Positions 1 through 64,000 of a stretch of 64,000 nt of DNA are shown here, piece after piece. Each line of letters begins with the position of its first letter. Positions within the stretch are counted from its first letter, which is position 1. The notes below the pieces were generated by a model, which was not told where the DNA came from, searched no databases, and was given only the letters and a program-made list of their open reading frames with translations. The stretch lies in NCBI RefSeq assembly GCF_002736205.1, contig NZ_CP024091.1, positions 1,426,001-1,490,000 of the forward strand, given 5' to 3'. The DNA comes from Pedobacter ginsengisoli (lineage in GTDB: Bacteria; Bacteroidota; Bacteroidia; Sphingobacteriales; Sphingobacteriaceae). Made by a program: the position numbers and the translations under genes.

Positions 1-1
1 A

Positions 2-1750
2 ACCGGACTAAAACAAAATACAGAAGGTATAGGTGCAAAGGTTACCGTTTACAGTGATTCTAAACTACAATCATTAGAGCAGATGCCTTCAAGAGGTTAT
101 TTATCCAGAGTATCTTCAATTTTACATTTTGGATTGGGCAATAAGAATAAAATAGACTCGATTTCTGTAGTATGGCAAAGTGGAAAAAAACAAGTGCTCA
201 CTAATGTTAAACCGGATCAGTTAGTACCTTTAAATGAAAAAGATGCGTTAGAAAATAACCGTCCGCCTGCTTTAAAACCTGCAATATTTAAAGAAGTTCC
301 ATCGCCCCTGGAGTTTGTTAAAAGCAAAAATGGCATTAACGATTTTAAGAGACAGCCTTTAATGACCAACCCACAATCATTTGTTGGCCCATGTATGGTA
401 AAAGGTGATGTTAATAAGGATGGTTTAGAAGATGTGTATGTTGGAGGGAACAAGAATGAGCCCGGCGCATTATACATTCAGCAAAAAAACGGCAAGTTCA
501 TTAAAAATCAAAAACCATTTGAAGGTGATAAGGAGAGTGAAGATGCTGATGCAATATTCTTTGATGCTAATGGCGATGGTTTTATTGATTTATATGTCGT
601 AAGCGGTGGCTATCATGGTTTTATGCCTACAGACCCATTATTGCAAGATCGCTTGTACCTTAACGACGGGAAAGGAAATCTCTTAAAATCAACCGGCACA
701 TTACCCGAAATGCATGTAAGTAAAAGTTGTGCCCGTGTTGCTGACTTTAATGGAGATGGACATTTGGATATTTTTGTGGGAGGGAGGGTTATTCCCGGGC
801 TTTATCCGGAAGCACCTAAAAGTTACCTGTTAATTAACGACGGTAAGGGTCATTTTAAAGATCAAATGAGTGTTGTTTGTTCTGATTTAAATCAAATGGG
901 GATGATTACAGATGCTGCATGGATAGATTTAAATGGAGATAAGAAGCCTGATCTGGTTACTGTTGGAGAATGGATGCCAGTAAGTGTTTTCATTAATACT
1001 GATGGTAAATTAGTTAACAAAACGAAAAACTATTTTGATAAAGAATATAGTGGTTGGTGGAATAAACTTCTGGTTGCAGACCTTAACGAGGATGGCAAGC
1101 CCGACCTGATTGTTGGTAATCTGGGCCTAAATAGCCAGTGCAAGGTTAGTGATAAAGAACCTGCTGAAATGTATTACAAAGACTTTGATGACAATGGTGC
1201 TATTGATCCTATTCTATGTTTTTATATGATGGGTAAAAGCTTTCCATACATAACCAGAGATGAATTATTAGACCAGATGAGCATCATGAGACCACGGTTC
1301 CCCAATTATGCAAGTTATGCTGACGCAACTTTAAAAGATGTATTTACATCAGATGAATTAAAGGGCGCTAAATATTTAAAAGCAAACAGTCTGAAAACTA
1401 CATATTTTCAAAGTAGAACAGATGGGCGTTTTCATGAAAAAGATTTGCCTCTGGAAGTACAAATGGCTCCTGTTTATACTATTACTGCAGTTGATTATGA
1501 TGCCGATGGCCATAAAGATCTGTTATTGTGTGGCAACATGAATCAAGCCAGACTTCGCTTCGGAAAATACGATGCCAATTATGGACTCCTGCTAAAAGGT
1601 AACGGTAAAGGCAATTTTAATTATATACCTCAATATAAATCGGGCTTTAAATTACAAGGGGATGTCAGAAGCGCAATTGAGATTAACAATACAATTGTTT
1701 TTGGAATTAATCAGCAAGGGCCAAAGGCCTATCAGTTAAAAGGAAAATAG
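2..1750 (+). CDS. FG-GAP/VCBS repeat protein with ASPIC/UnbV domain (5' truncated)
   Basis: The reading frame is open from the first bases of the window, so the gene begins upstream; the first in-frame ATG (83) is internal. The leading residues up to about position 240 match the ASPIC/UnbV domain (pattern GIGAKV, then HFGLG and VVWQSGK). The rest contains repeated D-x-N-x-D-G-x-x-D calcium-binding FG-GAP motifs (for example DVNKDGLEDV, DANGDGFIDL, DFNGDGHLDI) that build a beta-propeller. In Bacteroidota such proteins are exported and often lie near SusC/SusD-type nutrient operons, where their exact role is unknown. A haloperoxidase-like gene follows 16 nt downstream, so the two are probably cotranscribed. 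The family call is firm; the function is inferred only as extracellular binding. Confidence 0.85.
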   Translation, partial: TGLKQNTEGIGAKVTVYSDSKLQSLEQMPSRGYLSRVSSILHFGLGNKNKIDSISVVWQSGKKQVLTNVKPDQLVPLNEKDALENNRPPALKPAIFKEVPSPLEFVKSKNGINDFKRQPLMTNPQSFVGPCMVKGDVNKDGLEDVYVGGNKNEPGALYIQQKNGKFIKNQKPFEGDKESEDADAIFFDANGDGFIDLYVVSGGYHGFMPTDPLLQDRLYLNDGKGNLLKSTGTLPEMHVSKSCARVADFNGDGHLDIFVGGRVIPGLYPEAPKSYLLINDGKGHFKDQMSVVCSDLNQMGMITDAAWIDLNGDKKPDLVTVGEWMPVSVFINTDGKLVNKTKNYFDKEYSGWWNKLLVADLNEDGKPDLIVGNLGLNSQCKVSDKEPAEMYYKDFDDNGAIDPILCFYMMGKSFPYITRDELLDQMSIMRPRFPNYASYADATLKDVFTSDELKGAKYLKANSLKTTYFQSRTDGRFHEKDLPLEVQMAPVYTITAVDYDADGHKDLLLCGNMNQARLRFGKYDANYGLLLKGNGKGNFNYIPQYKSGFKLQGDVRSAIEINNTIVFGINQQGPKAYQLKGK

Positions 1751-1766
1751 AACCATTATTAAAGAT

Positions 1767-3089
1767 ATGAGAAAACTATTGTTTTTTAGTTTGTGTGTAA
1801 TATGTTTAGCTGCATGCCACAGCAATGAAAAATCACCCGAATTAAGCAATAAAGATATTGCTAAGGTTGTTGATGAAATGACCGAACTTATGATTCATGA
1901 CGTAACAAACCCTCCACTTGCAGCCAGATTTTTTGCTTATGCAAACCTTGCCGGTTATGAGGTTGTGGTGCAAAATGATTCCAATTGTGTTTCAATGAAG
2001 GGGATATTAAATGATTACCCTGAGATAGTAAAACCGTCGGTTCCCGGGAAATATTCTTACCAGCTCAGTGCCATCCTTGCTACAATTGCTACAGCAAAGA
2101 AAATGCAGCCTTCTGGTAGTTTATTGGAAAAATACGAGCAATCATTTTTAGATTCCTGCAAAAAAGTAGGATTCTCTGATGATGTTGTCCAGAATTCTAA
2201 ATTATACGCTCAGCAGATAAGTAAGCAGATATTAAAGTACGCAAAAGCTGATAAGTATAATAAGATCAGTAACTATCCTCGTTATACACCTCTAAATAAA
2301 GAGGGCAGCTGGTACCCAACCCCACCTGGTTATTTTGCCCCTGTTGAACCATATTTTAATACCATTAGGCCTTTTGCTTTAGATTCCTGTTCTCAATTTA
2401 AACCTGCGCCTCCTGTTCCGTTTTCTAAAGATAAAAAATCGGCATTTTATAAATTAATGCTAGATAATTATGTTGTAGGTGGAGCTGGTCTAACACCAGA
2501 ACACAGAGCCATTGCCGCATTTTGGGACTGCAATCCATTTGCATTAAAAAGCGATGGACATTTGCTAACCGGAATGAAAAAGATATCTCCGGGGGCACAT
2601 TGGATGGGTATAGCCGGTATAGCATGCCAGCAATCTAAATTTAATTTTTCTAAAACATATCAAGTGTATACAATGGTTGCTGCAGGATTAACTGATAGCT
2701 TTATTAGTTGCTGGGACGAAAAATTTAGAAGTAATAGAATACGCCCGGAAACTGCAATAAGGACCTATATTGATCCTAAATGGAAGCCTTTATTGCAAAC
2801 TCCGCCTTTTCCCGAATATTTGAGTGGACATTCTTGTGCATCCAGTACCTCTTCTGTTATACTAACTCACTATTTCGGTGATAACTATCATTATACAGAT
2901 AATGTTGAAGAGAAATATGGTTTGCCATCAAGAAAATTTACCTCATTTAAAAATGCCGCAGAAGAGGCTGCATTAAGCAGGTATTGGGGAGGGATTCATT
3001 TTATGGATGCCATAGAAAATGGAATGACTACAGGCTTTGGTGTAGGGGAATTACTGATCTCTAAGTTGAAAGCCAAACAACAATCTTAA
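1767..3089 (+). CDS. Vanadium-dependent haloperoxidase / PAP2-type lipoprotein
   Basis: This 440-residue protein starts with a lipoprotein signal (LAAC lipobox near residue 17), so it is probably membrane anchored. The C-terminal half carries the PAP2/vanadium haloperoxidase site: an Arg/Pro-rich RIRPETAIR segment, SGHS with His355, and a final R405-Y-W-G-G-I-H411 motif. These residues bind vanadate or phosphate in the family. Known members oxidize halides with peroxide or act as phosphatases, and the sequence alone does not decide between these. The gene lies 16 nt after the FG-GAP/ASPIC gene, a pairing often seen in Bacteroidota, and 46 nt before an outer-membrane barrel gene, which suggests an envelope operon. 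Confidence 0.85.
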   Translation: MRKLLFFSLCVICLAACHSNEKSPELSNKDIAKVVDEMTELMIHDVTNPPLAARFFAYANLAGYEVVVQNDSNCVSMKGILNDYPEIVKPSVPGKYSYQLSAILATIATAKKMQPSGSLLEKYEQSFLDSCKKVGFSDDVVQNSKLYAQQISKQILKYAKADKYNKISNYPRYTPLNKEGSWYPTPPGYFAPVEPYFNTIRPFALDSCSQFKPAPPVPFSKDKKSAFYKLMLDNYVVGGAGLTPEHRAIAAFWDCNPFALKSDGHLLTGMKKISPGAHWMGIAGIACQQSKFNFSKTYQVYTMVAAGLTDSFISCWDEKFRSNRIRPETAIRTYIDPKWKPLLQTPPFPEYLSGHSCASSTSSVILTHYFGDNYHYTDNVEEKYGLPSRKFTSFKNAAEEAALSRYWGGIHFMDAIENGMTTGFGVGELLISKLKAKQQS

Positions 3090-3135
3090 AAAATAAACCA
3101 ACCAAACAAACTAAATATATAACCAAAATCAAATT

Positions 3136-4230
3136 ATGAAGAAAATTTTTACCACGCTCTCTATTCTTTTAATCTCTGCTAAAGTTTTTTCCCAGGGATG
3201 TGTAGCCATCCGAAGCACGGGGGGGATATGTGCTATGACAGAACACCCAGATAGCTCGCTTAGTGCTGATGGCGGCAGTTGGGTGCTAAATATGAACACC
3301 CGATATTTCATGTCAAATAAACATTTCAAGGGCGATGTTTATCAAAAAGAACGAATTAAAAATGGAAATGAAGTAATCAACCATCAGTTTGCTACTGATC
3401 TATCTCTGATTAGGGTTTTTAATAGCCGTTGGTCTGCAATGATAGATATACCGGTTATTTCCAATGCCAGATCTTCTAAATATGAGCACAACCCACCACC
3501 AGATCTAAGTAATGAGAGACATAGCATGCATTCATTTGGCTTAGGTGACATCAGAGTTGCTGCTTATCGCTGGCTCTTCAATCCAGCTACAAGTCCGAAA
3601 GCAAATGTTCAGCTAGGTCTTGGAATTAAATTTGCGACCGGTGATTATGATTATCAGGATTATTGGCAAAATGTAGGCCCTGGCAGAAAACCAGAACTAC
3701 GTACTGTAGATCAGTCTATTCAATTAGGTGATGGAGGAACCGGACTTACACTTGAAATTAATTCATTTGCTAATATTAAGCATAATCTGGGCTTATATGC
3801 CAATGCGTTTTATTTAAGCAATCCACGTCAAAATAACGGCGTCAGAACCTATCGTGAATTGGTGAGCCCTTCTTTAGCTAATGAGGCAATTAGCAGTGTT
3901 CCAGACCAATTTATGGCCAGACTTGGAGCTAACTACGCCTTAGATAAATTAGTTATTTCTGCAGGTGGACGAATTGAAGGTATTCCAATCCACGATGTTA
4001 TTGGAGGAAGTGGTGATTTTCGCAGACCAGGCTATGTCATTTCTGTTGAGCCTAGTCTTACTTACCAGCTTAGCAAGATAAATATATATGCATCAGTGCC
4101 AGCTGCGGTTTACAGAAAAAGAACTCAAAGTGTTACTGATAGGGCACGTTCAACCGGAACGACCTTTGTAAACGGAGACGCAGCCTTTGCTGATTACTCA
4201 GTTAACTTAGGGATTTCCTTCAGACTGTAA
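3136..4230 (+). CDS. Outer-membrane beta-barrel protein
   Basis: The protein has a clean signal peptide (MKKIFTTLSILLISAKVFS, cleavage before QG). The mature part alternates polar and hydrophobic residues in amphipathic strands and ends in an aromatic/Leu pattern (NLGISFRL), as expected for an integral outer-membrane barrel. A Gly-rich GLGDIRVAAYRWLF segment and the repeated glycine and aromatic pairs resemble the phenol-degradation/MetA-like putative transporter barrels. No substrate can be assigned. It is the last gene before a strong palindromic terminator and probably closes the operon that began with the FG-GAP and haloperoxidase genes. Confidence 0.7.
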   Translation: MKKIFTTLSILLISAKVFSQGCVAIRSTGGICAMTEHPDSSLSADGGSWVLNMNTRYFMSNKHFKGDVYQKERIKNGNEVINHQFATDLSLIRVFNSRWSAMIDIPVISNARSSKYEHNPPPDLSNERHSMHSFGLGDIRVAAYRWLFNPATSPKANVQLGLGIKFATGDYDYQDYWQNVGPGRKPELRTVDQSIQLGDGGTGLTLEINSFANIKHNLGLYANAFYLSNPRQNNGVRTYRELVSPSLANEAISSVPDQFMARLGANYALDKLVISAGGRIEGIPIHDVIGGSGDFRRPGYVISVEPSLTYQLSKINIYASVPAAVYRKRTQSVTDRARSTGTTFVNGDAAFADYSVNLGISFRL

Positions 4231-4243
4231 TAATTTGATTAGG

Positions 4244-4290
4244 AAGCTGTCCATAAAGCACAATTGTGCTTTATGGACAGCTTTTTTATT
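4244..4290 (+). terminator. Intrinsic terminator with perfect 40-bp palindrome
   Basis: Bases 4244-4283 form an uninterrupted palindrome (arms of 20 bp, centre AATT). It is followed by TTTTTTATTTCT, the expected U-tract of a rho-independent terminator on the plus strand. It lies 13 bp after the stop codon of the barrel gene and separates that operon from the dehydrogenase-cytochrome gene. Confidence 0.85.
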
Positions 4291-4345
4291 TCTATGTATT
4301 TGGTAAATGAATATATAATTGTAATTTGAAGGAAACTAAACACAA

Positions 4346-7300
4346 ATGAAACTGAAACAGAGCATTTTAATGTTCTGTATTCTGCTTGCTTCTTCTGGGT
4401 GCAACATGTCAAAAAAGACAAGTCAGGGGAATGTTAAGGGAATAACCAACCCTGACCAAAAGCAGTTTGCAGAGCATATCCGTACTACTGAATTTCAGAC
4501 ACCTGAACAGGAACGAGCGGGATTTAAACTACCTCCGGGGTTCGAAATTACACTGTATGCATCTGAACCAGACATAGGAAAACCAATCAACATGGAGTTT
4601 GATGAAAAAGGCAGGCTATGGGTCACCCAATCATCTGAATATCCTATGGCGGCAGCTCCCGCAAAAGGTCATGATAAAATAACCATACTGGAAGATTCAG
4701 ATGGAGATGGTAAGGCAGATAAATTTATCCCATTTGCAGAAAATCTAAACATCCCAATTGGTTTAATCCCGGTTCGCAAAGGCGCTATTGCATTTAGTAT
4801 CCCAAATATTTACCAGTTTACCGATACCAATGGAGATTGGAAATCAGATAAAAAAAAAGTAATCTTAGGTGAATTTGGTCACCAGGATACGCATGGGATG
4901 GTTAATAACTTTATAAGAGGTTTCGATGGATGGATCTACGCTTGCCATGGTTTTACCAATACTTCAACAATTGCAGGTACTGATGGTGATTCCATTAGGA
5001 TGGTTTCAGGAAACACATTTCGTTTTCGGCCTGATGGGAGCAGGGTGGAGCAAACCTCCTATGGTCGTGTTAACCCATTTGGCTATACTTTCGATGAATG
5101 GGGTTATTTATATTCAGTTGATTGTCATTCTAAACCAATTTATCAATTGATTAGAGGAGCTGAGTATCCTCATTTTGGGAAGAAGTCACCAGCAATGGGT
5201 TTTGCTCCTGAAATGATGAGTTACGAGCTTGGGTCAACAGCGCTATCTGGTTTAGTCTACTATTCTGGAGAACAATTCCCGGAAGAATACCGAAACAGTT
5301 TTTATTCAGGAGATGTGGTTACCTGCAGGATCAATAGAAATACAATGTCCTTTGCAGGCTCATCTCCGGAAGCGAAACGTCAGGAAGATTTCTTAATCAG
5401 TTCTGACCCCTGGTTCAGGCCAGTTAACATTAAAACAGGACCTGATGGCGCTTTATATATTGCTGATTTCTATAACCGTATTATTGGGCATTATGAAGTA
5501 CCTCTGGATCACCCTCTGAGAGACCGTCAAAGTGGACGGATCTGGAAAATTACTTATAAAGGGGATAAAAAACATAAAGATAATAAGCTTAAAGATTGGT
5601 CAAAAGCAAGCCTTGTTGAACTGATTAAAAACTTAAACCATCCTCAACTTAATCTAAGGATGATGATTGCTAATCAAATTGTTGAAGGTTATGGTGAAAA
5701 GGCAGCTGATCAGTTAACTGTTAAACTTAAATCATCCAAAACCGATTCAAGGTCTTATGTACAGGCTTTGTGGATTTTGTTTCGTTTAAAGGCTTTGCAG
5801 GATGGAGTTTTAGACAAAGCACTCAATCATAACGATCCAGTAATTAGAGTGCATGCATATAGAATACTTGCTGAGAAAACAGCAATTTCATTAAAATATC
5901 AGCAAAAGGCATTAAATGCGTTAAAAGATACAAATACACATGTACAACGCGTTGCCGCAGAAGTGTTGGGTAAATATCCAAAAGCTGCAGCTATTAAGGC
6001 TTTACTGCCGGTTTACACTGGCTCTGGTGAACAGGATAGTCATTTAAAATACACTGTTCTATTAGCCATACGAGATAATTTAAAGCATACTGAAGTAATG
6101 AAAAGTGTTCTTGCTCAGAATTGGAATGAGGAACAGTTAAAAGTATTGATCAAAGTTATTCTTGATGTGCCATCTAAAGAAGCCGCACTATTTGCAATGA
6201 CGTATCTGCAAAACCACAATTTATCGAACAATGAACTACTTTCTAATTTAGAATATATTGGTCGTTATATGGATGCCGAAAACTTGAAGAAACCTATTGA
6301 GTTTATCCAGAAAAAGTTTTCTAATGATCTTGATGTGCAGTATGTGTTGTTTAATACCATGCAGCAGGGTTTACGACAAGGGGGAGGAAAATTAACCCCC
6401 TCAATGAAAAGCTGGGGAATCAGTCTGGCAGAAAAATCATTAAAAAATAGCTTAGCTATGTCTAGTATGTGGAGTAATAAGCCACTAGAGCAAACCGGTG
6501 ATCCGGTAAATCCATGGTCAACGATAAATCATGCAATTATTGCCGAGTTGCCTACTCTTAAAGTAATCTGGAGTGAGATTAATGGTTATCCTCCGACTGG
6601 TATATTGGTTTCTCCTGATTTTGTGTTACCCTCATCTTTAGCGCTTAGTGTATTTGATAACGATGTACATAACACGGAATCCAAAATAGGTATTTCAAAA
6701 AATGCTGTTCGAATTCGTTTGGCTAAATCTAAAAAGATAATTGCCTCTTATCGTGCGGTATTTCATGAAAAAATGGAAGCTAAAGAACTTATGAAATCAG
6801 TCAAATTCAATTTAGAGCCTTATAAGGGACAACTGGCATTTATTGAAGTTGTGGATAGTACCAAGACCGGATCTGTTGGTATTGGAGGATTAATGCCTGC
6901 TGTTTTAGATATTCCTGATAAAGGGGTAGCAGAAACAGCTGCGCGCTATACGTTGGCGGCTGAAATTGTAAACGATTACAAGGTATATGAGTTAGAACCA
7001 GAAATGGAAATGTTAGCAAAGGCGCGCTGGGCCGATTATAAGACTCGGGCTGCGGCTTCCATGGCTTTAATGAACTTAAACGCTGCCAAGCATAAAGCAC
7101 TAATCTCCGAGATATTTTTGAGTCTTGATGAGAGTCAGTTATTAAAAGAAAAGATTGCTCAGGTAATTGCTCAGGATAATTCTGTAAGTCGACATGCCTT
7201 ATTACAAAAAGGTTTTGAGGGAAGCCAGCGCAGCTTACAGCTGGCAATCGCAACTATACTTGCCAACTCTGAAAAAGGTATTGATTACCTTTTGACATCT

Positions 7301-7891
7301 GTTAAACAGGGTGATGTGAAATTTGATCTTTTATCTGAATTGCCGGTAAAAGAGGGGTTTGCTGCAAATATTAGCCCAAAACAACAGCAGAAATTAGATC
7401 AAATGAGCTTAGGCCAGTCTTCGGAAAGCGAAGCGCGGAAACAGTTGATAGCATCCCGTTTGTCAGCATTTGATCCTGCGGCTGTAACTGTTGAATCTGG
7501 TAAAGCAATGTTCATACAGAATTGTAGCATGTGCCACCAGATAAAAGGAAATGGGGGCATGATAGGTCCGCAGCTTGATGGTATTGGGAACTGGGGGCAA
7601 AAAGCCTTGACAGAAAAGGTATTAGATCCAAATCGGAACATTTCACAGGCTTTTAGAACATATAATATTGTTTTAGCCAACGGAAAAGTATTAACCGGTT
7701 TGTATCGCAGAGAAGAGGGTGAAGTATTGGTGTTTGCAAACCCTGGTGGTCAAGAATTTTCTGTTCCTAAAAATGAAATTAAAGAGAGAAAACCTTCCAG
7801 ATACACATTAATGCCTGATCAATTTAGTAAAACCATTGCCAAAAAAGATTTTGATGCATTGCTTAAGTATTTGTTAAGTGTCAAAGAATAG
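4346..7891 (+). CDS. PVC-type dehydrogenase-HEAT-cytochrome c lipoprotein
   Basis: A large exported lipoprotein (signal ending in a SSGC lipobox). The N-terminal ~400 residues resemble the membrane-bound, PQQ/soluble-glucose-dehydrogenase-like beta-propeller domain (KLPPGFEITLYASEPDI, FDEKGRLWVTQSSEYP, GPDGALYIADFYN). The middle (about 420-1000) is helical and HEAT-like. The C-terminus holds one covalent heme site, C1060-S-M-C1063-H1064, followed by G-x-IGPQLDGIG with a likely distal ligand region, typical of the PVC heme-binding domain. Such proteins are thought to oxidize sugars or alcohols and pass electrons to the respiratory chain; the substrate is unknown. An FG-GAP gene follows 31 nt downstream. 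Confidence 0.85.
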   Translation: MKLKQSILMFCILLASSGCNMSKKTSQGNVKGITNPDQKQFAEHIRTTEFQTPEQERAGFKLPPGFEITLYASEPDIGKPINMEFDEKGRLWVTQSSEYPMAAAPAKGHDKITILEDSDGDGKADKFIPFAENLNIPIGLIPVRKGAIAFSIPNIYQFTDTNGDWKSDKKKVILGEFGHQDTHGMVNNFIRGFDGWIYACHGFTNTSTIAGTDGDSIRMVSGNTFRFRPDGSRVEQTSYGRVNPFGYTFDEWGYLYSVDCHSKPIYQLIRGAEYPHFGKKSPAMGFAPEMMSYELGSTALSGLVYYSGEQFPEEYRNSFYSGDVVTCRINRNTMSFAGSSPEAKRQEDFLISSDPWFRPVNIKTGPDGALYIADFYNRIIGHYEVPLDHPLRDRQSGRIWKITYKGDKKHKDNKLKDWSKASLVELIKNLNHPQLNLRMMIANQIVEGYGEKAADQLTVKLKSSKTDSRSYVQALWILFRLKALQDGVLDKALNHNDPVIRVHAYRILAEKTAISLKYQQKALNALKDTNTHVQRVAAEVLGKYPKAAAIKALLPVYTGSGEQDSHLKYTVLLAIRDNLKHTEVMKSVLAQNWNEEQLKVLIKVILDVPSKEAALFAMTYLQNHNLSNNELLSNLEYIGRYMDAENLKKPIEFIQKKFSNDLDVQYVLFNTMQQGLRQGGGKLTPSMKSWGISLAEKSLKNSLAMSSMWSNKPLEQTGDPVNPWSTINHAIIAELPTLKVIWSEINGYPPTGILVSPDFVLPSSLALSVFDNDVHNTESKIGISKNAVRIRLAKSKKIIASYRAVFHEKMEAKELMKSVKFNLEPYKGQLAFIEVVDSTKTGSVGIGGLMPAVLDIPDKGVAETAARYTLAAEIVNDYKVYELEPEMEMLAKARWADYKTRAAASMALMNLNAAKHKALISEIFLSLDESQLLKEKIAQVIAQDNSVSRHALLQKGFEGSQRSLQLAIATILANSEKGIDYLLTSVKQGDVKFDLLSELPVKEGFAANISPKQQQKLDQMSLGQSSESEARKQLIASRLSAFDPAAVTVESGKAMFIQNCSMCHQIKGNGGMIGPQLDGIGNWGQKALTEKVLDPNRNISQAFRTYNIVLANGKVLTGLYRREEGEVLVFANPGGQEFSVPKNEIKERKPSRYTLMPDQFSKTIAKKDFDALLKYLLSVKE

Positions 7892-7922
7892 ATGATGAAT
7901 TATCCACAATAACAAGATAAAA

Positions 7923-9113
7923 ATGAAGAACGTAAAAAGACCACTAATTGCATGTTTAGTTGTTTGTATGTCACTACTTAACAATACTGGATCAGCACAG
8001 GTTAAAAATAAAAATGTAAAGCTGATACAGTTTAAAAAGCACATTTTAATAGATGAGTTTGTTACTGAGGGAACAGCAGTAGGTGATATAAACAAAGATG
8101 GTAAAATGGATATTGTTGCAGGACCTTACTGGTTTGAAGCACCAGATTGGAAGCGACATGAACTTGACGCGCCCAAAAAGTTTAACTGGAGAGATTCTTA
8201 TAGTAATTCATTTCTTAATTACGCAATGGACGTAAATCTAGATGGTTGGTTGGATGTCATTCGTGTTGATTTTCCCGGTGAACCTGCTGTATGGTATGAA
8301 AACCCTAAGAACAAAGAAGGACATTGGAAAATGCATGCACTATATTCATCAGTAGGGAATGAGTCGCCTGCCTTTGTCGACGTTGATGGAGATGGAAGGA
8401 TTGATTTATTATGTGCAGATTCTAAGGGGAACAAGATGATTTGGTTAAAAGCTCCTTCTATGAAGGGGGATACTGCATGGACAGTCAATGTAATTAGCGA
8501 TGTAAAGGATAGAGGCACGCATCAATTTACACACGGTTTGGGCTATGGGGATATCAATAAAGATGGTCGATCTGATGTATTTATTAAGAGCGGGTGGTGG
8601 GAAGCACCTGAAGATCGTACACAAACTAATTGGACATGGCACCCTGCTAATTTCGGTGATGACTGTTCACAAATGTATGCTATGGATTTAGATGGGGATG
8701 GTGACATTGATGTTGTGAGCGCTTCGTCCCATAATTACGGCATCTGGTGGCATGAACAGGTAAAAGATGACCAGGGAAATATAGATTGGAAGCGTCATGA
8801 GATTTTGAAAACTTTTTCGCAAACACATGGTCTTGCAATGGTCGATGTAAACAAAGATGGGCATCCTGATCTGGTAACTGGTAAACGTTTTTATGCACAT
8901 AATGGGCATGATCCAGGGGAAGAAGAGCCAGCTGTTTTATACTGGTTTGAATATAAACCAGGAAAAGTACCATCTTGGATTGCACATCAGATTGATGACA
9001 ATTCGGGAATAGGCTTGCAAGTGATAACGCAAGACATGAATAAGGATAAGCTTATGGATATTGTTATAGGAAATAAGAAAGGAGTATTCTATTTTGAGCA
9101 AATAAAGAACTAG
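7923..9113 (+). CDS. Secreted FG-GAP/VCBS repeat protein
   Basis: A Sec signal peptide (hydrophobic residues 8-25, cleavage near GSAQ) precedes at least six FG-GAP units, each with a calcium loop such as DINKDGKMDIV, DVNLDGWLDVI, DVDGDGRIDLL, DINKDGRSDVF, DLDGDGDIDVV and DVNKDGHPDLV. Tryptophan-rich strands (PYWFEAPDW, GWWEAPED, WFEYKPG) lie between them. This is the pattern of a seven-bladed propeller exported to the periplasm or surface. It follows the dehydrogenase-cytochrome gene closely, so a shared transcript is likely. No catalytic motif is visible; ligand binding or a structural role is inferred. Confidence 0.8.
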   Translation: MKNVKRPLIACLVVCMSLLNNTGSAQVKNKNVKLIQFKKHILIDEFVTEGTAVGDINKDGKMDIVAGPYWFEAPDWKRHELDAPKKFNWRDSYSNSFLNYAMDVNLDGWLDVIRVDFPGEPAVWYENPKNKEGHWKMHALYSSVGNESPAFVDVDGDGRIDLLCADSKGNKMIWLKAPSMKGDTAWTVNVISDVKDRGTHQFTHGLGYGDINKDGRSDVFIKSGWWEAPEDRTQTNWTWHPANFGDDCSQMYAMDLDGDGDIDVVSASSHNYGIWWHEQVKDDQGNIDWKRHEILKTFSQTHGLAMVDVNKDGHPDLVTGKRFYAHNGHDPGEEEPAVLYWFEYKPGKVPSWIAHQIDDNSGIGLQVITQDMNKDKLMDIVIGNKKGVFYFEQIKN

Positions 9114-9151
9114 CTTTTTTTGTATATTTATGATAACCAAATGTTTAAATA

Positions 9152-9928
9152 ATGAAAAAGCAATTGACGCTCCTGATTGTTGCGCTATCTTTATTACTCT
9201 CAGGTTGTAAAAAGAAATCTGGATCTGAAGATCCGGAAGTAGTTCGCGTTAAATTATTATCAAGAATAATAGAAGTAAGTGGATATCCAAAACCAACTAC
9301 AACATTTACCATATATTCATATGATGAAAAAAAAAGGATAAGTACAATTAGCAGAGGTGGAACTGTACTTACAACTTATACCTACCATGGTGATGAGCTA
9401 TTTAGTATAGAAACAAAGTCTGGCAATGACAAAAATAATTACGAATTCACTTATGCAGATGGAAGACCCAAGCAAATATTCAGCAAATTTTATACGAAGG
9501 GGGAATTAAAGTCGCAGAGAACTACCGGGAATATTTACACGGGTGATAAGATTACGGAAGTTCACGTCAATGAATCTGGTGTTGTTGCACAAAAACGATT
9601 TTTTAGGTATTCTGGTGATAATCTTGTGGGATCAGATAGTCAAACAGATATATTTACAACTAAAGAGTCGATATTTGGCTCGAAAAAAAACATGTATTTT
9701 AATTCAAGATTGAAATACTTAAATAGTATTGAAAATTTTGATAGGTTTTCGGCTAATGAATTACTTAAGGCAATTATAAAATATCCCAATGGTTCTGAAC
9801 TCCGTCAGTTAAATACCTATACTTATGATGATGATGATTTCCCAAAAACGTTATTAACCGAATACAGCGATGCATCAGGTCAAAACGTGGGTACCTATAA
9901 ATATACTTTTGAATACGACATGTATTAA
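9152..9928 (+). CDS. Hypothetical lipoprotein with YD-like strand repeats
   Basis: The protein starts with a lipoprotein signal (SLLLSGCKKK). The mature chain has many Tyr-rich beta segments (TYTYHGDEL, YEFTYADGRP, YTYDDDDFP, YKYTFEYDMY) that recall the RHS/YD-like or DUF4595-type repeats of Bacteroidota surface lipoproteins. No catalytic residues can be recognised. It is followed after only 5 nt by the GH8 gene, so the two are probably one transcription unit; a surface accessory role for carbohydrate handling is inference from that neighbour. Confidence 0.6.
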   Translation: MKKQLTLLIVALSLLLSGCKKKSGSEDPEVVRVKLLSRIIEVSGYPKPTTTFTIYSYDEKKRISTISRGGTVLTTYTYHGDELFSIETKSGNDKNNYEFTYADGRPKQIFSKFYTKGELKSQRTTGNIYTGDKITEVHVNESGVVAQKRFFRYSGDNLVGSDSQTDIFTTKESIFGSKKNMYFNSRLKYLNSIENFDRFSANELLKAIIKYPNGSELRQLNTYTYDDDDFPKTLLTEYSDASGQNVGTYKYTFEYDMY

Positions 9929-9933
9929 TATAA

Positions 9934-11166
9934 ATGAAAATAATACTTCCTTTTTTTTATTTCCTGATCATATTTAATCCTTTTAGAAGTGAAGGTAGAA
10001 TGTTTAATGATAAAAAGCCTTTCCCTCAGCATGCAGCATATACTAAAGGAACAATTAAGCCAAACCATAAAACTCAGGCTCAGTTGGATGCCGATGTAAT
10101 TTTTGTTTATCAACGTTGGAAGAAAAACTATTTGACTGAAGATATTGGTGAAAAAGGACAATACTATATAAAGTACCAGCAAAGTGGGGCAGTTACCTGT
10201 TCTGAGGCCCATGGCTATGGAATGGTTACTCTGGCTTATATGGCCGGAGCCGATTCTAAGGCCAGGGACTATTTCGATGGAATGTTCCATTTTTTTAAAG
10301 CTCACCCAAGTAATGGCAATTCAAAATTAATGAATTGGCAGCAGGCGATAAAAGATGGTAAGGTTGTGTCTGTAGGGCGTAGCTGTGCGACTGATGGCGA
10401 CATGGATATTGCCTATGCATTATTATTGGCTGATAAACAGTGGGGCAGCAGTGGAAAAATAAATTATAAAGCCGAGGCAATTTCAATTATTAATGCTTTG
10501 AAAGCATCGATTATACACGCTAAATATAAAACTTTAAAAATGGGAGATTGGGCAGGAGAGGAAGGATCCCGAAGTACAGATGGAACCAGACCATCTGATT
10601 TTATGTTTCAGCATATTAAATCATATAAAAAATTTACGGGAGATGAGGTATGGGATACAGTAATCCAAAATTCGTACGGCATAGTTAATCACATATTTAA
10701 TAAATTTAGTAGTCAAACCGGTCTACTTCCTGATTTTGCTGAATACAAGAGTGGAAATTTTATTCCTGCAGTGGGTAAATTATTAGAAGCACCTACTGAT
10801 GGTTGTTACTCTTACAATGCTGCCCGAACCCCCTGGAGGCTGGCAACCGATTATTTAACTACGGGCAATACTACTCTAAAAAATCAACTTACCACTTTAA
10901 ACTCATGGATTAGAAATGAAACGTCTGATGATCCTGGCCGTATTCGTTCAGGATACCAGTTGGATGGTAAAATGATGGATGGCAGAAACTATCAGGACCT
11001 TACCTATCAATCTCCATTTATGGTCAGTGCTATGATTGATTCAAAGAATCAGCAATGGTTAAACAAACTTTGGGATAATGCTGTTAAAAACAACAAAAGC
11101 TACTTTGGCGATTCCATTACCATGTTATGTATGATTACTGCTTCAGGAAACTGGTGGTTACCTTAA
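9934..11166 (+). CDS. Glycoside hydrolase family 8 enzyme
   Basis: The sequence shows the hallmark GH8 motifs: S90-E91-A-H-G-Y-G-M, whose Glu is the general acid in the family, and A152-T-D154-G-D156-M-D158-IA-YALLLAD on the inner helices. GH8 enzymes are inverting endo- or exo-acting beta-1,4-glucanases, chitosanases or reducing-end xylanases; the subtype cannot be settled by eye. The N-terminal 20 residues form a hydrophobic export signal. The length of 410 residues is usual. The gene is 5 nt after a lipoprotein gene and may act on a polymer captured at the cell surface. Confidence 0.88.
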   Translation: MKIILPFFYFLIIFNPFRSEGRMFNDKKPFPQHAAYTKGTIKPNHKTQAQLDADVIFVYQRWKKNYLTEDIGEKGQYYIKYQQSGAVTCSEAHGYGMVTLAYMAGADSKARDYFDGMFHFFKAHPSNGNSKLMNWQQAIKDGKVVSVGRSCATDGDMDIAYALLLADKQWGSSGKINYKAEAISIINALKASIIHAKYKTLKMGDWAGEEGSRSTDGTRPSDFMFQHIKSYKKFTGDEVWDTVIQNSYGIVNHIFNKFSSQTGLLPDFAEYKSGNFIPAVGKLLEAPTDGCYSYNAARTPWRLATDYLTTGNTTLKNQLTTLNSWIRNETSDDPGRIRSGYQLDGKMMDGRNYQDLTYQSPFMVSAMIDSKNQQWLNKLWDNAVKNNKSYFGDSITMLCMITASGNWWLP

Positions 11167-11238
11167 ATCATTGTAAGTTTTTTCTGGTTTCTGCAACCTA
11201 TTAAGAAATCAGAAAAATATGTACTTAATTAATAATCT

Positions 11239-11715
11239 ATGCGTGAGCAATCCTTTGTACAGCTAATTCATGAGCATCAAGGTATTATTCACAAAATTTG
11301 CAGACTATACCGAGATAGTAAAGAAGATCGCGAAGATCTTTTTCAGGAAATTGCCTATCAATTATGGAAGTCTTTTGCCTCTTATAAAGGTGAAGCAAAG
11401 ATAAGCACCTGGATGTATCGTATTGCACTTAATACTGCGATTGCCTCATTCCGAAAAAAGAAACTTAATGTTGAATATCGACCAGAATTACCAGAGCTGC
11501 CTTATTTTGAAGAGAGTGATGAATATCAGATTCGACAAGAAAGGCTATTTGCTGTATTAAAGCAACTAAATGAAAGTGAAAAGGCCATAATTACCCTTTA
11601 CCTTGATGAGCTTAGTTACAAGCAGATCGCGGAAATAATTGGTATAAATGAAAATAATTTAGGAGTTAAACTCAATAGAATTAAACTAAAAATTCAAAAA
11701 CTTATAATCAGGTAA
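11239..11715 (+). CDS. ECF-family RNA polymerase sigma factor
   Basis: A compact 158-residue protein with sigma-70 region 2 at about 5-75 (HEHQGIIHKICRLYRDSKEDREDLFQEIAYQLWKS, then ISTWMYRIALNTAI) and region 4 at about 105-155 (LNESEKAIITLYLDELSYKQIAEIIGINENNLGVKLNRIK). It would redirect RNA polymerase to a small regulon. The gene is separated by only 2 nt from a small membrane protein that may act as its partner or anti-sigma factor. It is an ordinary two-domain ECF factor and serves as a useful contrast with the unusual sigma gene at 59117-59923. Confidence 0.9.
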   Translation: MREQSFVQLIHEHQGIIHKICRLYRDSKEDREDLFQEIAYQLWKSFASYKGEAKISTWMYRIALNTAIASFRKKKLNVEYRPELPELPYFEESDEYQIRQERLFAVLKQLNESEKAIITLYLDELSYKQIAEIIGINENNLGVKLNRIKLKIQKLIIR

Positions 11716-11717
11716 AT

Positions 11718-12275
11718 ATGGAACTCGATCAACTAAAATCCGCCTGGAATGCTATCCAAACACCGGTTAAAACTAATAACGAACTTAGTGCTATGCTTAT
11801 AGAAAGTAAGCACCCGGTACTAAAAGATATTCGAAAACAGTTTGCAATAGAGATTGTAGGCTGGTGTGCATTTCTTGTTTGTTATTACACCATGTTTGAT
11901 GGTGATCAGAAACCTCTTTTAATAAACATATTACTTATTGTATCTATGTTATTTGCTCTTATTCACAATGTTTCTGGCTATAGTTTTGCGAAATATCTCG
12001 TTAACGGGAGTACAATTGTATCTTCTTTAGAAAGATATCTATCTAAGGTAAGGGCTTACGCTGTGGTTTCAGTACTTTCCAGAATTATCCTTATGACAGG
12101 TTTTCTAACTTTTTTTACCTACAATATCAGCTTGACCACAAGCAAATACATTTTATTGGCTGTAGTGATTATTATATTTTTGATTCAGTTAGGCTGGCTA
12201 TCCCAGTTATGGGCAAAAAGACTTAAGATTCTTACCACGACGATTAAAGATTTTACTTCTGAAGGCAGTAATTAA
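11718..12275 (+). CDS. Membrane protein linked to ECF sigma factor (possible anti-sigma)
   Basis: The gene starts 2 nt after the ECF sigma stop codon, so translation is probably coupled. The 185-residue product has a soluble N-terminal ~48 residues (MELDQLKSAWNAIQ, a motif common in Bacteroidota proteins encoded next to sigma factors), then about four hydrophobic helices (near 50-66, 70-90, 115-135 and 142-162). The position, topology and cytosolic N-terminus suit a sigma-controlling membrane protein, but no classical zinc anti-sigma motif is present. The regulatory role is inferred from context only. Confidence 0.7.
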   Translation: MELDQLKSAWNAIQTPVKTNNELSAMLIESKHPVLKDIRKQFAIEIVGWCAFLVCYYTMFDGDQKPLLINILLIVSMLFALIHNVSGYSFAKYLVNGSTIVSSLERYLSKVRAYAVVSVLSRIILMTGFLTFFTYNISLTTSKYILLAVVIIIFLIQLGWLSQLWAKRLKILTTTIKDFTSEGSN

Positions 12276-12319
12276 TAGAACAAGGGGTATAAAGAATCGT
12301 CTTAAACGGGAGTAAAAAG

Positions 12320-12361
12320 AAAAGGGTTAATTATCTTATTTAAAGATGATTAACCCTTTTT
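12320..12361. terminator. Bidirectional hairpin terminator between convergent genes
   Basis: A 16-bp near-perfect stem (AAAAGGGTTAATTATC at 12320-12335 against the segment 12345-12361) encloses a 9-nt loop. It has a T-run on the plus side and A-rich sequence on the other, so it can end transcripts from both the membrane-protein gene and the convergent cold-shock gene. Confidence 0.8.
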
Positions 12362-12380
12362 AATTTATAAAATGAGTTGA

Positions 12381-12572
12381 TTAACTAATTTTAACATTAA
12401 TTGCGTTTAAGCCTTTTTTACCTTGCTCAACGTCGTAGCTAACTGAATCATTCTCACGAATTCTATCAATTAAGCCTGAGGCGTGTACAAAGATTTCAGC
12501 ATCACCATTAGCTGGTACGATAAATCCAAAACCTTTTGTTTCATTGAAAAACTTTACTGTTCCTTGTTGCAT
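12381..12572 (-). CDS. Cold-shock domain protein (CspA family)
   Basis: The 63-residue protein is a single cold-shock OB-fold. RNP1-like KGFGFI (residues 13-18) and RNP2-like EIFVHASGL are both present, with MQQGTVKFFNETKGFGF at the start. These proteins bind single-stranded RNA and DNA and act as RNA chaperones. The length is normal and no neighbouring gene is functionally linked. The long A+T-rich leader upstream (12573-12660) is typical of csp genes, whose mRNA leaders can be regulatory, but no specific element can be demonstrated. Confidence 0.93.
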   Translation of the reverse strand: MQQGTVKFFNETKGFGFIVPANGDAEIFVHASGLIDRIRENDSVSYDVEQGKKGLNAINVKIS

Positions 12573-12670
12573 TATATTGTAATTAAATTATTTCCAAAGG
12601 TAATTTTAATTTATTGAAAAACAGTAAGATATTGCAATATTATGGCAATAAAATTTTAAAGTAGCTATTT

Positions 12671-12880
12671 TTACTTTTTTGAAGTTAGCAGAATAGCTAC
12701 CCCTGCCACTAAAATAATACCTCCAACATAAGGAGGCCAGTTAACACTTTTTTCTTTATCGGCTGATACCTGAATAGGGCCTGCATCTATAATTTTTTCT
12801 TTTTTTGTATATGTAAATCCTGTCCAAATCAGCATAACAACACCCAAAATTATCATTACTAATGCTATTGTTTTATTCAT
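12671..12880 (-). CDS. Small two-helix membrane protein (DUF3185-like)
   Basis: The ATG at 12880 gives a 69-residue protein beginning MNKTIALVMIILGVVML. It has an N-terminal transmembrane helix, a polar loop of about 25 residues (TYTKKEKIIDAGPIQVSADKEKSVNWPP) and a second helix (YVGGIILVAGVAILLTSKK). The longer frame would need a TTG start, so the ATG is preferred. The I-D-x-G-P-I-Q-V segment and Pro-Pro-Tyr-Val-Gly-Gly turn are common in small inner-membrane proteins of Bacteroidota. Function is unknown. Confidence 0.7.
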   Translation of the reverse strand: MNKTIALVMIILGVVMLIWTGFTYTKKEKIIDAGPIQVSADKEKSVNWPPYVGGIILVAGVAILLTSKK

Positions 12881-13053
12881 GGCTAGTTTTATTTGTCCGT
12901 TATACAACAGACCAGCAGATCAAAAGTTTGAATATAAATTAGCTGATTAGTAATCTTTTTAAAATCAGCTTACGTAACAAAGTAATGTTATAGAGCTTGT
13001 ATTCGCAAAGTTTACAGCCTTTATGATTAAATTGCCGCAATAATTTCAAACTC

Positions 13054-13521
13054 ATGAATAACCTATTTCTAAAAACAGTTGCTATTGTATTATTTTTTGT
13101 AGCTAGGGTAAATACTTCTAATGCACAACAACTTCCTTCTGCTAAGTTACAGAGTAATCCATGGACCAAAAATCAACTTATGGAACCTTCTGTTTTAGCA
13201 AAAATGATTGAAAAAGGACAGAAAATCCGTATTTATAATATCGGTGTTGTTGAAGATATAAAGGGCGCTACCCATCTTGGAGCTGCCAGCGAAAAGCAAA
13301 ACGTTGAAAAGTTAAGCAAGGTATTAAAGGGACTTCCAAAAAATGAAACGATTGTGGTGTATTGTGGCTGCTGCCCAATGGATAAATGCCCAAATATCAG
13401 ACCCGCTTTTAAAGCATTAAATGATCAAAAGTTTACCAAAGCATATTTGTTAAATTTAACAGTCAATTTAAAAACAGAATGGATTAACAAAGGTTATCCA
13501 CTTGCTCAGCCTGTTAAATAA
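13054..13521 (+). CDS. Secreted rhodanese-like domain protein
   Basis: A signal peptide (residues 1-24, cut near SNAQ) precedes a rhodanese-type fold. The active-site loop is unusual: VVYCGCCPMDKCPNIRPAF puts the catalytic Cys after VVYC and adds three more Cys residues, unlike the simple CRxGxR loop of classical sulfurtransferases. Such Cys-rich loops occur in periplasmic rhodanese homologues of Bacteroidota. It may move sulfane sulfur or bind a metal in the periplasm. The gene stands alone and converges with the DUF1801 gene 7 nt away. The family is likely; the activity is open. Confidence 0.75.
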   Translation: MNNLFLKTVAIVLFFVARVNTSNAQQLPSAKLQSNPWTKNQLMEPSVLAKMIEKGQKIRIYNIGVVEDIKGATHLGAASEKQNVEKLSKVLKGLPKNETIVVYCGCCPMDKCPNIRPAFKALNDQKFTKAYLLNLTVNLKTEWINKGYPLAQPVK

Positions 13522-13528
13522 ACTGTAT

Positions 13529-13921
13529 TTATTTTTGTTTCTTTAAGGAAGTTTTTTTCCTGTTTTCAATTGCCCGGTATGCTGTTATTCTAGAAATTAT
13601 TTCTACCGGGAGTGGTTTGTTTAGTGGAAATTTTATAGTTCCCTTGGATAATTCGTAACCAGATAGCTGATCTTTAAACTCGGTTATTCCACCTGGACCG
13701 GGATAAAAACCAATGTGATTCTTGTAGCCTCCAAAATGCACTAAATTGCCATTTAAAAATAATGTTGGAATGCCATAACTGATTTTTTCTTCAGCATCGG
13801 GTGCCACATCGTTTACTATTTTTCTAAACTCTTGTAAAACATGCTGTACCTCATCAGGAAAAGCTGAAATATAGTCATCAATTGTTGTCGGTTTATCGTT
13901 TTTTATCATAACATAAGGCAT
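13529..13921 (-). CDS. DUF1801 (YdhG-like) protein
   Basis: The product matches the DUF1801/YdhG fold: an N-terminal TIDDYISAFPDEVQHVLQEFRKIV helix, then DAEEKISYGIPTLFLNGNLVHFGGYKNHIGFYPG and SKGTIKFPLNKPLPVEII. Family members have been linked to iron handling (frataxin-like YdhG), though most are uncharacterised. The ATG at 13921 (MPYVMIKND) is preferred over a TTG four codons upstream; an ATG at 13909 is also possible. The gene is monocistronic and convergent with the rhodanese gene. The family call is good, the physiological role uncertain. Confidence 0.8.
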   Translation of the reverse strand: MPYVMIKNDKPTTIDDYISAFPDEVQHVLQEFRKIVNDVAPDAEEKISYGIPTLFLNGNLVHFGGYKNHIGFYPGPGGITEFKDQLSGYELSKGTIKFPLNKPLPVEIISRITAYRAIENRKKTSLKKQK

Positions 13922-13989
13922 GTGTCTAATCAAAAATACAAATAAAAGTTTGTCGTCAAATATTTGCTATATTAGTTCTTAAAAAAGAA

Positions 13990-15357
13990 ATGGTTCGAAA
14001 ATTAGGTGCAGCTACTACGCTTATATTGTGCTTGATAACTTTGCTTGTTCAAGCTCAGACTACAACATCGTTAACTGTTATAACTCCCACCACTGCTTTA
14101 TCTCATTATCTGAATAATGCTGATAACACCTTTAAATGGGAGTTGAAGGATTCTTATGATCTTGATGATGTTACTGTATTTACCATTTTACTTACTTCGC
14201 AAAAGTGGAGAGAATACACCTGGACACATCAGCTTAGCATAATGGTTCCAAAAGAAAATAAATATGATGGAGCTTTACTGTTTATTACAGGCGGCAGCGT
14301 AGATAAAGAAGGGCTGCCAAACTGGAGCCAAAAGGGGGATGGCCTGATTAAAACTTTTGGTGAAATAGCAAGAGAAAATAGGGCTGTAGTAGCCGTACTG
14401 AAGCAAACTCCAAATCAGCCTCTTTATAACAATTTAACTGAAGATGCTTTAATATCTTATACACTTCACAATTTTAAGAAAGATGGCGACTACAGCTGGC
14501 CATTGCTATTTCCTATGGTTAAGTCGGCAAAAAGTGCGATGGATGCTGTTCAGGAATTCTCAAAACAAAAATTGCATCATACCATCAATAGATTTGTTGT
14601 ATCAGGAGCATCAAAACGTGGCTGGACAACATGGCTTACCGGCGCTGTTGATAAGCGTGTAACTGCAATTGCTCCTATGGTTATTGATATGCTGAATATG
14701 CCTGTAAGTATGAACTATCAAATAAAAGTTTGGAAAGATTACAGCATTCAGATAGAGGATTATGTTAAACTTGGCCTTGTTCAGGATCTGGGTACCGGAA
14801 GTACCAATAATTTAACAACTATGATTGATCCTTATGCTTATCGTAAGTCACTAACAATGCCAAAAATGATTTTAATGGGCACTAATGATGAATATTGGCC
14901 AATTGACAATATAAAAAACTATTACGACAGTATTCCGGGACAAAACTTAATTCATTATATCCCAAATGTGGGCCATGGGTTGGGTGATGGTAAGGAGGCC
15001 ATGACTACCTTAAGTTCATTCTTTGGACTTACTATGTCTAAATCATCATATCCGGTATGTACATGGAAATCTTCTCAAAGTAATAAGGGAGTTAAGGTTA
15101 GTATTAAAACCACTGCAGATAAGTTAATTGATGTTACATTGTGGTATGCAGATTCGCCTGATCTGGATTTTAGAAATGATAAATGGGAGTCGAGAAAACT
15201 GGATGTTAAACCTAAATCTGAAATAAATGCATTTGAAACATATCCGAATTCGGGTTACAAGGCATTTTATGTCGATTTGAAGTACAAGGACTCTAAAGGT
15301 GGGCAGTATGTGGAAAGTACACGGGTATTTATGGTAAATGATAAGGAACTTTTGTAA
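13990..15357 (+). CDS. PhoPQ-activated pathogenicity-related (PqaA-type) protein
   Basis: A signal peptide (about 22 residues ending QAQ) leads into a PqaA-type alpha/beta-hydrolase-like domain. Matching features are WELKDSYDLDDVTVFTILLTSQKWREYTWTH, GALLFITGGS, AVVAVLKQTPNQPLY, and FVVSGASKRGWTTWLTGAVDKRV, where the Ser of SGASKRG sits at the nucleophile elbow, followed by MGTNDEYWPIDN and the late His of PNVGHGLG. The family was named for a Salmonella PhoPQ-regulated gene; substrates are unknown. In this organism it is most simply an exported hydrolase. It diverges from the DUF1801 gene. Confidence 0.85.
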   Translation: MVRKLGAATTLILCLITLLVQAQTTTSLTVITPTTALSHYLNNADNTFKWELKDSYDLDDVTVFTILLTSQKWREYTWTHQLSIMVPKENKYDGALLFITGGSVDKEGLPNWSQKGDGLIKTFGEIARENRAVVAVLKQTPNQPLYNNLTEDALISYTLHNFKKDGDYSWPLLFPMVKSAKSAMDAVQEFSKQKLHHTINRFVVSGASKRGWTTWLTGAVDKRVTAIAPMVIDMLNMPVSMNYQIKVWKDYSIQIEDYVKLGLVQDLGTGSTNNLTTMIDPYAYRKSLTMPKMILMGTNDEYWPIDNIKNYYDSIPGQNLIHYIPNVGHGLGDGKEAMTTLSSFFGLTMSKSSYPVCTWKSSQSNKGVKVSIKTTADKLIDVTLWYADSPDLDFRNDKWESRKLDVKPKSEINAFETYPNSGYKAFYVDLKYKDSKGGQYVESTRVFMVNDKELL

Positions 15358-15362
15358 CTAGT

Positions 15363-16082
15363 TTATTTACTTAAGTAATAAAACATCATCCCAAATAGGG
15401 AGGCTACAAGTGTATTCAGGAAATTTACCATGTCATTGTTCAAATAGCTTTTACGTTCAAGCGTAGCGCCAAGTAAGGAATCTGTAATGTTCCCAATTAT
15501 TCCTGCGGCAATAACCAAAAGACTTTTTTTATCAAATCCTGTATAAATTAAGGCTATTACGCATGCGCCACAAGCGCCTATAAGTGTTCCTTCTAAACTT
15601 ATAACTCCATCCAGGCCATTGGCATCCTTTTTAAAAGTCAGAATGTTATAAAATCTGCGTCCGTATACCATTCCCAGTTCAGAAGATAGGGTGTCGGCAA
15701 GTGCAGATGCAAGGCTTGCGGCCACCATTAAAATATATAAATCTGAATGATGATGATCTACTAAAGCTAAAATAGCCAATAAGCCGGCAACACCACCATT
15801 TGCAAATACTTGTCCGGCATTTCTACCCATGCTATACGTAATTTCAGGATGATACCTTGCTTTAAGTTGTTTTTTATGGGCTGTTGCCAATACACCGAGA
15901 ATGAAAAAGGTAACAAGCATTAAAATGCCGGTTTCTCCAAATGCTGCAAATACAAATAAACCAATTAAACCAGCAGTAAGTGATGCAGGCACAGTTAATT
16001 TTCTTGCCCACACGCATATTACCATCATGGCAATTAGTAATACCACAATAATAAATAAGTTGGGAGATAATGTTATAGGCAT
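15363..16082 (-). CDS. DUF92 family integral membrane protein
   Basis: The 239-residue protein has about six hydrophobic helices. It carries the DUF92 signature LTVPASLTAGLIGLFVFAAFG near the N-terminus, TAHKKQLKARYHPE and GRNAGQVFANGGVAGLLAIL in the middle, and SALADTLSSELGMVYG, GTLIGACGA, GNITDSLLGATLE in the C-terminal half. Some relatives in phototrophs take part in phytyl-phosphate (vitamin E) metabolism, so a lipid-related kinase role is conceivable but not shown here. The gene converges with the PqaA gene and precedes or follows the helicase gene by only 15 nt, so they may share a transcript. Confidence 0.82.
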   Translation of the reverse strand: MPITLSPNLFIIVVLLIAMMVICVWARKLTVPASLTAGLIGLFVFAAFGETGILMLVTFFILGVLATAHKKQLKARYHPEITYSMGRNAGQVFANGGVAGLLAILALVDHHHSDLYILMVAASLASALADTLSSELGMVYGRRFYNILTFKKDANGLDGVISLEGTLIGACGACVIALIYTGFDKKSLLVIAAGIIGNITDSLLGATLERKSYLNNDMVNFLNTLVASLFGMMFYYLSK

Positions 16083-16097
16083 TAGTTTTACCGAAAT

Positions 16098-18008
16098 TTA
16101 GAATAGTTGTAATGTAACAACCGGCTCTGTAGCAGATGAGCCTGGTTTACTTTGGGGTTTAGTTTTATGTTTAACAATCCAGGCAGTATAATCTTCTGGT
16201 TTTATAGTCTCTTTTAGTAAGCCCGAAGCAAATTGCATTTGCGAAACCCTGGCTTCAATTATTTGCCTGTATTTTTGCAATAAGTGCTGTATTTGCTGTT
16301 GAATTTTGTTTTTTGGTTTAATTCTAATGTTTTTGTTTACAGGGTTTAGTAGCTGTATTGTTATTTCTTTACCAAAATAAGCTAATGCTGATTCAATTCT
16401 TGCTTGAAACACTTGCTGATCTTTAAAGCCAGTCTGTTTATGCAGTTGCTTTACCTGATTTTGGAATTTATCTGATAGGGCCATAAGGTCTCTAACCGAT
16501 TTATCCAATTGTACAAGCAGAGATTTAAATTCTGGAAGGTGTGATTTAACAATCTCAGCATTAGAGCTGATAGTTTCCAATCCGATAAGTACACGGTTTA
16601 GAGAAAAGTGGTTTAACACCATCTGAAGTATGAATTTTTCTTGCTCAGTAATTAAAATGTCAGCTAAATCACCCTCGCCTGAAGGGTTCATATAATTAAT
16701 CACCTCAGTATTTGATCTTAAACTTTCAGTGCTAATTCTGGATTTTAAAATAAGCCCGTTTAAGGTTCTAACGCGGCTTAAAGCAACATATACCTGGCCG
16801 GCAACAAATGACTTCCCGGCATCTATTATGGCGTTATCAAATGTTAATCCCTGACTTTTATGAATGGTAACAGCCCAGGCTAATTTAATAGGATATTGTG
16901 AAAACTCACCAACCTGTTGTTGTATAATGTCTTGTTCCGGATCAGCTTTATATTCAAAAGATTGCCATGAAGTTTTTTCTAATAGCAAATCATCTTCCTG
17001 TGGAAAAGAGATGTAGATTTCTCCATCCTTAACAGATTTAACCTTCCCAATTTTTCCGTTGTAGTACTTTCGATTATCGCCCGTATCATTTTTTATGAAC
17101 ATAATCTGGGCACCTTCTTTAAGTTTTAAAGTTTGCTCAGCTTGCAATCCCATATCTCTAAACTCGCCACTTATTTCTCCTTCAAAGGTATATTCATTGC
17201 CCTCAAGCTCTTCTAATTTTTCCTTGTTAATGGTATTTGCTTCGGCATTATGGGAGGTAATGATAATGGGGTTCAAATCTTCAGTAGATTTGAATTGAGG
17301 TTCAAATCTTTTGTTTAACAGATCCAAACTACTTTCACTGATCTGATTGTTCCTTATGTCATTTAGAATATTGATAAATTCAGGTTCAGTTTGTCTAAAT
17401 ACAGTGGTAAGTTCTATCTGTAAAAGTGGGTTTCTGCGTACTACAAGTGCATCAAAAAAGTATGGAGAAGGGTAGGCTTTGCTTAAAAATGCCCAGTCTT
17501 CTCTTTTGGTAACTGGTGGTAGCTGATATAAATCACCAATTAAAAGGAGTTGAACACCACCAAAAGGAATTGTGTTTTTTCTTACTGATCTAAGAATGGC
17601 ATCAATCACATCCAGTAAATCACAACGTACCATTGATACCTCATCAATAACAAGTAGCTCCAACTCATTAAAAAGATTCAATTTTTCTCTGGTATAACTT
17701 AAATCAGAAACCATAGATTGAATAGATAATATTCCCGATTGCAAGTTTTCTAAGCTAATGTCGCCAGGGAAGAAAGAGCCAGGTGGCAGTTGAAAAAAAG
17801 AATTTATGGTTGTTCCCTTAGCATTCATTGCTGCAACTCCGGTAGGGGCCACAACTGCCATTTTTTTTGAGCTGCTTTCCTTAATTCGCTTAAGTAAGGT
17901 GGTTTTTCCTGTTCCAGCCTTCCCTGTCAAAAAGATATTCTGATTGGTATAGTCAATAAAAGATAAAACTTTGTCAAAAATTGAATTAGAAGAACCGTCA
18001 TTACTCAT
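16098..18008 (-). CDS. PIF1/RecD-like superfamily 1 helicase
   Basis: The N-terminal ATPase carries Walker A G29-KAGTGK-T36, an AVVAPTGVAAMNAKGTTINSFF motif typical of PIF1-like helicases, Walker B LLVIDEVSMV and the GVQLLLIGDLYQLPPV segment. Later motifs include LTTVFRQTEPEF and the UvrD-type C-terminal motif KLAWAVTIHKSQGLTFDNAIID with VYVALSRVRTLNGL. A C-terminal extension (about 470-636) is helical and Lys-rich. The enzyme would unwind DNA or RNA-DNA hybrids with 5'-3' polarity by family analogy. It is a full-length chromosomal helicase and not part of a visible mobile element. Confidence 0.9.
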   Translation of the reverse strand: MSNDGSSNSIFDKVLSFIDYTNQNIFLTGKAGTGKTTLLKRIKESSSKKMAVVAPTGVAAMNAKGTTINSFFQLPPGSFFPGDISLENLQSGILSIQSMVSDLSYTREKLNLFNELELLVIDEVSMVRCDLLDVIDAILRSVRKNTIPFGGVQLLLIGDLYQLPPVTKREDWAFLSKAYPSPYFFDALVVRRNPLLQIELTTVFRQTEPEFINILNDIRNNQISESSLDLLNKRFEPQFKSTEDLNPIIITSHNAEANTINKEKLEELEGNEYTFEGEISGEFRDMGLQAEQTLKLKEGAQIMFIKNDTGDNRKYYNGKIGKVKSVKDGEIYISFPQEDDLLLEKTSWQSFEYKADPEQDIIQQQVGEFSQYPIKLAWAVTIHKSQGLTFDNAIIDAGKSFVAGQVYVALSRVRTLNGLILKSRISTESLRSNTEVINYMNPSGEGDLADILITEQEKFILQMVLNHFSLNRVLIGLETISSNAEIVKSHLPEFKSLLVQLDKSVRDLMALSDKFQNQVKQLHKQTGFKDQQVFQARIESALAYFGKEITIQLLNPVNKNIRIKPKNKIQQQIQHLLQKYRQIIEARVSQMQFASGLLKETIKPEDYTAWIVKHKTKPQSKPGSSATEPVVTLQLF

Positions 18009-18062
18009 AGAGCAAATTTAATTGAAATTTTCTCGGGTTCCGCCGAATGTTGAAATGTATTA

Positions 18063-18096
18063 TTTGTTCCGGTTGTTATCAAAAATAATATATTTG
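18063..18096 (+). promoter_or_regulatory. Bacteroidota-type promoter upstream of TPR gene
   Basis: TATATTTG at 18089-18096 is an exact match to the Bacteroidota -7 consensus TAnnTTTG. TTTG at 18063-18066 can serve as the -33 element with a 22-nt spacer. Transcription would start near 18103, just before the ATG at 18121. The spacing supports that ATG as the true start of the next gene. Confidence 0.55.
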
Positions 18097-18120
18097 TTAA
18101 ATAACCAATTAACGCATTTT

Positions 18121-18846
18121 ATGAAACGATTTATAATAGCTTCATTAATTTCTATATCAATTATTTCATGTAATTATGCGCAGCAGCCTGCAAATGCCAA
18201 TTCAGAACTACCTGGCAAGGCAATCAGTTATCAGGATTGGAAGAAGGAGGCAGAAACAAATATTAGACTTAGCCCTAAGTTTGGTAATGCAGTTAAATCA
18301 GAATCGCAGAAGCAGGCAGATCGGAAATTTATTGATGATTGCCTGAAACAACATGGCGATCATCATAAAGCATCAGAGGAAGTTGTAAAATTAGGCTTTG
18401 ATTATCTTTATAAAGGCGATCTTAAAACAGCGATGTACCGGTTTAATCAGGCCTGGCTATTAGAACCTAAAAATGAAAATGCTTTCTGGGGATTTTCAGC
18501 AGTTTATTTTACCCTTGGAGATCATGAAAAGGCAATGGAGCAGTTGAATGAAGGGCTTGTTCTGAATCCTAACAGCTCAAATTTACTTACTGATAAGGCT
18601 ACAATATATTATGCCAAATATCCTGCAAATAATGATTCAAAGGATTTGTCGACTGCTATAGATTTATTAAACCAATCGTATAAAATAGATCCTGCAAATC
18701 AAAATACTGTATTCAAATTATCTGTAGTTTATTTTATGAAGCAAGATTGTAAAAATGCTTTAAAGTATTATAATGAATGCAAATCACTTGGTGGTAGACC
18801 CATCACAAAAGATTATACCGAAGCACTTAAAAAGCTTTGTCCATAA
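18121..18846 (+). CDS. Secreted TPR-repeat protein
   Basis: The ATG at 18121 is chosen because it gives a normal export signal (MKRFIIASLISISIISCNYAQQ) and lies just downstream of a good promoter; the longer frame from 18022 would run through that promoter. Cys at residue 17 could be a lipobox. The mature part holds three or four tetratricopeptide units: YLYKGDLKTAMYRFNQAWLLEPKNENAFW, YFTLGDHEKAMEQLNEGLVLNPNSS and a third ending YKIDPANQ, then DCKNALKYYNECKSL. TPRs mediate protein contacts; the partner is unknown. A chitinase gene follows 46 nt downstream. Confidence 0.75.
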   Translation: MKRFIIASLISISIISCNYAQQPANANSELPGKAISYQDWKKEAETNIRLSPKFGNAVKSESQKQADRKFIDDCLKQHGDHHKASEEVVKLGFDYLYKGDLKTAMYRFNQAWLLEPKNENAFWGFSAVYFTLGDHEKAMEQLNEGLVLNPNSSNLLTDKATIYYAKYPANNDSKDLSTAIDLLNQSYKIDPANQNTVFKLSVVYFMKQDCKNALKYYNECKSLGGRPITKDYTEALKKLCP

Positions 18847-18892
18847 AACACGACCATTTTTTCTAAATTTAGACACCTAAACCAACCGAACG

Positions 18893-19921
18893 ATGAAACT
18901 TATTTATTCTATTTTTGGTATTCTACTTACCGGCATGTTAACAACAGCCCTGGCACAGCAAAAAGAAACACCTAAAAAGAATGCAAGCAATAAAGTAATT
19001 GTAGCTTACGTAACTTCCTGGGGTAAAACCTTGCCAGATCCTAAACTTGTTACGCATATCAATTATGCTTTTGGGCATGTAAATAAAACATTTGATGGCG
19101 TTACTATTGAAAATGAAGGCCGTTTGAAAGATATAGTTGCATTAAAATCTAAATATCCACAACTCAAAGTGTTGTTGTCTATAGGGGGGTGGAAAAGTGG
19201 CAGGTTTAGCGAAATGGCCGCATCTGATGAAAATAGAGGCAAATTTGTTGATGATTGCCAACGAATAGTAAAAACATTTAACCTGGATGGTATAGACATT
19301 GATTGGGAATATCCTACAAGTTCCGAAGCCGGGATATCTTCTTCTCCGGATGATACCAAAAACTATACTTTACTGATGTCCCAGATCCGGAATAAGATTG
19401 GTAAGAAAAAATTACTAACTCTGGCATCTGTTTCAAATGCAAAGTATATAGATTTTAAGGCTATAACCCCAATAGTAGATTTTGTAAACGTGATGACTTA
19501 TGATATGGGAACTCCTCCAAATCATCATGCCGGACTTTACCATTCACAATATACCAAAGACATCAGTGTAGATGAAGGTGTTACGGCTCATTTGAATGCA
19601 GGAATTCCTGCCAATAAACTTGTTCTTGGAATTCCATTTTATGGACATGGCAAAGGCGATATAGCCTGGTATATAGATTATAAAGATATTGTAAAACTAA
19701 GTGGTTATACAAAGAAATGGGATGATGTAGCTAAAGCTCCTTATTTGGTAAACGATGCCGGCGAGTTTGTACTAACTTACGAGACACCCCAATCTATTGC
19801 TGTAAAATGTACTTACCTGCTTGAAAAGGGGATGCTTGGTGCTATGTACTGGGACTACACAGCAGATACAGAAGATGGAGAATTAAGGAAAGCAGTATAT
19901 TCTGGGGTTTATAAGAAATAG
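18893..19921 (+). CDS. GH18 family glycosidase (chitinase-like)
   Basis: After a signal peptide (residues 1-21) the protein has the GH18 TIM-barrel marks: SIGGW at 96-100 and D132-G-I-D135-I-D137-W-E139-YP, where Glu139 is the catalytic acid and the Asp residues assist substrate-assisted catalysis. NVMTYDMG and YWDYTADTEDGEL fit the late barrel strands that bind the sugar. The size (342 residues) is that of a single catalytic domain without chitin-binding modules. It probably cleaves chitin or related N-acetylglucosamine polymers in the periplasm or outside. Its leader shares a GACACCTAA block with the GH127-GH51 gene. Confidence 0.9.
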   Translation: MKLIYSIFGILLTGMLTTALAQQKETPKKNASNKVIVAYVTSWGKTLPDPKLVTHINYAFGHVNKTFDGVTIENEGRLKDIVALKSKYPQLKVLLSIGGWKSGRFSEMAASDENRGKFVDDCQRIVKTFNLDGIDIDWEYPTSSEAGISSSPDDTKNYTLLMSQIRNKIGKKKLLTLASVSNAKYIDFKAITPIVDFVNVMTYDMGTPPNHHAGLYHSQYTKDISVDEGVTAHLNAGIPANKLVLGIPFYGHGKGDIAWYIDYKDIVKLSGYTKKWDDVAKAPYLVNDAGEFVLTYETPQSIAVKCTYLLEKGMLGAMYWDYTADTEDGELRKAVYSGVYKK

Positions 19922-19946
19922 TTCAGAATTATACTATTTTTCTTTT
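19916..19946. terminator. Possible terminator between convergent genes
   Basis: AAATAGT (19916-19922) pairs with ACTATTT (19933-19939) around a 10-nt loop and is followed by TTCTTTTTC. The stem overlaps the chitinase stop codon. It is short, so it is only a probable terminator for the plus-strand transcript. Confidence 0.4.
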
Positions 19947-20695
19947 TCAAGTAAATCGGAAAGTTCAGCTGACTTGTTGAACTGCGGATTGTGATCTGAT
20001 TTAAATATCAGATATTTATAACCTCTTTTTTTGGCCCTTTCGCCATAAGTATAAAAATCATCTTGTTCAGGTTTTTTACCTTCTTCAACGGTTAATATGT
20101 AAGTGGCGGGCAATTTTAAAGCTACCGGATTTTTTCTGGAAACAGGCTGGGTGAAGGTTTTAATAGACTGTGGTACATCTTTTGGTGCCTGCTGATTTGG
20201 TTTAACCCAGCTTGGCACCATAAAACCATTTGTTGATGCAAGCTGGATGTTTTTAGCTCCACCTTCCCTTGAAGTAGCTAAGCTTTCTCCATCATTAGGT
20301 AAAATGGCATCAAGATAAACCAGTTTTTTAATTCGTTCCGGAATACTATCGGCCACTCCTGTAATTACCATGCCGCCATAACTATGACCTACCAGTATTA
20401 CATTTTTAATATTTTCATAAAGTATTAAATTAACTACATCCTTAATATGGGTGTTTAGGTCAACATCTGGAGAACTTAAATGAACTCGGTCGCCCTGACC
20501 GGTTAAACTTGGCCTGTAGATAACATTGCCATGATTAGACATTATTTCATCTACATTCTTAAAAGCCCAGCTACCTCCCCATGCCCCGTGAACAATTACG
20601 TATACAGGTTTTTCCTGAGCTAATGAGCAATTGGAAATGAATAAGCCGATAAAGCAAACAGCTGGTATGATGAGTTTTTTGATGAATAGGAACAT
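19934..20695 (-). CDS. Exported alpha/beta hydrolase
   Basis: A signal peptide (FLFIKKLIIPAVCFIGLFISNCSLAQ) is followed by a short alpha/beta-hydrolase domain of the esterase/HNL-like type. It shows YVIVHGAWGGSWAF (oxyanion region), YRPSLTGQGDRVHL, the nucleophile elbow GHSYGG, VYLDAILPNDGES, and a C-terminal YLIFKSDHNPQF that supplies the His of the triad. The length of 253 residues fits the methylesterase/salicylate-esterase-like branch. The substrate is unknown. The gene diverges from the DUF5916 gene and converges with the chitinase gene. Confidence 0.85.
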   Translation of the reverse strand: MFLFIKKLIIPAVCFIGLFISNCSLAQEKPVYVIVHGAWGGSWAFKNVDEIMSNHGNVIYRPSLTGQGDRVHLSSPDVDLNTHIKDVVNLILYENIKNVILVGHSYGGMVITGVADSIPERIKKLVYLDAILPNDGESLATSREGGAKNIQLASTNGFMVPSWVKPNQQAPKDVPQSIKTFTQPVSRKNPVALKLPATYILTVEEGKKPEQDDFYTYGERAKKRGYKYLIFKSDHNPQFNKSAELSDLLEKEK

Positions 20696-20793
20696 GGTCT
20701 GCAGGTGGGTTTAGTATTTACTAAATATAGTAATATTAGATAATAGTGCAACATATGTAATATGATGGTGTCTTATGAACAAGAACCACATCA

Positions 20794-23214
20794 ATGAGAC
20801 AATACCTATTCCTGTTTCTTTTGTTAATATACACCTGCGTTTGTAAGGCTCAGGACCCTGCGGTACAAAAGAAATTGCAGGCAGTAAGAGCTGCTGAAAG
20901 CCCCAAAATAGATGGTATTCTTGATGATCAATGTTGGATTGATGTTCCTGTTGCTACCGATTTTTTTGAGATCAGACCTGTGCCGGGCAGAGTAGAGGGG
21001 AAAGATAAGCGTACAGAAATGAAGGTAATATATGATGACGCAGCAATTTATGTCTATGCCCGAATGTATGATCATCCAGATAGTGTTTCTCACGAATTGG
21101 TTTCGCGTGACAATATTGGGAATGCCGATTTTATCTCTATCATTTTCGATCCCTTCTATGATAAGATGAATGGAAATGGCTTTTTTGTTACTGCTGCCGG
21201 AGTTCAGTTTGATGCAAAATATTCACAAATTGGTGATGAAGATTCTAATTGGAATGCTGTTTGGGAAAGTGCAGTTAAAATTGACGACAAAGGTTGGACT
21301 GCCGAAATGAAAATCCCTTATTCTGCTTTGCGTTTTTCTGCCAAGGACATTCAGAATTGGGGACTGAACTTCAGTCGCCGAATCCAGCGCAAAAACGTTC
21401 AAACATTTTGGAATTTTGTTAATCCCAATGTAAACGGTTTTATTAATCAGGAGGGGCTTTGGATTGGAGTTAAAGACATAAAACCACCATTACGATTATC
21501 ATTTTCACCTTATCTGTCTGCTTATATAAATCATTATCCTGCTAATATTCCAGGCGTAAAAAACACAACTGCTCGTTTTAATGGCGGTATGGATGTTAAG
21601 TATGGCATTAATAATAGCTTTACCTTGGATATGACCTTAGTGCCTGATTTTGGTCAGGTACAATCTGATAACAGAATTTTAAACCTAACACCATTTGAAG
21701 TTAAGTTTAATGAAAACCGACAATTTTTTACAGAAGGAACTGAACTGTTTAATAAGGGTGACCTGTTTTATTCGAAGCGAATTGGCTCTATTCCAAAATA
21801 CTATAATCGCTCTGATATAAACAGTTCCGAAACTATCATTAAAGATCAAAGTGAAGCCAAAGTGCTAAATGCCACAAAAATTTCTGGTAGAACTGCAAAA
21901 GGCCTTGGTATAGGTGTTTTTAATGCTATAACTAAAGCTATGCAAACCGAGGTTGAAGACCAACAAGGAAACATAAGAGAATCTGAAACTCAACCGCTAA
22001 CCAATTATAACATTCTAGTATTCGATCAGTCTTTAAAAAACAACAGTTCGGCAACTTTTATCAATACCAATGTTTTAAGGCAAGGCTCTGCCTACGACGC
22101 GAATGTGAGTGCTTTATTGTTTAACCTAAATGATAAAAAGAATGTTTATTTCTTCAATGGTGCTGGTAAAATGAGCTACCTAAAAGGAACCGCCAGCAGA
22201 ACCGGTTTTAACTATGAATTTAAAGGCGGTAAGCAAAGTGGAAATTTTAGATGGAGCTATAGTCAAGTATATGCCGATGACAAATTTGACAAGTCTGATA
22301 TGGGCTTTTTTACCAATAATAATTTTTTAGATCAGTTTGTAAGGTTTGGATATAACAATTATAAACCAACCTCATGGTACAATCAATTGGAAAGCTGGTT
22401 AAATTTTGAATATTCCCGACGTGTTAATCCTGGCGATTATCAGCGTTTTGGTATTGTTACCGGCGCTTGGTTACAATTTAAAAACATTTGGTCGGTTGAA
22501 GTGGATTTAGACTATGGGCCAGAGGGGAATGATTTTTATGAAGCCAGAAACGGACAATTATACAGAACACCTGCCAGGTTTGGGGCATCCGTTTATGTAA
22601 ATCCAAATAATGCAAAGGCATATAACTTTGGAGGAAATGTAAAGTACTTCAAAAAAGAGCTTTTTAATGGAAGGGAGTATAATTTCTATTTTTTCCAGAA
22701 TTTAAGATTAAACGACCGGATCGCTTTTGGCCTTGATTTGAATTTTAACCCAAGCTACAATTATGTTAGTTGGATAAAAGCAGAGGGAGATCAGGCAATT
22801 TTTTCCCGTTATAACAGGAATACTGTAGAAAATTCATTTGATGCAAAATATTCTTTCAGTAACAAAATGGGAGTGTCAGTTGTATTGCGACATTATTGGA
22901 GTGATAGGAGGAACAAGGAGTTTTATCTGTTAACAGATCATGGAGGTTTAATTGCCTATGGGGGCGCTCCATTAACCGGGATGGATAGGAACTATAATGT
23001 TTTTAATATTGATTTGATCTATGTTTGGCAGTTTGCACCGGGAAGTGAGCTTACTCTATCCTATAAGCAGGCTGCTGAAACCAATAACGATTTTTATACT
23101 AAGCGATATAACAGAAATCTTGAGGATATCCTTTCCGCACCGCAAAATACAAGCTTATCTGTAAAAATTTTATACTATATTGATTATCTAAATCTTCGTA
23201 AAAAAAGAAAGTAA
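20794..23214 (+). CDS. DUF5916 outer-membrane protein with CBM9-like domain
   Basis: A signal peptide (ends VCKAQ) is followed by a CBM9-like DOMON-type domain at about 30-220 (PKIDGILDDQCWIDVP, AIYVYARMYDHP, WTAEMKIPYSALRF). A long DUF5916 region then shows barrel-like alternating strands such as NNSFTLDMTLVPDFGQVQSDN and NLTPFEVKFNENRQFFTEG. The C-terminus (LKILYYIDYLNLRKKRK) is basic. The architecture is widespread in Bacteroidota, where it is an exported outer-membrane protein of unknown substrate, perhaps binding carbohydrate. It is a single-gene unit followed after 7 nt by a micro-gene encoding a PLDc_N-like protein. Confidence 0.85.
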   Translation: MRQYLFLFLLLIYTCVCKAQDPAVQKKLQAVRAAESPKIDGILDDQCWIDVPVATDFFEIRPVPGRVEGKDKRTEMKVIYDDAAIYVYARMYDHPDSVSHELVSRDNIGNADFISIIFDPFYDKMNGNGFFVTAAGVQFDAKYSQIGDEDSNWNAVWESAVKIDDKGWTAEMKIPYSALRFSAKDIQNWGLNFSRRIQRKNVQTFWNFVNPNVNGFINQEGLWIGVKDIKPPLRLSFSPYLSAYINHYPANIPGVKNTTARFNGGMDVKYGINNSFTLDMTLVPDFGQVQSDNRILNLTPFEVKFNENRQFFTEGTELFNKGDLFYSKRIGSIPKYYNRSDINSSETIIKDQSEAKVLNATKISGRTAKGLGIGVFNAITKAMQTEVEDQQGNIRESETQPLTNYNILVFDQSLKNNSSATFINTNVLRQGSAYDANVSALLFNLNDKKNVYFFNGAGKMSYLKGTASRTGFNYEFKGGKQSGNFRWSYSQVYADDKFDKSDMGFFTNNNFLDQFVRFGYNNYKPTSWYNQLESWLNFEYSRRVNPGDYQRFGIVTGAWLQFKNIWSVEVDLDYGPEGNDFYEARNGQLYRTPARFGASVYVNPNNAKAYNFGGNVKYFKKELFNGREYNFYFFQNLRLNDRIAFGLDLNFNPSYNYVSWIKAEGDQAIFSRYNRNTVENSFDAKYSFSNKMGVSVVLRHYWSDRRNKEFYLLTDHGGLIAYGGAPLTGMDRNYNVFNIDLIYVWQFAPGSELTLSYKQAAETNNDFYTKRYNRNLEDILSAPQNTSLSVKILYYIDYLNLRKKRK

Positions 23215-23221
23215 GAATATA

Positions 23222-23392
23222 ATGATCTATTTAGTATTACTCTATCTTTTCTGCATAATTTATGGGATTATTCATGCCGTTAAGAATAACTCCATAAATT
23301 ATGTAGAAAAAGCCTTTTGGATCATCATAATTATTATAATTCCGGTAGGGGCTTGCTTATACTTAAGAAGTACATTTGTTACTAAACATTAA
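23222..23392 (+). CDS. Small membrane protein, PLDc_N-like (56 residues)
   Basis: A short frame starting ATG at 23222, 7 nt after the DUF5916 stop codon, encodes 56 residues with two hydrophobic helices (MIYLVLLYLFCIIYGIIH and FWIIIIIIIPVGACLYL). The pattern of Asn, a Trp before the second helix and Pro-x-Gly-x-x-x-Tyr-Leu matches the phospholipase D-nuclease N-terminal (PLDc_N) family of tiny membrane proteins. It may lie in the same transcript as the preceding gene. Function is unknown, and the family call rests on pattern similarity. Confidence 0.6.
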   Translation: MIYLVLLYLFCIIYGIIHAVKNNSINYVEKAFWIIIIIIIPVGACLYLRSTFVTKH

Positions 23393-23468
23393 GTGAAACA
23401 TCTTCTGGATATCATTCAATGTTGGTATATTTAAGGCTGTAACCGAACCTCAACTATCTCAAAATTAA

Positions 23469-24530
23469 ATGGAAAGAAGAAAATTCCTTCAATTGGGAGT
23501 GGGTTTAACAGTGGCAGGCATCCTGGCACCTACATTTGTTAAATCTAGTCCTTTAGCGGTACCAAACAAATTACCACTTTGGCGTGGTTTTAATCTGTTA
23601 GAGAAATTTAATGGAGATCATAACCAGCCTTTTCAGAAAACAGATTTTCAAATGATGGCTAAGTGGGGTTTTAACTTTGCCCGCTTACCAATGTCATATC
23701 ATTGCTGGTCAAAACCTGATAATTGGCTTCAAATGGACGAAAATGTTTTGAAAGAAATAGATCAGGCAATTGAGTACGGAATTAAATATAAAATTCATGT
23801 TAACCTCAATCTACATCGGATTCCTGGTTATTGTGTTAATCCACCTAATGAACCGCTTAATTTATGGAAAGATGATCAGGCACTAGAAGCTGCTGCTTTC
23901 CATTGGCAAACTTTTGCTAAAAGATACAAGCGCATTAATAGTAAGAAATTGAGCTTTGACCTGATAAATGAACCTTCAAATGTTGAAGAGCCGGATTATG
24001 TAAGGGTGGTTACCCGAATTGTTAATGCCATACGTCAGGAAGATCCGGATCGGTTAATTGTTATCGATGGTCTTCATTATGGAACTAAGCCTGTTTTTGG
24101 TGCGGCCGATTTAAATGTTGGGCAAAGTACCAGAGGATATGGTCCCATGCAGGTAAGTCATTATAAAGCATCCTGGGTTAAGGCAGATTGGAACGTTCCA
24201 ACCTGGCCTTTAAATCCGGACGGTAATGATAAGTGGGACAAAGATCGGCTGAAACGGGATATATTTGATCCCTGGAAAAGTCTAATGGATCAGGGTGTGG
24301 GAGTTCATGTGGGTGAGTGGGGCGCATACCAGCATACACCTCATGATGTTTCGCTTTCATGGATGAAAGATAATCTCGAAATATGGAAAGAGAACGGCTG
24401 GGGTTGGTCTTTATGGAATTTGCGCGGTAGTTTTGGTATTCTTGATAGCGAACGACAAGATGTAGCATATGAAGACTACAATGGCCATAAGCTAGATCGT
24501 AAAATGCTTGAATTACTTCAGCAGTACTAA
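23469..24530 (+). CDS. GH5 family glycoside hydrolase
   Basis: The N-terminus ERRKFLQLGVGLTVAGILAP is a twin-arginine-like export signal. The barrel has the GH5 residues: N167-E168-P (general acid/base in FDLINEPSN), a downstream H-x-G strand, and V281-G-E283-W-G-A-Y carrying the nucleophile. FNFARLPMSYHCW and VNLNLHRIPGYCVN match early cellulase-like strands. GH5 enzymes cleave beta-glucans or mannans; the subfamily is not decided by eye. It is monocistronic and convergent with the GlxA-type regulator 9 nt downstream. Confidence 0.88.
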   Translation: MERRKFLQLGVGLTVAGILAPTFVKSSPLAVPNKLPLWRGFNLLEKFNGDHNQPFQKTDFQMMAKWGFNFARLPMSYHCWSKPDNWLQMDENVLKEIDQAIEYGIKYKIHVNLNLHRIPGYCVNPPNEPLNLWKDDQALEAAAFHWQTFAKRYKRINSKKLSFDLINEPSNVEEPDYVRVVTRIVNAIRQEDPDRLIVIDGLHYGTKPVFGAADLNVGQSTRGYGPMQVSHYKASWVKADWNVPTWPLNPDGNDKWDKDRLKRDIFDPWKSLMDQGVGVHVGEWGAYQHTPHDVSLSWMKDNLEIWKENGWGWSLWNLRGSFGILDSERQDVAYEDYNGHKLDRKMLELLQQY

Positions 24531-24539
24531 CATAAGTTG

Positions 24540-25517
24540 CTAAACTAAAACCGATTCCTTAAAATACCTGGCTTTATAATCCAATGGAGATAAGCCAGTT
24601 ATTTTTTTGAAAACTCCTCTAAACGCTTTGTCATCCGAATAACCAACTTCATTCATAACTTCGTAAATACTCTTTTTACCCTTTTCAAGGGTGCTTTTTG
24701 CAACCTCTACTTTTACGCGTTGTAAGTATTCTACAGGGGTATTGCCAACAGCCTTAATAAATCGTCTGTCAAAATTCCTTCGGCTAATGGCAAGTTTTGA
24801 TGCCAGTTCCTCAAAGGAAATTTTCTCACTTAAATTTTCTTCTATATAAGTTTGTGCTTTACTGATAAGATCATCACCATGGTTCTTTTGTGTTCTGAAA
24901 ATGTGAAAAGGCGATTGCGAAGATCTTTCTATATCAATTTGAAAGATTTTAGAGCAGATAATTGCTACCTCCCTGTTAAAATACTCACCTACCAAAAAAA
25001 GTATCAGGTTCAAAAAAGAATATCCGCCACCATTAGTATAAATGCCACGTTCAGCAGTAATTAATTTATCAATTTGAAGCGTAATATTTGGAAACAGCCG
25101 CTTAAAATCTGGCGCTAAATTCCAGTGTGTACAGCAACTCTTGCCATCCAGTAATCCGGTAGCAGCAAGTAAAAATGCTCCTGAACACATCGAGGCAACT
25201 TCGGTACCACCAAGGTACTGTTCCTTTATCCACTTAATTAGTTGATCATTCTTTTGCAGTAAATCGGCATCATATGAAACTGAAGGGATAATCAGTAGGT
25301 CAGTTTTTTCTATATCATCAATATTTACAGGGTTTATAGAAAAAAAACCTGCATCTAGTTTTAACTCAGGTATAAAACCGGCAATCCTGACATCCATCAA
25401 CGGCTTATTGCCTAATTTTTGCCAAATATCGTTTGCTCGTGTTAGAATTTCAAAGGAACCCGTTATGCTGCTAAGGTTAACATCGCCTTCGGGAACAACT
25501 ATGGTTACTAATTTCAT
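24540..25517 (-). CDS. GlxA/FtrA-type AraC transcriptional regulator
   Basis: The ATG at 25517 gives MKLVTIVVPEGDVNLSS; the longer frame would need a TTG. Residues about 1-190 form a DJ-1/PfpI-like domain (TDLLIIPSVSYD, GGTEVASMCSGAFLLAATGLLDGKSCCTHW, with Cys in the nucleophile-elbow position). Residues about 215-310 hold the AraC-type double HTH (ISFEELASKLAISRRNFDRRFIKAVGNTPVEYLQRVKVEVAKSTL and SIYEVMNEVGYSDDKAFRGVFKKITGLSPLDYKARY). It probably senses a small metabolite. It follows three small genes on the same strand with short gaps and may be the last gene of that operon. Confidence 0.88.
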   Translation of the reverse strand: MKLVTIVVPEGDVNLSSITGSFEILTRANDIWQKLGNKPLMDVRIAGFIPELKLDAGFFSINPVNIDDIEKTDLLIIPSVSYDADLLQKNDQLIKWIKEQYLGGTEVASMCSGAFLLAATGLLDGKSCCTHWNLAPDFKRLFPNITLQIDKLITAERGIYTNGGGYSFLNLILFLVGEYFNREVAIICSKIFQIDIERSSQSPFHIFRTQKNHGDDLISKAQTYIEENLSEKISFEELASKLAISRRNFDRRFIKAVGNTPVEYLQRVKVEVAKSTLEKGKKSIYEVMNEVGYSDDKAFRGVFKKITGLSPLDYKARYFKESVLV

Positions 25518-25553
25518 GGTAAAAGTTTTTATTAAAGATACCAGATTCAAACC

Positions 25554-26234
25554 TTAATTTAAATGCTTTAATAATTCTTCAAAATCAGGCTCGTCGAAAA
25601 CAAACTCAAGTTCTCTATGCTGGGGTGAATAATTCACCACAATATGAAATTCTTTTATTTTGTTTATATCAACCATCAATTTAAAAGAAAAGAGTTTGCC
25701 GAAGGGATTGCTAAATAGATTCTCAAATACTGCAATACCGCGCTCTACATCAATTATGTGAATAGTAAATGAATTTCTTTGACTGGTATAATCTTCTATT
25801 CTAAAAAACTTATAGGAGTTTTTATCTATTTTGCTGGTAGCATCCAAAAGAGAAATACTTCTTTCCATATCTTGTTGGATTACTGTACTATCATTAAGTG
25901 ACACTCTTGTATAGCTCCACTCAGAGGGGGCATACACATAATATTTACCTTTATATAATTCAAGTGAGCACCAATTACGTGGAATTCCGGTTAAGTCAAT
26001 CTGATTAAATGGCTTTTTGTGAATGTTTAGCCGTTCCATACTTTCTTTATAATCTTTGTTGCTCAGAGTATAGCTTATATCTGCTATTTTCTCATAATAC
26101 TCTGAGTCTGGAGAAGGATCAATATATATAGCATGTCCCACTTGATTTCTGGGTTTTAGAAACGTAGTATCTTGCTTCTGAGCAAAAGTGGACATGAAGA
26201 GGATACAAAACGATATAAGTAAGGGGAGTTTCAT
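25554..26234 (-). CDS. Hypothetical secreted protein
   Basis: The 226-residue product has a signal peptide (MKLPLLISFCILFMSTFAQ) and no domain I recognise. It is rich in Tyr and Trp beta segments (WCSLELYKGKYYVYAPSEWSYTRVSLND) and ends in an acidic patch (FVFDEPDFEELLKHLN). It lies 24 nt after the membrane-protein gene and 36 nt before the AraC-type regulator, which suggests cotranscription. No function can be assigned. Confidence 0.6.
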   Translation of the reverse strand: MKLPLLISFCILFMSTFAQKQDTTFLKPRNQVGHAIYIDPSPDSEYYEKIADISYTLSNKDYKESMERLNIHKKPFNQIDLTGIPRNWCSLELYKGKYYVYAPSEWSYTRVSLNDSTVIQQDMERSISLLDATSKIDKNSYKFFRIEDYTSQRNSFTIHIIDVERGIAVFENLFSNPFGKLFSFKLMVDINKIKEFHIVVNYSPQHRELEFVFDEPDFEELLKHLN

Positions 26235-26258
26235 GAGTTATATAATTAGATTTAGCTT

Positions 26259-26744
26259 CTAATATGCCAACAAACGACCGCAGGCAATAATCGCTACCCA
26301 TACACCGATCGAAACAAGGGCTGATATTTTTGTTGAAAACGGAAGCTTCTGGGTTTGATTGTCAAAATCAGGCTTAAATAATAGTTTATGAAATACCAAG
26401 ACATTAAGTGCTGCAATTACCAGCAAAAACATTTTTAGCCAAAAGGTTGGGTCAATGCCCAAGGCTTTTGAATTGGTCATGAATAGTAATATTCCGGAAG
26501 GGATAACCAATAACAATGCTCTTCTTGACCAGGGAAGCAAATGTCGGGATAAGTGGATTATGGAGAGACTTTTTGAAAAACCTAGCAAGCGTAGGTCGAA
26601 CATAAATGCAGCGCCAACTAAAATCACAATTCCAGTAATGTGAACAATTTCTAAAGTTGGGTACAACCACAAGGATTGACGAATAGCTGCAGCTACGGCA
26701 GTGTTTTCTAGCCAACTGAGCAGATCAGATATAAAGTATAGCAC
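26259..26744 (-). CDS. DUF6644-like four-helix membrane protein
   Basis: A 161-residue integral membrane protein with four helices: around 27-48 (LEIVHITGIVILVGAAFMFDLRLLG), 70-87, 98-118 and 135-156. The segment LYPTLEIVHITG resembles haem-binding-like DUF2214/DUF6644 proteins that place a His in helix 1. The start is GTG at 26744, 2 nt after the DUF6152 stop codon, so the two are coupled. It may form a membrane complex with the small exported DUF6152 protein; this is inferred from the conserved pairing and spacing. Confidence 0.65.
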   Translation of the reverse strand: MLYFISDLLSWLENTAVAAAIRQSLWLYPTLEIVHITGIVILVGAAFMFDLRLLGFSKSLSIIHLSRHLLPWSRRALLLVIPSGILLFMTNSKALGIDPTFWLKMFLLVIAALNVLVFHKLLFKPDFDNQTQKLPFSTKISALVSIGVWVAIIACGRLLAY

Positions 26745-26746
26745 AG

Positions 26747-27100
26747 CTACCTCAGTTCGTATTTTACACTGTCTACAAATATCCTTTCAGCCCGCATTTC
26801 TGCTTTTTTAGTTTTATGAGGATAGGCAACCAGCCTAACTTCTGTTCCTTTTTTTATCATATCTGCAGTTAGCCCACGATCTGTCATGCGGCTGGTAGGA
26901 GCTAAATAAACTGTCCATAGTTGTTTTCTATATTTTACTTTAGCCAGGGCATGAGGATTTTCATATATTGATTCCTCTATTGTGGTTTTAAAATCTAGTA
27001 CCTTTTTTTGATCATAATCAGCCCAACCATGGTGGAAAGCTGTGAACGAAACGCAGAGCAAACAGAAAATTGCCAACGAAATATTTTTCAGATAATTCAT
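26747..27100 (-). CDS. DUF6152-like exported protein
   Basis: A 117-residue product with a signal peptide (to about residue 22, FTAFHHGWADYD) and the pattern of the DUF6152 family: a His-His-Gly/Ser-Trp start of the mature chain, YENPHALAKVKYRKQLWTVYLAP and a final G-T-E-V-R-L-V-AYPHKTKKAEMRAERIFV strand set. It is probably a small periplasmic OB-like domain. It is the first gene of a tight operon with the DUF6644-like protein. The role is unknown. Confidence 0.65.
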   Translation of the reverse strand: MNYLKNISLAIFCLLCVSFTAFHHGWADYDQKKVLDFKTTIEESIYENPHALAKVKYRKQLWTVYLAPTSRMTDRGLTADMIKKGTEVRLVAYPHKTKKAEMRAERIFVDSVKYELR

Positions 27101-27131
27101 AACCTGCAGATTTAGTGATGGTTGAATATAC

Positions 27132-27139
27132 CAAAAATA
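27132..27139 (-). promoter_or_regulatory. Candidate -7 box for the DUF6152 operon
   Basis: Read on the minus strand the bases are TATTTTTG, an exact match to TAnnTTTG. A transcript would begin about 7 nt downstream and about 25 nt before the ATG at 27100. No clear -33 element is seen, so this is moderate evidence only. Confidence 0.4.
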
Positions 27140-27159
27140 ATCCTTTGATCAAATAGATC

Positions 27160-28137
27160 TTACAGTGAACTTCTAACTTCAAGCCTCCACGGATTCTCTA
27201 CCGTGGTAATTGCTTTTGTTTTAATCAGCTCAGCCATCGTTTTTCCCATAAGTTTAAAATCGGTAGAAAGCGTTGTAATTCCTCCCGACAATAGCTCTTT
27301 TAGTGGAGTGTCATTATATGATATGATACCGAAATCTTTGCCTGGTAACAACTTTTGGAGTTCGGCTTGTTTTAATAGATCCACCAGATCTCTATCTCTT
27401 ACAACAATAAAAAGGTCACCTTTCTTTATCTTTCTGCCAGATGTAGCAGGTAAATAATCATGATCAAATCCGTTATGCTCACAAAAAACTTTAAGGCCAT
27501 CATATCTTTCCAGGGGCTCTTTTTCTTCTTGCTGCACCATAAAAATACGCTTGTACTTTTTAATGAGCTGGAGTCCGGAAACCAAAGCCTCATAAGTATC
27601 TGTCTCAAAATTTTGTGAAACGGAAGAATATTTGCCCTTTAGTTCAGTATGAAAGTGATCCAGTAAAAATACCCTGCCTGATAAAGATTCCAGAATAGGC
27701 TCAATTCCCTGGAACTTTCCCGACATGATGATATAGTCTGTATACTTGTTGTTGGCATCATTTATCAGTGTTTCAAAAACTTTTCTGTTGTAGTTATGAA
27801 AGTAGAGGTCAACCGTTACATCACTTCCGGCCCATTCCGCAAACGAATTAAACAGATCTTCTTTAAATTCATTGAACTCATTGAAAAGCAGAAATATATG
27901 ATGTCCTGACTGTACTTTGGTACTCCTTACAAAATAACCAACTCCATGGTTTGATGCAATAATGCCTTTTGCCATAAGCTCGCGCAAGCCCGTAAAAACT
28001 GTGTCACGTGATAAGCTATACTCAGTTCTAAAATCGTTGATGGAAGGTATCCTGTCCCCATTCTTGTATTCCTCTGTAGCTATCCTGTCAATCACATGGC
28101 TTACTACAAGCTTATATTTTGATTTATTTTCTTTCAC
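27160..28137 (-). CDS. GntR-family regulator with LacI-like sensor domain
   Basis: Residues about 5-70 are a GntR winged helix (VVSHVIDRIATEEYKNGDRIPSINDFRTEYSLSRDTVFTGLRELMAKGIIASNHGVGYFV). The rest resembles a periplasmic-binding-protein-like sensor, as in AraR-type repressors (FGIISYNDTPLKELLSGGITTLSTDFKLMGKTMAELI near the C-terminus). The start is GTG at 28137. It is divergent from the GH127-GH51 gene across 129 bp that contain a tandem operator-like repeat. Repression of that gene with release by an arabinose-containing ligand is a reasonable inference. Confidence 0.88.
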   Translation of the reverse strand: MKENKSKYKLVVSHVIDRIATEEYKNGDRIPSINDFRTEYSLSRDTVFTGLRELMAKGIIASNHGVGYFVRSTKVQSGHHIFLLFNEFNEFKEDLFNSFAEWAGSDVTVDLYFHNYNRKVFETLINDANNKYTDYIIMSGKFQGIEPILESLSGRVFLLDHFHTELKGKYSSVSQNFETDTYEALVSGLQLIKKYKRIFMVQQEEKEPLERYDGLKVFCEHNGFDHDYLPATSGRKIKKGDLFIVVRDRDLVDLLKQAELQKLLPGKDFGIISYNDTPLKELLSGGITTLSTDFKLMGKTMAELIKTKAITTVENPWRLEVRSSL

Positions 28138-28205
28138 GTTTCAATGTATTGCTGGCAAATATACTTACTCATGGTTTCAAAAATAACAAATAAAAAATAA
28201 AAAAA

Positions 28206-28225
28206 TCGTACCAGTTCGTACCAGT
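28206..28225. promoter_or_regulatory. Tandem operator-like repeat between regulator and GH127-GH51 gene
   Basis: Two adjoining exact copies of TCGTACCAGT occupy 28206-28215 and 28216-28225. The GTAC cores recall GntR-family operators. The repeat sits about 13 bp upstream of the -7 box of the enzyme gene, where a bound repressor would block RNA polymerase, and between two divergent genes. Confidence 0.55.
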
Positions 28226-28238
28226 TGTAAAATATTTA

Positions 28239-28246
28239 TATATTTG
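28239..28246 (+). promoter_or_regulatory. -7 box of the GH127-GH51 gene
   Basis: TATATTTG fits TAnnTTTG exactly and lies 20 nt before the ATG at 28267. The expected -33 zone falls in the tandem TCGTACCAGT repeat, consistent with control by the divergent regulator. Confidence 0.6.
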
Positions 28247-28266
28247 GACACCTAACCACACACACA

Positions 28267-31200
28267 ATGAAGTATTTCTTACTAAGTATTGGCATTACCA
28301 CTGCTCTTTTTACAGATAGCCTTGCACAAAGCATTGGGGTAAATCAAAATAACCAGCTCACTCAAAGCCTTAAAGCAAATATAAACGATGCTTTCTGGAG
28401 CCCTAAATTTGAGCTTTGGAGAACCACAACTGCTAATGATGTGCTGAATAAATTCGAAGGAAAGCACTTACCTGCAAAAGAACAGGTAGAAAATAATGTG
28501 TTCGAAAACTTTGACAAGATAGCTGGCGGAAAAAAAGGGAAAGGAGGGCATGCAGGGTTGCCATGGTTTGATGGCCTGATCTATGAAAGTATTCGCGGAA
28601 TAGGTGATCTGAATATTCAGCATCCAGATGCAGTCCTGCAAGCACGTTTGGATGGTTATATTGATCGTATTTATGCTGCCCAGCAGGCCGATCCTGATGG
28701 CTACATTAATACTTATACCGATCTTATGGAGCCGACTCATCATTGGGGAGATAATGGAGGTTTACTGCGTTATCAGCACGATGTTTACAATGCAGGTATG
28801 CTTATAGAAGCAGGAGTTCACTATTACAAAGCTACCGGCAAAACCAAACTGCTTATTGTAGCTACCAGGTTTGCCGATTACATGAGCAACTTAATGGGAC
28901 CTGTTCCTAAAAGGAACATCGTACCTGCTCATTCGGGGCCTGAAGAGGCAGTTTTAAAATTGTATAAACTTTATAAGGAAAATCCGGCTCTTAAAAAGAA
29001 ATTAGGTATCCCGGTAAACGAAAAGGCTTATTACGAACTTGCAAAGTTCTGGATAGAGAACCGTGGTGTTAATACAGGTTATCCACTCTGGCAAACCTGG
29101 GGTAATGATAAAGCCGAAAAGTGGATTAAAGATCAAAAATATAAAGAAGGAACAGTTACGAATGCTACCCGTCCTACATGGGGCGATTATGCGCAGGACT
29201 CTATTTCTGTATTTAAACAGAAAACCATTGAGGGGCATGCGGTTCGTGCTACTTTGCTGGCTACAGGCATCACGGCCGTAGCTTTGGAAAGTCATGATCC
29301 TCAATATATACAAACTGCAGATCAGTTGTGGGATAATATGGTTGGTCGCCGTATGTTCGTAACCGGAGGTGTTGGTGCTATTGCTCATGACGAGAAGTTC
29401 GGGCCAGATTATTACCTGCCTACAGATGCGTATCTTGAAACCTGTGCTGCGGTAGGAGCCGGATTTTTTAGTCAGCGTATGAACGAGCTAACCGGTAACG
29501 GAAAATATATGGATGAGTTTGAACGTGTACTATATAATAATGTGCTCACAGGAGTGTCATTATCTGGCGACCAGTATACTTATCAAAACCCACTTAATGC
29601 ACACGACCATTCAAGATGGGCATGGCATTCGTGTCCATGCTGTCCGCCAATGTTCCTCAAAATGGTTTCTGAACTCCCAAATTATATTTATGCATCATCT
29701 GGCGATAATTTGTTTGTAAACATGTTTATTGGCAGCGATGCCAGTATCCGCCTGACTAATAAAACCCTGGTAGCTGTTTCACAGCAAACCAATTACCCAT
29801 GGGAAGGAAAAATTACTGTAAAAGTAGATCCTGAAAAAGAATCAGCATTCAGTTTAAGTTTGCGCATTCCAGGATGGGCCAGAGGCAAAGAGAATCCTTA
29901 TGATCTTTACAAATCTAACCTGACTTCGTCATATACACTGATGGTAAATGGGAGCGTGGCTAACGCCGTAATTAACAATGGTTATGCTGTAATTAATCGT
30001 AAATGGAAAAAAGGTGACCAGGTAGAACTTCAACTACCCATGACTCCTCGTTTTGTAACAGCAAATACTCAGGTAAAAGATTTGAGAAACAGTATCGCTA
30101 TTGCATCAGGACCTATCGTTTATAGTGTTGAAGCGGCTGATAATGGAAATGTTGAACAGCTACAGGTCGATACAGCCACTGCATTGCAATTGAAGCATAG
30201 AAATGACTTTTTAAATGGTGTGAATGTGATAACCGGTAAAACTGTTGCGGGTAAAACATTTACTGCTATTCCTTACTATGCTGTTGGCAACAGGGAAGCA
30301 AAAGGCTATAAAGTTTGGTTACCACTTCCTCAAACGGCGCGTATTAAGGTCGATGCAGGCCAAATCCAGAATAAATTAAGTTCACTTATCTACGGTTCAA
30401 ATATCGAAGATGTAAACCATGAAATCTATGGAGGTTTTTACGACCAGCGCATATTCGGCGAAAGTTTTGAAGAGCCTGCAGCTGGTGTAAATTACAACCA
30501 ATGGCGTAGGTATACTGGTTACTGGACTGCTAAAGATGGGGCTGTTACTATTATCCCTGGCCGAAATACAAATAGTGAAGTGTTCATGACCACTTCGCAC
30601 TATATTGGTGTCGAGCCAGATCAAAGTGCAAAGTTGATCTATGAACCAAAGGAACTAACAAACGGGGCAGTTGAAGCAGAAATCAGGTTTACAGGAAAAG
30701 GAGAGAGTGGTGCACTACTTGTACGCGTAGCTAATGCAGGTGTAGGTAATGATGCTTTTGATGGGTATGAAATAAGCCTGAACAGAGATGGTAAAAAAAT
30801 AATGATAGGCAAACATCTGCAGAATTTTGAGCAACTAAAGGATGCAGCGGTCAATTTTGATCCAGAGGCCTGGAATAAGGTTAGGGTTACACTCAATGGG
30901 TCGCTAATTGAGGTATATCTTAACGGCCAGCAAGTACTTTCCTTTAAAGATGAACATAATCCTTTGCTTAAAGGAAAAATTGGACTGCGTACCTGGAGAT
31001 CGGCAATGGAGTTCAGAAACGTTACATTACAGGAAAGCGGGAAAACAGAAACATTAAAATTAGTAAACCAAAGCAATGAGCAAGTAAGCTATAACTGGGA
31101 TGTCATCAATCCCGGACAGGCAAAAGCCAGTTTTGAACTCGATAGTAATTCAGCTTATAATGGGAAAAATTCGCAGGTAATAAACTTTGCTTCAGGTTCT

Positions 31201-32751
31201 GGCAAAGCGGGTATAGCTAACAGAAGCTTAAATCGCTGGGGTATCGCTGTCCGTAACGGACAGGCTTTCCAGGGTAGGGTATACCTAAAAGCCGAAAAGC
31301 TAACTGGCCCTGTAACTATTGCGCTCGAAAGTGCCGATGGAACCAAAACATATGCAATCAAAAAATTAAGTGGTATTGGTGTTAACTGGAAGAAATATCC
31401 GTTTACACTGACAGCTAATACTACTGACATCAATGCCAGACTCGCCATCTACATTTCCTCAAAAGGTAAACTTTGGGTAGATCAGGCAGTACTTATGGGG
31501 ACTGGTAAGGATCAGTTTAAAGGCTTGCCAATCCGTGCCGATATTGGAAATATGCTGGTTAATCAAGGGCTAACCTTTCTGCGTTATGCCGGAACCATGG
31601 TAAACTCACCCGAATACAAGTTTAAAAAAATGATCGGCGATCCAGATAAACGCCCTCCATATCGCGGGCACTGGAATTGGTACACTACCAATGGATTTGG
31701 AATAGAAGAGTTCCTTAAGTTCTGTGAAGCAACGAAAATAACGCCATGCTTCGCTATAAATATCTATGAAACTCCTGAGGATGTATCCGATATGGTTGAA
31801 TACTTAAATGGAAGCGTTAATACAGAATGGGGAGCTAAACGAGCCAAAAATGGACATCCTAAACCTTATGGTGTAAAGTATATAGAGATAGGAAATGAGG
31901 AGGTTATCTTTAATGGTGATAACAGAAAGGCGTATGAGGAATATGTAACCCGTTTTAATCTCTTGTATAATGCAATGAAAAAGAAAGATAGTTCATTGAA
32001 ATTTGTGCACGCAGCCTGGTGGCGCCCAGAGTCGCCTAATATGGAATATGTATTCAGGGAACTAAATGGCAAAGCCGACTATTGGGATCTGCATGTTGGT
32101 GGCGATGATCCAAAAGCAGGTTTAGATACTGATAAGCAGCTTGCAGATATGCAGCGTATGTTTAAGCAATGGGATCCGGCAACTAAAATGAAAGTTGCAG
32201 TTTTTGAAGAGAACGGAAGTAAACACGGTATCCAGCGTGCTTTAGGACATGCTACAAACCTTAATGCCATCAGGAGGCATAATGAGTTTGTACTTACCTC
32301 AAGCCCTGCGAATGCACTTCAGCCTTATCTTCAAAATGATAACGATTGGGATCAGGGTCAGATCTTTTTTACGGCTCACCAAACATGGGGTATGCCTCCG
32401 TTCTATTCTCAAAAGATGCAGGCAGAAAATTATTTACCTCTTCGTGTTTTAAGTAAAACAGAAGGTAATCTTGATGTAACAGCAGCGCGTAGCGAGGATG
32501 GAAAAACCTTAATATTACACGTAGTTAATACCGGCACGGAAAGCATTAATACAACACTTGAACTGAGCGGGTTTAAAGATAGAAATGCTGAGGCAGATGT
32601 ATTTGTATTGGCAGGTGAACTTAATTCGAAGAACATGCCTTCAGAACCTGAACTTCATAAAACCGTAGGTTCTAAAGCAATTTTAACTGGTGATGCTCCG
32701 ATTTATAACTTTTCGGCACATTCTTATACCATTTTAAAATTTATCAGGTAG
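28267..32751 (+). CDS. GH127-GH51 fusion, secreted arabinofuranosidase
   Basis: A 1494-residue exported enzyme (signal to about residue 20). Residues ~30-690 are GH127 (beta-L-arabinofuranosidase): the zinc ligands are visible as E391-T-C393 and C458-C459 in the CPCCPP motif. Residues ~700-745 begin a GH51-like unit (LIYGSNIEDVNHEIYGG), interrupted by a LamG/DUF1080-like segment (~745-910) and a CBM4-like segment (~920-1070). The GH51 barrel has the acid/base Glu1211 in GNE and a likely nucleophile Glu1314 in VFEENG. One polypeptide thus joins a beta- and an alpha-L-arabinofuranosidase, presumably for arabinan or arabinoglycan side chains. The frame is uninterrupted. Confidence 0.9.
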   Translation: MKYFLLSIGITTALFTDSLAQSIGVNQNNQLTQSLKANINDAFWSPKFELWRTTTANDVLNKFEGKHLPAKEQVENNVFENFDKIAGGKKGKGGHAGLPWFDGLIYESIRGIGDLNIQHPDAVLQARLDGYIDRIYAAQQADPDGYINTYTDLMEPTHHWGDNGGLLRYQHDVYNAGMLIEAGVHYYKATGKTKLLIVATRFADYMSNLMGPVPKRNIVPAHSGPEEAVLKLYKLYKENPALKKKLGIPVNEKAYYELAKFWIENRGVNTGYPLWQTWGNDKAEKWIKDQKYKEGTVTNATRPTWGDYAQDSISVFKQKTIEGHAVRATLLATGITAVALESHDPQYIQTADQLWDNMVGRRMFVTGGVGAIAHDEKFGPDYYLPTDAYLETCAAVGAGFFSQRMNELTGNGKYMDEFERVLYNNVLTGVSLSGDQYTYQNPLNAHDHSRWAWHSCPCCPPMFLKMVSELPNYIYASSGDNLFVNMFIGSDASIRLTNKTLVAVSQQTNYPWEGKITVKVDPEKESAFSLSLRIPGWARGKENPYDLYKSNLTSSYTLMVNGSVANAVINNGYAVINRKWKKGDQVELQLPMTPRFVTANTQVKDLRNSIAIASGPIVYSVEAADNGNVEQLQVDTATALQLKHRNDFLNGVNVITGKTVAGKTFTAIPYYAVGNREAKGYKVWLPLPQTARIKVDAGQIQNKLSSLIYGSNIEDVNHEIYGGFYDQRIFGESFEEPAAGVNYNQWRRYTGYWTAKDGAVTIIPGRNTNSEVFMTTSHYIGVEPDQSAKLIYEPKELTNGAVEAEIRFTGKGESGALLVRVANAGVGNDAFDGYEISLNRDGKKIMIGKHLQNFEQLKDAAVNFDPEAWNKVRVTLNGSLIEVYLNGQQVLSFKDEHNPLLKGKIGLRTWRSAMEFRNVTLQESGKTETLKLVNQSNEQVSYNWDVINPGQAKASFELDSNSAYNGKNSQVINFASGSGKAGIANRSLNRWGIAVRNGQAFQGRVYLKAEKLTGPVTIALESADGTKTYAIKKLSGIGVNWKKYPFTLTANTTDINARLAIYISSKGKLWVDQAVLMGTGKDQFKGLPIRADIGNMLVNQGLTFLRYAGTMVNSPEYKFKKMIGDPDKRPPYRGHWNWYTTNGFGIEEFLKFCEATKITPCFAINIYETPEDVSDMVEYLNGSVNTEWGAKRAKNGHPKPYGVKYIEIGNEEVIFNGDNRKAYEEYVTRFNLLYNAMKKKDSSLKFVHAAWWRPESPNMEYVFRELNGKADYWDLHVGGDDPKAGLDTDKQLADMQRMFKQWDPATKMKVAVFEENGSKHGIQRALGHATNLNAIRRHNEFVLTSSPANALQPYLQNDNDWDQGQIFFTAHQTWGMPPFYSQKMQAENYLPLRVLSKTEGNLDVTAARSEDGKTLILHVVNTGTESINTTLELSGFKDRNAEADVFVLAGELNSKNMPSEPELHKTVGSKAILTGDAPIYNFSAHSYTILKFIR

Positions 32752-32757
32752 AACAGA

Positions 32758-32792
32758 AACAAGCCCCTGACCAATTGGTCAGGAGGCTTGTT
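32758..32792. terminator. Hairpin terminator between convergent genes
   Basis: AACAAGCC, then a perfect palindrome CCTGACCAATTGGTCAGG (32766-32783), a one-base bulge and GGCTTGTT form a strong hairpin seven bases after the stop codon of the GH127-GH51 gene. The T-tract is weak on both sides, so it may stop or stabilise both convergent transcripts. Confidence 0.6.
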
Positions 32793-32813
32793 GCAATTAA
32801 CTAATTTCCCTAA

Positions 32814-34421
32814 TTAGTATAATCCCAGTTCGGCTAAAGCCGCAAACTGTAGTCCATCATGTGCAGAGTTGGCGATAACCTTCAGATACCTGAAAGTTTT
32901 TGCACTTCCAAAATCAAAGTATTGAGGGCCATCGGCATTTGCTGCAACATAGTTATTTACTGATGTAAAGTTAATTCCATCTGTACTGGTCAAAACTTCA
33001 AAATTCTTAACCGCACGGCTCAAACCACTGCGTTGGGTTAAGCTAAGCCCATTAGCTGTTTTAGAAGATCCCAGATCTATTACTACATTATGAGGGTAAG
33101 AGGTTGCAGAGCTTGACCAGCGTGAATGCCAGTAAGTGCTTCCGCTGCCATCAATCAGTTTGCTTGCCCTACCATTCACTGCACCCTCGCCACTTGTTTC
33201 TTCTGAACTGAATGTAGCAATGCTCCATCCGGTTTTGCTAAGCTCGTTTCTGGTACTAAAATTTAAAACAGGAACTCCGGCTGCGAACGTATATGAGTAA
33301 ATTTGCTCTGTAACAGTACCATTATCATGTACCAGTTTAACTTTTAATTCATAAGGAATCCCATCGGCCTTCTCTACAAGGTCGGCAATAGGCATTTCCA
33401 CTCTAAAGCTGTCTGTACCTATTTTTTTTGATTCCCAGCCGATGGCATTATAGTCACGATTCACACCAGTACCTTCATTATTCACATTAGGGTCATTAAA
33501 ATAAAGAATACTGGTTACGTTACCGGTTGAGGTAAACTTACCAGATACTATAATAGATGCCTGCGCGCTCGAGTAGCTGGCGTATATTTTATTAATGCTC
33601 GAGGTTACTGAGCCATAGTAAGTATTACTATTATTATTAAATACCTGGTTGGTATTTAAAACTGCGGCATCAACCGCGGTTAAAAATGTAGGGCTTTTAC
33701 CTAGTGTGCCATTACCAGCCCACATCAAAGCCATACCAAGAGTAGCATCTTCAGAAACCTTTTGTCTGTTATGAGGTAAGTTTAGTCCATGGCCTAATTC
33801 ATGTACCAAGCCACCAAACCAAACACTAAATCTATTCCCAACTGCGTCGCTTTTGCCAAGATTTTGTATGTCCATCTCCTCATAGTCAAGTGCGTAACAC
33901 CACCTGCCTGTGCCATAAAAAGGGCCACCGCTAGGAGTGCCATTGGCACCAATTGAATATCTTGGTATAATAATCAGCGTATGGTCACTGGTATTGTCTG
34001 CCGGATGGGCGGCAAAGTAAGCATTTACTTCACTTGACACAGCTCCTGAGCCTCCAGAGTACGGATATCCGCTTTTAGGTAAACTACCTCTAATGGTAAT
34101 GATCTTAACACCTCCCGATCCATTGTTGGCGAGGCCAAAGGTTTTATTGCCATAGCCATTGCGGTTCATTTCCTGTTTGTACCACTCCTGGGTCCACAAT
34201 AAAAGGTCGCTCAATCTTTTTTGGTAACCTGCCAAAGTATCGAGGTCACTGGGCACAAAGTAAACAATGTTTACATTTCTGGTTTGGGTAATGATTTCTG
34301 CAGTACTGTCATGAGTCGACAAATCTTTCTTGTCTGATTCTGGGGTTTCTGCCTTTTTACATGAAAATGTAAAGAGAGTAGTGCAAAAAATGCACGCTAA
34401 TAAAAGATTACTTTTTTTCAT
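32814..34421 (-). CDS. Metalloprotease-like lipoprotein with discoidin (F5/8C) domain
   Basis: The signal ends in a FTFSC lipobox, so the protein is anchored. Residues ~55-270 look like a zinc metalloprotease: GGLVHELGHGLNLPHNRQ contains HExxHxxxxxH-like spacing (H-E-L-G-H-G-L-N-L-P-H). A PKD- or Ig-like region follows (~290-390). The C-terminal ~140 residues form an F5/8-type C domain (YWHSRWSSSATSYPHNVVIDLGSSKTANGLSLTQRSGLSRAVKNFEVLTS, FRYLKVIANSAHDGLQFAALAELGLY), usually a carbohydrate binder. It may trim glycoproteins or attach to glycans. It is divergent from the GH106 gene. Confidence 0.8.
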   Translation of the reverse strand: MKKSNLLLACIFCTTLFTFSCKKAETPESDKKDLSTHDSTAEIITQTRNVNIVYFVPSDLDTLAGYQKRLSDLLLWTQEWYKQEMNRNGYGNKTFGLANNGSGGVKIITIRGSLPKSGYPYSGGSGAVSSEVNAYFAAHPADNTSDHTLIIIPRYSIGANGTPSGGPFYGTGRWCYALDYEEMDIQNLGKSDAVGNRFSVWFGGLVHELGHGLNLPHNRQKVSEDATLGMALMWAGNGTLGKSPTFLTAVDAAVLNTNQVFNNNSNTYYGSVTSSINKIYASYSSAQASIIVSGKFTSTGNVTSILYFNDPNVNNEGTGVNRDYNAIGWESKKIGTDSFRVEMPIADLVEKADGIPYELKVKLVHDNGTVTEQIYSYTFAAGVPVLNFSTRNELSKTGWSIATFSSEETSGEGAVNGRASKLIDGSGSTYWHSRWSSSATSYPHNVVIDLGSSKTANGLSLTQRSGLSRAVKNFEVLTSTDGINFTSVNNYVAANADGPQYFDFGSAKTFRYLKVIANSAHDGLQFAALAELGLY

Positions 34422-34787
34422 AAATTTTGGTTAAGGATGAATTGATATGAAAAAGTAATCAAGTATCCTGGAATGTTGTAAGCTAGTTCTTTATAACTGC
34501 TGCGCAAGCGTTTGATTATCACATTGAAGGCATATATTTGATTGAAATTTGCTCAATTTCATTGAAATTTAAGGATATGTTTTATAAATAACTTTTCCTG
34601 ATCTGAAATTTTTTATTGCAGATTTATTAAAGATGGATTCCTGTTCAAATATTATATGCAAACGTTTGTGTAAAATTTTGATAAAGCTCAAAGTGAGAGG
34701 AATATACCGACAGGCCATGACAGTTATCACATAAATGATTTTTATCTTGGTTTTACTGTAACCAAATGTATAACCAATCAATTCTTA
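34422..34787. other. Divergent intergenic region
   Basis: This 366-bp gap separates the divergent metalloprotease and GH106 genes. Apart from the candidate promoter at 34511-34540 I see only A+T-rich sequence and a CAAATGTA box (34763-34770) that could be a minus-strand -7 element far from its gene. No ORF or RNA structure stands out. Confidence 0.5.
34511..34540 (+). promoter_or_regulatory. Candidate promoter for the GH106 gene
   Basis: TTTG at 34511-34514 and TATATTTG at 34533-34540, separated by 18 nt, closely fit the Bacteroidota -33/-7 promoter. Initiation near 34547 would give a leader of about 240 nt before the ATG at 34788, which is long but possible. Confidence 0.5.
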
Positions 34788-37700
34788 ATGCACAAAGTGA
34801 AATATCTTCTTGGAATTCTTCTGTCATTCACCTATTCAATTACTGCGACTGCTCAATTAGCTAAAGTGCCTTTTGTGCCCTCGCAAGAGGAAGTTAACCG
34901 TGCTTTCGGCAATCAAGATGTGCTCTCTTTTCTAAAACCATCAAAAGTTTATCATCCCGAAACCTGGTTTCACTATATTGGTGGTAATGTATCAAAAGAA
35001 GGAATTACGAAAGATCTTGAAGCAATTGCAAAATCCGGAATTTCAGGAATCCAGTTGTTTCACGGTCAGTTTGGTGGGCCCTGGCCAGGGGTAAGCCCTC
35101 AAATCACGAGCCTTAGCCCCAATTGGGACGATGCAGTAAAGCATACCGCTCAGGAATGCCGTCGTTTAGGCCTCAGGTTTTCTATGAATAATTGTCCGGG
35201 ATGGGCTACTTCCGGAGGACCATGGATTACACCGTCCAATGCCATGCGTAACCTGATCTGGAACAGAACTGATGTAGTTGGGGGTAAGGCCATTAATCAA
35301 GTTTTACCAGTACCACAACCCAGTAACGAGGCCTGGCGTGACTACCAAGATATTACCGTGCTCGCCTTTCCAACCCCTACCGGAGATACCGGAAAACCCT
35401 TGATACCAAAATCAGTTAATAGCAATACTAATTTTAAATGGGAACCCTACTTTGCAGGAGAAGCAAAAGAGTCTGTTCATTTACCACCTGCCAAGCCTGC
35501 TAAGCCTTATTGGATAGAGGTTGAATTTCCTGACGCAGTTGCACTTCGCAGTGTAGAATTTTCGAGCGTTCAGGGCTTCAATCATGGTCAATCTTACGAA
35601 CCTGGAGTAACCATAACCATTCAAGGAATCTTATCTGATGGAAAAACCAAAGATATTCTGCACACAGAGATGCCTCAATCAAACTGGCAGGATGAGCTGC
35701 CCATTACCCTGGCTTGTTCTGAGCTTGCTGGTGTAAAAAAGTACCGAATTACTATCTCCAATAAATACGGTATGACCATTAGTTCACTTCGCCTGTTTTC
35801 TGCTGCACGCAAAAACAACTGGGAATCAGAAGCTGCCTGGACACTTAGAAGTCTTGAACGTGCTGGTCAAAACCCTAAACAATCGCCAGAAGCTTTCGTT
35901 AAGGCGGATCAGATTCTTGACATCTCAGATAAAATGACTGCCGATGGAAAATTAAACTGGCAGGCACCTAAAGGCAATTGGACAATCCTGCGCCTGGGTC
36001 ATGTAAATTCCGGAAAGGAAAATGGACCCGCACCGGCTGAGGGTACCGGATGGGAGGCAAATAAGTTCTCAAAATCGGCTGCTGATGTACATTTTGCAGG
36101 ATACATCGGGCGCCTTTCAAACGGACCACTTGCTGGTGGTCTGTTAAATGGTATGCTTATCGATAGCTGGGAGTGTCATACTCAAAGCTGGACACAGGAC
36201 ATGGAACCTGAATTTAAACGTATCTCCAATTATCAGCTTCGTAAATGGCTACCTGCATTATTCGGCTATGTTATTAAAGACCATGAAACCACAGCACGTT
36301 TTTTAACCGATTGGCGTAAAACCCTTAATGATCTGTTAACCAATAATTATTACGGTCGTATGGCCTCATTGGCAAAAGAGAATGGACTATCAGTTACTTA
36401 CGAAACAGGTCCTGGCGATGTTGTGCCTGCCGATATTATGGAGTATTTTAAATTTGCTGATGTACCCATGTGCGAGTTCTGGCAGCCAATGAGCGATGGA
36501 TTTGTCGGCTCTATAAACTTCAAACCAATTAAGCCAACGGCCTCTGCTGCAAGAATGTACGGTAAACCACGTGTAGCAGCAGAGTCATTTACAAACATCT
36601 CGCTCAGTTGGGATGAGCATCTTGATATGCTCAAAGAGGTTGCCAACATAAACAGTGTGCAAGGCGTTAGTCATTATGTATTTCACACCTATACACATAA
36701 CCCGCAAACTCCTTTTCTTCCTCCGGGTAGCTCTTTTGGTGCAGGGATCGGTACGCCGTTCCTAAGGGGACAAACCTGGTGGCAATACATGCCCGATTTC
36801 ACAGATTATTTATCGCGCTGCACATATATGCTCGAAAGAGGAAAGCCAGTATCTGATGTGCTGTGGTATCTTGGCGACGAGACCAATCATAAACCTAACC
36901 AGAACGCGACTTTCCCGGACGGATATAAATATGACTATTGTAATTCAGATGTGCTGTTGAACAGATTGAAAGTGGAAAATGGTATGATCGTAACTCCAGA
37001 GGGCATCCGCTACAGGGTATTGTGGTTGCCAGATGTGCCTCGCATGTTGCCTCAAACACTACTAAAAATACGGTCGCTAGTGCGCAATGGAGCAACTATT
37101 ATAGGCAATGCTCCAGTAGGGTTAGCCACCCTTACAGATGGCAAAGCTGCACAACAAAGCTTTAATGTTGCAGTTAAGGATATATGGGGAGGAGAGGGCA
37201 AAGGTTTAAAGAAAGTAGGCAAAGGTTATGTCATCTCAGATATGACTATAGATCAGGCATTGGAGGCATTAAAAATAACACCAGACGTTACCGGAGGTGA
37301 TGCTTTGTGGTCGCACCGAAGTATAGAAGGGGCAGATTGGTATTTCGTGACTGCACCAAAAGGTCAGGGATTTAGTGGCGAATTGAGCTTCCGGGCAAAA
37401 GGACAGGTCGAAATCTGGGATCCGGTAAGTGGAACAGTCAGACCAGCCGAAAGCCTGTTCAATGCCGATCGTACAAGTGTTAAACTTGATCTGGAAAAAG
37501 GAGGCTCATGTTTTGTTGTTTTCAGAAAAGAAAAGAACATAGCCAACTTTAAAGCAACTGAAACAGTTTCTGCCTTACCAATTTCAGGGCCATGGAAGCT
37601 AACCTTTCCAGAAGGTTGGGGTGTTCCGGAAGCTTTGGAAATAACCGAACTAAAGCCATGGAAAGATCTTGATATTTCAGCAGAAGGTAAAGCGTTTTCG

Positions 37701-38054
37701 GGTACTGCAACATACACAACCACATTCACTATCAATAAAACAGCACCTGATCTGGAGTATATTCTCGATTTAGGGAAAGTTGATATGGCTGCGGTTGTAA
37801 TCGTAAATGGTAAAGAGGTGGGTAAATTATGGGCTCCGCCATACCGTATAAGTTTAAAGGATTTTGTTAAACAGGGACAGAATACGTTGAACGTGCAAGT
37901 AACGAGCACCTGGTTCAATCGTTTGGTATTTGATGCAGGGCAACCAGAAAATAAACGCAAAACGTGGACAATATCAGGCCCCGGAAAAGACTCTGCTTTA
38001 CGTGTTTCGGGCTTGCTTGGACCTGTTAAACTTGAAACTCAAAAAGAGATGTAG
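34788..38054 (+). CDS. GH106-family alpha-L-rhamnosidase-like protein
   Basis: The signal peptide (about 22 residues, ends TATAQ) is followed by a GH106-type catalytic region. ETWFHYIGGNVSKEGITKDLEAIAKSGISGIQLFHGQFGG is the family's opening motif, and SMNNCPGWATSGGPW, MLIDSWECHTQSWT, YETGPGDVVPADIMEYFKFADVPMCEFW and VAAESFTNISLSWDEHLDMLK follow in the expected order. A beta-sandwich (~960-1060: FTINKTAPDLEYILDLGKVDMAAVVIVNGKEVGKLWAPPYRISL) closes the protein. GH106 enzymes remove alpha-L-rhamnose from pectins or glycosides. With the GH127-GH51 fusion nearby, a rhamnogalacturonan or arabinan diet is plausible. Confidence 0.85.
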   Translation: MHKVKYLLGILLSFTYSITATAQLAKVPFVPSQEEVNRAFGNQDVLSFLKPSKVYHPETWFHYIGGNVSKEGITKDLEAIAKSGISGIQLFHGQFGGPWPGVSPQITSLSPNWDDAVKHTAQECRRLGLRFSMNNCPGWATSGGPWITPSNAMRNLIWNRTDVVGGKAINQVLPVPQPSNEAWRDYQDITVLAFPTPTGDTGKPLIPKSVNSNTNFKWEPYFAGEAKESVHLPPAKPAKPYWIEVEFPDAVALRSVEFSSVQGFNHGQSYEPGVTITIQGILSDGKTKDILHTEMPQSNWQDELPITLACSELAGVKKYRITISNKYGMTISSLRLFSAARKNNWESEAAWTLRSLERAGQNPKQSPEAFVKADQILDISDKMTADGKLNWQAPKGNWTILRLGHVNSGKENGPAPAEGTGWEANKFSKSAADVHFAGYIGRLSNGPLAGGLLNGMLIDSWECHTQSWTQDMEPEFKRISNYQLRKWLPALFGYVIKDHETTARFLTDWRKTLNDLLTNNYYGRMASLAKENGLSVTYETGPGDVVPADIMEYFKFADVPMCEFWQPMSDGFVGSINFKPIKPTASAARMYGKPRVAAESFTNISLSWDEHLDMLKEVANINSVQGVSHYVFHTYTHNPQTPFLPPGSSFGAGIGTPFLRGQTWWQYMPDFTDYLSRCTYMLERGKPVSDVLWYLGDETNHKPNQNATFPDGYKYDYCNSDVLLNRLKVENGMIVTPEGIRYRVLWLPDVPRMLPQTLLKIRSLVRNGATIIGNAPVGLATLTDGKAAQQSFNVAVKDIWGGEGKGLKKVGKGYVISDMTIDQALEALKITPDVTGGDALWSHRSIEGADWYFVTAPKGQGFSGELSFRAKGQVEIWDPVSGTVRPAESLFNADRTSVKLDLEKGGSCFVVFRKEKNIANFKATETVSALPISGPWKLTFPEGWGVPEALEITELKPWKDLDISAEGKAFSGTATYTTTFTINKTAPDLEYILDLGKVDMAAVVIVNGKEVGKLWAPPYRISLKDFVKQGQNTLNVQVTSTWFNRLVFDAGQPENKRKTWTISGPGKDSALRVSGLLGPVKLETQKEM

Positions 38055-38071
38055 CTTATAATGTCTTTGTG

Positions 38072-38431
38072 TTACAACGTACCACTATTAATTACCAATT
38101 TGTATTTCAAAATACCTTCAGCGTATAGATAATATCCGTCTTTTGCACGGATTGTCTCAAATTCCCCAAAGGGTAATTTCAAATGCTTATTATTAATAGA
38201 ATAACCTCCAGTAGTAAGGTTAGCAAACCATTTTCTGGCATCAGTATGTTCCCAGATTTCAACTTTATCTGTACTAAATAGGCAAGTAGTTTCCAAATGG
38301 TCAGTATTGTTCAAAGTAAGACTAATTAAACGGAACTGTTTGCCGGCTAAAGAAACTGGTGTAGGGCTAATACATCCTGCCAGAAATATGCTGCAGAATG
38401 CAAAATAGAGGAGCGTTTTTCTAAATTGCAT
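38072..38431 (-). CDS. Hypothetical small lipoprotein
   Basis: A 119-residue protein with a lipoprotein signal (IFLAGC lipobox at about residue 19). The remainder resembles a small lipocalin-like beta-sheet domain (FRLISLTLNNTDHLETTCLFSTDKVEIWEHTD, YSINNKHLKLPFGEFETIRAKDGYYLYAEGILKYKLV), but no family is certain. It lies just downstream of the FG-GAP gene on the same strand (25-nt gap), so they may be cotranscribed. Confidence 0.6.
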   Translation of the reverse strand: MQFRKTLLYFAFCSIFLAGCISPTPVSLAGKQFRLISLTLNNTDHLETTCLFSTDKVEIWEHTDARKWFANLTTGGYSINNKHLKLPFGEFETIRAKDGYYLYAEGILKYKLVINSGTL

Positions 38432-38456
38432 AATACTAAGATAGTAAAAAAATATT

Positions 38457-39674
38457 TTATTTCCCTAAAACCAACCGGGCTTGGGTACCCCATTGGCCAA
38501 TAAACAGATCAAGTTTTCCGTCTTTATTTACATCACCAACGGCAATTCCCCAGCTTCTGCCAACGGTCGATTCAGGAATTACATCCTTAGTTACCGATTT
38601 AAAGTTCCCTTTACCATCATTTTGCAATGCCTGAACTTGCATAGGCTGAAAAGGAGGGATTTTAAGTGCACTTAAAATAATATCTGGATGTCCGTCGTGG
38701 TTAAAGTCAAAAATTACACCTGAATAAGTAGAGAATTCTTGCTTAGGAATACGCTTTGCCGTTTCGTCTTTAAAGTTTCCTTTACCGTCATTTATGAGCA
38801 AACGAGCGGTGGGGTCTTTTTCAAAAGCACCACCATTGCTGGTTAAGTTAAGAAACAGAATGTCTAGGTGCTTGTCGCCATTTGCATCAAAAACTAGAAC
38901 CTCTCTGGTATGTAAAGGAACCAGCAGTTCCAGTTTTTCGGGTTTCTCAGTAAAATGACCCTTTCCATCATTAAAGAACAAACGGTTAGGAGGAACCTCG
39001 TTACCAGTAATTAAATCCAGGTGTCCGTCTTTATTTAAGTCAACCAGTTTAACCGATTGTGTTTCAATACGGATATCAGGTAAACCTTCCTTGGTGTAAT
39101 CAATAAAATGGCCGGGTTTTTTAGGATCGTTGAGCCATAAAAAGTTATAAGGCGTAGGGCCTGTATTTCCAACAACAACATCAAGTAGTCCATCACCATT
39201 TACATCACCAATGTCAAGACCATTTGCTTCACTTTTTGCAGGCAAACGATCACTCACATCTCTAAAAGTTCCATCGCCATTCCCTAAGTAAAACTCATGG
39301 TTTTGGTCGTCTTCGGCAACAAATACAAAGTCCAGGTTCCCATCTTTATCAAAATCACCAGCACGGACGTGTTCGGTATCGTGCGATTTTTCTGCAAAAA
39401 CCCCCTTCTTCCAGGTAAACTTTCCTGTACCGTCGTTAAGGTATAATCGGTTCGGCAAGTTTTCTAATGCCAACACAGCGTCTAAATGCCCATCCTTATT
39501 CACGTCTACAAGTACTACATCCAAAGGATGAGCTTCTGGATCTACTGGTAAATGAGTTGTTGTAACGTCTTTGAAATACTTAGTTTCAGTGTTTTGCGAA
39601 AACACATGGCAATTGGTAGCAAAGCTTAACAAGATGGTAGTGGCACAGAGTTTTGCAGACAGGTATAGTTTCAT
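38457..39674 (-). CDS. Secreted FG-GAP/VCBS repeat protein
   Basis: The ATG at 39674 (MKLYLSAKLCATTILLSF) gives a normal signal peptide; the alternative upstream start is TTG. About seven calcium loops follow regularly (DVNKDGHLDAV, DFDKDGNLDFV, DVNGDGLLDVV, DLNKDGHLDLI, DANGDKHLDIL, DFNHDGHPDII, DVNKDGKLDLF), each after an RLYLNDGTGKF-like strand, so the chain should fold as a complete propeller. It is distinct from the two FG-GAP genes near the left end. The function is unknown; surface binding is inferred. Confidence 0.8.
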   Translation of the reverse strand: MKLYLSAKLCATTILLSFATNCHVFSQNTETKYFKDVTTTHLPVDPEAHPLDVVLVDVNKDGHLDAVLALENLPNRLYLNDGTGKFTWKKGVFAEKSHDTEHVRAGDFDKDGNLDFVFVAEDDQNHEFYLGNGDGTFRDVSDRLPAKSEANGLDIGDVNGDGLLDVVVGNTGPTPYNFLWLNDPKKPGHFIDYTKEGLPDIRIETQSVKLVDLNKDGHLDLITGNEVPPNRLFFNDGKGHFTEKPEKLELLVPLHTREVLVFDANGDKHLDILFLNLTSNGGAFEKDPTARLLINDGKGNFKDETAKRIPKQEFSTYSGVIFDFNHDGHPDIILSALKIPPFQPMQVQALQNDGKGNFKSVTKDVIPESTVGRSWGIAVGDVNKDGKLDLFIGQWGTQARLVLGK

Positions 39675-39851
39675 AATCAAGAGGTATTATGGTGGAACAA
39701 TACTTATTTGTTTACAAGATAAGCTGTTATGTTGGAAGAATGAAGAGTTATTTGAAATTAAAGAAAAATTATTAATTTTAACTGATGTAATGTGTGCTGT
39801 TTCTCTCGCTTATCTCTCAATTTCATCTAAATAACGACTTACTCTCTTAAA

Positions 39852-41933
39852 ATGAAACTAAAACAAACAATTAAGCTATTCTCACTGCTGGGTTTGCTGA
39901 GCTTTGGAATCTCAGGTTATGCGCAAACTGAAACTGAATTAACGCACAATGCACCAACTCTTCAAGTTGGGCTCGATGGATTAAACTTTGCCAAAGGTAC
40001 ATTGGATGCAGAACTTATAATGCAAATCGTTGCAGAAAAACAAAAAGAGGTAGGGTTAAAACTTGTTCAGAATATGTTCTTGAGTAAGGTCAATACAGCT
40101 GGAGGTGCTTTCTATTCATTTACAGATAATATCATAAGGGGAGTGGTTTCTGAACGCGATATTAATGTAATTACAAAAAAACTCTTGGAAAACACAGTTA
40201 ACATCACATTTACTTATGCTTTTGCCGATTATTATATCCGAACAATACAGTCAGAATATCTGGCGGATTTCAATTCGCTGGCACAATGCAATTCAATTAA
40301 AGCCATATCATCAAATAAAAATTTTACAATTACAGATTTAAAGCTAGGATTAAGATCTTTGAAACAAGAAGCTCCATTAGCGACATTGACTGAAGACGTA
40401 TCATTAAATCCTAATATAACAAAAATGATTGCATTGATGGCTGATATGTCCAGCGAAGTCATCAGGAATAATGCGACTCTTAAGGAGCTTGGTATTATGC
40501 AGGTATCCTATGCTCAATCTTACGAGTATCTTAATGAGTACAAAAAGCTAGAATTGGAAAGCCCTTCTGACTTTGCTATTGCTAAGCGAATATATATGTC
40601 GATGGAGGCTACTTTAGCGCAATATACCAATATGATTGGTTTACTTTATTATGGCTTAAGAGCAAACAGTTATAGGTTAAATGTGAATAATGTGCTTAAG
40701 AATATTGGAAAAACATCAGTTATTACCTCTGTAGCAGATATACAAACCAAAATAGGAAATGTAAATTCAGATTTACAGATTATTACTGCGAATATGCAAA
40801 AGTTGATGCAGAATTCGAGTGATACGACGAAGTTCAATCGTCTGTATAAAGCAATAGCTGAAATACAACAGATTAAAAGCTATACAAGTAAGGCAGAATC
40901 TTATTTTAACGGTATAAGCTCAATCCCTGTTTCTACAGATTCTCAAGCATTGGGAATTAACTCCGATGTTGTATACACCTTGTACGCTGACATTATCCCC
41001 AAACTTAGGTCAGCAGGTATATGGGATTCAAAGGCAGACGAAAGTGTTCAGCGATTGGAAGAAATTTGTAAATTCATATATGCTTCCTATGCTAATGATG
41101 ATACAAATATGTTGAAGGCACATGGTTCTGGTGCTAATATCGAAAAGTTTCTCTCCATCTTATCTGTTGCATATCAGTTTGATAGAGCTAATACTTTTTC
41201 AAACAGTGTCAAACTCCTTTCTGATTTAGAAACCATATTTCCAAATGAACGAATTAAAGACGCTTTAGTTTTTATAAATGCTTACATCAGAGATTTTGTT
41301 GCAGTTTATAAAGATACAAATGGAAAGGAATACATCGGTGTAAATGTAGAATCACTGATATCTAGGCTAAGTGCAGTAAAGTCAGATAAGCTAAGAAGAG
41401 GGAGTGTTCTTTTCAATGTAGGAGTTAATACAACGTATTTTCCTAATGAACTTCTGTTAGAGGATGGCTCAAAGATTACAAATTTCAGCTTTGTAAGCGA
41501 AAAAATAGGATTTAAATGGAAATTTTTTGATAAAAGTTTTTGGCAAACTCGAAATCCGGGAGAAACCTACACTATTGGAGGTACAAAATATAAGAAAACC
41601 GCCACTCCTTCAGAACCAGTAATTTCAAACATGCATGCAATTGTATATGGCTCAGGAATTCTATACAATATTTTCAACACTGGTACTACCAAAAATTTTA
41701 ATGCACCAATGATTGGTACAGGGCTTGGGATATCTTTTTTTAATAGTCTAGATTTTAATGTGACGGCGGGATTTCCAATTTTAAGAAAAGGAGATTCAGG
41801 GAAAAGTGGCTTTATTGGCTTTGGTTTCGATTTCCCCTTTACTGAATATATTAAGAGATTGTCCGAAAAAAATCGTGACAAAAAGAATAAAGAACTGATT
41901 GCTGAAGTAGCCAGTTCAACCAAAAATCTTTGA
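39852..41933 (+). CDS. Large secreted hypothetical protein
   Basis: A 693-residue protein with a signal peptide (MKLKQTIKLFSLLGLLSFGISGYAQ). Most of residues 40-490 is helical, with heptad-like segments (LQTITANMQKLMQNSSDTTKFNRLYKAIAEIQQIK). The last ~180 residues (LRRGSVLFNVGVNTTYFPNELLLEDG, GTGLGISFFNSLDFNVTAGFPILR, GFIGFGFDFPFTEYIK) look like beta-barrel or porin strands. I do not recognise a family. The architecture suggests a periplasmic helical body attached to an outer-membrane barrel. A 46-residue membrane-peptide gene follows 60 nt downstream. Confidence 0.6.
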   Translation: MKLKQTIKLFSLLGLLSFGISGYAQTETELTHNAPTLQVGLDGLNFAKGTLDAELIMQIVAEKQKEVGLKLVQNMFLSKVNTAGGAFYSFTDNIIRGVVSERDINVITKKLLENTVNITFTYAFADYYIRTIQSEYLADFNSLAQCNSIKAISSNKNFTITDLKLGLRSLKQEAPLATLTEDVSLNPNITKMIALMADMSSEVIRNNATLKELGIMQVSYAQSYEYLNEYKKLELESPSDFAIAKRIYMSMEATLAQYTNMIGLLYYGLRANSYRLNVNNVLKNIGKTSVITSVADIQTKIGNVNSDLQIITANMQKLMQNSSDTTKFNRLYKAIAEIQQIKSYTSKAESYFNGISSIPVSTDSQALGINSDVVYTLYADIIPKLRSAGIWDSKADESVQRLEEICKFIYASYANDDTNMLKAHGSGANIEKFLSILSVAYQFDRANTFSNSVKLLSDLETIFPNERIKDALVFINAYIRDFVAVYKDTNGKEYIGVNVESLISRLSAVKSDKLRRGSVLFNVGVNTTYFPNELLLEDGSKITNFSFVSEKIGFKWKFFDKSFWQTRNPGETYTIGGTKYKKTATPSEPVISNMHAIVYGSGILYNIFNTGTTKNFNAPMIGTGLGISFFNSLDFNVTAGFPILRKGDSGKSGFIGFGFDFPFTEYIKRLSEKNRDKKNKELIAEVASSTKNL

Positions 41934-41993
41934 GTTTTTTTGAATTAAAGAATTTTAGCTAGTATATTTTGATTGTAATTTTATCTTTATTAT

Positions 41994-42134
41994 ATGGATC
42001 CTAACGAGCTCAAAAAACTAGACCGTATACCTACAAGCGACAGACATTGGGTATTTCGCACTCCCTTTTATGGTATTATTGTTTTTATCCTCATTTTGGC
42101 TTGGAAGATTATTGAAGGTTGGCTAGAGAAGTAG
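41994..42134 (+). CDS. Small membrane peptide (46 residues)
   Basis: An ATG at 41994 opens a 46-residue frame: a polar start (MDPNELKKLDRIPTSDRHW) and one transmembrane helix (FYGIIVFILILAWKIIEGWLEK). The start sits after an A+T-rich leader and the stop lies 12 nt before the next gene. It has no recognised family. Coding status is supported by the single clean helix and plausible start, but the short length keeps confidence moderate. Confidence 0.5.
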   Translation: MDPNELKKLDRIPTSDRHWVFRTPFYGIIVFILILAWKIIEGWLEK

Positions 42135-42146
42135 TATAATTTGTAT

Positions 42147-42597
42147 ATGCCAATTATCCGGATTGAAACTTTTATAAATACTGATCAGGCAAAAGTCTTT
42201 GACCTTGCCAGAAACATTGATCTTCATCAGGTCTCTACTGCTCATACCAATGAAAGGGCAATAGCAGGTAAAACATCCGGTCTTATTGAATTGAATGAAT
42301 CAGTAACATGGGGAAGCCAAGCATTTTGGAATTGTGCAGAGGCTTAGTTCTAAAATAATTGAAATGAAATCTCCTGATTATTTTGTTGATGAAATGGTTT
42401 TTGGAGCTTTTAAGTCATTCAGACACGAGCATATTTTTGAAATTCAGGGAACTGGTACACTAATGACAGATGTTTTTAATTATTTATCTCCTCTGGGAGT
42501 TTTAGGGAAATTGGCCAATGTACTCTTTCTTAACAAATACGTAACGGACTTACTTGTTCACAGGAACAAAACATTGAAAGAACATGCCGAACAATAA
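42147..42597 (+). pseudogene. SRPBCC-family (polyketide-cyclase-like) gene with frameshift
   Basis: Two overlapping frames together encode one START/SRPBCC-like protein: MPIIRIETFINTDQAKVFDLARNIDLHQ in one and AKHFGIVQRLSSKIIEMKSPDYFVDEMVFGAFKSFRHEH in the next. They join at the G-run 42310-42313 (ACATGGGGAAGCC). Removing one G would give an uninterrupted V-T-W-E-A-K-H-F-G reading, which fits the family, so a +1 frameshift truncates the product at 42347. It may be a real pseudogene, phase variation at the G-run, or a sequencing error. The upstream ATG at 42147 is chosen over a TTG at 42141. Confidence 0.75.
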
Positions 42598-42738
42598 TGC
42601 AGCTCCTTCTTCAATAATTACCTTTAAAATAGGTAAATGGAGTCTATTAGACACGTATGACGTAAATATGTCGCAAACAAGTCGTAAATCAAATTCAGCC
42701 TTAACAATACCTTTGCTATGTACATAAAACGTTCTAAA

Positions 42739-43344
42739 ATGAAAAATACAGAATTAGCAAAAAGGATTAAAGCATTGCGCAGCCGTAAGGGCATGAGTCA
42801 GGAAGAGTTGGCTGAAGTATCTCAACTTAGCTTAAGAACAATTCAACGAATAGAGGGCGGAGAGACGGAAGCGAGAGGCGATACCTTACAGCGCCTGGCT
42901 AAGGCTTTAAATATCTCTCCTGATGAATTGATAGATTGGGCAGAGAATGAAGATAGGGGGTTTTTAGTAGTGTTAAACCTCTCAGCACTAAGTTTTATAG
43001 CCTTCCCTATATTAGGGATAGTTGTGCCACTGGCGTTGTGGATGTTAAAAAAAGACAAAATTAAATATGTAAATGAGACGGGTAAAAAGTTACTGAACTT
43101 TCAAATATCATGGTGCATATTAGCCTCGTTCTTTACTATTTTTCCTATGATTATTCAAATATTTCATATTGGTGGTTCATTATTTCGAGCGTTTCAAGTT
43201 TTCAATTTAGGAGCAATAGAAGCATTTATACTGATGGTTCCTATTTTATATTCAGTTAATCTAGCTTTTATTATTGTAAACACCATACGTAGTTATAATT
43301 TTCAGAAAGTATATTACAAGCCTGCAATTCCCTTTTTAAGATAA
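42739..43344 (+). CDS. XRE-family HTH regulator fused to DUF4870-like membrane domain
   Basis: Residues ~3-60 form a Cro/CI helix-turn-helix (LAKRIKALRSRKGMSQEELAEVSQLSLRTIQRIEGGETEARGDTLQRLAKALNISPDELI). It is followed by four hydrophobic helices of the DUF4870 type (PILGIVVPLALWMLKKDKIKYVNETGKKLLNFQISW is typical). A membrane-anchored transcription regulator is therefore likely. The ATG at 42739 matches the usual start of such proteins; an in-frame ATG at 42718 would add seven residues. Two TCG(T/C)AAA-like boxes precede it (42670-42690), but no operator can be proved. Confidence 0.82.
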   Translation: MKNTELAKRIKALRSRKGMSQEELAEVSQLSLRTIQRIEGGETEARGDTLQRLAKALNISPDELIDWAENEDRGFLVVLNLSALSFIAFPILGIVVPLALWMLKKDKIKYVNETGKKLLNFQISWCILASFFTIFPMIIQIFHIGGSLFRAFQVFNLGAIEAFILMVPILYSVNLAFIIVNTIRSYNFQKVYYKPAIPFLR

Positions 43345-43378
43345 AAGTTTGAATTGGACCTTTATTATATGGAGCATT

Positions 43379-43879
43379 TTACATTGTTGGATTTTGCAGG
43401 TAAATGCTCCATTGCTGAATTGGTAAATCCTTCTTCTTGGCCAATATAATGGCCGAGTTGGTGCTTCCTTCAGAGTCTGCAGGGGTAAGATACAAATCTG
43501 TATCTCTAAGTCTGATGAGGTAGATGTCTTTTTTTACTTTAATAAACTCATACTGCTGGTTTTTAGCATCTAAAACAAGAGGTTGTTCCTCTAAAACCGC
43601 TGCATCTTTTGCTTCCCCAAGTGGTTGAAAAGTCTTTTTAGTGAACAGATTTTTCAGTTGATAAGTGTTTTCTCCTTTGTGTTGAAAATCCCAGGTCGTA
43701 CATTTCCAGTTTTGAGGGTCATAAGCAACCAATGGTGTCCCCTTTTTACCACTGGCATCCTTAACCCGAAGCAACATCCCCGTTTTAATATTCTTTATAG
43801 CATAAGCGCCTTTTATTTCCTGCGAATATGAGGTATAGGTAAACAGGGAAATTAAAAGTATAGTTGCTATAAATTTCAT
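43379..43879 (-). CDS. Secreted ricin-type (beta-trefoil) lectin-like protein
   Basis: A signal peptide (MKFIATILLISLFTYTSYSQ) precedes a 145-residue beta-trefoil. Three repeats of the form Y-x-(I/L)-x-N-x-x-T-x-x-x-L, each ending near Q-x-W, are visible: YAIKNIKTGMLLRV, TYQLKNLFTKKTFQPL and YLIRLRDTDLYLTP, closed by IQQWSIYLQ. Trefoil lectins bind galactose or similar sugars; the QxW motifs are only partly conserved, so binding is uncertain. The gene is monocistronic and no enzyme domain is attached. Confidence 0.75.
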   Translation of the reverse strand: MKFIATILLISLFTYTSYSQEIKGAYAIKNIKTGMLLRVKDASGKKGTPLVAYDPQNWKCTTWDFQHKGENTYQLKNLFTKKTFQPLGEAKDAAVLEEQPLVLDAKNQQYEFIKVKKDIYLIRLRDTDLYLTPADSEGSTNSAIILAKKKDLPIQQWSIYLQNPTM

Positions 43880-43983
43880 ATCAAGTTACTTACAATATAA
43901 ATGTACTTAATTATTTTACTTTTAGGGAGTAGCGTTTTACACTTTAGGAACGTTTTAGTGTAAAATCTAAATTAATAACCATT

Positions 43984-44484
43984 ATGAAAAAGTTTCTATT
44001 TATTTGCGCGGTGCTCTTTATTGCTAGTCTGGGATGTAAAAAAAATAACATTGGTGGGGGTGGGCTTTGCGCCTGTTCACCTATTACTGAACCTGAGATA
44101 AATCTGGTTATAAAAAACAGCACAGGCAGTGATCTGTTGAGCGACAAAATTGCTGGTGCCTATTCAAAAGATGATATTAAAGTATTCCAGAAAACTGCGG
44201 ATGGCAAAGAAACTCCAGTAAAGTTTAGCATCAGACCTCCATTTTCTTATGGTGATGAAAAGTTTAATTTCAACTCGTTATTGATAGGCCTTAATTTTTT
44301 AGCAAATGCATCAGGCTCAAAAATTCTTTTAAAACTAGGTGATAGTAAAGTTTATGAACTTAGTTTTGTATTGAACGAAGGTAGGTACGATATTAATAAA
44401 CTGCTGATTGATAGTAAAGAAGCTGAAAAGGACCAAGGTGATGTTGCTAAGTACGCCAGGATATATTATGTTACTGACTTGTAA
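43984..44484 (+). CDS. Hypothetical small lipoprotein
   Basis: The 166-residue product has a strong lipobox (IASLGC) followed by a Gly/Cys-rich stretch (KKNNIGGGGLCACSPITEPEINL) that is unusual for the mature N-terminus. The remaining sheet-rich part (LVIKNSTGSDLLSDKIAGAYSKDDIKVFQK) resembles lipoproteins found only in Bacteroidota. No function is known. It is convergent with the LRR-TPR gene (15-nt gap) and is preceded by an A+T-rich leader. Confidence 0.6.
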   Translation: MKKFLFICAVLFIASLGCKKNNIGGGGLCACSPITEPEINLVIKNSTGSDLLSDKIAGAYSKDDIKVFQKTADGKETPVKFSIRPPFSYGDEKFNFNSLLIGLNFLANASGSKILLKLGDSKVYELSFVLNEGRYDINKLLIDSKEAEKDQGDVAKYARIYYVTDL

Positions 44485-44499
44485 AGGCAAAATAATGAG

Positions 44500-47352
44500 C
44501 TAATTGTTAAGTACTTCAATTTCGCTTAATTGTTGCTTCTCTTTCTCAGATCGATTAGAATATTTAATCCAACGGTTAAAGTTACTGTAATCCCAATCAG
44601 TAACTTTTCCATTTTTTTCAAGCTTTTTAAGATAATCGTTTTTCAACTTTTTGTAATCAGCCGGGTATTTCATTAACAAAGCTATTGTCTCCAGATAGTC
44701 TGCATTAGCCAGATTAAATTTAAATATCTTAGGATCTTCTGATTTAAACATATTTAGTACCTCGTCAGGTTTTTCTGCCATAATTAAAATTTCAGCATAA
44801 TTGTAAATATGGATATCCTTTAGGTTCGGATATTTCAAATAGTTACCTCTTGATTTTGATACTGCACTATCAAAGTACCTTTTACTTAGGGAAAGCTCAC
44901 CAAGTTCCATATAGCTTAGCGCTGCATTTAGAAAACTCTCTGTCCTTGAATTTTTATTAGCAAATAAAGCATGGATTTCCGCAGCCTTAGTTTTATCTCC
45001 AAGTATTCGATACGATTCAGCTAGTGCTGCTTCATTTTGCTTTGCTCCTAATGTATGCCACCAGGTTTTATAGATAGAATTTTCCAGGTTCTTATTAAGA
45101 TCAGTTATTGCATTTTTATAGTCCTTAGTTTTATATCGAGACATGCCAATGGCAAACCAATACACATTTTTCTCGTAATTTGCTGAATCCAAATCTTTTG
45201 CTTTTTTAGCAAATTCAACTGCTTTTTTAAAAGAACTGTCGGCATACAACCAGGCAACAGCATTACTCATCGAAATAACCAGCTCACTATTAGTTACTTT
45301 TAATGCAGTTGGCTTATAGCCGAGTTCCTCAAATACTATTTTTGCATCAGCAGCATTTAAAATTCCTCGACTTATAAATCCTGTATCAATGGCTAATGGA
45401 TTATTTTTTAAGGTAATATTGAACCACTTCATCTTAGTCATTTCAACAGGGAGGGTTTTTAATTGGTTATTACTTAAATCCAGTATCAATTCCAGTTTCT
45501 CCCATGGCGCGTCGGCAGGCAATATTTTTAGTCCAGTATTAGCCAAATTTACAATTAAAGGCTGTTTTTTAGCATTGGCAAAAACAACATTGCAAATGCT
45601 TTGTTCGTCCATTTTACTATTATTATTTAAATTCAGATTATGCAGGTTCAAATTGTTTGCTAAACCCTTAGGCAAAGTTTTTAAGTTATTACCATCAACA
45701 TATAAGTCCTCAAGTTGCTTTAAGTTGCCAATGCCGTTAGGTAGGCTCTCTAAACCACATTTACTGGCACTTAATTCTTGCAGGTCTTGGTAACGATCAA
45801 TATTTGCAGGTAAATTCTGTAAGGGGTTATTATCAACGGACAGCTTTTTCAATTGGTATTTTCCCATATCTAAAGCCGGGAAACTGGTGATTTTGTTTCT
45901 TGAGAAAAACAAATGTTTTAACCGGTGGAGATACTGAACTCCTTCTGGAAACTGGGTGATTTGGTTCTGACTTAGATCTAGACTTTCAAGCGTTGTTAAG
46001 TTTGCCCAACGTAATTTGGATATATCTTTAAGCTGGTTCCCGCTCACTAACAATGCTTTTAGGTTTTTAATGTTAGCTATTTCTTCAGGAATGCGCTGAA
46101 GATTGTTATAGCTTAAGTCGAGTATCTGAAGTTTTGGCAGATTTATGAGTGGAGGCATATCAGAAATGGTTTTCCAAATGATAAGCGTTTTTAATTCAGG
46201 TAGTTGATACAGACTAGCAGGAAGGCTAAATGAACTGTTTTGTGTCCACTTTTCGGTGTTCCATCTTAGTATTACAGATTCCAGTTTCACAAGCGGCTTG
46301 AAAAAATCAGGGCAACCTGATAAATCGCAACTTTGTATATTCAACGAACGGAGCTTAGTAAGCCCCCTAATACCAATCAGTTCATACGGATGATTTTTAA
46401 ATCTTGTTATCCATCGTAAGCTTAACGACTCCAGATTTTTTAGCTTTTCGAGACCTGAAAAAGTGTGGCTGGTATCAAATGGCCCATAAATAGCCAGTTC
46501 TTTAAGCTCAGTTAAAGCCGATAACGACTTAATAAATTCAGCATCTTTTGCTAAGATTGGATTAATTCTTAAGCTATTAAGTTTACTGAATTTTTTAAAA
46601 ACCGCACCATCTTTAATATAACAAAACTTGAAATCTAGCATTTTCAATGTGCTTATTTTCGCCAGTTTTTCCAAAAGTGTTTCATCTTTGGAATCAATGT
46701 CGCCTTTTTGTTCAATTTTAGCCATTTGCCAAACTGCATGCTCAATATCCAGGCTCAATAGCTGTGGCGTAGATAACATTACAAAAGTGATTTGATTTGG
46801 TAATACCGAATTATCAGGGATTTTCTGTTTATATTCAAGCAAATCCACACCTCTAAGTGAGGGCATTTTGTGTAATTTATCAAATGTGTCGTGAGCATCA
46901 AGGTTCTCGGCGCCACTTATACTAAAGAATTTTAAGTTACTTAACGTCAGTATCTCTTCAGGAAGCCGATATTTGCTTTTGATCGAATTCTGACCATTAT
47001 CATAAAAACTTAGGGCTTCCAGGTTTGGAAATTGCTGTAGTAAACTAAAAACTTTTGCAATGTTGATAGTATCATTAACTGCAAAAAAAATGCTCACTAC
47101 ATTTGCCTGTTTATGATTCCTTATTACTTCGTTTAAATATCGCAATGCTGCACCATCTAAATTGATATGCTGATAATCAAGTTCAGGAATAGGGTTTGTT
47201 AATTTGTTTAAAAAACTCAACTCGTATTCAGGCTTTTCAATGTACTTATAAAAAAGAACTGAATCAGTTTGAGCCTTTATGTTTTGAATATTAAAAAACA
47301 ATAGCAATGCAGAAGTAAGAAGTACAGATAAGGCTAAGCGTTGAACGTTCAT
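44500..47352 (-). CDS. Exported LRR-TPR repeat protein
   Basis: A signal peptide (residues 1-28, ends IKAQ) precedes about eighteen leucine-rich repeats (pattern L-x-x-L-x-L-x-x-N-x-L-x-x-L-P, for example LQILDLSYNNLQRIPEEIANIKNLKALLVSGNQL) covering roughly 60-660. A helical part with TPR-like units (AVEFAKKAKDLDSANYEKNVYWFAIGMSRYKTKDYKNAITDLNKNLENSIYKTWWHTLG and SYMELGELSLSKRYFDSAVSK) fills ~690-900. This gives a long solenoid for protein or glycan contacts on the surface or in the periplasm. The partner is unknown. The LRR-TPR combination is uncommon. Confidence 0.8.
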   Translation of the reverse strand: MNVQRLALSVLLTSALLLFFNIQNIKAQTDSVLFYKYIEKPEYELSFLNKLTNPIPELDYQHINLDGAALRYLNEVIRNHKQANVVSIFFAVNDTINIAKVFSLLQQFPNLEALSFYDNGQNSIKSKYRLPEEILTLSNLKFFSISGAENLDAHDTFDKLHKMPSLRGVDLLEYKQKIPDNSVLPNQITFVMLSTPQLLSLDIEHAVWQMAKIEQKGDIDSKDETLLEKLAKISTLKMLDFKFCYIKDGAVFKKFSKLNSLRINPILAKDAEFIKSLSALTELKELAIYGPFDTSHTFSGLEKLKNLESLSLRWITRFKNHPYELIGIRGLTKLRSLNIQSCDLSGCPDFFKPLVKLESVILRWNTEKWTQNSSFSLPASLYQLPELKTLIIWKTISDMPPLINLPKLQILDLSYNNLQRIPEEIANIKNLKALLVSGNQLKDISKLRWANLTTLESLDLSQNQITQFPEGVQYLHRLKHLFFSRNKITSFPALDMGKYQLKKLSVDNNPLQNLPANIDRYQDLQELSASKCGLESLPNGIGNLKQLEDLYVDGNNLKTLPKGLANNLNLHNLNLNNNSKMDEQSICNVVFANAKKQPLIVNLANTGLKILPADAPWEKLELILDLSNNQLKTLPVEMTKMKWFNITLKNNPLAIDTGFISRGILNAADAKIVFEELGYKPTALKVTNSELVISMSNAVAWLYADSSFKKAVEFAKKAKDLDSANYEKNVYWFAIGMSRYKTKDYKNAITDLNKNLENSIYKTWWHTLGAKQNEAALAESYRILGDKTKAAEIHALFANKNSRTESFLNAALSYMELGELSLSKRYFDSAVSKSRGNYLKYPNLKDIHIYNYAEILIMAEKPDEVLNMFKSEDPKIFKFNLANADYLETIALLMKYPADYKKLKNDYLKKLEKNGKVTDWDYSNFNRWIKYSNRSEKEKQQLSEIEVLNN

Positions 47353-47509
47353 TATAAGAGCAGGTTGGTTAGTTGGCTAATTAAAGTTAATCAAAAAAGT
47401 AGAGTAATTTTGTCGAGGTACCCATTGTTTTTTTAAGATATTTTGGTAACATTTGGATTAACCAGACCATTCCTTGTATCGCAGAGATACATGGTTTTTT
47501 ACCATTAAA

Positions 47510-48154
47510 ATGCCAACGCTCAAAAAAATACTCTCTCAGAAAACTGATCAGCAATTGATGTATTACGTCAATAATCCCAACAAACATACAGACGAAGCTG
47601 TTGACCTTGCACTAGTCGAGCTAAGGAGCAGGGGTGTAGAGTTACCTGAAAACATTAATCAGGTAATCACTGAAAAAAAGGCTGCTTTTGAAAAACAGAA
47701 ACGGAGAAACAAGTTTTATTTTTCTGGAATTACTGTGGCATTCTGCATTGTTGGAGGTATGTTTTCAATAGGAGCTGCAATAGCTGTTATGGCATATCAT
47801 GAGATATTGAAGTCATTACTGGGTATAGATTGCATGTATTCCTGGTATTTTATGTGGTTTTCAACAGGTGTATTTAGTATTGGTTTACCACTATTTTTCT
47901 TTCGGTATTTTCAAAGCATGAAACCCGAATCCATGACCTATCTGTTAGGATTCTTTTTCATGTACAGCGTTGTTGAAATAATATGTTTACAAGTATTTTT
48001 TTTAATGTTTACAGCAGATTTAACATCCATGTGCGAGGCTAATAGCCATATTTTACCTACCAACAATTGGGGGTTGCTTTTAGCATACGTAGTGTTAATT
48101 ATGATAAGTGTGGTATTTGAAAGATCAGATGTTAATATTAAATCAGAAGAGTAA
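47510..48154 (+). CDS. Hypothetical four-helix membrane protein
   Basis: The ATG at 47510 (MPTLKKILSQKTDQQLMYYVNNPNKHTDEAVDLALVELRSRG) begins a 214-residue protein; the longer frame would start at TTG. The soluble N-terminal ~65 residues precede four transmembrane helices (~75-100, 110-130, 148-168, 188-205). The promoter region and first ~17 codons are duplicated at 48818-48900, which confirms this start, since both copies share the ATGCCAACGCT context. Function is unknown. Confidence 0.65.
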   Translation: MPTLKKILSQKTDQQLMYYVNNPNKHTDEAVDLALVELRSRGVELPENINQVITEKKAAFEKQKRRNKFYFSGITVAFCIVGGMFSIGAAIAVMAYHEILKSLLGIDCMYSWYFMWFSTGVFSIGLPLFFFRYFQSMKPESMTYLLGFFFMYSVVEIICLQVFFLMFTADLTSMCEANSHILPTNNWGLLLAYVVLIMISVVFERSDVNIKSEE

Positions 48155-48195
48155 GTTGGGTTAACCAAAATATAAATATTCTACTGCTTATCTAT

Positions 48196-48783
48196 TTAAC
48201 TCTCTGCTAATAAGAGTTTGGAAATGCTATAAACTACCGCAGAGTTCCAATCCTTAAGATAGTTGTAACTCTTGTAGATTTTTGGATTGCTTTTAGAAAA
48301 CAAAGCATAATAGCCTATATATTCTCTGAATCCTAAATCAGTATAAGGAATTTCATGATCCTTGATGAGTATTACTGTATCAGACTTAAAAGTTGTCCCA
48401 AGAATCTCAACAAAAGAGTTTTTGTTAAAAGAATCAATATATCTGTTTATAATGTTTTCCTGATGAGTATTGAATAAAGCATTTAAAATATCAACGTATC
48501 TTTTATGCAGTTCTTTTTTTCTGATGCTGCACAGAGATGTAAAGCGAATTTTTATTACTTTATCTTCAAATCCCCTAATGTCAATATAATATCTACGTCC
48601 AATGGTAAAGGCATAACCTTTAATAGGCTCTATACCAAATCTTAAACCTTCTACCTCATCTTTATTAAAAATAGTATTTGGAACGTCTTTCCAGTCTGAA
48701 TCATCGTAGGTGATCATATCAGGATTAATCACCAATTTCCTTTTTCTATCTAATATGTTAGGTCTGATTTCTAATTTCAGCAT
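48196..48783 (-). CDS. Hypothetical protein
   Basis: A 195-residue protein without signal peptide. It contains alternating strand segments (DILDRKRKLVINPDMITYDD, EGLRFGIEPIKGYAFTIGRRYYIDIRGFEDKVIKIRF) that suggest a PH-like or similar beta domain at the N-terminus and a helical C-terminus (YVDILNALFNTHQENIINRYIDSFN). No recognised family. It lies between the two copies of the duplicated promoter segment, in opposite orientation to the first copy's gene. Confidence 0.55.
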   Translation of the reverse strand: MLKLEIRPNILDRKRKLVINPDMITYDDSDWKDVPNTIFNKDEVEGLRFGIEPIKGYAFTIGRRYYIDIRGFEDKVIKIRFTSLCSIRKKELHKRYVDILNALFNTHQENIINRYIDSFNKNSFVEILGTTFKSDTVILIKDHEIPYTDLGFREYIGYYALFSKSNPKIYKSYNYLKDWNSAVVYSISKLLLAES

Positions 48784-48817
48784 TTATCGTTGGTGTTTTG
48801 TGATAAATCTATTGTTT

Positions 48818-48939
48818 TTTAAGATATTTTGGCAGCGTTTGGATTAACCAGTCCAATGCCAACGCTTAAACAAATACTCTCTCAGAAAAGTGATCAGCAA
48901 GGCTATAGGCTAAAAAGTAACCGCCATGTGTCTTTTTAA
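48818..48939 (+). pseudogene. Truncated duplicate of the 47510 gene start
   Basis: This stretch repeats the leader and start of the membrane-protein gene: ATTGTTTTTTAAGATATTTT, GGATTAACCAG and the coding start MPTLKQILSQKSDQQ (ATG at 48856), with a ~40-bp deletion in the leader relative to the first copy. The frame ends at 48939 after 27 codons. It looks like a 5' fragment left by tandem duplication and decay. A short active peptide is not excluded but unlikely. Confidence 0.7.
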
Positions 48940-49040
48940 TGTTAAAAAAAAGGTATGCTTTACTGTTTTGAGGCTCAATATTTTGATTACTGCCAAATAT
49001 TAGAATCTTTGTAGAGATGAGAAAATCTTAAAGATACATA

Positions 49041-50390
49041 ATGAGTATAGCAAGAAAAATAACACTTCTTTTCGCTATTTTATCCGCAATTATCATTTCC
49101 TTGTTGAGTGGTTTTGTATGGTATTTTGCTAACGATTTTGCTTTTGAAGATTTTTATAAAAGACTAGAAGCCAGAGTTAACATAGCTGCGGAAATTAGAC
49201 TTGCCGAAGATAAAAACGACAACATGTATGCTAAAGTCCGTAATCAATATTTAGAGCGTTTACCGGATGAAAAAGAATATGTTATTGAAAAAGGCGACAT
49301 TAATAATATAAAATTAGACATCGAATTACCATCAAGTTTTTACGATAAAATTAAGAAACTTAATGTAGCCCGTTATCGTAAAGAAAATCATTTTTATGTT
49401 GGAAAATATTTTACTGGTAATCAACAAGATCGTATTATTATTGTTTCGGCCAATGATCCTTTTGGGTTTAGAGAACTAAAGGATTTACAGAAAACGCTAA
49501 TCGCCGGTTTTTTTCTATCTATAATTATGTCTTTTATAGTTGGCTGGAAATTCTCCAACTACATGCTTAATCCCCTAAGAAAGATTATTAAAAGTGTAAA
49601 GAAAATAAAGGCAGAAAACCTACACTTAAGGCTTGATGTATACGGTACTGATGAAATGGCTCAACTCTCACAAACTTTTAACAATATGTTGAACAGGTTA
49701 GAGACAGCTTTCGAAACACAGAACAATTTTATCAGCAATGCATCACACGAATTAAGAACACCGCTTACTATTATTAGTGGCGAGGTAGAACTTGCAATGA
49801 AATCAGACGCTGATGGTCAGGATCGCTATTTGGCTCTTGCCAAAATAAAAGACGAATCGGATCGACTGGAGCATATCCTTACAAGTTTGTTAGGGTTGGC
49901 TCAAACAGGCTTCAATGGTAAAAACCACCCTTGGGAATTGGTAAGAATTGATGAATTGCTTTGGGATATCAAGCGCACAGTTACCCAGGTGCATCCGGAA
50001 AGTAAAATTGAAATCGATTTTAGTAAACTGCCAGCCGATGAAGACCAGATAACGATAAAAGCAAATATTAATTTACTTAAGCTAGCTATAGCAAACATTG
50101 TAAGTAATGCCTGCAAATATTCTAACAACAAACCCGTTTTCGTAACATTAGAAAGTAAGCTAAACATATTGTCAATTGCTGTAAAAGATCAAGGAATTGG
50201 TATACCTCCCGGTGATGTACAACATATTTTTGAACCTTTTTATAGAGCTTCAAATACGTCGGACTTTAAGGGATATGGTATTGGCCTCCCGCTCTCCTTA
50301 AATATAGTGCGCCTGCATCGCGGGAGCATCGCAATCAGCTCAATAGAAAATATTACAACAGAAATAAAAGTCCTCCTTCCCGTTAATTAG
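49041..50390 (+). CDS. Sensor histidine kinase (orphan)
   Basis: Two transmembrane helices (~7-30 and ~152-170) flank an extracytoplasmic sensor of about 120 residues. A HAMP linker (~172-225) follows, then HisKA with the H-box F-I-S-N-A-S-H236-E-L-R-T-P, and HATPase_c with N (NIVSNACKYS), G1 (VKDQGIGIPPGDV) and G2 (GYGIGLPLS) boxes. Autophosphorylation at His236 is expected. No response regulator is adjacent, so its partner must be encoded elsewhere. The gene follows a degenerate duplicated segment and has an A+T-rich leader. Confidence 0.92.
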   Translation: MSIARKITLLFAILSAIIISLLSGFVWYFANDFAFEDFYKRLEARVNIAAEIRLAEDKNDNMYAKVRNQYLERLPDEKEYVIEKGDINNIKLDIELPSSFYDKIKKLNVARYRKENHFYVGKYFTGNQQDRIIIVSANDPFGFRELKDLQKTLIAGFFLSIIMSFIVGWKFSNYMLNPLRKIIKSVKKIKAENLHLRLDVYGTDEMAQLSQTFNNMLNRLETAFETQNNFISNASHELRTPLTIISGEVELAMKSDADGQDRYLALAKIKDESDRLEHILTSLLGLAQTGFNGKNHPWELVRIDELLWDIKRTVTQVHPESKIEIDFSKLPADEDQITIKANINLLKLAIANIVSNACKYSNNKPVFVTLESKLNILSIAVKDQGIGIPPGDVQHIFEPFYRASNTSDFKGYGIGLPLSLNIVRLHRGSIAISSIENITTEIKVLLPVN

Positions 50391-50497
50391 GTTTAAAATT
50401 CAGAGGTTTGCACTTATGAAATTGAACTCTTCACAACTAATTAAATGGCATCAGCAATAGCACAGTAGAGAACCACAGAGGGATGAGTTGCTATCAT

Positions 50498-50962
50498 CTA
50501 ACTCGTTGCAATAATCAACTGCTTAATCGCACCCAGATGGTATGCAGCATGTGGAATCAAAGCCAATGTACCTTGTCTAAACTTCTGATCCGTCCAGTCT
50601 TTCCTTTCCTCAATTGCAGTTCTCAGATCTTGATAGGCGCTAAACAGGTCTTGCTGTAACTTTTGCCATTCCTGATCATTTACCTTGTGGATTCTCCAGC
50701 TATCAGCCCAATCAGGAGCGGGCATTTTGCCATCAAAAAACTCCAGTGCAACCCGAATACTCCATCTTAAATGTTCAGTGTGTGCTGCAATGGTTGATCC
50801 ACCTTCAACAATAGGGATTGAAGCCTGTTCGGCGTCGATCTGCTCAATTGCTTTAGTAAAACCATGACCAGGGTACCTATCTATCACCCAGGTGTAGTTA
50901 CTTGCCGGACCAACATAAAGTTCATCAAGCAGTTCCAGTAATGACGAGATTATTACTTCCAT
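50498..50962 (-). CDS. DinB-like family protein
   Basis: The ATG at 50962 gives MEVIISSLLELLDELYVG; the longer frame starts at TTG. The 154-residue chain is a four-helix DinB/YfiT-type domain with the usual metal-binding His positions: H in AAHTEHLRWS and the pair in LIPHAAYHLGAIKQLI. DinB-like proteins serve in thiol transfer or as metal enzymes of uncertain function. It is monocistronic, convergent with the histidine kinase. Confidence 0.75.
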   Translation of the reverse strand: MEVIISSLLELLDELYVGPASNYTWVIDRYPGHGFTKAIEQIDAEQASIPIVEGGSTIAAHTEHLRWSIRVALEFFDGKMPAPDWADSWRIHKVNDQEWQKLQQDLFSAYQDLRTAIEERKDWTDQKFRQGTLALIPHAAYHLGAIKQLIIATS

Positions 50963-51156
50963 AATAAGGTAACCATCATCTTTTTGAAAAGTTTTCAATT
51001 TCAATTCATCACATACTGGATGTGTGAAATTAATTTCTCACAAATTTAAGTGTTATGTTAAATTATGTTTTATTGGTTAATTTTTGAAGTGAAATACCTA
51101 CTAAAGGGTATTGTTTTATAGTTAATTAGAAAGTATATTTAACTAATATTTACATA

Positions 51157-51276
51157 ATGACGGTATTGGTTATAATTCTCATTACTCCAATTCTTAGTAG
51201 AATGTATCACGGCGCCACTCCACAACCAGCTCCAACTGTAAATATCGATCAATCAGCTGCAATTTCAGGTAAATAA
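51157..51276 (+). CDS. Small hydrophobic peptide (39 residues)
   Basis: ATG at 51157 opens a 39-residue frame with a hydrophobic start (MTVLVIILITPILSRMYHG) and a Pro-rich end (PQPAPTVNIDQSAAISGK). It lies 15 nt before the next gene, after an A+T-rich leader, and the start context (TTACATAATG) is typical. No family is known. It may be a small membrane peptide that works with the two following genes, which is only inferred from spacing. Confidence 0.45.
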   Translation: MTVLVIILITPILSRMYHGATPQPAPTVNIDQSAAISGK

Positions 51277-51291
51277 CTAAAGCAATTTTAT

Positions 51292-51690
51292 ATGGCAAAT
51301 ATCAAATTACTCTTCAAAGAAGCAGTGTCTCAAACATCACTAACTGATGTTTATCAGGTAAACAATACCAGTAAATTGGTAAAAATAGATTTAATTATCG
51401 GTGATATTGGTCAGGCCTCCATTTCAACAATAAAAATTGACGATGAGGTACTTATAAGTGAGCACTTAGGTACCTTAACCGATTTTTCAGTGGGCAGAAA
51501 CAAGTCCATTGTAAATAGGTTCCTGAACATCACAACTATTGTTACCGATGTCAATACAGAGCATGACAGAACAGGAATTGATTTCTCCATTACAGGTGGT
51601 GTAAATCCATACCACTATGTGCTGAGTAAACAAGTTATTAATCAGGGTGATTCAGTAGGTTATAAAATCGAGATCTTTTTTTATAAATAG
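51292..51690 (+). CDS. Hypothetical cytoplasmic protein
   Basis: The 132-residue product has no signal peptide and is predicted to be largely beta (VYQVNNTSKLVKIDLIIGDIGQASISTIKIDDEVLISEHLGTLTDFSVG, YHYVLSKQVINQGDSVGYKIEIFFYK). No domain is recognised. It stands 15 nt after the small peptide and 2 nt before the next gene, so the three genes form one operon. Its strand-rich pattern suggests a jelly-roll-like or coat-like fold, with low certainty. Confidence 0.55.
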   Translation: MANIKLLFKEAVSQTSLTDVYQVNNTSKLVKIDLIIGDIGQASISTIKIDDEVLISEHLGTLTDFSVGRNKSIVNRFLNITTIVTDVNTEHDRTGIDFSITGGVNPYHYVLSKQVINQGDSVGYKIEIFFYK

Positions 51691-51692
51691 TT

Positions 51693-52940
51693 ATGAAAAC
51701 AAGAATATTCATTTTCCTTGTCCTTGGCTGTGCCTCCAGGTTATTTGCGCAAAGTGAGCAAATTGATACCTCTAAGGTGAATCTTGATGTACTAAAAGCA
51801 CCATCTTCGCCGGCCTTTAATTTATTGGGGTTGAGCCCTAGTGATATAGACAGGCCGACAGATGTAAATGCTTTTGCGCTTTCATTACAGAATTCAATCA
51901 AAAATTTTACCGCTCTACCCAATAGTTATGCGGTAGAACTGGCGCCAGTATATTTATTCCAGAAAAAGCTCATCACTTTAGATCAGTTTAAGGCAACTGA
52001 TTTTAAGCATGTTTTTTGGCAAAGCTTTACTTTCTCAATGGGGTATACTCATATGGGGCCAGAGGGGAAAGAAGATGTAGATAGTCTTCGCCAGTCGAAA
52101 GTTGGCCTGGGCTTCAAATTCTCTATTATAAGGCCTAAGTTTTCTGAACAGACGCAGAGTGTTTATGATAATTTGGTTATTCAACAAAGAATAATGTTGC
52201 AAAACTATTTAAGTGCCGAGGGAAAACATGAGCTCACAAAAAATGTTAAGCTTGTGCAGGATTCTTTGCGTAAACTAACAACGATTTTTCCACCCGGAGA
52301 TGAGCGCATAGCTATTGAAAGAACTCGTTTGATTGCTAGATTGGCTGAGTTAAATACCAAAATTAACGAAGATGCAAATGTGGAATTAGAAGGAACAGAA
52401 GCATTTCAGGCGGCAAAGAAAATAGCTGCTGACTTTAAAATTGAACGTGTTGGACCTTTTCTGGATTTTGCAGCAGGTTTAACGCTTGATTTTCCTGATG
52501 ACAGGTTCAACAACAGCTCAGTTACCAAGGGGGGAGCCTGGCTTACTGGTGGTTTTGAAAGTGGAAACCATGGTATAACCGTAATGGGGATTGCCAGGTA
52601 TCTGTTTCAGCCGGATAAAATATTTGCCGATGACAGTAATGTTGTCCAGACCAAAGATGTTTCGACGTTTGATGCAGGTGGTAAGCTTCTGTTTAATGGT
52701 TTTAACGGACGATTTGCTTTGAGCACCGAAGTAATTTACAGAAGTATCCTTACCAGTAGCACCATAGATCCTTCATGGCGATTGGTTTTTAACACGGAAT
52801 ATGATATTGGAAAGAATAAGAAGTTAACTTTCGCATTTGGAAGAAACTTTGATGGTGCTATCAGTAAGGGAGGTAATCTTATTGCAGCTTTGAACTTTAT
52901 TAGCTCATTTGGTTCTGCAAAGAAAATTTCCTCCAATTGA
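51693..52940 (+). CDS. Secreted outer-membrane-like hypothetical protein
   Basis: A signal peptide (MKTRIFIFLVLGCASRLFAQ) leads into a 395-residue protein with several amphipathic strands at both ends (FWQSFTFSMGYTHMGPEGKE, GKLLFNGFNGRFALSTEVIYRSIL, RLVFNTEYDIGKNKKLTFAFGRNFDGAISKGGNLIAALNFISSFG) around a helical middle (~150-265, containing LVIQQRIMLQNYLSAEGKHELTKNVKLVQDSLRKLT). This looks like an outer-membrane barrel with a periplasmic helical insert. No family is assigned. It directly follows the 132-residue gene (2-nt gap). Confidence 0.6.
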   Translation: MKTRIFIFLVLGCASRLFAQSEQIDTSKVNLDVLKAPSSPAFNLLGLSPSDIDRPTDVNAFALSLQNSIKNFTALPNSYAVELAPVYLFQKKLITLDQFKATDFKHVFWQSFTFSMGYTHMGPEGKEDVDSLRQSKVGLGFKFSIIRPKFSEQTQSVYDNLVIQQRIMLQNYLSAEGKHELTKNVKLVQDSLRKLTTIFPPGDERIAIERTRLIARLAELNTKINEDANVELEGTEAFQAAKKIAADFKIERVGPFLDFAAGLTLDFPDDRFNNSSVTKGGAWLTGGFESGNHGITVMGIARYLFQPDKIFADDSNVVQTKDVSTFDAGGKLLFNGFNGRFALSTEVIYRSILTSSTIDPSWRLVFNTEYDIGKNKKLTFAFGRNFDGAISKGGNLIAALNFISSFGSAKKISSN

Positions 52941-53032
52941 TTTTGTTATCGATTATTGAATTAGTTTCTTGCAAGAGCAATTTGAAATTTGTTGTACATA
53001 GTGATATTAGCGCTAACTTGCAATCATAATTT

Positions 53033-53464
53033 ATGGAAATCTTCCAAACAACATTAAAGCTTCGGGCAAGAAAAAGAGAGTTTCATCTGATTACTGATGA
53101 AGTAGAAAGGGCCTTGCCAGAAATTAAATTATTAAAAACCGGGATTTGCCAAGTATTTATTCAACATACTTCTGCTTCCCTTACTATTAATGAAAATGCG
53201 GATCCGACAGTCCGGAAAGATTTTGAAACTTTCTTTAATAAGGCGGTTCAGGAAGATGATCCGGATTATGAGCATGACTATGAAGGTTCTGACGATATGC
53301 CTGCTCATTTAAAATCCTCAATTTTGGGTAGCTCAGTAACTATACCCATTCGTAACTCAAGGTTTGCATTAGGTATTTGGCAGGGCATATATCTTTGCGA
53401 GCATCGCGATTATGGAGGTGAAAGAACCCTGGTTATAACTGCTTGGGGCGAGAAGCTTATTTAG
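53033..53464 (+). CDS. yjbQ: YjbQ (UPF0047) family protein
   Basis: The 143-residue chain is collinear with the YjbQ family: FHLITDEVERALPEI, GICQVFIQHTSASLTINENADPTVRKDFETFFNKAV, and GSSVTIPIRNSRFALGIWQGIYLCEHRDYGGERTLVITAWGE. The conserved HTSASL and N-E-x-A-D residues form the family's active-site patch. Some members have thiamine-phosphate-synthase-like activity; the main physiological role is uncertain. It is single-copy here and overlaps the 3' end of the next, convergent gene by 8 nt. Confidence 0.92.
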   Translation: MEIFQTTLKLRARKREFHLITDEVERALPEIKLLKTGICQVFIQHTSASLTINENADPTVRKDFETFFNKAVQEDDPDYEHDYEGSDDMPAHLKSSILGSSVTIPIRNSRFALGIWQGIYLCEHRDYGGERTLVITAWGEKLI

Positions 53465-53807
53465 CACCCTCCTTAGGTGCCAAAAACAAAAAAGGCATCG
53501 CTATAATCTGTAGAGCACAAGCAATAACACTTAGTATACCATAGACAGGGTAAGTATCAAAATTATTTAAAATAGGCTGTAATGCAAATGCACTAATTAC
53601 GGTAATAAAAGTTAGAAACCACTTCAGCCAGTCCTTGCCTAGAGTTGCAAAATACCCCAGAACCGCAATTAAAAGCGTTGTTTCTAATGCTAGAGTACCT
53701 GCGGTAATATTTTCAGTATAATGAAGAAAATGATTTACTAATGTAACTGCTGATGCTGCAAATATTAAGTAGGCGGCTATTTTGTAGTTTTTATGAATTG
53801 GACGCAT
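53457..53807 (-). CDS. Small four-helix membrane protein
   Basis: The ATG at 53807 (MRPIHKNYKIAAYLIFAASAVTLVNHFLHY) gives a 116-residue protein with four hydrophobic helices (~10-26, 36-52, 58-75, 85-108). A longer frame from 53909 would add a Cys-rich tail (NCTKHNACCRRG) that looks unlike coding sequence. No family is recognised. Its stop region overlaps the yjbQ stop by 8 nt, convergently. It is the last host-like gene before the accessory island. Confidence 0.6.
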   Translation of the reverse strand: MRPIHKNYKIAAYLIFAASAVTLVNHFLHYTENITAGTLALETTLLIAVLGYFATLGKDWLKWFLTFITVISAFALQPILNNFDTYPVYGILSVIACALQIIAMPFLFLAPKEGAK

Positions 53808-54308
53808 GGGTAAGCTCCTTTTTTTGGAATTGGAGATTACAAACATAAGATAAATAATTCCCCTCCTGCAGCAGGCATTGTGTTTTGTACAGTTTTTTGA
53901 ATTTGGCATGGCTTAGCCCCCAGTCACTAATGGATGCTTGTCGGCGTACTTATTTAATAAACAGCACAAGGGGGTATTTTATTAATTGTTATTATAGTTT
54001 AATTTTATCGAGTGCATTGGCGTAATGTATGGATTGTTTAGGTTAGATGTGTTTATTTAAAAGAAAATTTTGAATATGCAGATGTTCAGGAAAACGTGCT
54101 ATTGATCAAAATTTAAGCTTGGGATTCGTAATGATTGGTGCGGCTCCTAGGCCATGTGCTGTTTTAATGACAGGATATAGCAAGACATCTAACCGATTAA
54201 TCTTATCTGGCTAGACACTGGATTAGGAATGCTCTAAGTCGGTATTGGCATGACGAATAGTGATTTTTTCTAAAAAAACTTATTTTAGCCTTAACCAGAA
54301 TCTTACTT
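53808..54308. other. Gene-free boundary region of the accessory island
   Basis: About 500 bp between the host membrane-protein gene and the first island gene hold no supported ORF, tRNA or terminator. Some short G/C-rich words interrupt A+T-rich sequence. A left attachment site may lie here, but I could not find a matching direct repeat right of the island at 60608-61082. Confidence 0.45.
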
Positions 54309-55067
54309 ATGAAAACTAGTTACTTCAAAGTTCGCAGACCATTTTCATTTTCATCTAATCCATATGATCTGGGCACTTTCATGGGCTTATCTCACAATTA
54401 TGACGACAACCACTTTGTGCTGAAGATTTACAGTATGGATGAAAAGAAGTTTGTCGATTATTACAGCTATCACCTAAACTATGCACTAAAAAATGATCTC
54501 ACTAGCGAAGAGAATTTCTTTCGCCACGTATGGCAGATCGTCCAGAATAGGATCAAACATTATGAAATACAGAATCCTTTTTCTCAGAGCCACGCAATTC
54601 ACAGAAATAATATTGAAAAACTTCAACAGTTTCAAAAGTACCTGAAGAGTATAGATGTCTGGGATGCAAGGCCATTCCATCTTGTTATTGAAGAAAAAGA
54701 AATTAGAATACAAAAACAAAAGGAATTGATTGAAGAACTTCAGGCTCGCCTGAATGAATTAAAGGTCTTCGAAGTCAGCGAAAAGATTAGGATCGAGGAG
54801 GGCTATGTCGCTACTTTCATCGATCTGCTCAAACAGATTGAAAAACTGGAACTGCCCTCAGGCAGAAAGTTAATAATGAGTGATCATCAGATCGTTTATC
54901 CAAGAATGATCGGGAAGTATTTTTCTGATGCTGGTGACGATATCCCTGTTGAAACACTCCGGAATTATTACGTGCGTAAGAATGATGATGTTACCTCTAA
55001 AGGCACCGAGATTAAGCCCGGACAGAAATTTTTCAAAATCGTACCCGTAGATCCAAACAAAAAATAG
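54309..55067 (+). CDS. Coiled-coil hypothetical island protein
   Basis: A 252-residue protein without signal peptide. The N-terminal ~120 residues are mixed, a coiled coil spans about 125-170 (LVIEEKEIRIQKQKELIEELQARLNELK), and the C-terminal part includes QIVYPRMIGKYFSDAGDDIPVETLRNYYV and SKGTEIKPGQKFFKIVPV. That C-terminal pattern occurs in proteins of Bacteroidota mobile elements, of unknown role. It is the first island gene and reads toward the mobilization genes. G+C content rises visibly from here on. Confidence 0.6.
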   Translation: MKTSYFKVRRPFSFSSNPYDLGTFMGLSHNYDDNHFVLKIYSMDEKKFVDYYSYHLNYALKNDLTSEENFFRHVWQIVQNRIKHYEIQNPFSQSHAIHRNNIEKLQQFQKYLKSIDVWDARPFHLVIEEKEIRIQKQKELIEELQARLNELKVFEVSEKIRIEEGYVATFIDLLKQIEKLELPSGRKLIMSDHQIVYPRMIGKYFSDAGDDIPVETLRNYYVRKNDDVTSKGTEIKPGQKFFKIVPVDPNKK

Positions 55068-55087
55068 CTACGGTTCATCAGTTGCAT

Positions 55088-55112
55088 ATGACCATACTAA
55101 ACAGATGGTCAT
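55088..55112. repeat. Inverted repeat upstream of mobilization genes
   Basis: ATGACCAT (55088-55095) is repeated inversely as ATGGTCAT (55105-55112) around a 9-nt loop. It lies 21 bp after the 252-residue protein's stop codon and about 340 bp before mobC. It may be a weak terminator, an operator or part of an oriT; nothing in the sequence decides. Confidence 0.35.
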
Positions 55113-55169
55113 TGGTTTCGCCATTTTGTTATTCAAATTTGCCCTGTAAATTTAAAAGCAGCGGCAATT

Positions 55170-55418
55170 ATGCAGATTAAAACCTTAACAGAAGAGCGGC
55201 CCTTAACGTTCAAGACTGGGCTTATAGAGAAGATCAAAAACACCATCAAATCAGATGATGTAACCCGCACACAATGGCTTCGGCTTCTGAGTTCAGAAGT
55301 CAGAAAGCTGCTAAGGATTTTATCAGGTACGCTGCAGGATCTGCATATTAAAGGTGTGCTTGCCTATGAAAAGATAGGTGAAATATTCTATTGGCAGGCC
55401 TCACCATGTATTAGATGA
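55170..55418 (+). CDS. Small hypothetical island protein
   Basis: The 82-residue product (start MQIKTLTEERPLTFKTGLIEKIKNTIKSDD) is soluble and helical: LLSSEVRKLLRILSGTLQDLHIKGVLAYEKIGEIFYWQ. No family is recognised. It is 38 nt before mobC in the same orientation and may be cotranscribed. A small accessory of the relaxosome or a regulator is possible but not shown. Confidence 0.45.
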   Translation: MQIKTLTEERPLTFKTGLIEKIKNTIKSDDVTRTQWLRLLSSEVRKLLRILSGTLQDLHIKGVLAYEKIGEIFYWQASPCIR

Positions 55419-55456
55419 GTGAATTCATAAATCCTTGAACAATTATAGAAGTTACC

Positions 55457-55834
55457 ATGATCAATCAAAGTGATAATAGGAAGAAGAGTGGACGACCCAA
55501 AGCAACTCAAAAAAAGAATGTTAATATAACAGTGAGCTGTAATATCATTGAAAAGAAACTGATTCAGGATTGCGCCAGAAAAGTGAACACCAGTGTTTCA
55601 GTCTACCTCAGGGAGCTTGGTTTAAAAGGAACAGTCAGGATAAAATTGAAGACCCTTCCTAAAGAGGTTCTTCAATTTACCGGAACACTTTATCACATCG
55701 CTGCCATCCTCAGCCCGATTGCCCGCAAACGCAATTCAGCCGAAGATCTGAACTTGATAGACAGGGTTTTGATCAATCAGGAAATGAGGGCAATTCAACA
55801 GGTGGTAGAAGAAATAAAAGCTTATTTGAAATGA
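55457..55834 (+). CDS. mobC: Mobilization protein MobC-like
   Basis: The chain is like the MobC/relaxosome accessory proteins: basic N-terminus (KKSGRPKATQKKNVNITVSC), a ribbon-helix-helix-like core (IIEKKLIQDCARKVNTSVSVYLRELGLKGTVRI) and a helical C-terminus (FTGTLYHIAAILSPIARKRNS). MobC binds oriT and helps open the nick region for the relaxase. The stop codon overlaps the relaxase start by 4 nt (ATGA), so the two are coupled. Confidence 0.8.
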   Translation: MINQSDNRKKSGRPKATQKKNVNITVSCNIIEKKLIQDCARKVNTSVSVYLRELGLKGTVRIKLKTLPKEVLQFTGTLYHIAAILSPIARKRNSAEDLNLIDRVLINQEMRAIQQVVEEIKAYLK

Positions 55835-56685
55835 TAGGGAAAATATCCACAGGAAGAAATTTTCGGGGTTGCCTTCGCTACCTGCATGAGGGCCGTTTAC
55901 AGGAGAGCGAGGAACTTCAGCTGGAAGAAATGGCAAGAAAACAGGCTGAAGTGATTCATTATAACAAGTGCTTTGGCACTAGGGAACAGGTCGCCAAGCA
56001 ACTGGTAGAAGTGCAGGGTCTTAATCCAAAGCTGTTAAAGCCTGTGCTTCATGCTTCATTTAGCTTTGCCTATGCGGATGCTGCATTGCTGACCAAACAG
56101 CAAAAAGTAGATATCGCCATAGCAATGTCGGAAGAGTTTGGATTTGATCAAAATCAGTTTATCGTCATTACCCATGCGGATACTGTACATGAGCACATCC
56201 ATATTTTGGTGAACCGGGTTGGTTATGATGGTAAGACGGTCAACGATAGCAACAGCTATAAGCGAATGGCGCAATTTTGCCGCGATATGGAAAAGAGGTA
56301 CAAACTGACTCCTGTTTTAAGTCCTAACCGCTTTTTAGCATCCGGGGAGCGGATGGCTATAGGTAAAAGGGTAGACCATAGAAAGGAATTGCTCAAGAAA
56401 ACCTTAGTATGGGCGATCAGCGAATCCGGGACCATCGAGACGGTAAAGATCAGAATGCAAGAACGGGGCTACCACGTACATCTGGGCAGGGGCATCACCT
56501 TCACGGACAAGCAACAAGTAAGGTTCAATGGGAGCCAGGTCGGGTATAGCCTGGCAGATATCAATGCTCAACTTATTCGTCAGCGAAGGATTGCCCAGCA
56601 GGAAAAACAGCAGCAAATGAGATTAAGGGAGCAGACGAAATCAGAAAAATTAACAGGTAAAAAAACTAAAGGGAGATCAATTTAA
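55831..56685 (+). CDS. MobA/VirD2-type relaxase
   Basis: The 284-residue protein has the relaxase features: a Tyr-bearing N-terminus (IGKISTGRNFRGCLRYLHEG), and the metal-binding HUH motif THADTVHEHIHILVNRVG with H-E-H-I-H. The basic C-terminal tail (QRRIAQQEKQQQMRLREQTKSEKL) is usual. It would nick one strand at oriT to start DNA transfer. No coupling protein or type IV secretion genes are visible, so the element would be mobilizable in trans. A membrane-protein gene follows 10 nt downstream. Confidence 0.88.
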   Translation: MIGKISTGRNFRGCLRYLHEGRLQESEELQLEEMARKQAEVIHYNKCFGTREQVAKQLVEVQGLNPKLLKPVLHASFSFAYADAALLTKQQKVDIAIAMSEEFGFDQNQFIVITHADTVHEHIHILVNRVGYDGKTVNDSNSYKRMAQFCRDMEKRYKLTPVLSPNRFLASGERMAIGKRVDHRKELLKKTLVWAISESGTIETVKIRMQERGYHVHLGRGITFTDKQQVRFNGSQVGYSLADINAQLIRQRRIAQQEKQQQMRLREQTKSEKLTGKKTKGRSI

Positions 56686-56695
56686 ATCAATTCTT

Positions 56696-57124
56696 ATGGA
56701 CTTAGATGAAACTTCATTAAAGGAAATTTTGCAAGAGCTGCTGGAGAATGGCAAGACAATGCAAAAAGTAATAGGCGATCTGGAAGAGCACTTGGCAGAA
56801 AATGAAAATCAGCTCAAAACCTTAATCGAGGGTAATAGAGAATTAATCGCCAGTTTTGAGCATAAGTACGAAACGATAGAAGTCAAAGCACCACCAGTAG
56901 ATCTTTCTCAAGTTAATCTCGCCATTATCAAAGGGTTTGTTGGGATTAATCAGGCGATAGAAAAAGGGCCAAAGCCAATCATCAGACAGATCAGGTTTAC
57001 TTTATTTCCGGAACAGGTACGAGCACCTGAATATTATCATGCGATGATGCGGGGGCTGGTCTGGATAATATTGGGATCACTGTTTATGATACTTACTTAC
57101 CTGCTCATCAACAGATGCATTTAA
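56696..57124 (+). CDS. Hypothetical tail-anchored membrane protein
   Basis: The 142-residue protein begins MDLDETSLKEILQELLENGKTMQKVIGDLEEHLAENENQLKTLI, a coiled-coil-like acidic helix. It ends with a single transmembrane helix (LVWIILGSLFMILTYLLINRCI), so it is likely C-terminally anchored. Proteins of this layout sit downstream of relaxases in Bacteroidota mobilizable elements. It is 10 nt from the relaxase gene. No enzymatic role is visible; membrane positioning of the relaxosome is an inference. Confidence 0.6.
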   Translation: MDLDETSLKEILQELLENGKTMQKVIGDLEEHLAENENQLKTLIEGNRELIASFEHKYETIEVKAPPVDLSQVNLAIIKGFVGINQAIEKGPKPIIRQIRFTLFPEQVRAPEYYHAMMRGLVWIILGSLFMILTYLLINRCI

Positions 57125-57203
57125 ATAGGGGCAGACGAATTATATAATTGCAGAAAGTGGAAAATTAAATGGAAAATATGAGATAATACCAGCCCGCATT
57201 TGC

Positions 57204-57230
57204 AGCCTGCAAAAACCGGAGGCTTTTGCT
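57204..57230 (+). terminator. Weak hairpin after the mobilization genes
   Basis: AGCCT (57204-57208) pairs with AGGCT (57220-57224) around an A-rich loop, followed by TTTGCTTT. It is the only terminator-like element after the mob genes, and the stem is short. Confidence 0.3.
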
Positions 57231-57381
57231 TTGGTGTTTAAGGGGTTAGTTGTCCGTTTATCGTGCTGTCGATCTACGACTTATTTAGGGGGCAGTTGAA
57301 ATGAGGCCAATTCTGGCAGCCTCGGTTCTCTCTACTCATACAACCAATTTTAGTTTTCATGTTAGTCAGGCTGTGAATATT

Positions 57382-57427
57382 AGCGGGTATATTTCTACAT
57401 TACTCTATAGCTATAGAAGCGGCCTCA
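57382..57427 (-). ncRNA. Diverged copy of the guide-RNA scaffold
   Basis: Ungapped alignment of this 46-nt segment with the 57932 copy matches at about 32 positions, including GAGGC(C/T)GC at the 5' end (minus strand) and CTATAGC/CTACGGC blocks. Several base pairs of the first hairpin are lost (agctat against gcggcc), so it is probably decayed. Found by eye; a covariance search would settle its relation. Confidence 0.4.
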
Positions 57428-57677
57428 ATTACTTTATCTATAATTCAATAATCACATTAACGTAAGCCGGGGGGTGATACCATCGGTTGGATTTTGTGTA
57501 TATGTTTTGACCACCAAGAGATTGGTCGGCAATCTCTTGTTTTAGAATTAGTAATATGTTATTTCGTTTTATTCAAAAATAACAAGCCGCCCATATTGGT
57601 ATATAGTTTAAGCGAAGCCTGCTATTCTATTTCTAATAATACAAGTGAGCCATCGATCGTATCGTCTGGACAGACTT

Positions 57678-57722
57678 AGTGAGTGCATTTTGCCTCACCC
57701 TATGGCTGTAAAAGCAGCCTCA
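57678..57722 (-). ncRNA. Guide-RNA scaffold copy 2 (Cas12f-associated)
   Basis: Read on the minus strand, the segment forms hairpin 1, GGCTGC-TTTT-ACAGCC, and hairpin 2, GTGAG-...-CTCAC with an inner GCA/TGC extension. Compared with the copy at 57932, the hairpin-2 pair A-T replaces G-C on both sides, a compensatory change, and the loop of hairpin 1 varies. It starts about 298 nt past the protein gene's stop codon. The sequence after it (57677 downward) differs entirely from that after the other copy, as expected of a variable guide. Transcript ends are unknown. Confidence 0.65.
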
Positions 57723-57931
57723 TTATTTCTATACAAACAGCCTGTTATTCCGAGGTATTCGCAAAAAGATAAGCCATCCCAGATGACGTATCTCTCAAAC
57801 CAAACCTACCATTCTAGCCCTGATAATATGAGAGGACTGACCTCAGTGTCTTATGTTTAACACCTACCTGACGTAACGGAATTACAATAGAGCATTGTAT
57901 ATTGCTTTCAAAATGAAATGAAAAACAATTC

Positions 57932-57978
57932 AGTGGGTGCAGTATTGCCCCACCCTACGGCTGTACAAGCAGCCTCCA
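57932..57978 (-). ncRNA. Guide-RNA scaffold copy 1 (Cas12f-associated)
   Basis: On the minus strand the order is GGAGGCTGC, loop TTGT, ACAGCC, then GTAGG, then GTGGG-GCAATACTGCA-CCCAC. Hairpin 1 (GGCTGCTTGTACAGCC) is nearly the same as a stem of the Cas12f1 tracrRNA (GGCUGCUUGCAUCAGCC), by memory of that sequence. It begins 42 nt after the stop codon of the Cas12f-like gene on the same strand, the place of omega-RNA or guide RNA in relatives. The sequence that follows (57931 downward) would contain the guide if it abuts the scaffold. Confidence 0.7.
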
Positions 57979-58019
57979 ACATTAAATCTTATCAAAGAAC
58001 GATCCTGTCTAAATATCTC

Positions 58020-59117
58020 TTATTCCACTACCAGTTGAATCCCTGCCCTGTCCGCTTTATACGCAATTTTTTCTTTGAGGCTATAATAACTCCAGTTCTG
58101 CAGCAAGAATGGATCATCCTTGGCGATTTCTTCTTTTAGTTCCTGATTAACCAGGATAAGTGTTGCTGCCTCATGCTTGACACACAGGTCTATCAGCATG
58201 CGGCTATATACATGGAGCTTATAATCAATATACTTTCTTTCCTGATGCTGATAATCTTCCAGACTTTTCTTTTTTCGCTTTTTGCCATGACCACCCCGGT
58301 TAAAGGTAACGGCTTTCTTTACCCGGTAGATCGCTGCTTGTATGGCCAGTCTGCGATGCAGGAACTCTTCCTTGTTGCCAATGGTATGTTCATGGCTGCC
58401 GATTTTAACGGTAACGGGATGCCCAATAGATAAGGAAGCTTCGGCAATGACAGAGGTATCCAAATGATGCTGTTCCTTTTCGGTCTCAATGGCAGCCAGC
58501 AGGTAGATTTTACCCTGATCCAGCTGAATATGACTAGACCGGAGTTTTAGGGTGCCATTTAGTACCCTGTTCAGCATGATCTTTTTATCTGATCTGTCTT
58601 TACCCAGATAGGTTTTGAAGGGAATCTGAAAGAGCCTAAAGCAAAAGTTCCGTCCATCTGGCGCATGACTAAGCTTTGAAATCACTTCAGCCCCGAAAGG
58701 TAAAGGAATATTCTTTTTATAATTCCTCAGTGACTTTTCACCCTTCCAATAGGCCAGCTTTTCTTTGTTGAAAGTGGAAATCAGCGTGTTGTTTAGGTAA
58801 CTTAGCATGTTTGTTGGAATCTGTCCCTTAAAGTGGTTAGATAACAGCCTGTAGGTGGTGTTTTGCCTGGAGGATTTTAAAATTCCGTTCTCTTCTTTCT
58901 TCTGGTCAGCAATTTTAAGCTGGATTTCCTCGGTTAAATAAAAGAAATCTTTAACCTGTTCCTGCACGAAATGATGGCTCATGATCATATTGGCTGCACG
59001 GAAACATATCCGCTGCCAGCTATAGAGCTGATCTTTTGCTGCTTTGATGACTTCCTTGTCCTGGGAGTCAATCAGCAGCTGAATCTTACGGGTTAGGATC
59101 ATGGTCTGTTTTTCCAT
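58020..59117 (-). CDS. Nuclease-dead Cas12f/TnpB-family RNA-guided protein
   Basis: The start ATG at 59117 overlaps the sigma gene stop as TAATG, giving 365 residues. The C-terminal half aligns with the Cas12f/TnpB RuvC region: A227-S228-L-S-I-G-H-P-V-T-V-K-I-G stands where GVDLGI-x-x-P is expected, so the catalytic Asp is Ser228; LILVNQ325-ELK stands where the Glu motif is expected, so the Glu is Gln or shifted; W342 and YKADRAGI follow as in relatives. The chain stops there, lacking the CxxC zinc finger and third RuvC Asp. A basic KKRKKK patch (279-284) remains. Cleavage is unlikely, while RNA-guided DNA binding is plausible. Family resemblance is by eye. Confidence 0.8.
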   Translation of the reverse strand: MEKQTMILTRKIQLLIDSQDKEVIKAAKDQLYSWQRICFRAANMIMSHHFVQEQVKDFFYLTEEIQLKIADQKKEENGILKSSRQNTTYRLLSNHFKGQIPTNMLSYLNNTLISTFNKEKLAYWKGEKSLRNYKKNIPLPFGAEVISKLSHAPDGRNFCFRLFQIPFKTYLGKDRSDKKIMLNRVLNGTLKLRSSHIQLDQGKIYLLAAIETEKEQHHLDTSVIAEASLSIGHPVTVKIGSHEHTIGNKEEFLHRRLAIQAAIYRVKKAVTFNRGGHGKKRKKKSLEDYQHQERKYIDYKLHVYSRMLIDLCVKHEAATLILVNQELKEEIAKDDPFLLQNWSYYSLKEKIAYKADRAGIQLVVE

Positions 59118-59923
59118 TAGTTTTTTAGCCTTTTGATTTTGGTACAAGCCTGTGCAAAGCTTTGCTGAATGTGCTGCTGACTTAAATTTAATTGTCTGGC
59201 GATCTCTTCAAAGCTGTACTGGAGTTCATAGCGCATGTGCAGGATCCTGAACTGCTCTTCGCAGAGGTCACCTTCGAATTTGAACTTGCTGGTTTTTCCC
59301 GTGACCTGCAGCTTTTCTGAACTGGTCAGAATGGACTTTAAGGTTTCCAGCGTTTTTTCTACCGTTCTGGCTACCTGATAGTCAGAGATGCCACCAATAT
59401 GCCAGGCGATGCGCTCATAGTTGAAGGCGTATTTCAGGCAGAGTTTGATAAACAATTGCTGATTTTCGGTGAGGTTGGGAATGACTGCTTCAACTTGCTG
59501 CCATTGCAGCCTCAGGCGCTCATCAAGTTCTTCCTGATAGATGACGGCATCGGGATCCAATTCTTCTTCGGGATCATAACCTCCTATGAATTCCTGGTAG
59601 TTTTCGATTTCATCAAGCCGGAGCATGTTCCGCTGGAAATTGTGACTGGATGTTTTGTAGTAGGCCTTGCAAGCTTGGATGGTAGTTTCAGTCAAGAAGG
59701 TTTCGATGTGGGTTGGGTTGAGGATACTGTTCCTAACTAGCCAAAGACGAAGGAAGGCCTCGCTAACGATGCAGTCTGCGTTGACCTCATCCTTAATGTA
59801 CCGCTGTCTTTTGCGAAATAATGATGGATAGAGGCGATTATAAAAGTACTCCAACCCTTTTTCATCACCCTGGCTAAATTTGTGGAAATAATGGTGTTCA
59901 TTAGTTAGCTTATTGTTTCTCAT
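59117..59923 (-). CDS. ECF-type sigma factor with extra C-terminal HTH, partner of Cas12f-like protein
   Basis: ATG at 59923 is preferred; the longer frame would need TTG at 59968. Of 268 residues, ~13-92 are sigma region 2 (FSQGDEKGLEYFYNRLYPSLF, VSEAFLRLWLVRNSI, FLTETTIQACKAYYK), ~148-197 a region-4-like HTH (LTENQQLFIKLCLKYAFNYERIAWHIGGISDYQVARTVEKTLETLKSIL) and ~219-266 a second region-4-like HTH (EEQFRILHMRYELQYSFEEIARQLNLSQQHIQQSFAQACTKIKRL). Most ECF factors have one region 4 and ~160-200 residues. Its stop overlaps the Cas12f-like start. Together they probably recruit RNA polymerase to guide-defined sites. Confidence 0.82.
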   Translation of the reverse strand: MRNNKLTNEHHYFHKFSQGDEKGLEYFYNRLYPSLFRKRQRYIKDEVNADCIVSEAFLRLWLVRNSILNPTHIETFLTETTIQACKAYYKTSSHNFQRNMLRLDEIENYQEFIGGYDPEEELDPDAVIYQEELDERLRLQWQQVEAVIPNLTENQQLFIKLCLKYAFNYERIAWHIGGISDYQVARTVEKTLETLKSILTSSEKLQVTGKTSKFKFEGDLCEEQFRILHMRYELQYSFEEIARQLNLSQQHIQQSFAQACTKIKRLKN

Positions 59924-59925
59924 AT

Positions 59926-59942
59926 CTCGTATAGTATACGAG
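59926..59942. repeat. 17-bp palindrome in the sigma gene leader
   Basis: CTCGTATAGTATACGAG has two perfect 8-bp arms around a central G. Its end lies 2 bp before the sigma ATG and it falls in the probable 5' leader. It may be an operator or an RNA hairpin that hides the start. A related 13-mer (TCTCGTATCCTAT) recurs at 60061-60073. Confidence 0.6.
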
Positions 59943-59957
59943 TCTGTCTGTAGATCA

Positions 59958-59965
59958 CGAAAATA
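59958..59965 (-). promoter_or_regulatory. Candidate -7 element of the sigma-Cas12f operon
   Basis: The minus-strand word TATTTTCG is one base from TAnnTTTG and lies 35 bp upstream of the ATG at 59923. No good -33 element is found. Given the palindrome between it and the ATG, control at or just after initiation is plausible. Confidence 0.3.
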
Positions 59966-59986
59966 CAAGGCGTGAAACCCACTTGC

Positions 59987-60096
59987 CGTCTTAGAGGCCC
60001 TGAGAAGCCTTGGATACGGATAAGCAGGCCCACGCCTATGACGTGAGCACTACACTTACCTCTCGTATCCTATGAAATTCTCAGGTTTCTAAGACG
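59987..60096. repeat. 110-bp imperfect palindrome upstream of the sigma gene
   Basis: The arm 59987-60006 (CGTCTTAGAGGCCCTGAGAA) is repeated inversely at 60078-60096 with three changes and one deletion. Inside it, GGATACG (60011-60017) pairs with CGTATCC (60064-60070). As RNA or DNA this can form a long stem with a central loop of about 45 nt. It has no known counterpart to me; an att/oriT-like site, an operator cluster or a structured RNA are possible. Confidence 0.55.
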
Positions 60097-60198
60097 AGAC
60101 TCAAAGTGCGAATGCTTCTAATATTTTGAAGTAAACGCTAAAAATAATTTTTTTATTTAATCATTACTCAAATTTAATTAAAATTGGATAAAATTACA

Positions 60199-60267
60199 AA
60201 CGATTAATTCTTTTTTAATTACTAATCGTTCTTTTTTTAAAACCTAGCGTTTCCGATTAACGATTTT
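60199..60267. promoter_or_regulatory. ACGATTA box cluster upstream of the small HTH gene
   Basis: AACGATTA (60199-60206) is inverted as TAATCGTT (60223-60230), and CGATTA-ACGATTTT follows at 60254-60267. The last copy is about 20 bp before the ATG at 60287. Such clusters suit an operator for autoregulation by the encoded DNA-binding protein. Confidence 0.45.
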
Positions 60268-60286
60268 AGCTATTCAAAATAATAAT

Positions 60287-60607
60287 ATGGCTGAATGGAA
60301 AAATGTTAAGGACGAACCCGAAAAAGATCTTTCGTCTGTAGGTGCATTATTCGAAACTGGCAAAATAAAAAGGATGTACGACATTTCTGAGTTATATCCA
60401 ACCAAAATTATAAAGTTGCTCGGAATTAATTCTGAACGGTATTCTATAAAGCTTTCTAATCCAGAAAAATTCACTATTTCCGAAGTTCTTAGATTGGCTT
60501 ATATTTTTAACATTGATCCGAACCTCATTCTGAATGTTATACAACCTGAGGTAGAAAAGCAAATAATTTCTAAGATCGAGTTTCAAAAAAATAGATATAA
60601 ATCTTAA
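60287..60607 (+). CDS. Small HTH-type DNA-binding protein
   Basis: The 106-residue protein begins MAEWKNVKDEPEKDLSSVGALFETGKIKRMYDISELYPTKIIKLLGINSERYSIKLSNPEKFTISEVLRLAYIFNIDPN. This pattern is common in small chromosomal or plasmid proteins of Pedobacter relatives, and the helices around 38-80 have XRE-like spacing (PTKIIKLLGINSERYSIKLSNPEKFTISEVLRLAYIFNID). A transcription factor is likely. It is divergent from the sigma gene and follows an ACGATTA box cluster, probably its own operator. It may be the last island gene. Confidence 0.65.
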   Translation: MAEWKNVKDEPEKDLSSVGALFETGKIKRMYDISELYPTKIIKLLGINSERYSIKLSNPEKFTISEVLRLAYIFNIDPNLILNVIQPEVEKQIISKIEFQKNRYKS

Positions 60608-61082
60608 AATAGGGTAAAGTCTCTCTAAACTGGAGTCGCTTATGTGTCTACACAAGTTACAACACCAGTAATAAACCTGTTCTTGTTAAACCTAGACTGA
60701 ACGATTCCCAAAGCCTGATACTAGTTTTTGCGGAAAACGGTTGTGTAATTTATATCAATGCAATTAATAAAACTATTTGATTTTGTATTATCCTAGTGGT
60801 CCCATTTGGTTAACGAAAGAAGACCAATACGGAAGGAAGACGATGGTCTTAAGATAGTTGTGGAATTAGTACTTTGACTCAGGCTGGACCACATGAGATA
60901 TAGTATGTTCGAGAATCAGTGTTCTAATAATTTCCCTAATATGAAATGGCCTGACCGAACCCAAAATTTTTGAAATATTGGCACAATTGCCCTGATATTT
61001 GTCATAGTTACCCCTCATTACCTAAGCGGTATTTTAGGAACTTAGTGTTAATGGAAATTATCCATTCTTAAAACTTAGAATC
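60608..61082. other. Gene-free region right of the island
   Basis: No ORF with coding character, tRNA or strong hairpin is visible in this 475-bp gap. Only scattered AT-rich words and a short GTCTTAA-type motif occur. It could hold the right end of the island; I found no direct repeat with the left boundary region. Confidence 0.45.
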
Positions 61083-61490
61083 ATGACAGCTAAAAATCCA
61101 TTTGTCTGGACAGAAATCAGTGTAAACGATTTGGCCAGAGCTAAGAAATTTTACGAAACGGTATTGCAGGTTGAACTAGTTGAACTGCCTCCACCTGATA
61201 TTATGAAAGTAGATAAAGACGACCCTTGCTTTTTTGAAATGCTGGCATTTCCGGCAGATATGATGGGTACTGGAAGTAGTGGTACTCTGGTTAAATCTAA
61301 CATGAGCAAACCGGGACCAGGGGGTACATTTGTTTATTTCCATGCCGACGATTGCGCGGTGGAGCTTTCAAGAGTTGAGGCTGCAGGAGGCAAGGTGGTT
61401 TTTGAAAAAATGTCGCTTGGTGAATATGGTTTTTGCTGTGCTGCCGAAGATACAGAGGGTAACCATATTGGTTTTCATTCTATGAAATAA
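61083..61490 (+). CDS. VOC (glyoxalase-like) family protein
   Basis: The 135-residue protein is a VOC/glyoxalase-fold domain: NPFVWTEISVNDLARAKKFYETVLQVELVELPPP begins with the usual I-x-V-x-D-x-x-x-(A/S)-x-x-F-Y motif, and GPGGTFVYFHADDCAVELSRVEAAGGKVVFEKMSLGEYGFCCAAEDTEGNHIGFHS follows, with metal ligand candidates His/Glu in the last strands. These proteins can be small-molecule epimerases, dioxygenases or resistance proteins. The substrate is unknown. It is monocistronic and convergent with the TfoX-like gene. Confidence 0.85.
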   Translation: MTAKNPFVWTEISVNDLARAKKFYETVLQVELVELPPPDIMKVDKDDPCFFEMLAFPADMMGTGSSGTLVKSNMSKPGPGGTFVYFHADDCAVELSRVEAAGGKVVFEKMSLGEYGFCCAAEDTEGNHIGFHSMK

Positions 61491-61520
61491 TATATAATCG
61501 CTGCTCGATTGTGGGCAGCG

Positions 61521-61853
61521 CTATTTTTTTGTTTTAGCCGTTTTAGGCTTAGGCTCTGGAAGTGCTACTGCAGTAATTTTTACCAGTTCGCTCAACCATT
61601 CTCTGTCTTCCAGCTGTTCTTCGATCAGAAAGCTGGGTTTTGCTCCAGGATAGGGTGGAGCTTCTACAACATTTCCTATAAATTGCCTTCCGGCTTCTGT
61701 AGGTTTAATAAATAGCTTGTTGTCGCAAACCAATGCAAAGATTTTTTGATCTGCATACAGGCCGTATTCTCCAAACATTTTCTTGCTGGTGATTGTTCCT
61801 GCTCCTTGTATTTGGTCAACAATAAAGTCAACAAATTTCTGATCTGATGCCAT
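61521..61853 (-). CDS. TfoX N-terminal domain protein
   Basis: The 110-residue protein has the TfoX/Sxy N-terminal pattern: FVDFIVDQIQGAGTITSKKMFGEYGLYADQKIFALVCDNKLFIKPTEAGR and YPGAKPSFLIEEQLEDREWLSELVKIT. TfoX links competence control to other signals in Proteobacteria, but stand-alone domains in Bacteroidota have no known role. The C-terminus (ALPEPKPKTAKTKK) is basic. It faces the VOC gene and precedes a transposase remnant. Confidence 0.88.
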   Translation of the reverse strand: MASDQKFVDFIVDQIQGAGTITSKKMFGEYGLYADQKIFALVCDNKLFIKPTEAGRQFIGNVVEAPPYPGAKPSFLIEEQLEDREWLSELVKITAVALPEPKPKTAKTKK

Positions 61854-61991
61854 GGTTTATATCATACTTGCTGATATGAAGATAGTTTCTTTTATGAACA
61901 TTTGGACGAAATTACATTTTGCAATGTATCATATGTATACGAATTACCATATTTTATCAAAGTAAAAATATGCTCATACTAGCTTTGCTGA

Positions 61992-62196
61992 AACATATTT
62001 AAAATAGAAGAGGTGAGCAATTTAAAACCATATGAGATGGCAGCTTATGAAGCAAGTTTGAAAATCGCAAGGGATAATTATAGCCACGATGAAACGATTA
62101 GGAAAGAGAGTAGGCATGAGGGAGATTTGGAAATTGCCATAACACTTATTACAAAAGGCTACAGGTCTATCTAAAGAAGAGATCGAAAAATTATAA
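61992..62196 (+). pseudogene. C-terminal remnant of a PD-(D/E)XK (Rpn-like) transposase/nuclease
   Basis: The frame FKIEEVSNLKPYEMAAYEASLKIARDNYSHDETIRKESRHEGDLEIAITLITKGY matches the C-terminus of PDDEXK_2-type nuclease proteins, which end in an EAYE-x-SLK-x-x-RD motif and a Glu-rich helix. It lacks the 5' part, stops at 62174, and the missing end LSKEEIEKL continues in the next frame to 62196, so it is truncated and frameshifted. No intact copy is in the window. It lies in the gap between the TfoX-like and A2M-like genes. Confidence 0.6.
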
Positions 62197-62229
62197 ACTT
62201 TACAATCTCTTCTGTTCAAATGAAAAAAC

Positions 62230-64000
62230 TTAAGGTTTTGAAATAACCGTTATTGCGTTACTGTAAGCAGTTACACCCGGATTATAAAGGCATTGCAACA
62301 TAGCGGCTCCGTTTTCAAAAGTTCCTTCTTGTGTTACAGTTACTTCATAGCTTACGTCGGACCTTCCTGAAGGTAAAAAATCCATAAACAGCTGCTGACC
62401 TGTGTCCCTTACTGACCGGTAATATTGCATCCGGTCTTGATATTGTTGACCACTATTTGCATCTACTGGTTCAAATACACCTGCACGCTTATCTTCCAGT
62501 TGTACAAAGCGCAGGTTCACAGCTGTTTCTATAGTCAATACAATTTTAATCCTTTCGCCTAATTTTAAGATAGGTTTATCTGAAAGTGGAGTCCAGGTGT
62601 TCTTCTGCTTATCATAACTAAACAAAGTTTTCTTCAGTTTTACCTTATTATTAGCCTCATCTGCTGGCGCTTCAGTACTGAAGTAATGCCATGTAATACC
62701 GCCACTAACGGCATTGTTTGCAGATAATGTAACTGGAGATACTTTGTTCAGGCTAATGAATTGGTTGCGTTGTCCGGCTAAAAGACCATTTGAGCTGCTC
62801 ATCTGCTTGCCGGCAATATGAGCAGAAACAGAATCGGATACAAAACTGGCTTTAATCATTGCGGACTCCTTAAGCATATCGATAGCTGCCGCAGTACCTG
62901 TGGTTGTGCGCCAACTATAATCCTGCTTGGCCGACAGCATCCATTTACTTAACCCATCAGCAACCCTTGTATTTTGCCCGGCCTCAGTAAAGGCCTCATA
63001 AAGCATTGCAATGGTTTCTTCTTTTGAATGGCTCAAATCATCACCATCCGAAATTTCTTTCCAGCGCATTCCATTTCGTTCGTCGTTTATTGCCCGTTGT
63101 TGTATGTTACTAAGCTGAGCAAGAGCCTTTTTATAAATCTGATTATCTGGAGTCGAATATTTTAATGACACAATGATCCATAAGGCCTGGTCATATAAAC
63201 GTCTCTTGTTTATGTCTTTTTCGGCAAGTTCAAGAGTCGCGTTTATTTTTTTGATGACAGCAGGACTAAGGGGGTATTGCTTTTTCCAGAATGACCGCGA
63301 GTAGGTACAAAAAAGGTTATCATATGTATTGTTTGTAATGTACGACGAATCGATATATGAAATTAATCGTCGTATAAAATTTGAATGCTTTTGATAATCA
63401 TTCGATTCCCATCCTTGCTGATTTAATTTACCAAATCCCCTTAATACATAATTGGATATCCAGATATTGCTTTTTCCACCTTCAAACCACGGAAGCGCTC
63501 CATAGAAATCTTGCATAGCATACAGCTTTTCTAAATGGCTGGAAATTATAGACTTGTTACTGATGGTATCAAGAACCTGATACAGTTGCTTTTGCTGTTT
63601 AGTGGTTTGATTTGCCAGATTCAACCAAGGCATTGCCGCTTCAGTCAGTTCGTCTGGAAGTTTACGTTCAGTAGTGTCTGAAACCTGCTGTGCACCTATT
63701 TTAAATGATTTTGAAAGCTCAGGCTGAGTACGCATTAGCTGGTTTGCGGTTATCCGGGCGTATAGCTTATTAAATACCTGTTCAGAACAGTTGAATGAAT
63801 AATTAGCTAAAAATGGTAAAGAGTTGATTAATGCTGCCTGCGGTTTACTATCTACATAGAGACTAAGGCCATACAAATCTGCATCATCTGGTAGCTTGGG
63901 TGCCTGCACCAAAGTGTCTTTCCTTGAAAACACAAGGGGCACCTGCTTGCGCATAAATACCTTTTTAGGTAGTATCGGTAAAGTGTGCTCTTCAGCATCG
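62230..64000 (-). CDS. Alpha-2-macroglobulin-like protein (5' end beyond the window)
   Basis: The frame is open to the window edge, so the gene starts beyond 64000 and only the C-terminal ~590 residues are seen. FNCSEQVFNKLYARITANQLM holds the C-x-E-Q thioester-type motif near the start of the visible part, followed by helical toroid segments (WLNLANQTTKQQKQLYQVLDTISNKS, LYAMQDFYGALPWFEGGKSNIWISNYVLRGFGKLNQQG). The C-terminal ~150 residues look like the receptor/MG region (LGERIKIVLTIETAVNLRFVQLEDKRAGVFEPVDA). Such proteins trap proteases or protect the envelope. The motif CSEQ suggests a working thioester. Confidence 0.82.
   Translation of the reverse strand, partial: DAEEHTLPILPKKVFMRKQVPLVFSRKDTLVQAPKLPDDADLYGLSLYVDSKPQAALINSLPFLANYSFNCSEQVFNKLYARITANQLMRTQPELSKSFKIGAQQVSDTTERKLPDELTEAAMPWLNLANQTTKQQKQLYQVLDTISNKSIISSHLEKLYAMQDFYGALPWFEGGKSNIWISNYVLRGFGKLNQQGWESNDYQKHSNFIRRLISYIDSSYITNNTYDNLFCTYSRSFWKKQYPLSPAVIKKINATLELAEKDINKRRLYDQALWIIVSLKYSTPDNQIYKKALAQLSNIQQRAINDERNGMRWKEISDGDDLSHSKEETIAMLYEAFTEAGQNTRVADGLSKWMLSAKQDYSWRTTTGTAAAIDMLKESAMIKASFVSDSVSAHIAGKQMSSSNGLLAGQRNQFISLNKVSPVTLSANNAVSGGITWHYFSTEAPADEANNKVKLKKTLFSYDKQKNTWTPLSDKPILKLGERIKIVLTIETAVNLRFVQLEDKRAGVFEPVDANSGQQYQDRMQYYRSVRDTGQQLFMDFLPSGRSDVSYEVTVTQEGTFENGAAMLQCLYNPGVTAYSNAITVISKP

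Follow-up and report, generated by a model that had tools for sequence, protein, structure and literature searches.

RNA-guided transcription is a very new field, and as far as was checked, the natural targets of such systems are an open question. A locus of Pedobacter ginsengisoli raises this question for a single genome: which genes could be switched on by a nuclease-dead Cas12f homologue (dCas12f) that is encoded together with an ECF-type sigma factor, and which RNA would lead it there? The locus lies in a window (the whole stretch of 64,000 nucleotides that was analysed) of a genome consisting of one contig of 5,373,360 bases (5.37 Mb). The initial annotation had proposed a candidate RNA-guided transcription system, and the analysis supports this core idea: PDB entry 9n9q, titled 'RNA-guided transcription complex', contains the closest solved relatives of the two proteins, and a predicted guide has sensible targets within the same genome. 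We conclude that the locus, which combines a nuclease-dead Cas12f, an ECF sigma factor and a predicted guide unit, probably switches on a distant SusC-SusD-thioredoxin operon via a guide of 16 nt.

The sigma-dCas12f operon

Both genes are read leftward and overlap at CTAATGG, where the TAA stop codon of the sigma gene and the ATG of the dCas12f gene share one base, as had been annotated for the TAATG junction. The protein lengths in Table 1 are counted from these ATGs; an alternative dCas12f reading of 375 aa starts at an upstream TTG.

Table 1. Features of the locus in window coordinates
Feature	Position	Strand	Basis
Degenerate scaffold unit 3	57395..57426	-	72% to reference repeat
Scaffold unit 2	57670..57723	-	aligned with other units
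Predicted 16-nt guide GCTCTATTGTAATTCC	57878..57893	-	follows repeat end; two genome copies diverge right after; target matches
Unit 1 of the predicted guide-RNA scaffold, with two hairpins and a variable stretch before the end ATACAAT	57894..57978	-	covariation over 27 units; fold z -3.1
Nuclease-dead Cas12f homologue, 365 aa	58020..59117	-	closest solved chain 9n9c_A 'Nuclease-deactivated Cas12f'; predicted fold
ECF-type sigma factor with second C-terminal HTH, 268 aa	59117..59923	-	closest solved chain 9n9q_C 'RpoE'; TIGR02937
Palindrome CTCGTAT..ATACGAG, possible HTH operator	59927..59943	.	sequence; just 5' of sigma ATG
Hairpin 5' of sigma gene, divergent relative of target element	59967..60038	-	fold z -4.1; similarity by eye
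Divergent small gene, 106 aa, where related regions carry a Cro/C1 HTH gene	60287..60607	+	position

Compared with solved chains, dCas12f matches 9n9c_A best (E 3.7e-133, 447 bits; next chain 139 bits), and Foldseek gives about 55% identity to the solved dCas12f. A Cas12f-like fold had been expected and was obtained by structure prediction. The profile searches proposed alongside gave a divided answer: the Cas12f-type models of PADLOC match dCas12f (best 4.8e-49), but the TnpB/Cas12f relation in NCBIfam (NF040570) reaches 38.8 bits, far under the cut-off of 100 for the IS200/IS605 TnpB family, and the Pfam search of dCas12f returned no match. The TnpB family cut-off was exceeded in none of the 15 genomes tested. 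The aspartate of '-GVDLGI-' in active Cas12f chains aligns with Ser228 of '-EASLSI-', in agreement with the RuvC replacement read by eye in the initial annotation, and active chains continue for approximately 50-130 residues beyond the C-terminal end of dCas12f. Because the chain ends early, the zinc ribbon and the third RuvC motif are absent, as had also been claimed, and the protein lacks the intact RuvC active site of a Cas12f nuclease. The second replacement that had been named, Gln325, holds in that the residue is invariant among 30 aligned sequences and located at the second RuvC motif, but which letter has been replaced hinges on a stretch where the alignment has gaps. Many further residues are invariant across these 30 dCas12f relatives.

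For the sigma factor, 9n9q_C is the closest solved chain (E 1.2e-38; 136 bits, 30% identity) and the sole chain at E <=0.001 in a profile search (E 2.4e-51); its TIGR02937 match exceeds the cut-off. The structure model of the sigma factor alone is weak (pTM 0.38), and the identity of the protein is therefore based on the sequence match. In a 283-aa reading, sigma-70 type matches cover residues 39-213, followed by a further region-4 HTH at 235-279. This double HTH had been considered possibly new, but the 9n9q sigma aligns across the same region (query 28-277). Directly 5' of dCas12f, 43 of the 47 loci tested carry a sigma homologue; several of these loci are one place taken from two collections.

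Palindromes similar to the one just 5' of the sigma gene are present in several related regions. The sequence ACTCGTA after the hairpins was considered as a -10 box of the sigma factor, but it is half of a palindrome in many regions, for which an HTH operator would be the better fit. For the divergent small gene, no Pfam match over its cut-off was found, the only hit being BetR at E 0.25. A mobilization module at 55457-57124 of the window, encoded on the strand opposite to the dCas12f operon, comprises a NikA-like protein, a MobA/VirD2-type relaxase and a membrane-type protein. This setting, too, had been thought possibly new; it looks incidental, and by eye no such genes were seen around the second copy of the cassette described below (frames of at least 70 aa, 19.5 kb).

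Predicted guide-RNA units and a second copy of the cassette

The structured repeats that had been noticed just 3' of the Cas12f-like gene turned out to be covarying units of a predicted guide-RNA scaffold, with scaffold-like repeats at 57945-57976, 57690-57721 and 57395-57426, the last one degenerate. In each unit, two hairpins, GGCTG..CAGCC and then GGGTGAG..CTCAC, are followed by a variable stretch that leads to an end like ATACAA[C/T]. The unit was found 118 times in the scanned loci, repeats of the same place counted, and at many loci several units stand in a row. Among 27 units, 8 of 14 base pairs show changes on both sides, thereby supporting both hairpins, and 39 double-change cells were counted versus 11.0 in shuffles; slid versions fail. 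Rfam gave no match at gathering score in the window, and in eight loci only two sub-threshold matches, both away from the hairpins. Long scaffold rows at L006:10115-11700 and L007:5299-7100, some with several repeat-end-plus-guide segments, resemble small CRISPR-like arrays in look.

The Cas12f gene was found in 27 of the 145 Pedobacter genomes searched (E 1e-20), and the guide-carrying cassette occurs twice within the genome of the window. The second dCas12f copy, at 4162526-4163650 and 2.7 Mb away, has 98% protein identity, and dCas12f is an open frame in both copies. The two cassettes are 97.4% identical across 2,069 alignment columns (second copy L003:9751-11796); their homology starts 22 bases upstream of the sigma ATG and extends through the final base of the predicted guide, beyond which they diverge, and the second cassette stands behind a different upstream hairpin. 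A reading of the cassette as a mobile element was considered and not adopted: the homology stops at these two points, and no ends of an element were defined. In the related genome G072, interrupted copies are seen. The guide GCTCTATTGTAATTCC is present in the second copy as well as in L005 and L018, and L020 and L022 carry the variant GCTCTATTGTAAGTCC.

Predicted targets in the same genome

The genome was searched with a 17-letter pattern, allowing up to three mismatches. This search gave 25 places versus 20 for the reversed control, so that most places are chance. Both guide copies are exact matches, and three places have two mismatches, two of which share the identical sequence GGCTCTATTGTAAATCC, consisting of G and then 15 of the 16 guide letters. 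The first of these two sites, at 3238014-3238030, lies 319 bp 5' of a gene for a SusC-type receptor, with SusD and a thioredoxin-like gene next in the operon, and a Cro/C1 HTH gene is located divergently beside it. The other site, at 2225969, precedes a reading frame of 74 aa of no recognised kind. Each site belongs to the 5' arm of a strong hairpin (z -4.1 and -5.2), and both cassette copies, which have the same guide, would act on the same sites.

When the downstream region of the window was compared with four hairpin regions of its own genome, the best match had one mismatch, whereas in 100 shuffles of this region two mismatches were reached once and otherwise at least three. Possible guides of scaffold unit 2 gave no further match within three mismatches to the four regions. 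The hairpin upstream of the window's own sigma gene was also considered as a target of its guides and dismissed: no match within three mismatches was found, and hairpin model R1 does not recover this hairpin at E 0.01. Within this genome, model R1 recovers three hairpins, namely those at both target sites and the one 5' of the second cassette copy.

A conserved hairpin element in Pedobacter

The 21-letter core TATGGGCTCTATTGTAAATCC is present with up to three mismatches in 61 of 145 genomes, at 103 places, some of them inside coding genes, versus 12 for the reversed control (counted from the table). Alignment of 24 hairpins revealed an invariant GTAA. Their stems covary, with 27 double-change cells versus 9.2 in shuffles, although the number of pairs with double changes, five, is no higher than in shuffles. 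The element is found 5' of SusC/thioredoxin genes or sigma-dCas12f operons, and one group with CTGCTG for CTATTG lies mostly 5' of sigma-dCas12f operons, including that of the second copy. By eye, the intergenic region is mirrored, with a leftward half from GAGTCTC that faces the divergent gene and a rightward half that ends in GAGACTC; within a single mirrored region, both halves use CTATTG or CTGCTG. A TAnnTTTG box stands beside 15 of the 24 elements versus 3% of random 64-base windows. The mirrored hairpin element, e.g., at L046:10000-10110 and L044:19890-20000, is without Rfam match in the tested loci and is repeated within and across Pedobacter genomes.

These 24 elements were collected in four ways: the window guide found two, the core sequence of its target 15, a motif 5' of sigma genes four and guide matches three. 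Against them, 68 distinct predicted guides were compared, which had been cut by the repeat-end pattern from a selection of 37 sources, where 76 segments were obtained and then merged; guides without a patterned repeat end are missed in this set, and related guides are non-independent events. On the sense strand, 20 of the 68 guides match at least one element with up to three mismatches, and 48 match none. Guides read on the other strand gave two matches, and 60 sets of shuffled guides, in which the letters but not their order are preserved, gave a mean of 0.67 and a maximum of four. Because three elements had been found through guide matches and two by the window guide, a stricter set was formed by leaving out the elements L023, L061 and L068 and three guides of the window's type; here, 17 of 65 guides match the 21 elements versus 0.47 on average and no more than three in 100 shuffled sets. 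With the four motif-found elements only, 10 of 65 guides match versus 0.1. A G precedes the site in 171 of 173 predicted guide-element pairings, which fall in three main registers.

Nine genomes contain both parts. A guide matches an element of the same genome with up to three mismatches in four of them (G000, G025, G030 and G072), and in all four a matched element lies before a TonB plug-domain receptor gene (SusC-type) with a divergent HTH gene alongside. In the other five (G013, G031, G045, G056 and G123), no guide is within three mismatches of any element used. The elements of this test were hand-picked from the matches of model R1, two of four in the case of G072. For G054, no element is among the R1 matches; near position 1500 of L099, on the minus strand, this genome has the G and all 16 guide letters inside a coding stretch, with the next frame 70 bp on.

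A positive co-occurrence of dCas12f and the element was expected across the genome tables and was not seen. In 11 of the 15 genomes tested that carry class A sites, a search for TnpB/Cas12f gave no match at E 0.001, and the same 11 show no close relative of the sigma factor (best E 1.7e-9) and no scaffold match. Three of these dCas12f-free genomes carry 10, 11 and 15 elements, 15 being the most per genome. Among nine of their elements that were fetched, seven are accompanied by a small gene of another kind, one has none and one was not read. In L121, L130, L134 and L140, a recurrent small protein that starts with MYTPDQFLHKRPSGTK or similar is often encoded behind the elements, and by eye two of these loci also have a longer frame starting with MSEET further on. 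The occurrence of the element in dCas12f-free genomes argues that it is not there only for dCas12f and has another role or regulator. The simplest account would be that the element is a structured promoter-leader under a regulator of its own and that guides have come to be aimed at it.

Proposed mechanism and alternatives

According to the preferred model, the guide RNA would be made and then bound by dCas12f, which would open an R-loop at the target site without cutting. RNA polymerase would then be recruited by the sigma factor on dCas12f, and transcription would start a short distance downstream. In the published dCas12f-sigma system, the target is reportedly preceded by a 5' G, and the start site is said to lie approximately 46 bp away; a start at such a distance would be located in the hairpin's second half. 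Since the site is located in the 5' arm of the hairpin beside the promoter-like box, the guided transcript would probably lack this arm, so that the hairpin would not form. A broader version of the model is tentative and rather doubtful: the dCas12f guide arrays of Pedobacter might read promoter-leader hairpins as addresses, and guided starts in or beyond the hairpin might bypass it, thereby turning SusC/thioredoxin and sigma-dCas12f operons from leader-attenuated to open. The result would be a regulon that is programmed by RNA and subject to feedback; its guides would drift in register, but the G and the element would persist.

The element itself admits a reading in which the RNA-guided system works, but its elements are chiefly controlled otherwise, for example by the divergent HTH protein or RNA attenuation, with guides that fine-tune this control or derive from the elements. 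The abundance of elements in the 11 dCas12f-free genomes and the HTH gene beside many elements speak for such a control; however, guides from several species match in the three main registers and nearly always with the preceding G, and we regard this reading as unlikely. In 15 of the 24 regions, a TAnnTTTG box stands just upstream of the site, which could also mean that bound dCas12f acts as a block: it would stop the promoter-like box by the hairpin, and the sigma factor would not be used to activate there. Excerpts of PMC13418256 present dead TnpB relatives (TldR) as RNA-guided regulators, which would fit a block; the conserved sigma partner, whose closest solved relative is part of a transcription complex, makes it very improbable. 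Finally, the locus could be decaying and no longer work, for which the interrupted copies in G072 and the degenerate unit 3 might be cited, but the open frames and near-identity of dCas12f in both copies and the many invariant residues among its relatives leave this extremely unlikely. We thus favor the preferred model of guided activation. With many guides linked to one structured element, what began as a single case becomes a regulon open to testing, for which the element in dCas12f-free genomes is a natural comparison.

Comparison with known systems

CRISPR-Cas12f nucleases (9nzr, 7wju) share the fold and the logic of a scaffold plus 3' guide with the window locus; in contrast to them, its dCas12f is without the catalytic residue and the C-terminal part and has a sigma partner. 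The use of a dead protein of the TnpB/Cas12f superfamily for RNA-guided gene control is shared with TldR, for which we know of no sigma partner. According to excerpts of PMC13418256, TldR is phage-encoded and regulates flagellin.

The closest solved relatives of both proteins belong to the dCas12f-sigmaE system (PDB 9n9c, 9n9m, 9n9o and 9n9q; release date 2025-12-24 for three of the four). This system shares with the window locus the dCas12f length of 365 aa, the same truncation, the extra C-terminal HTH of the sigma factor and, as reported for that system, a 5' G at the predicted targets. Judged by sequence, the locus is a Pedobacter representative of this known dCas12f-sigma lineage, the lineage that the initial annotation had named as a possible relative. 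By title, none of the literature matches listed deals with a dCas12f-sigma system. The window locus differs from dCas12f-sigmaE in its Pedobacter host, its tandem scaffold units and perhaps its predicted targets in structured elements. In this single genome, a predicted guide, two sites and a SusC operon can be named, and these, together with the genus-wide statistical link between guides and elements, are what is added here to the known system.
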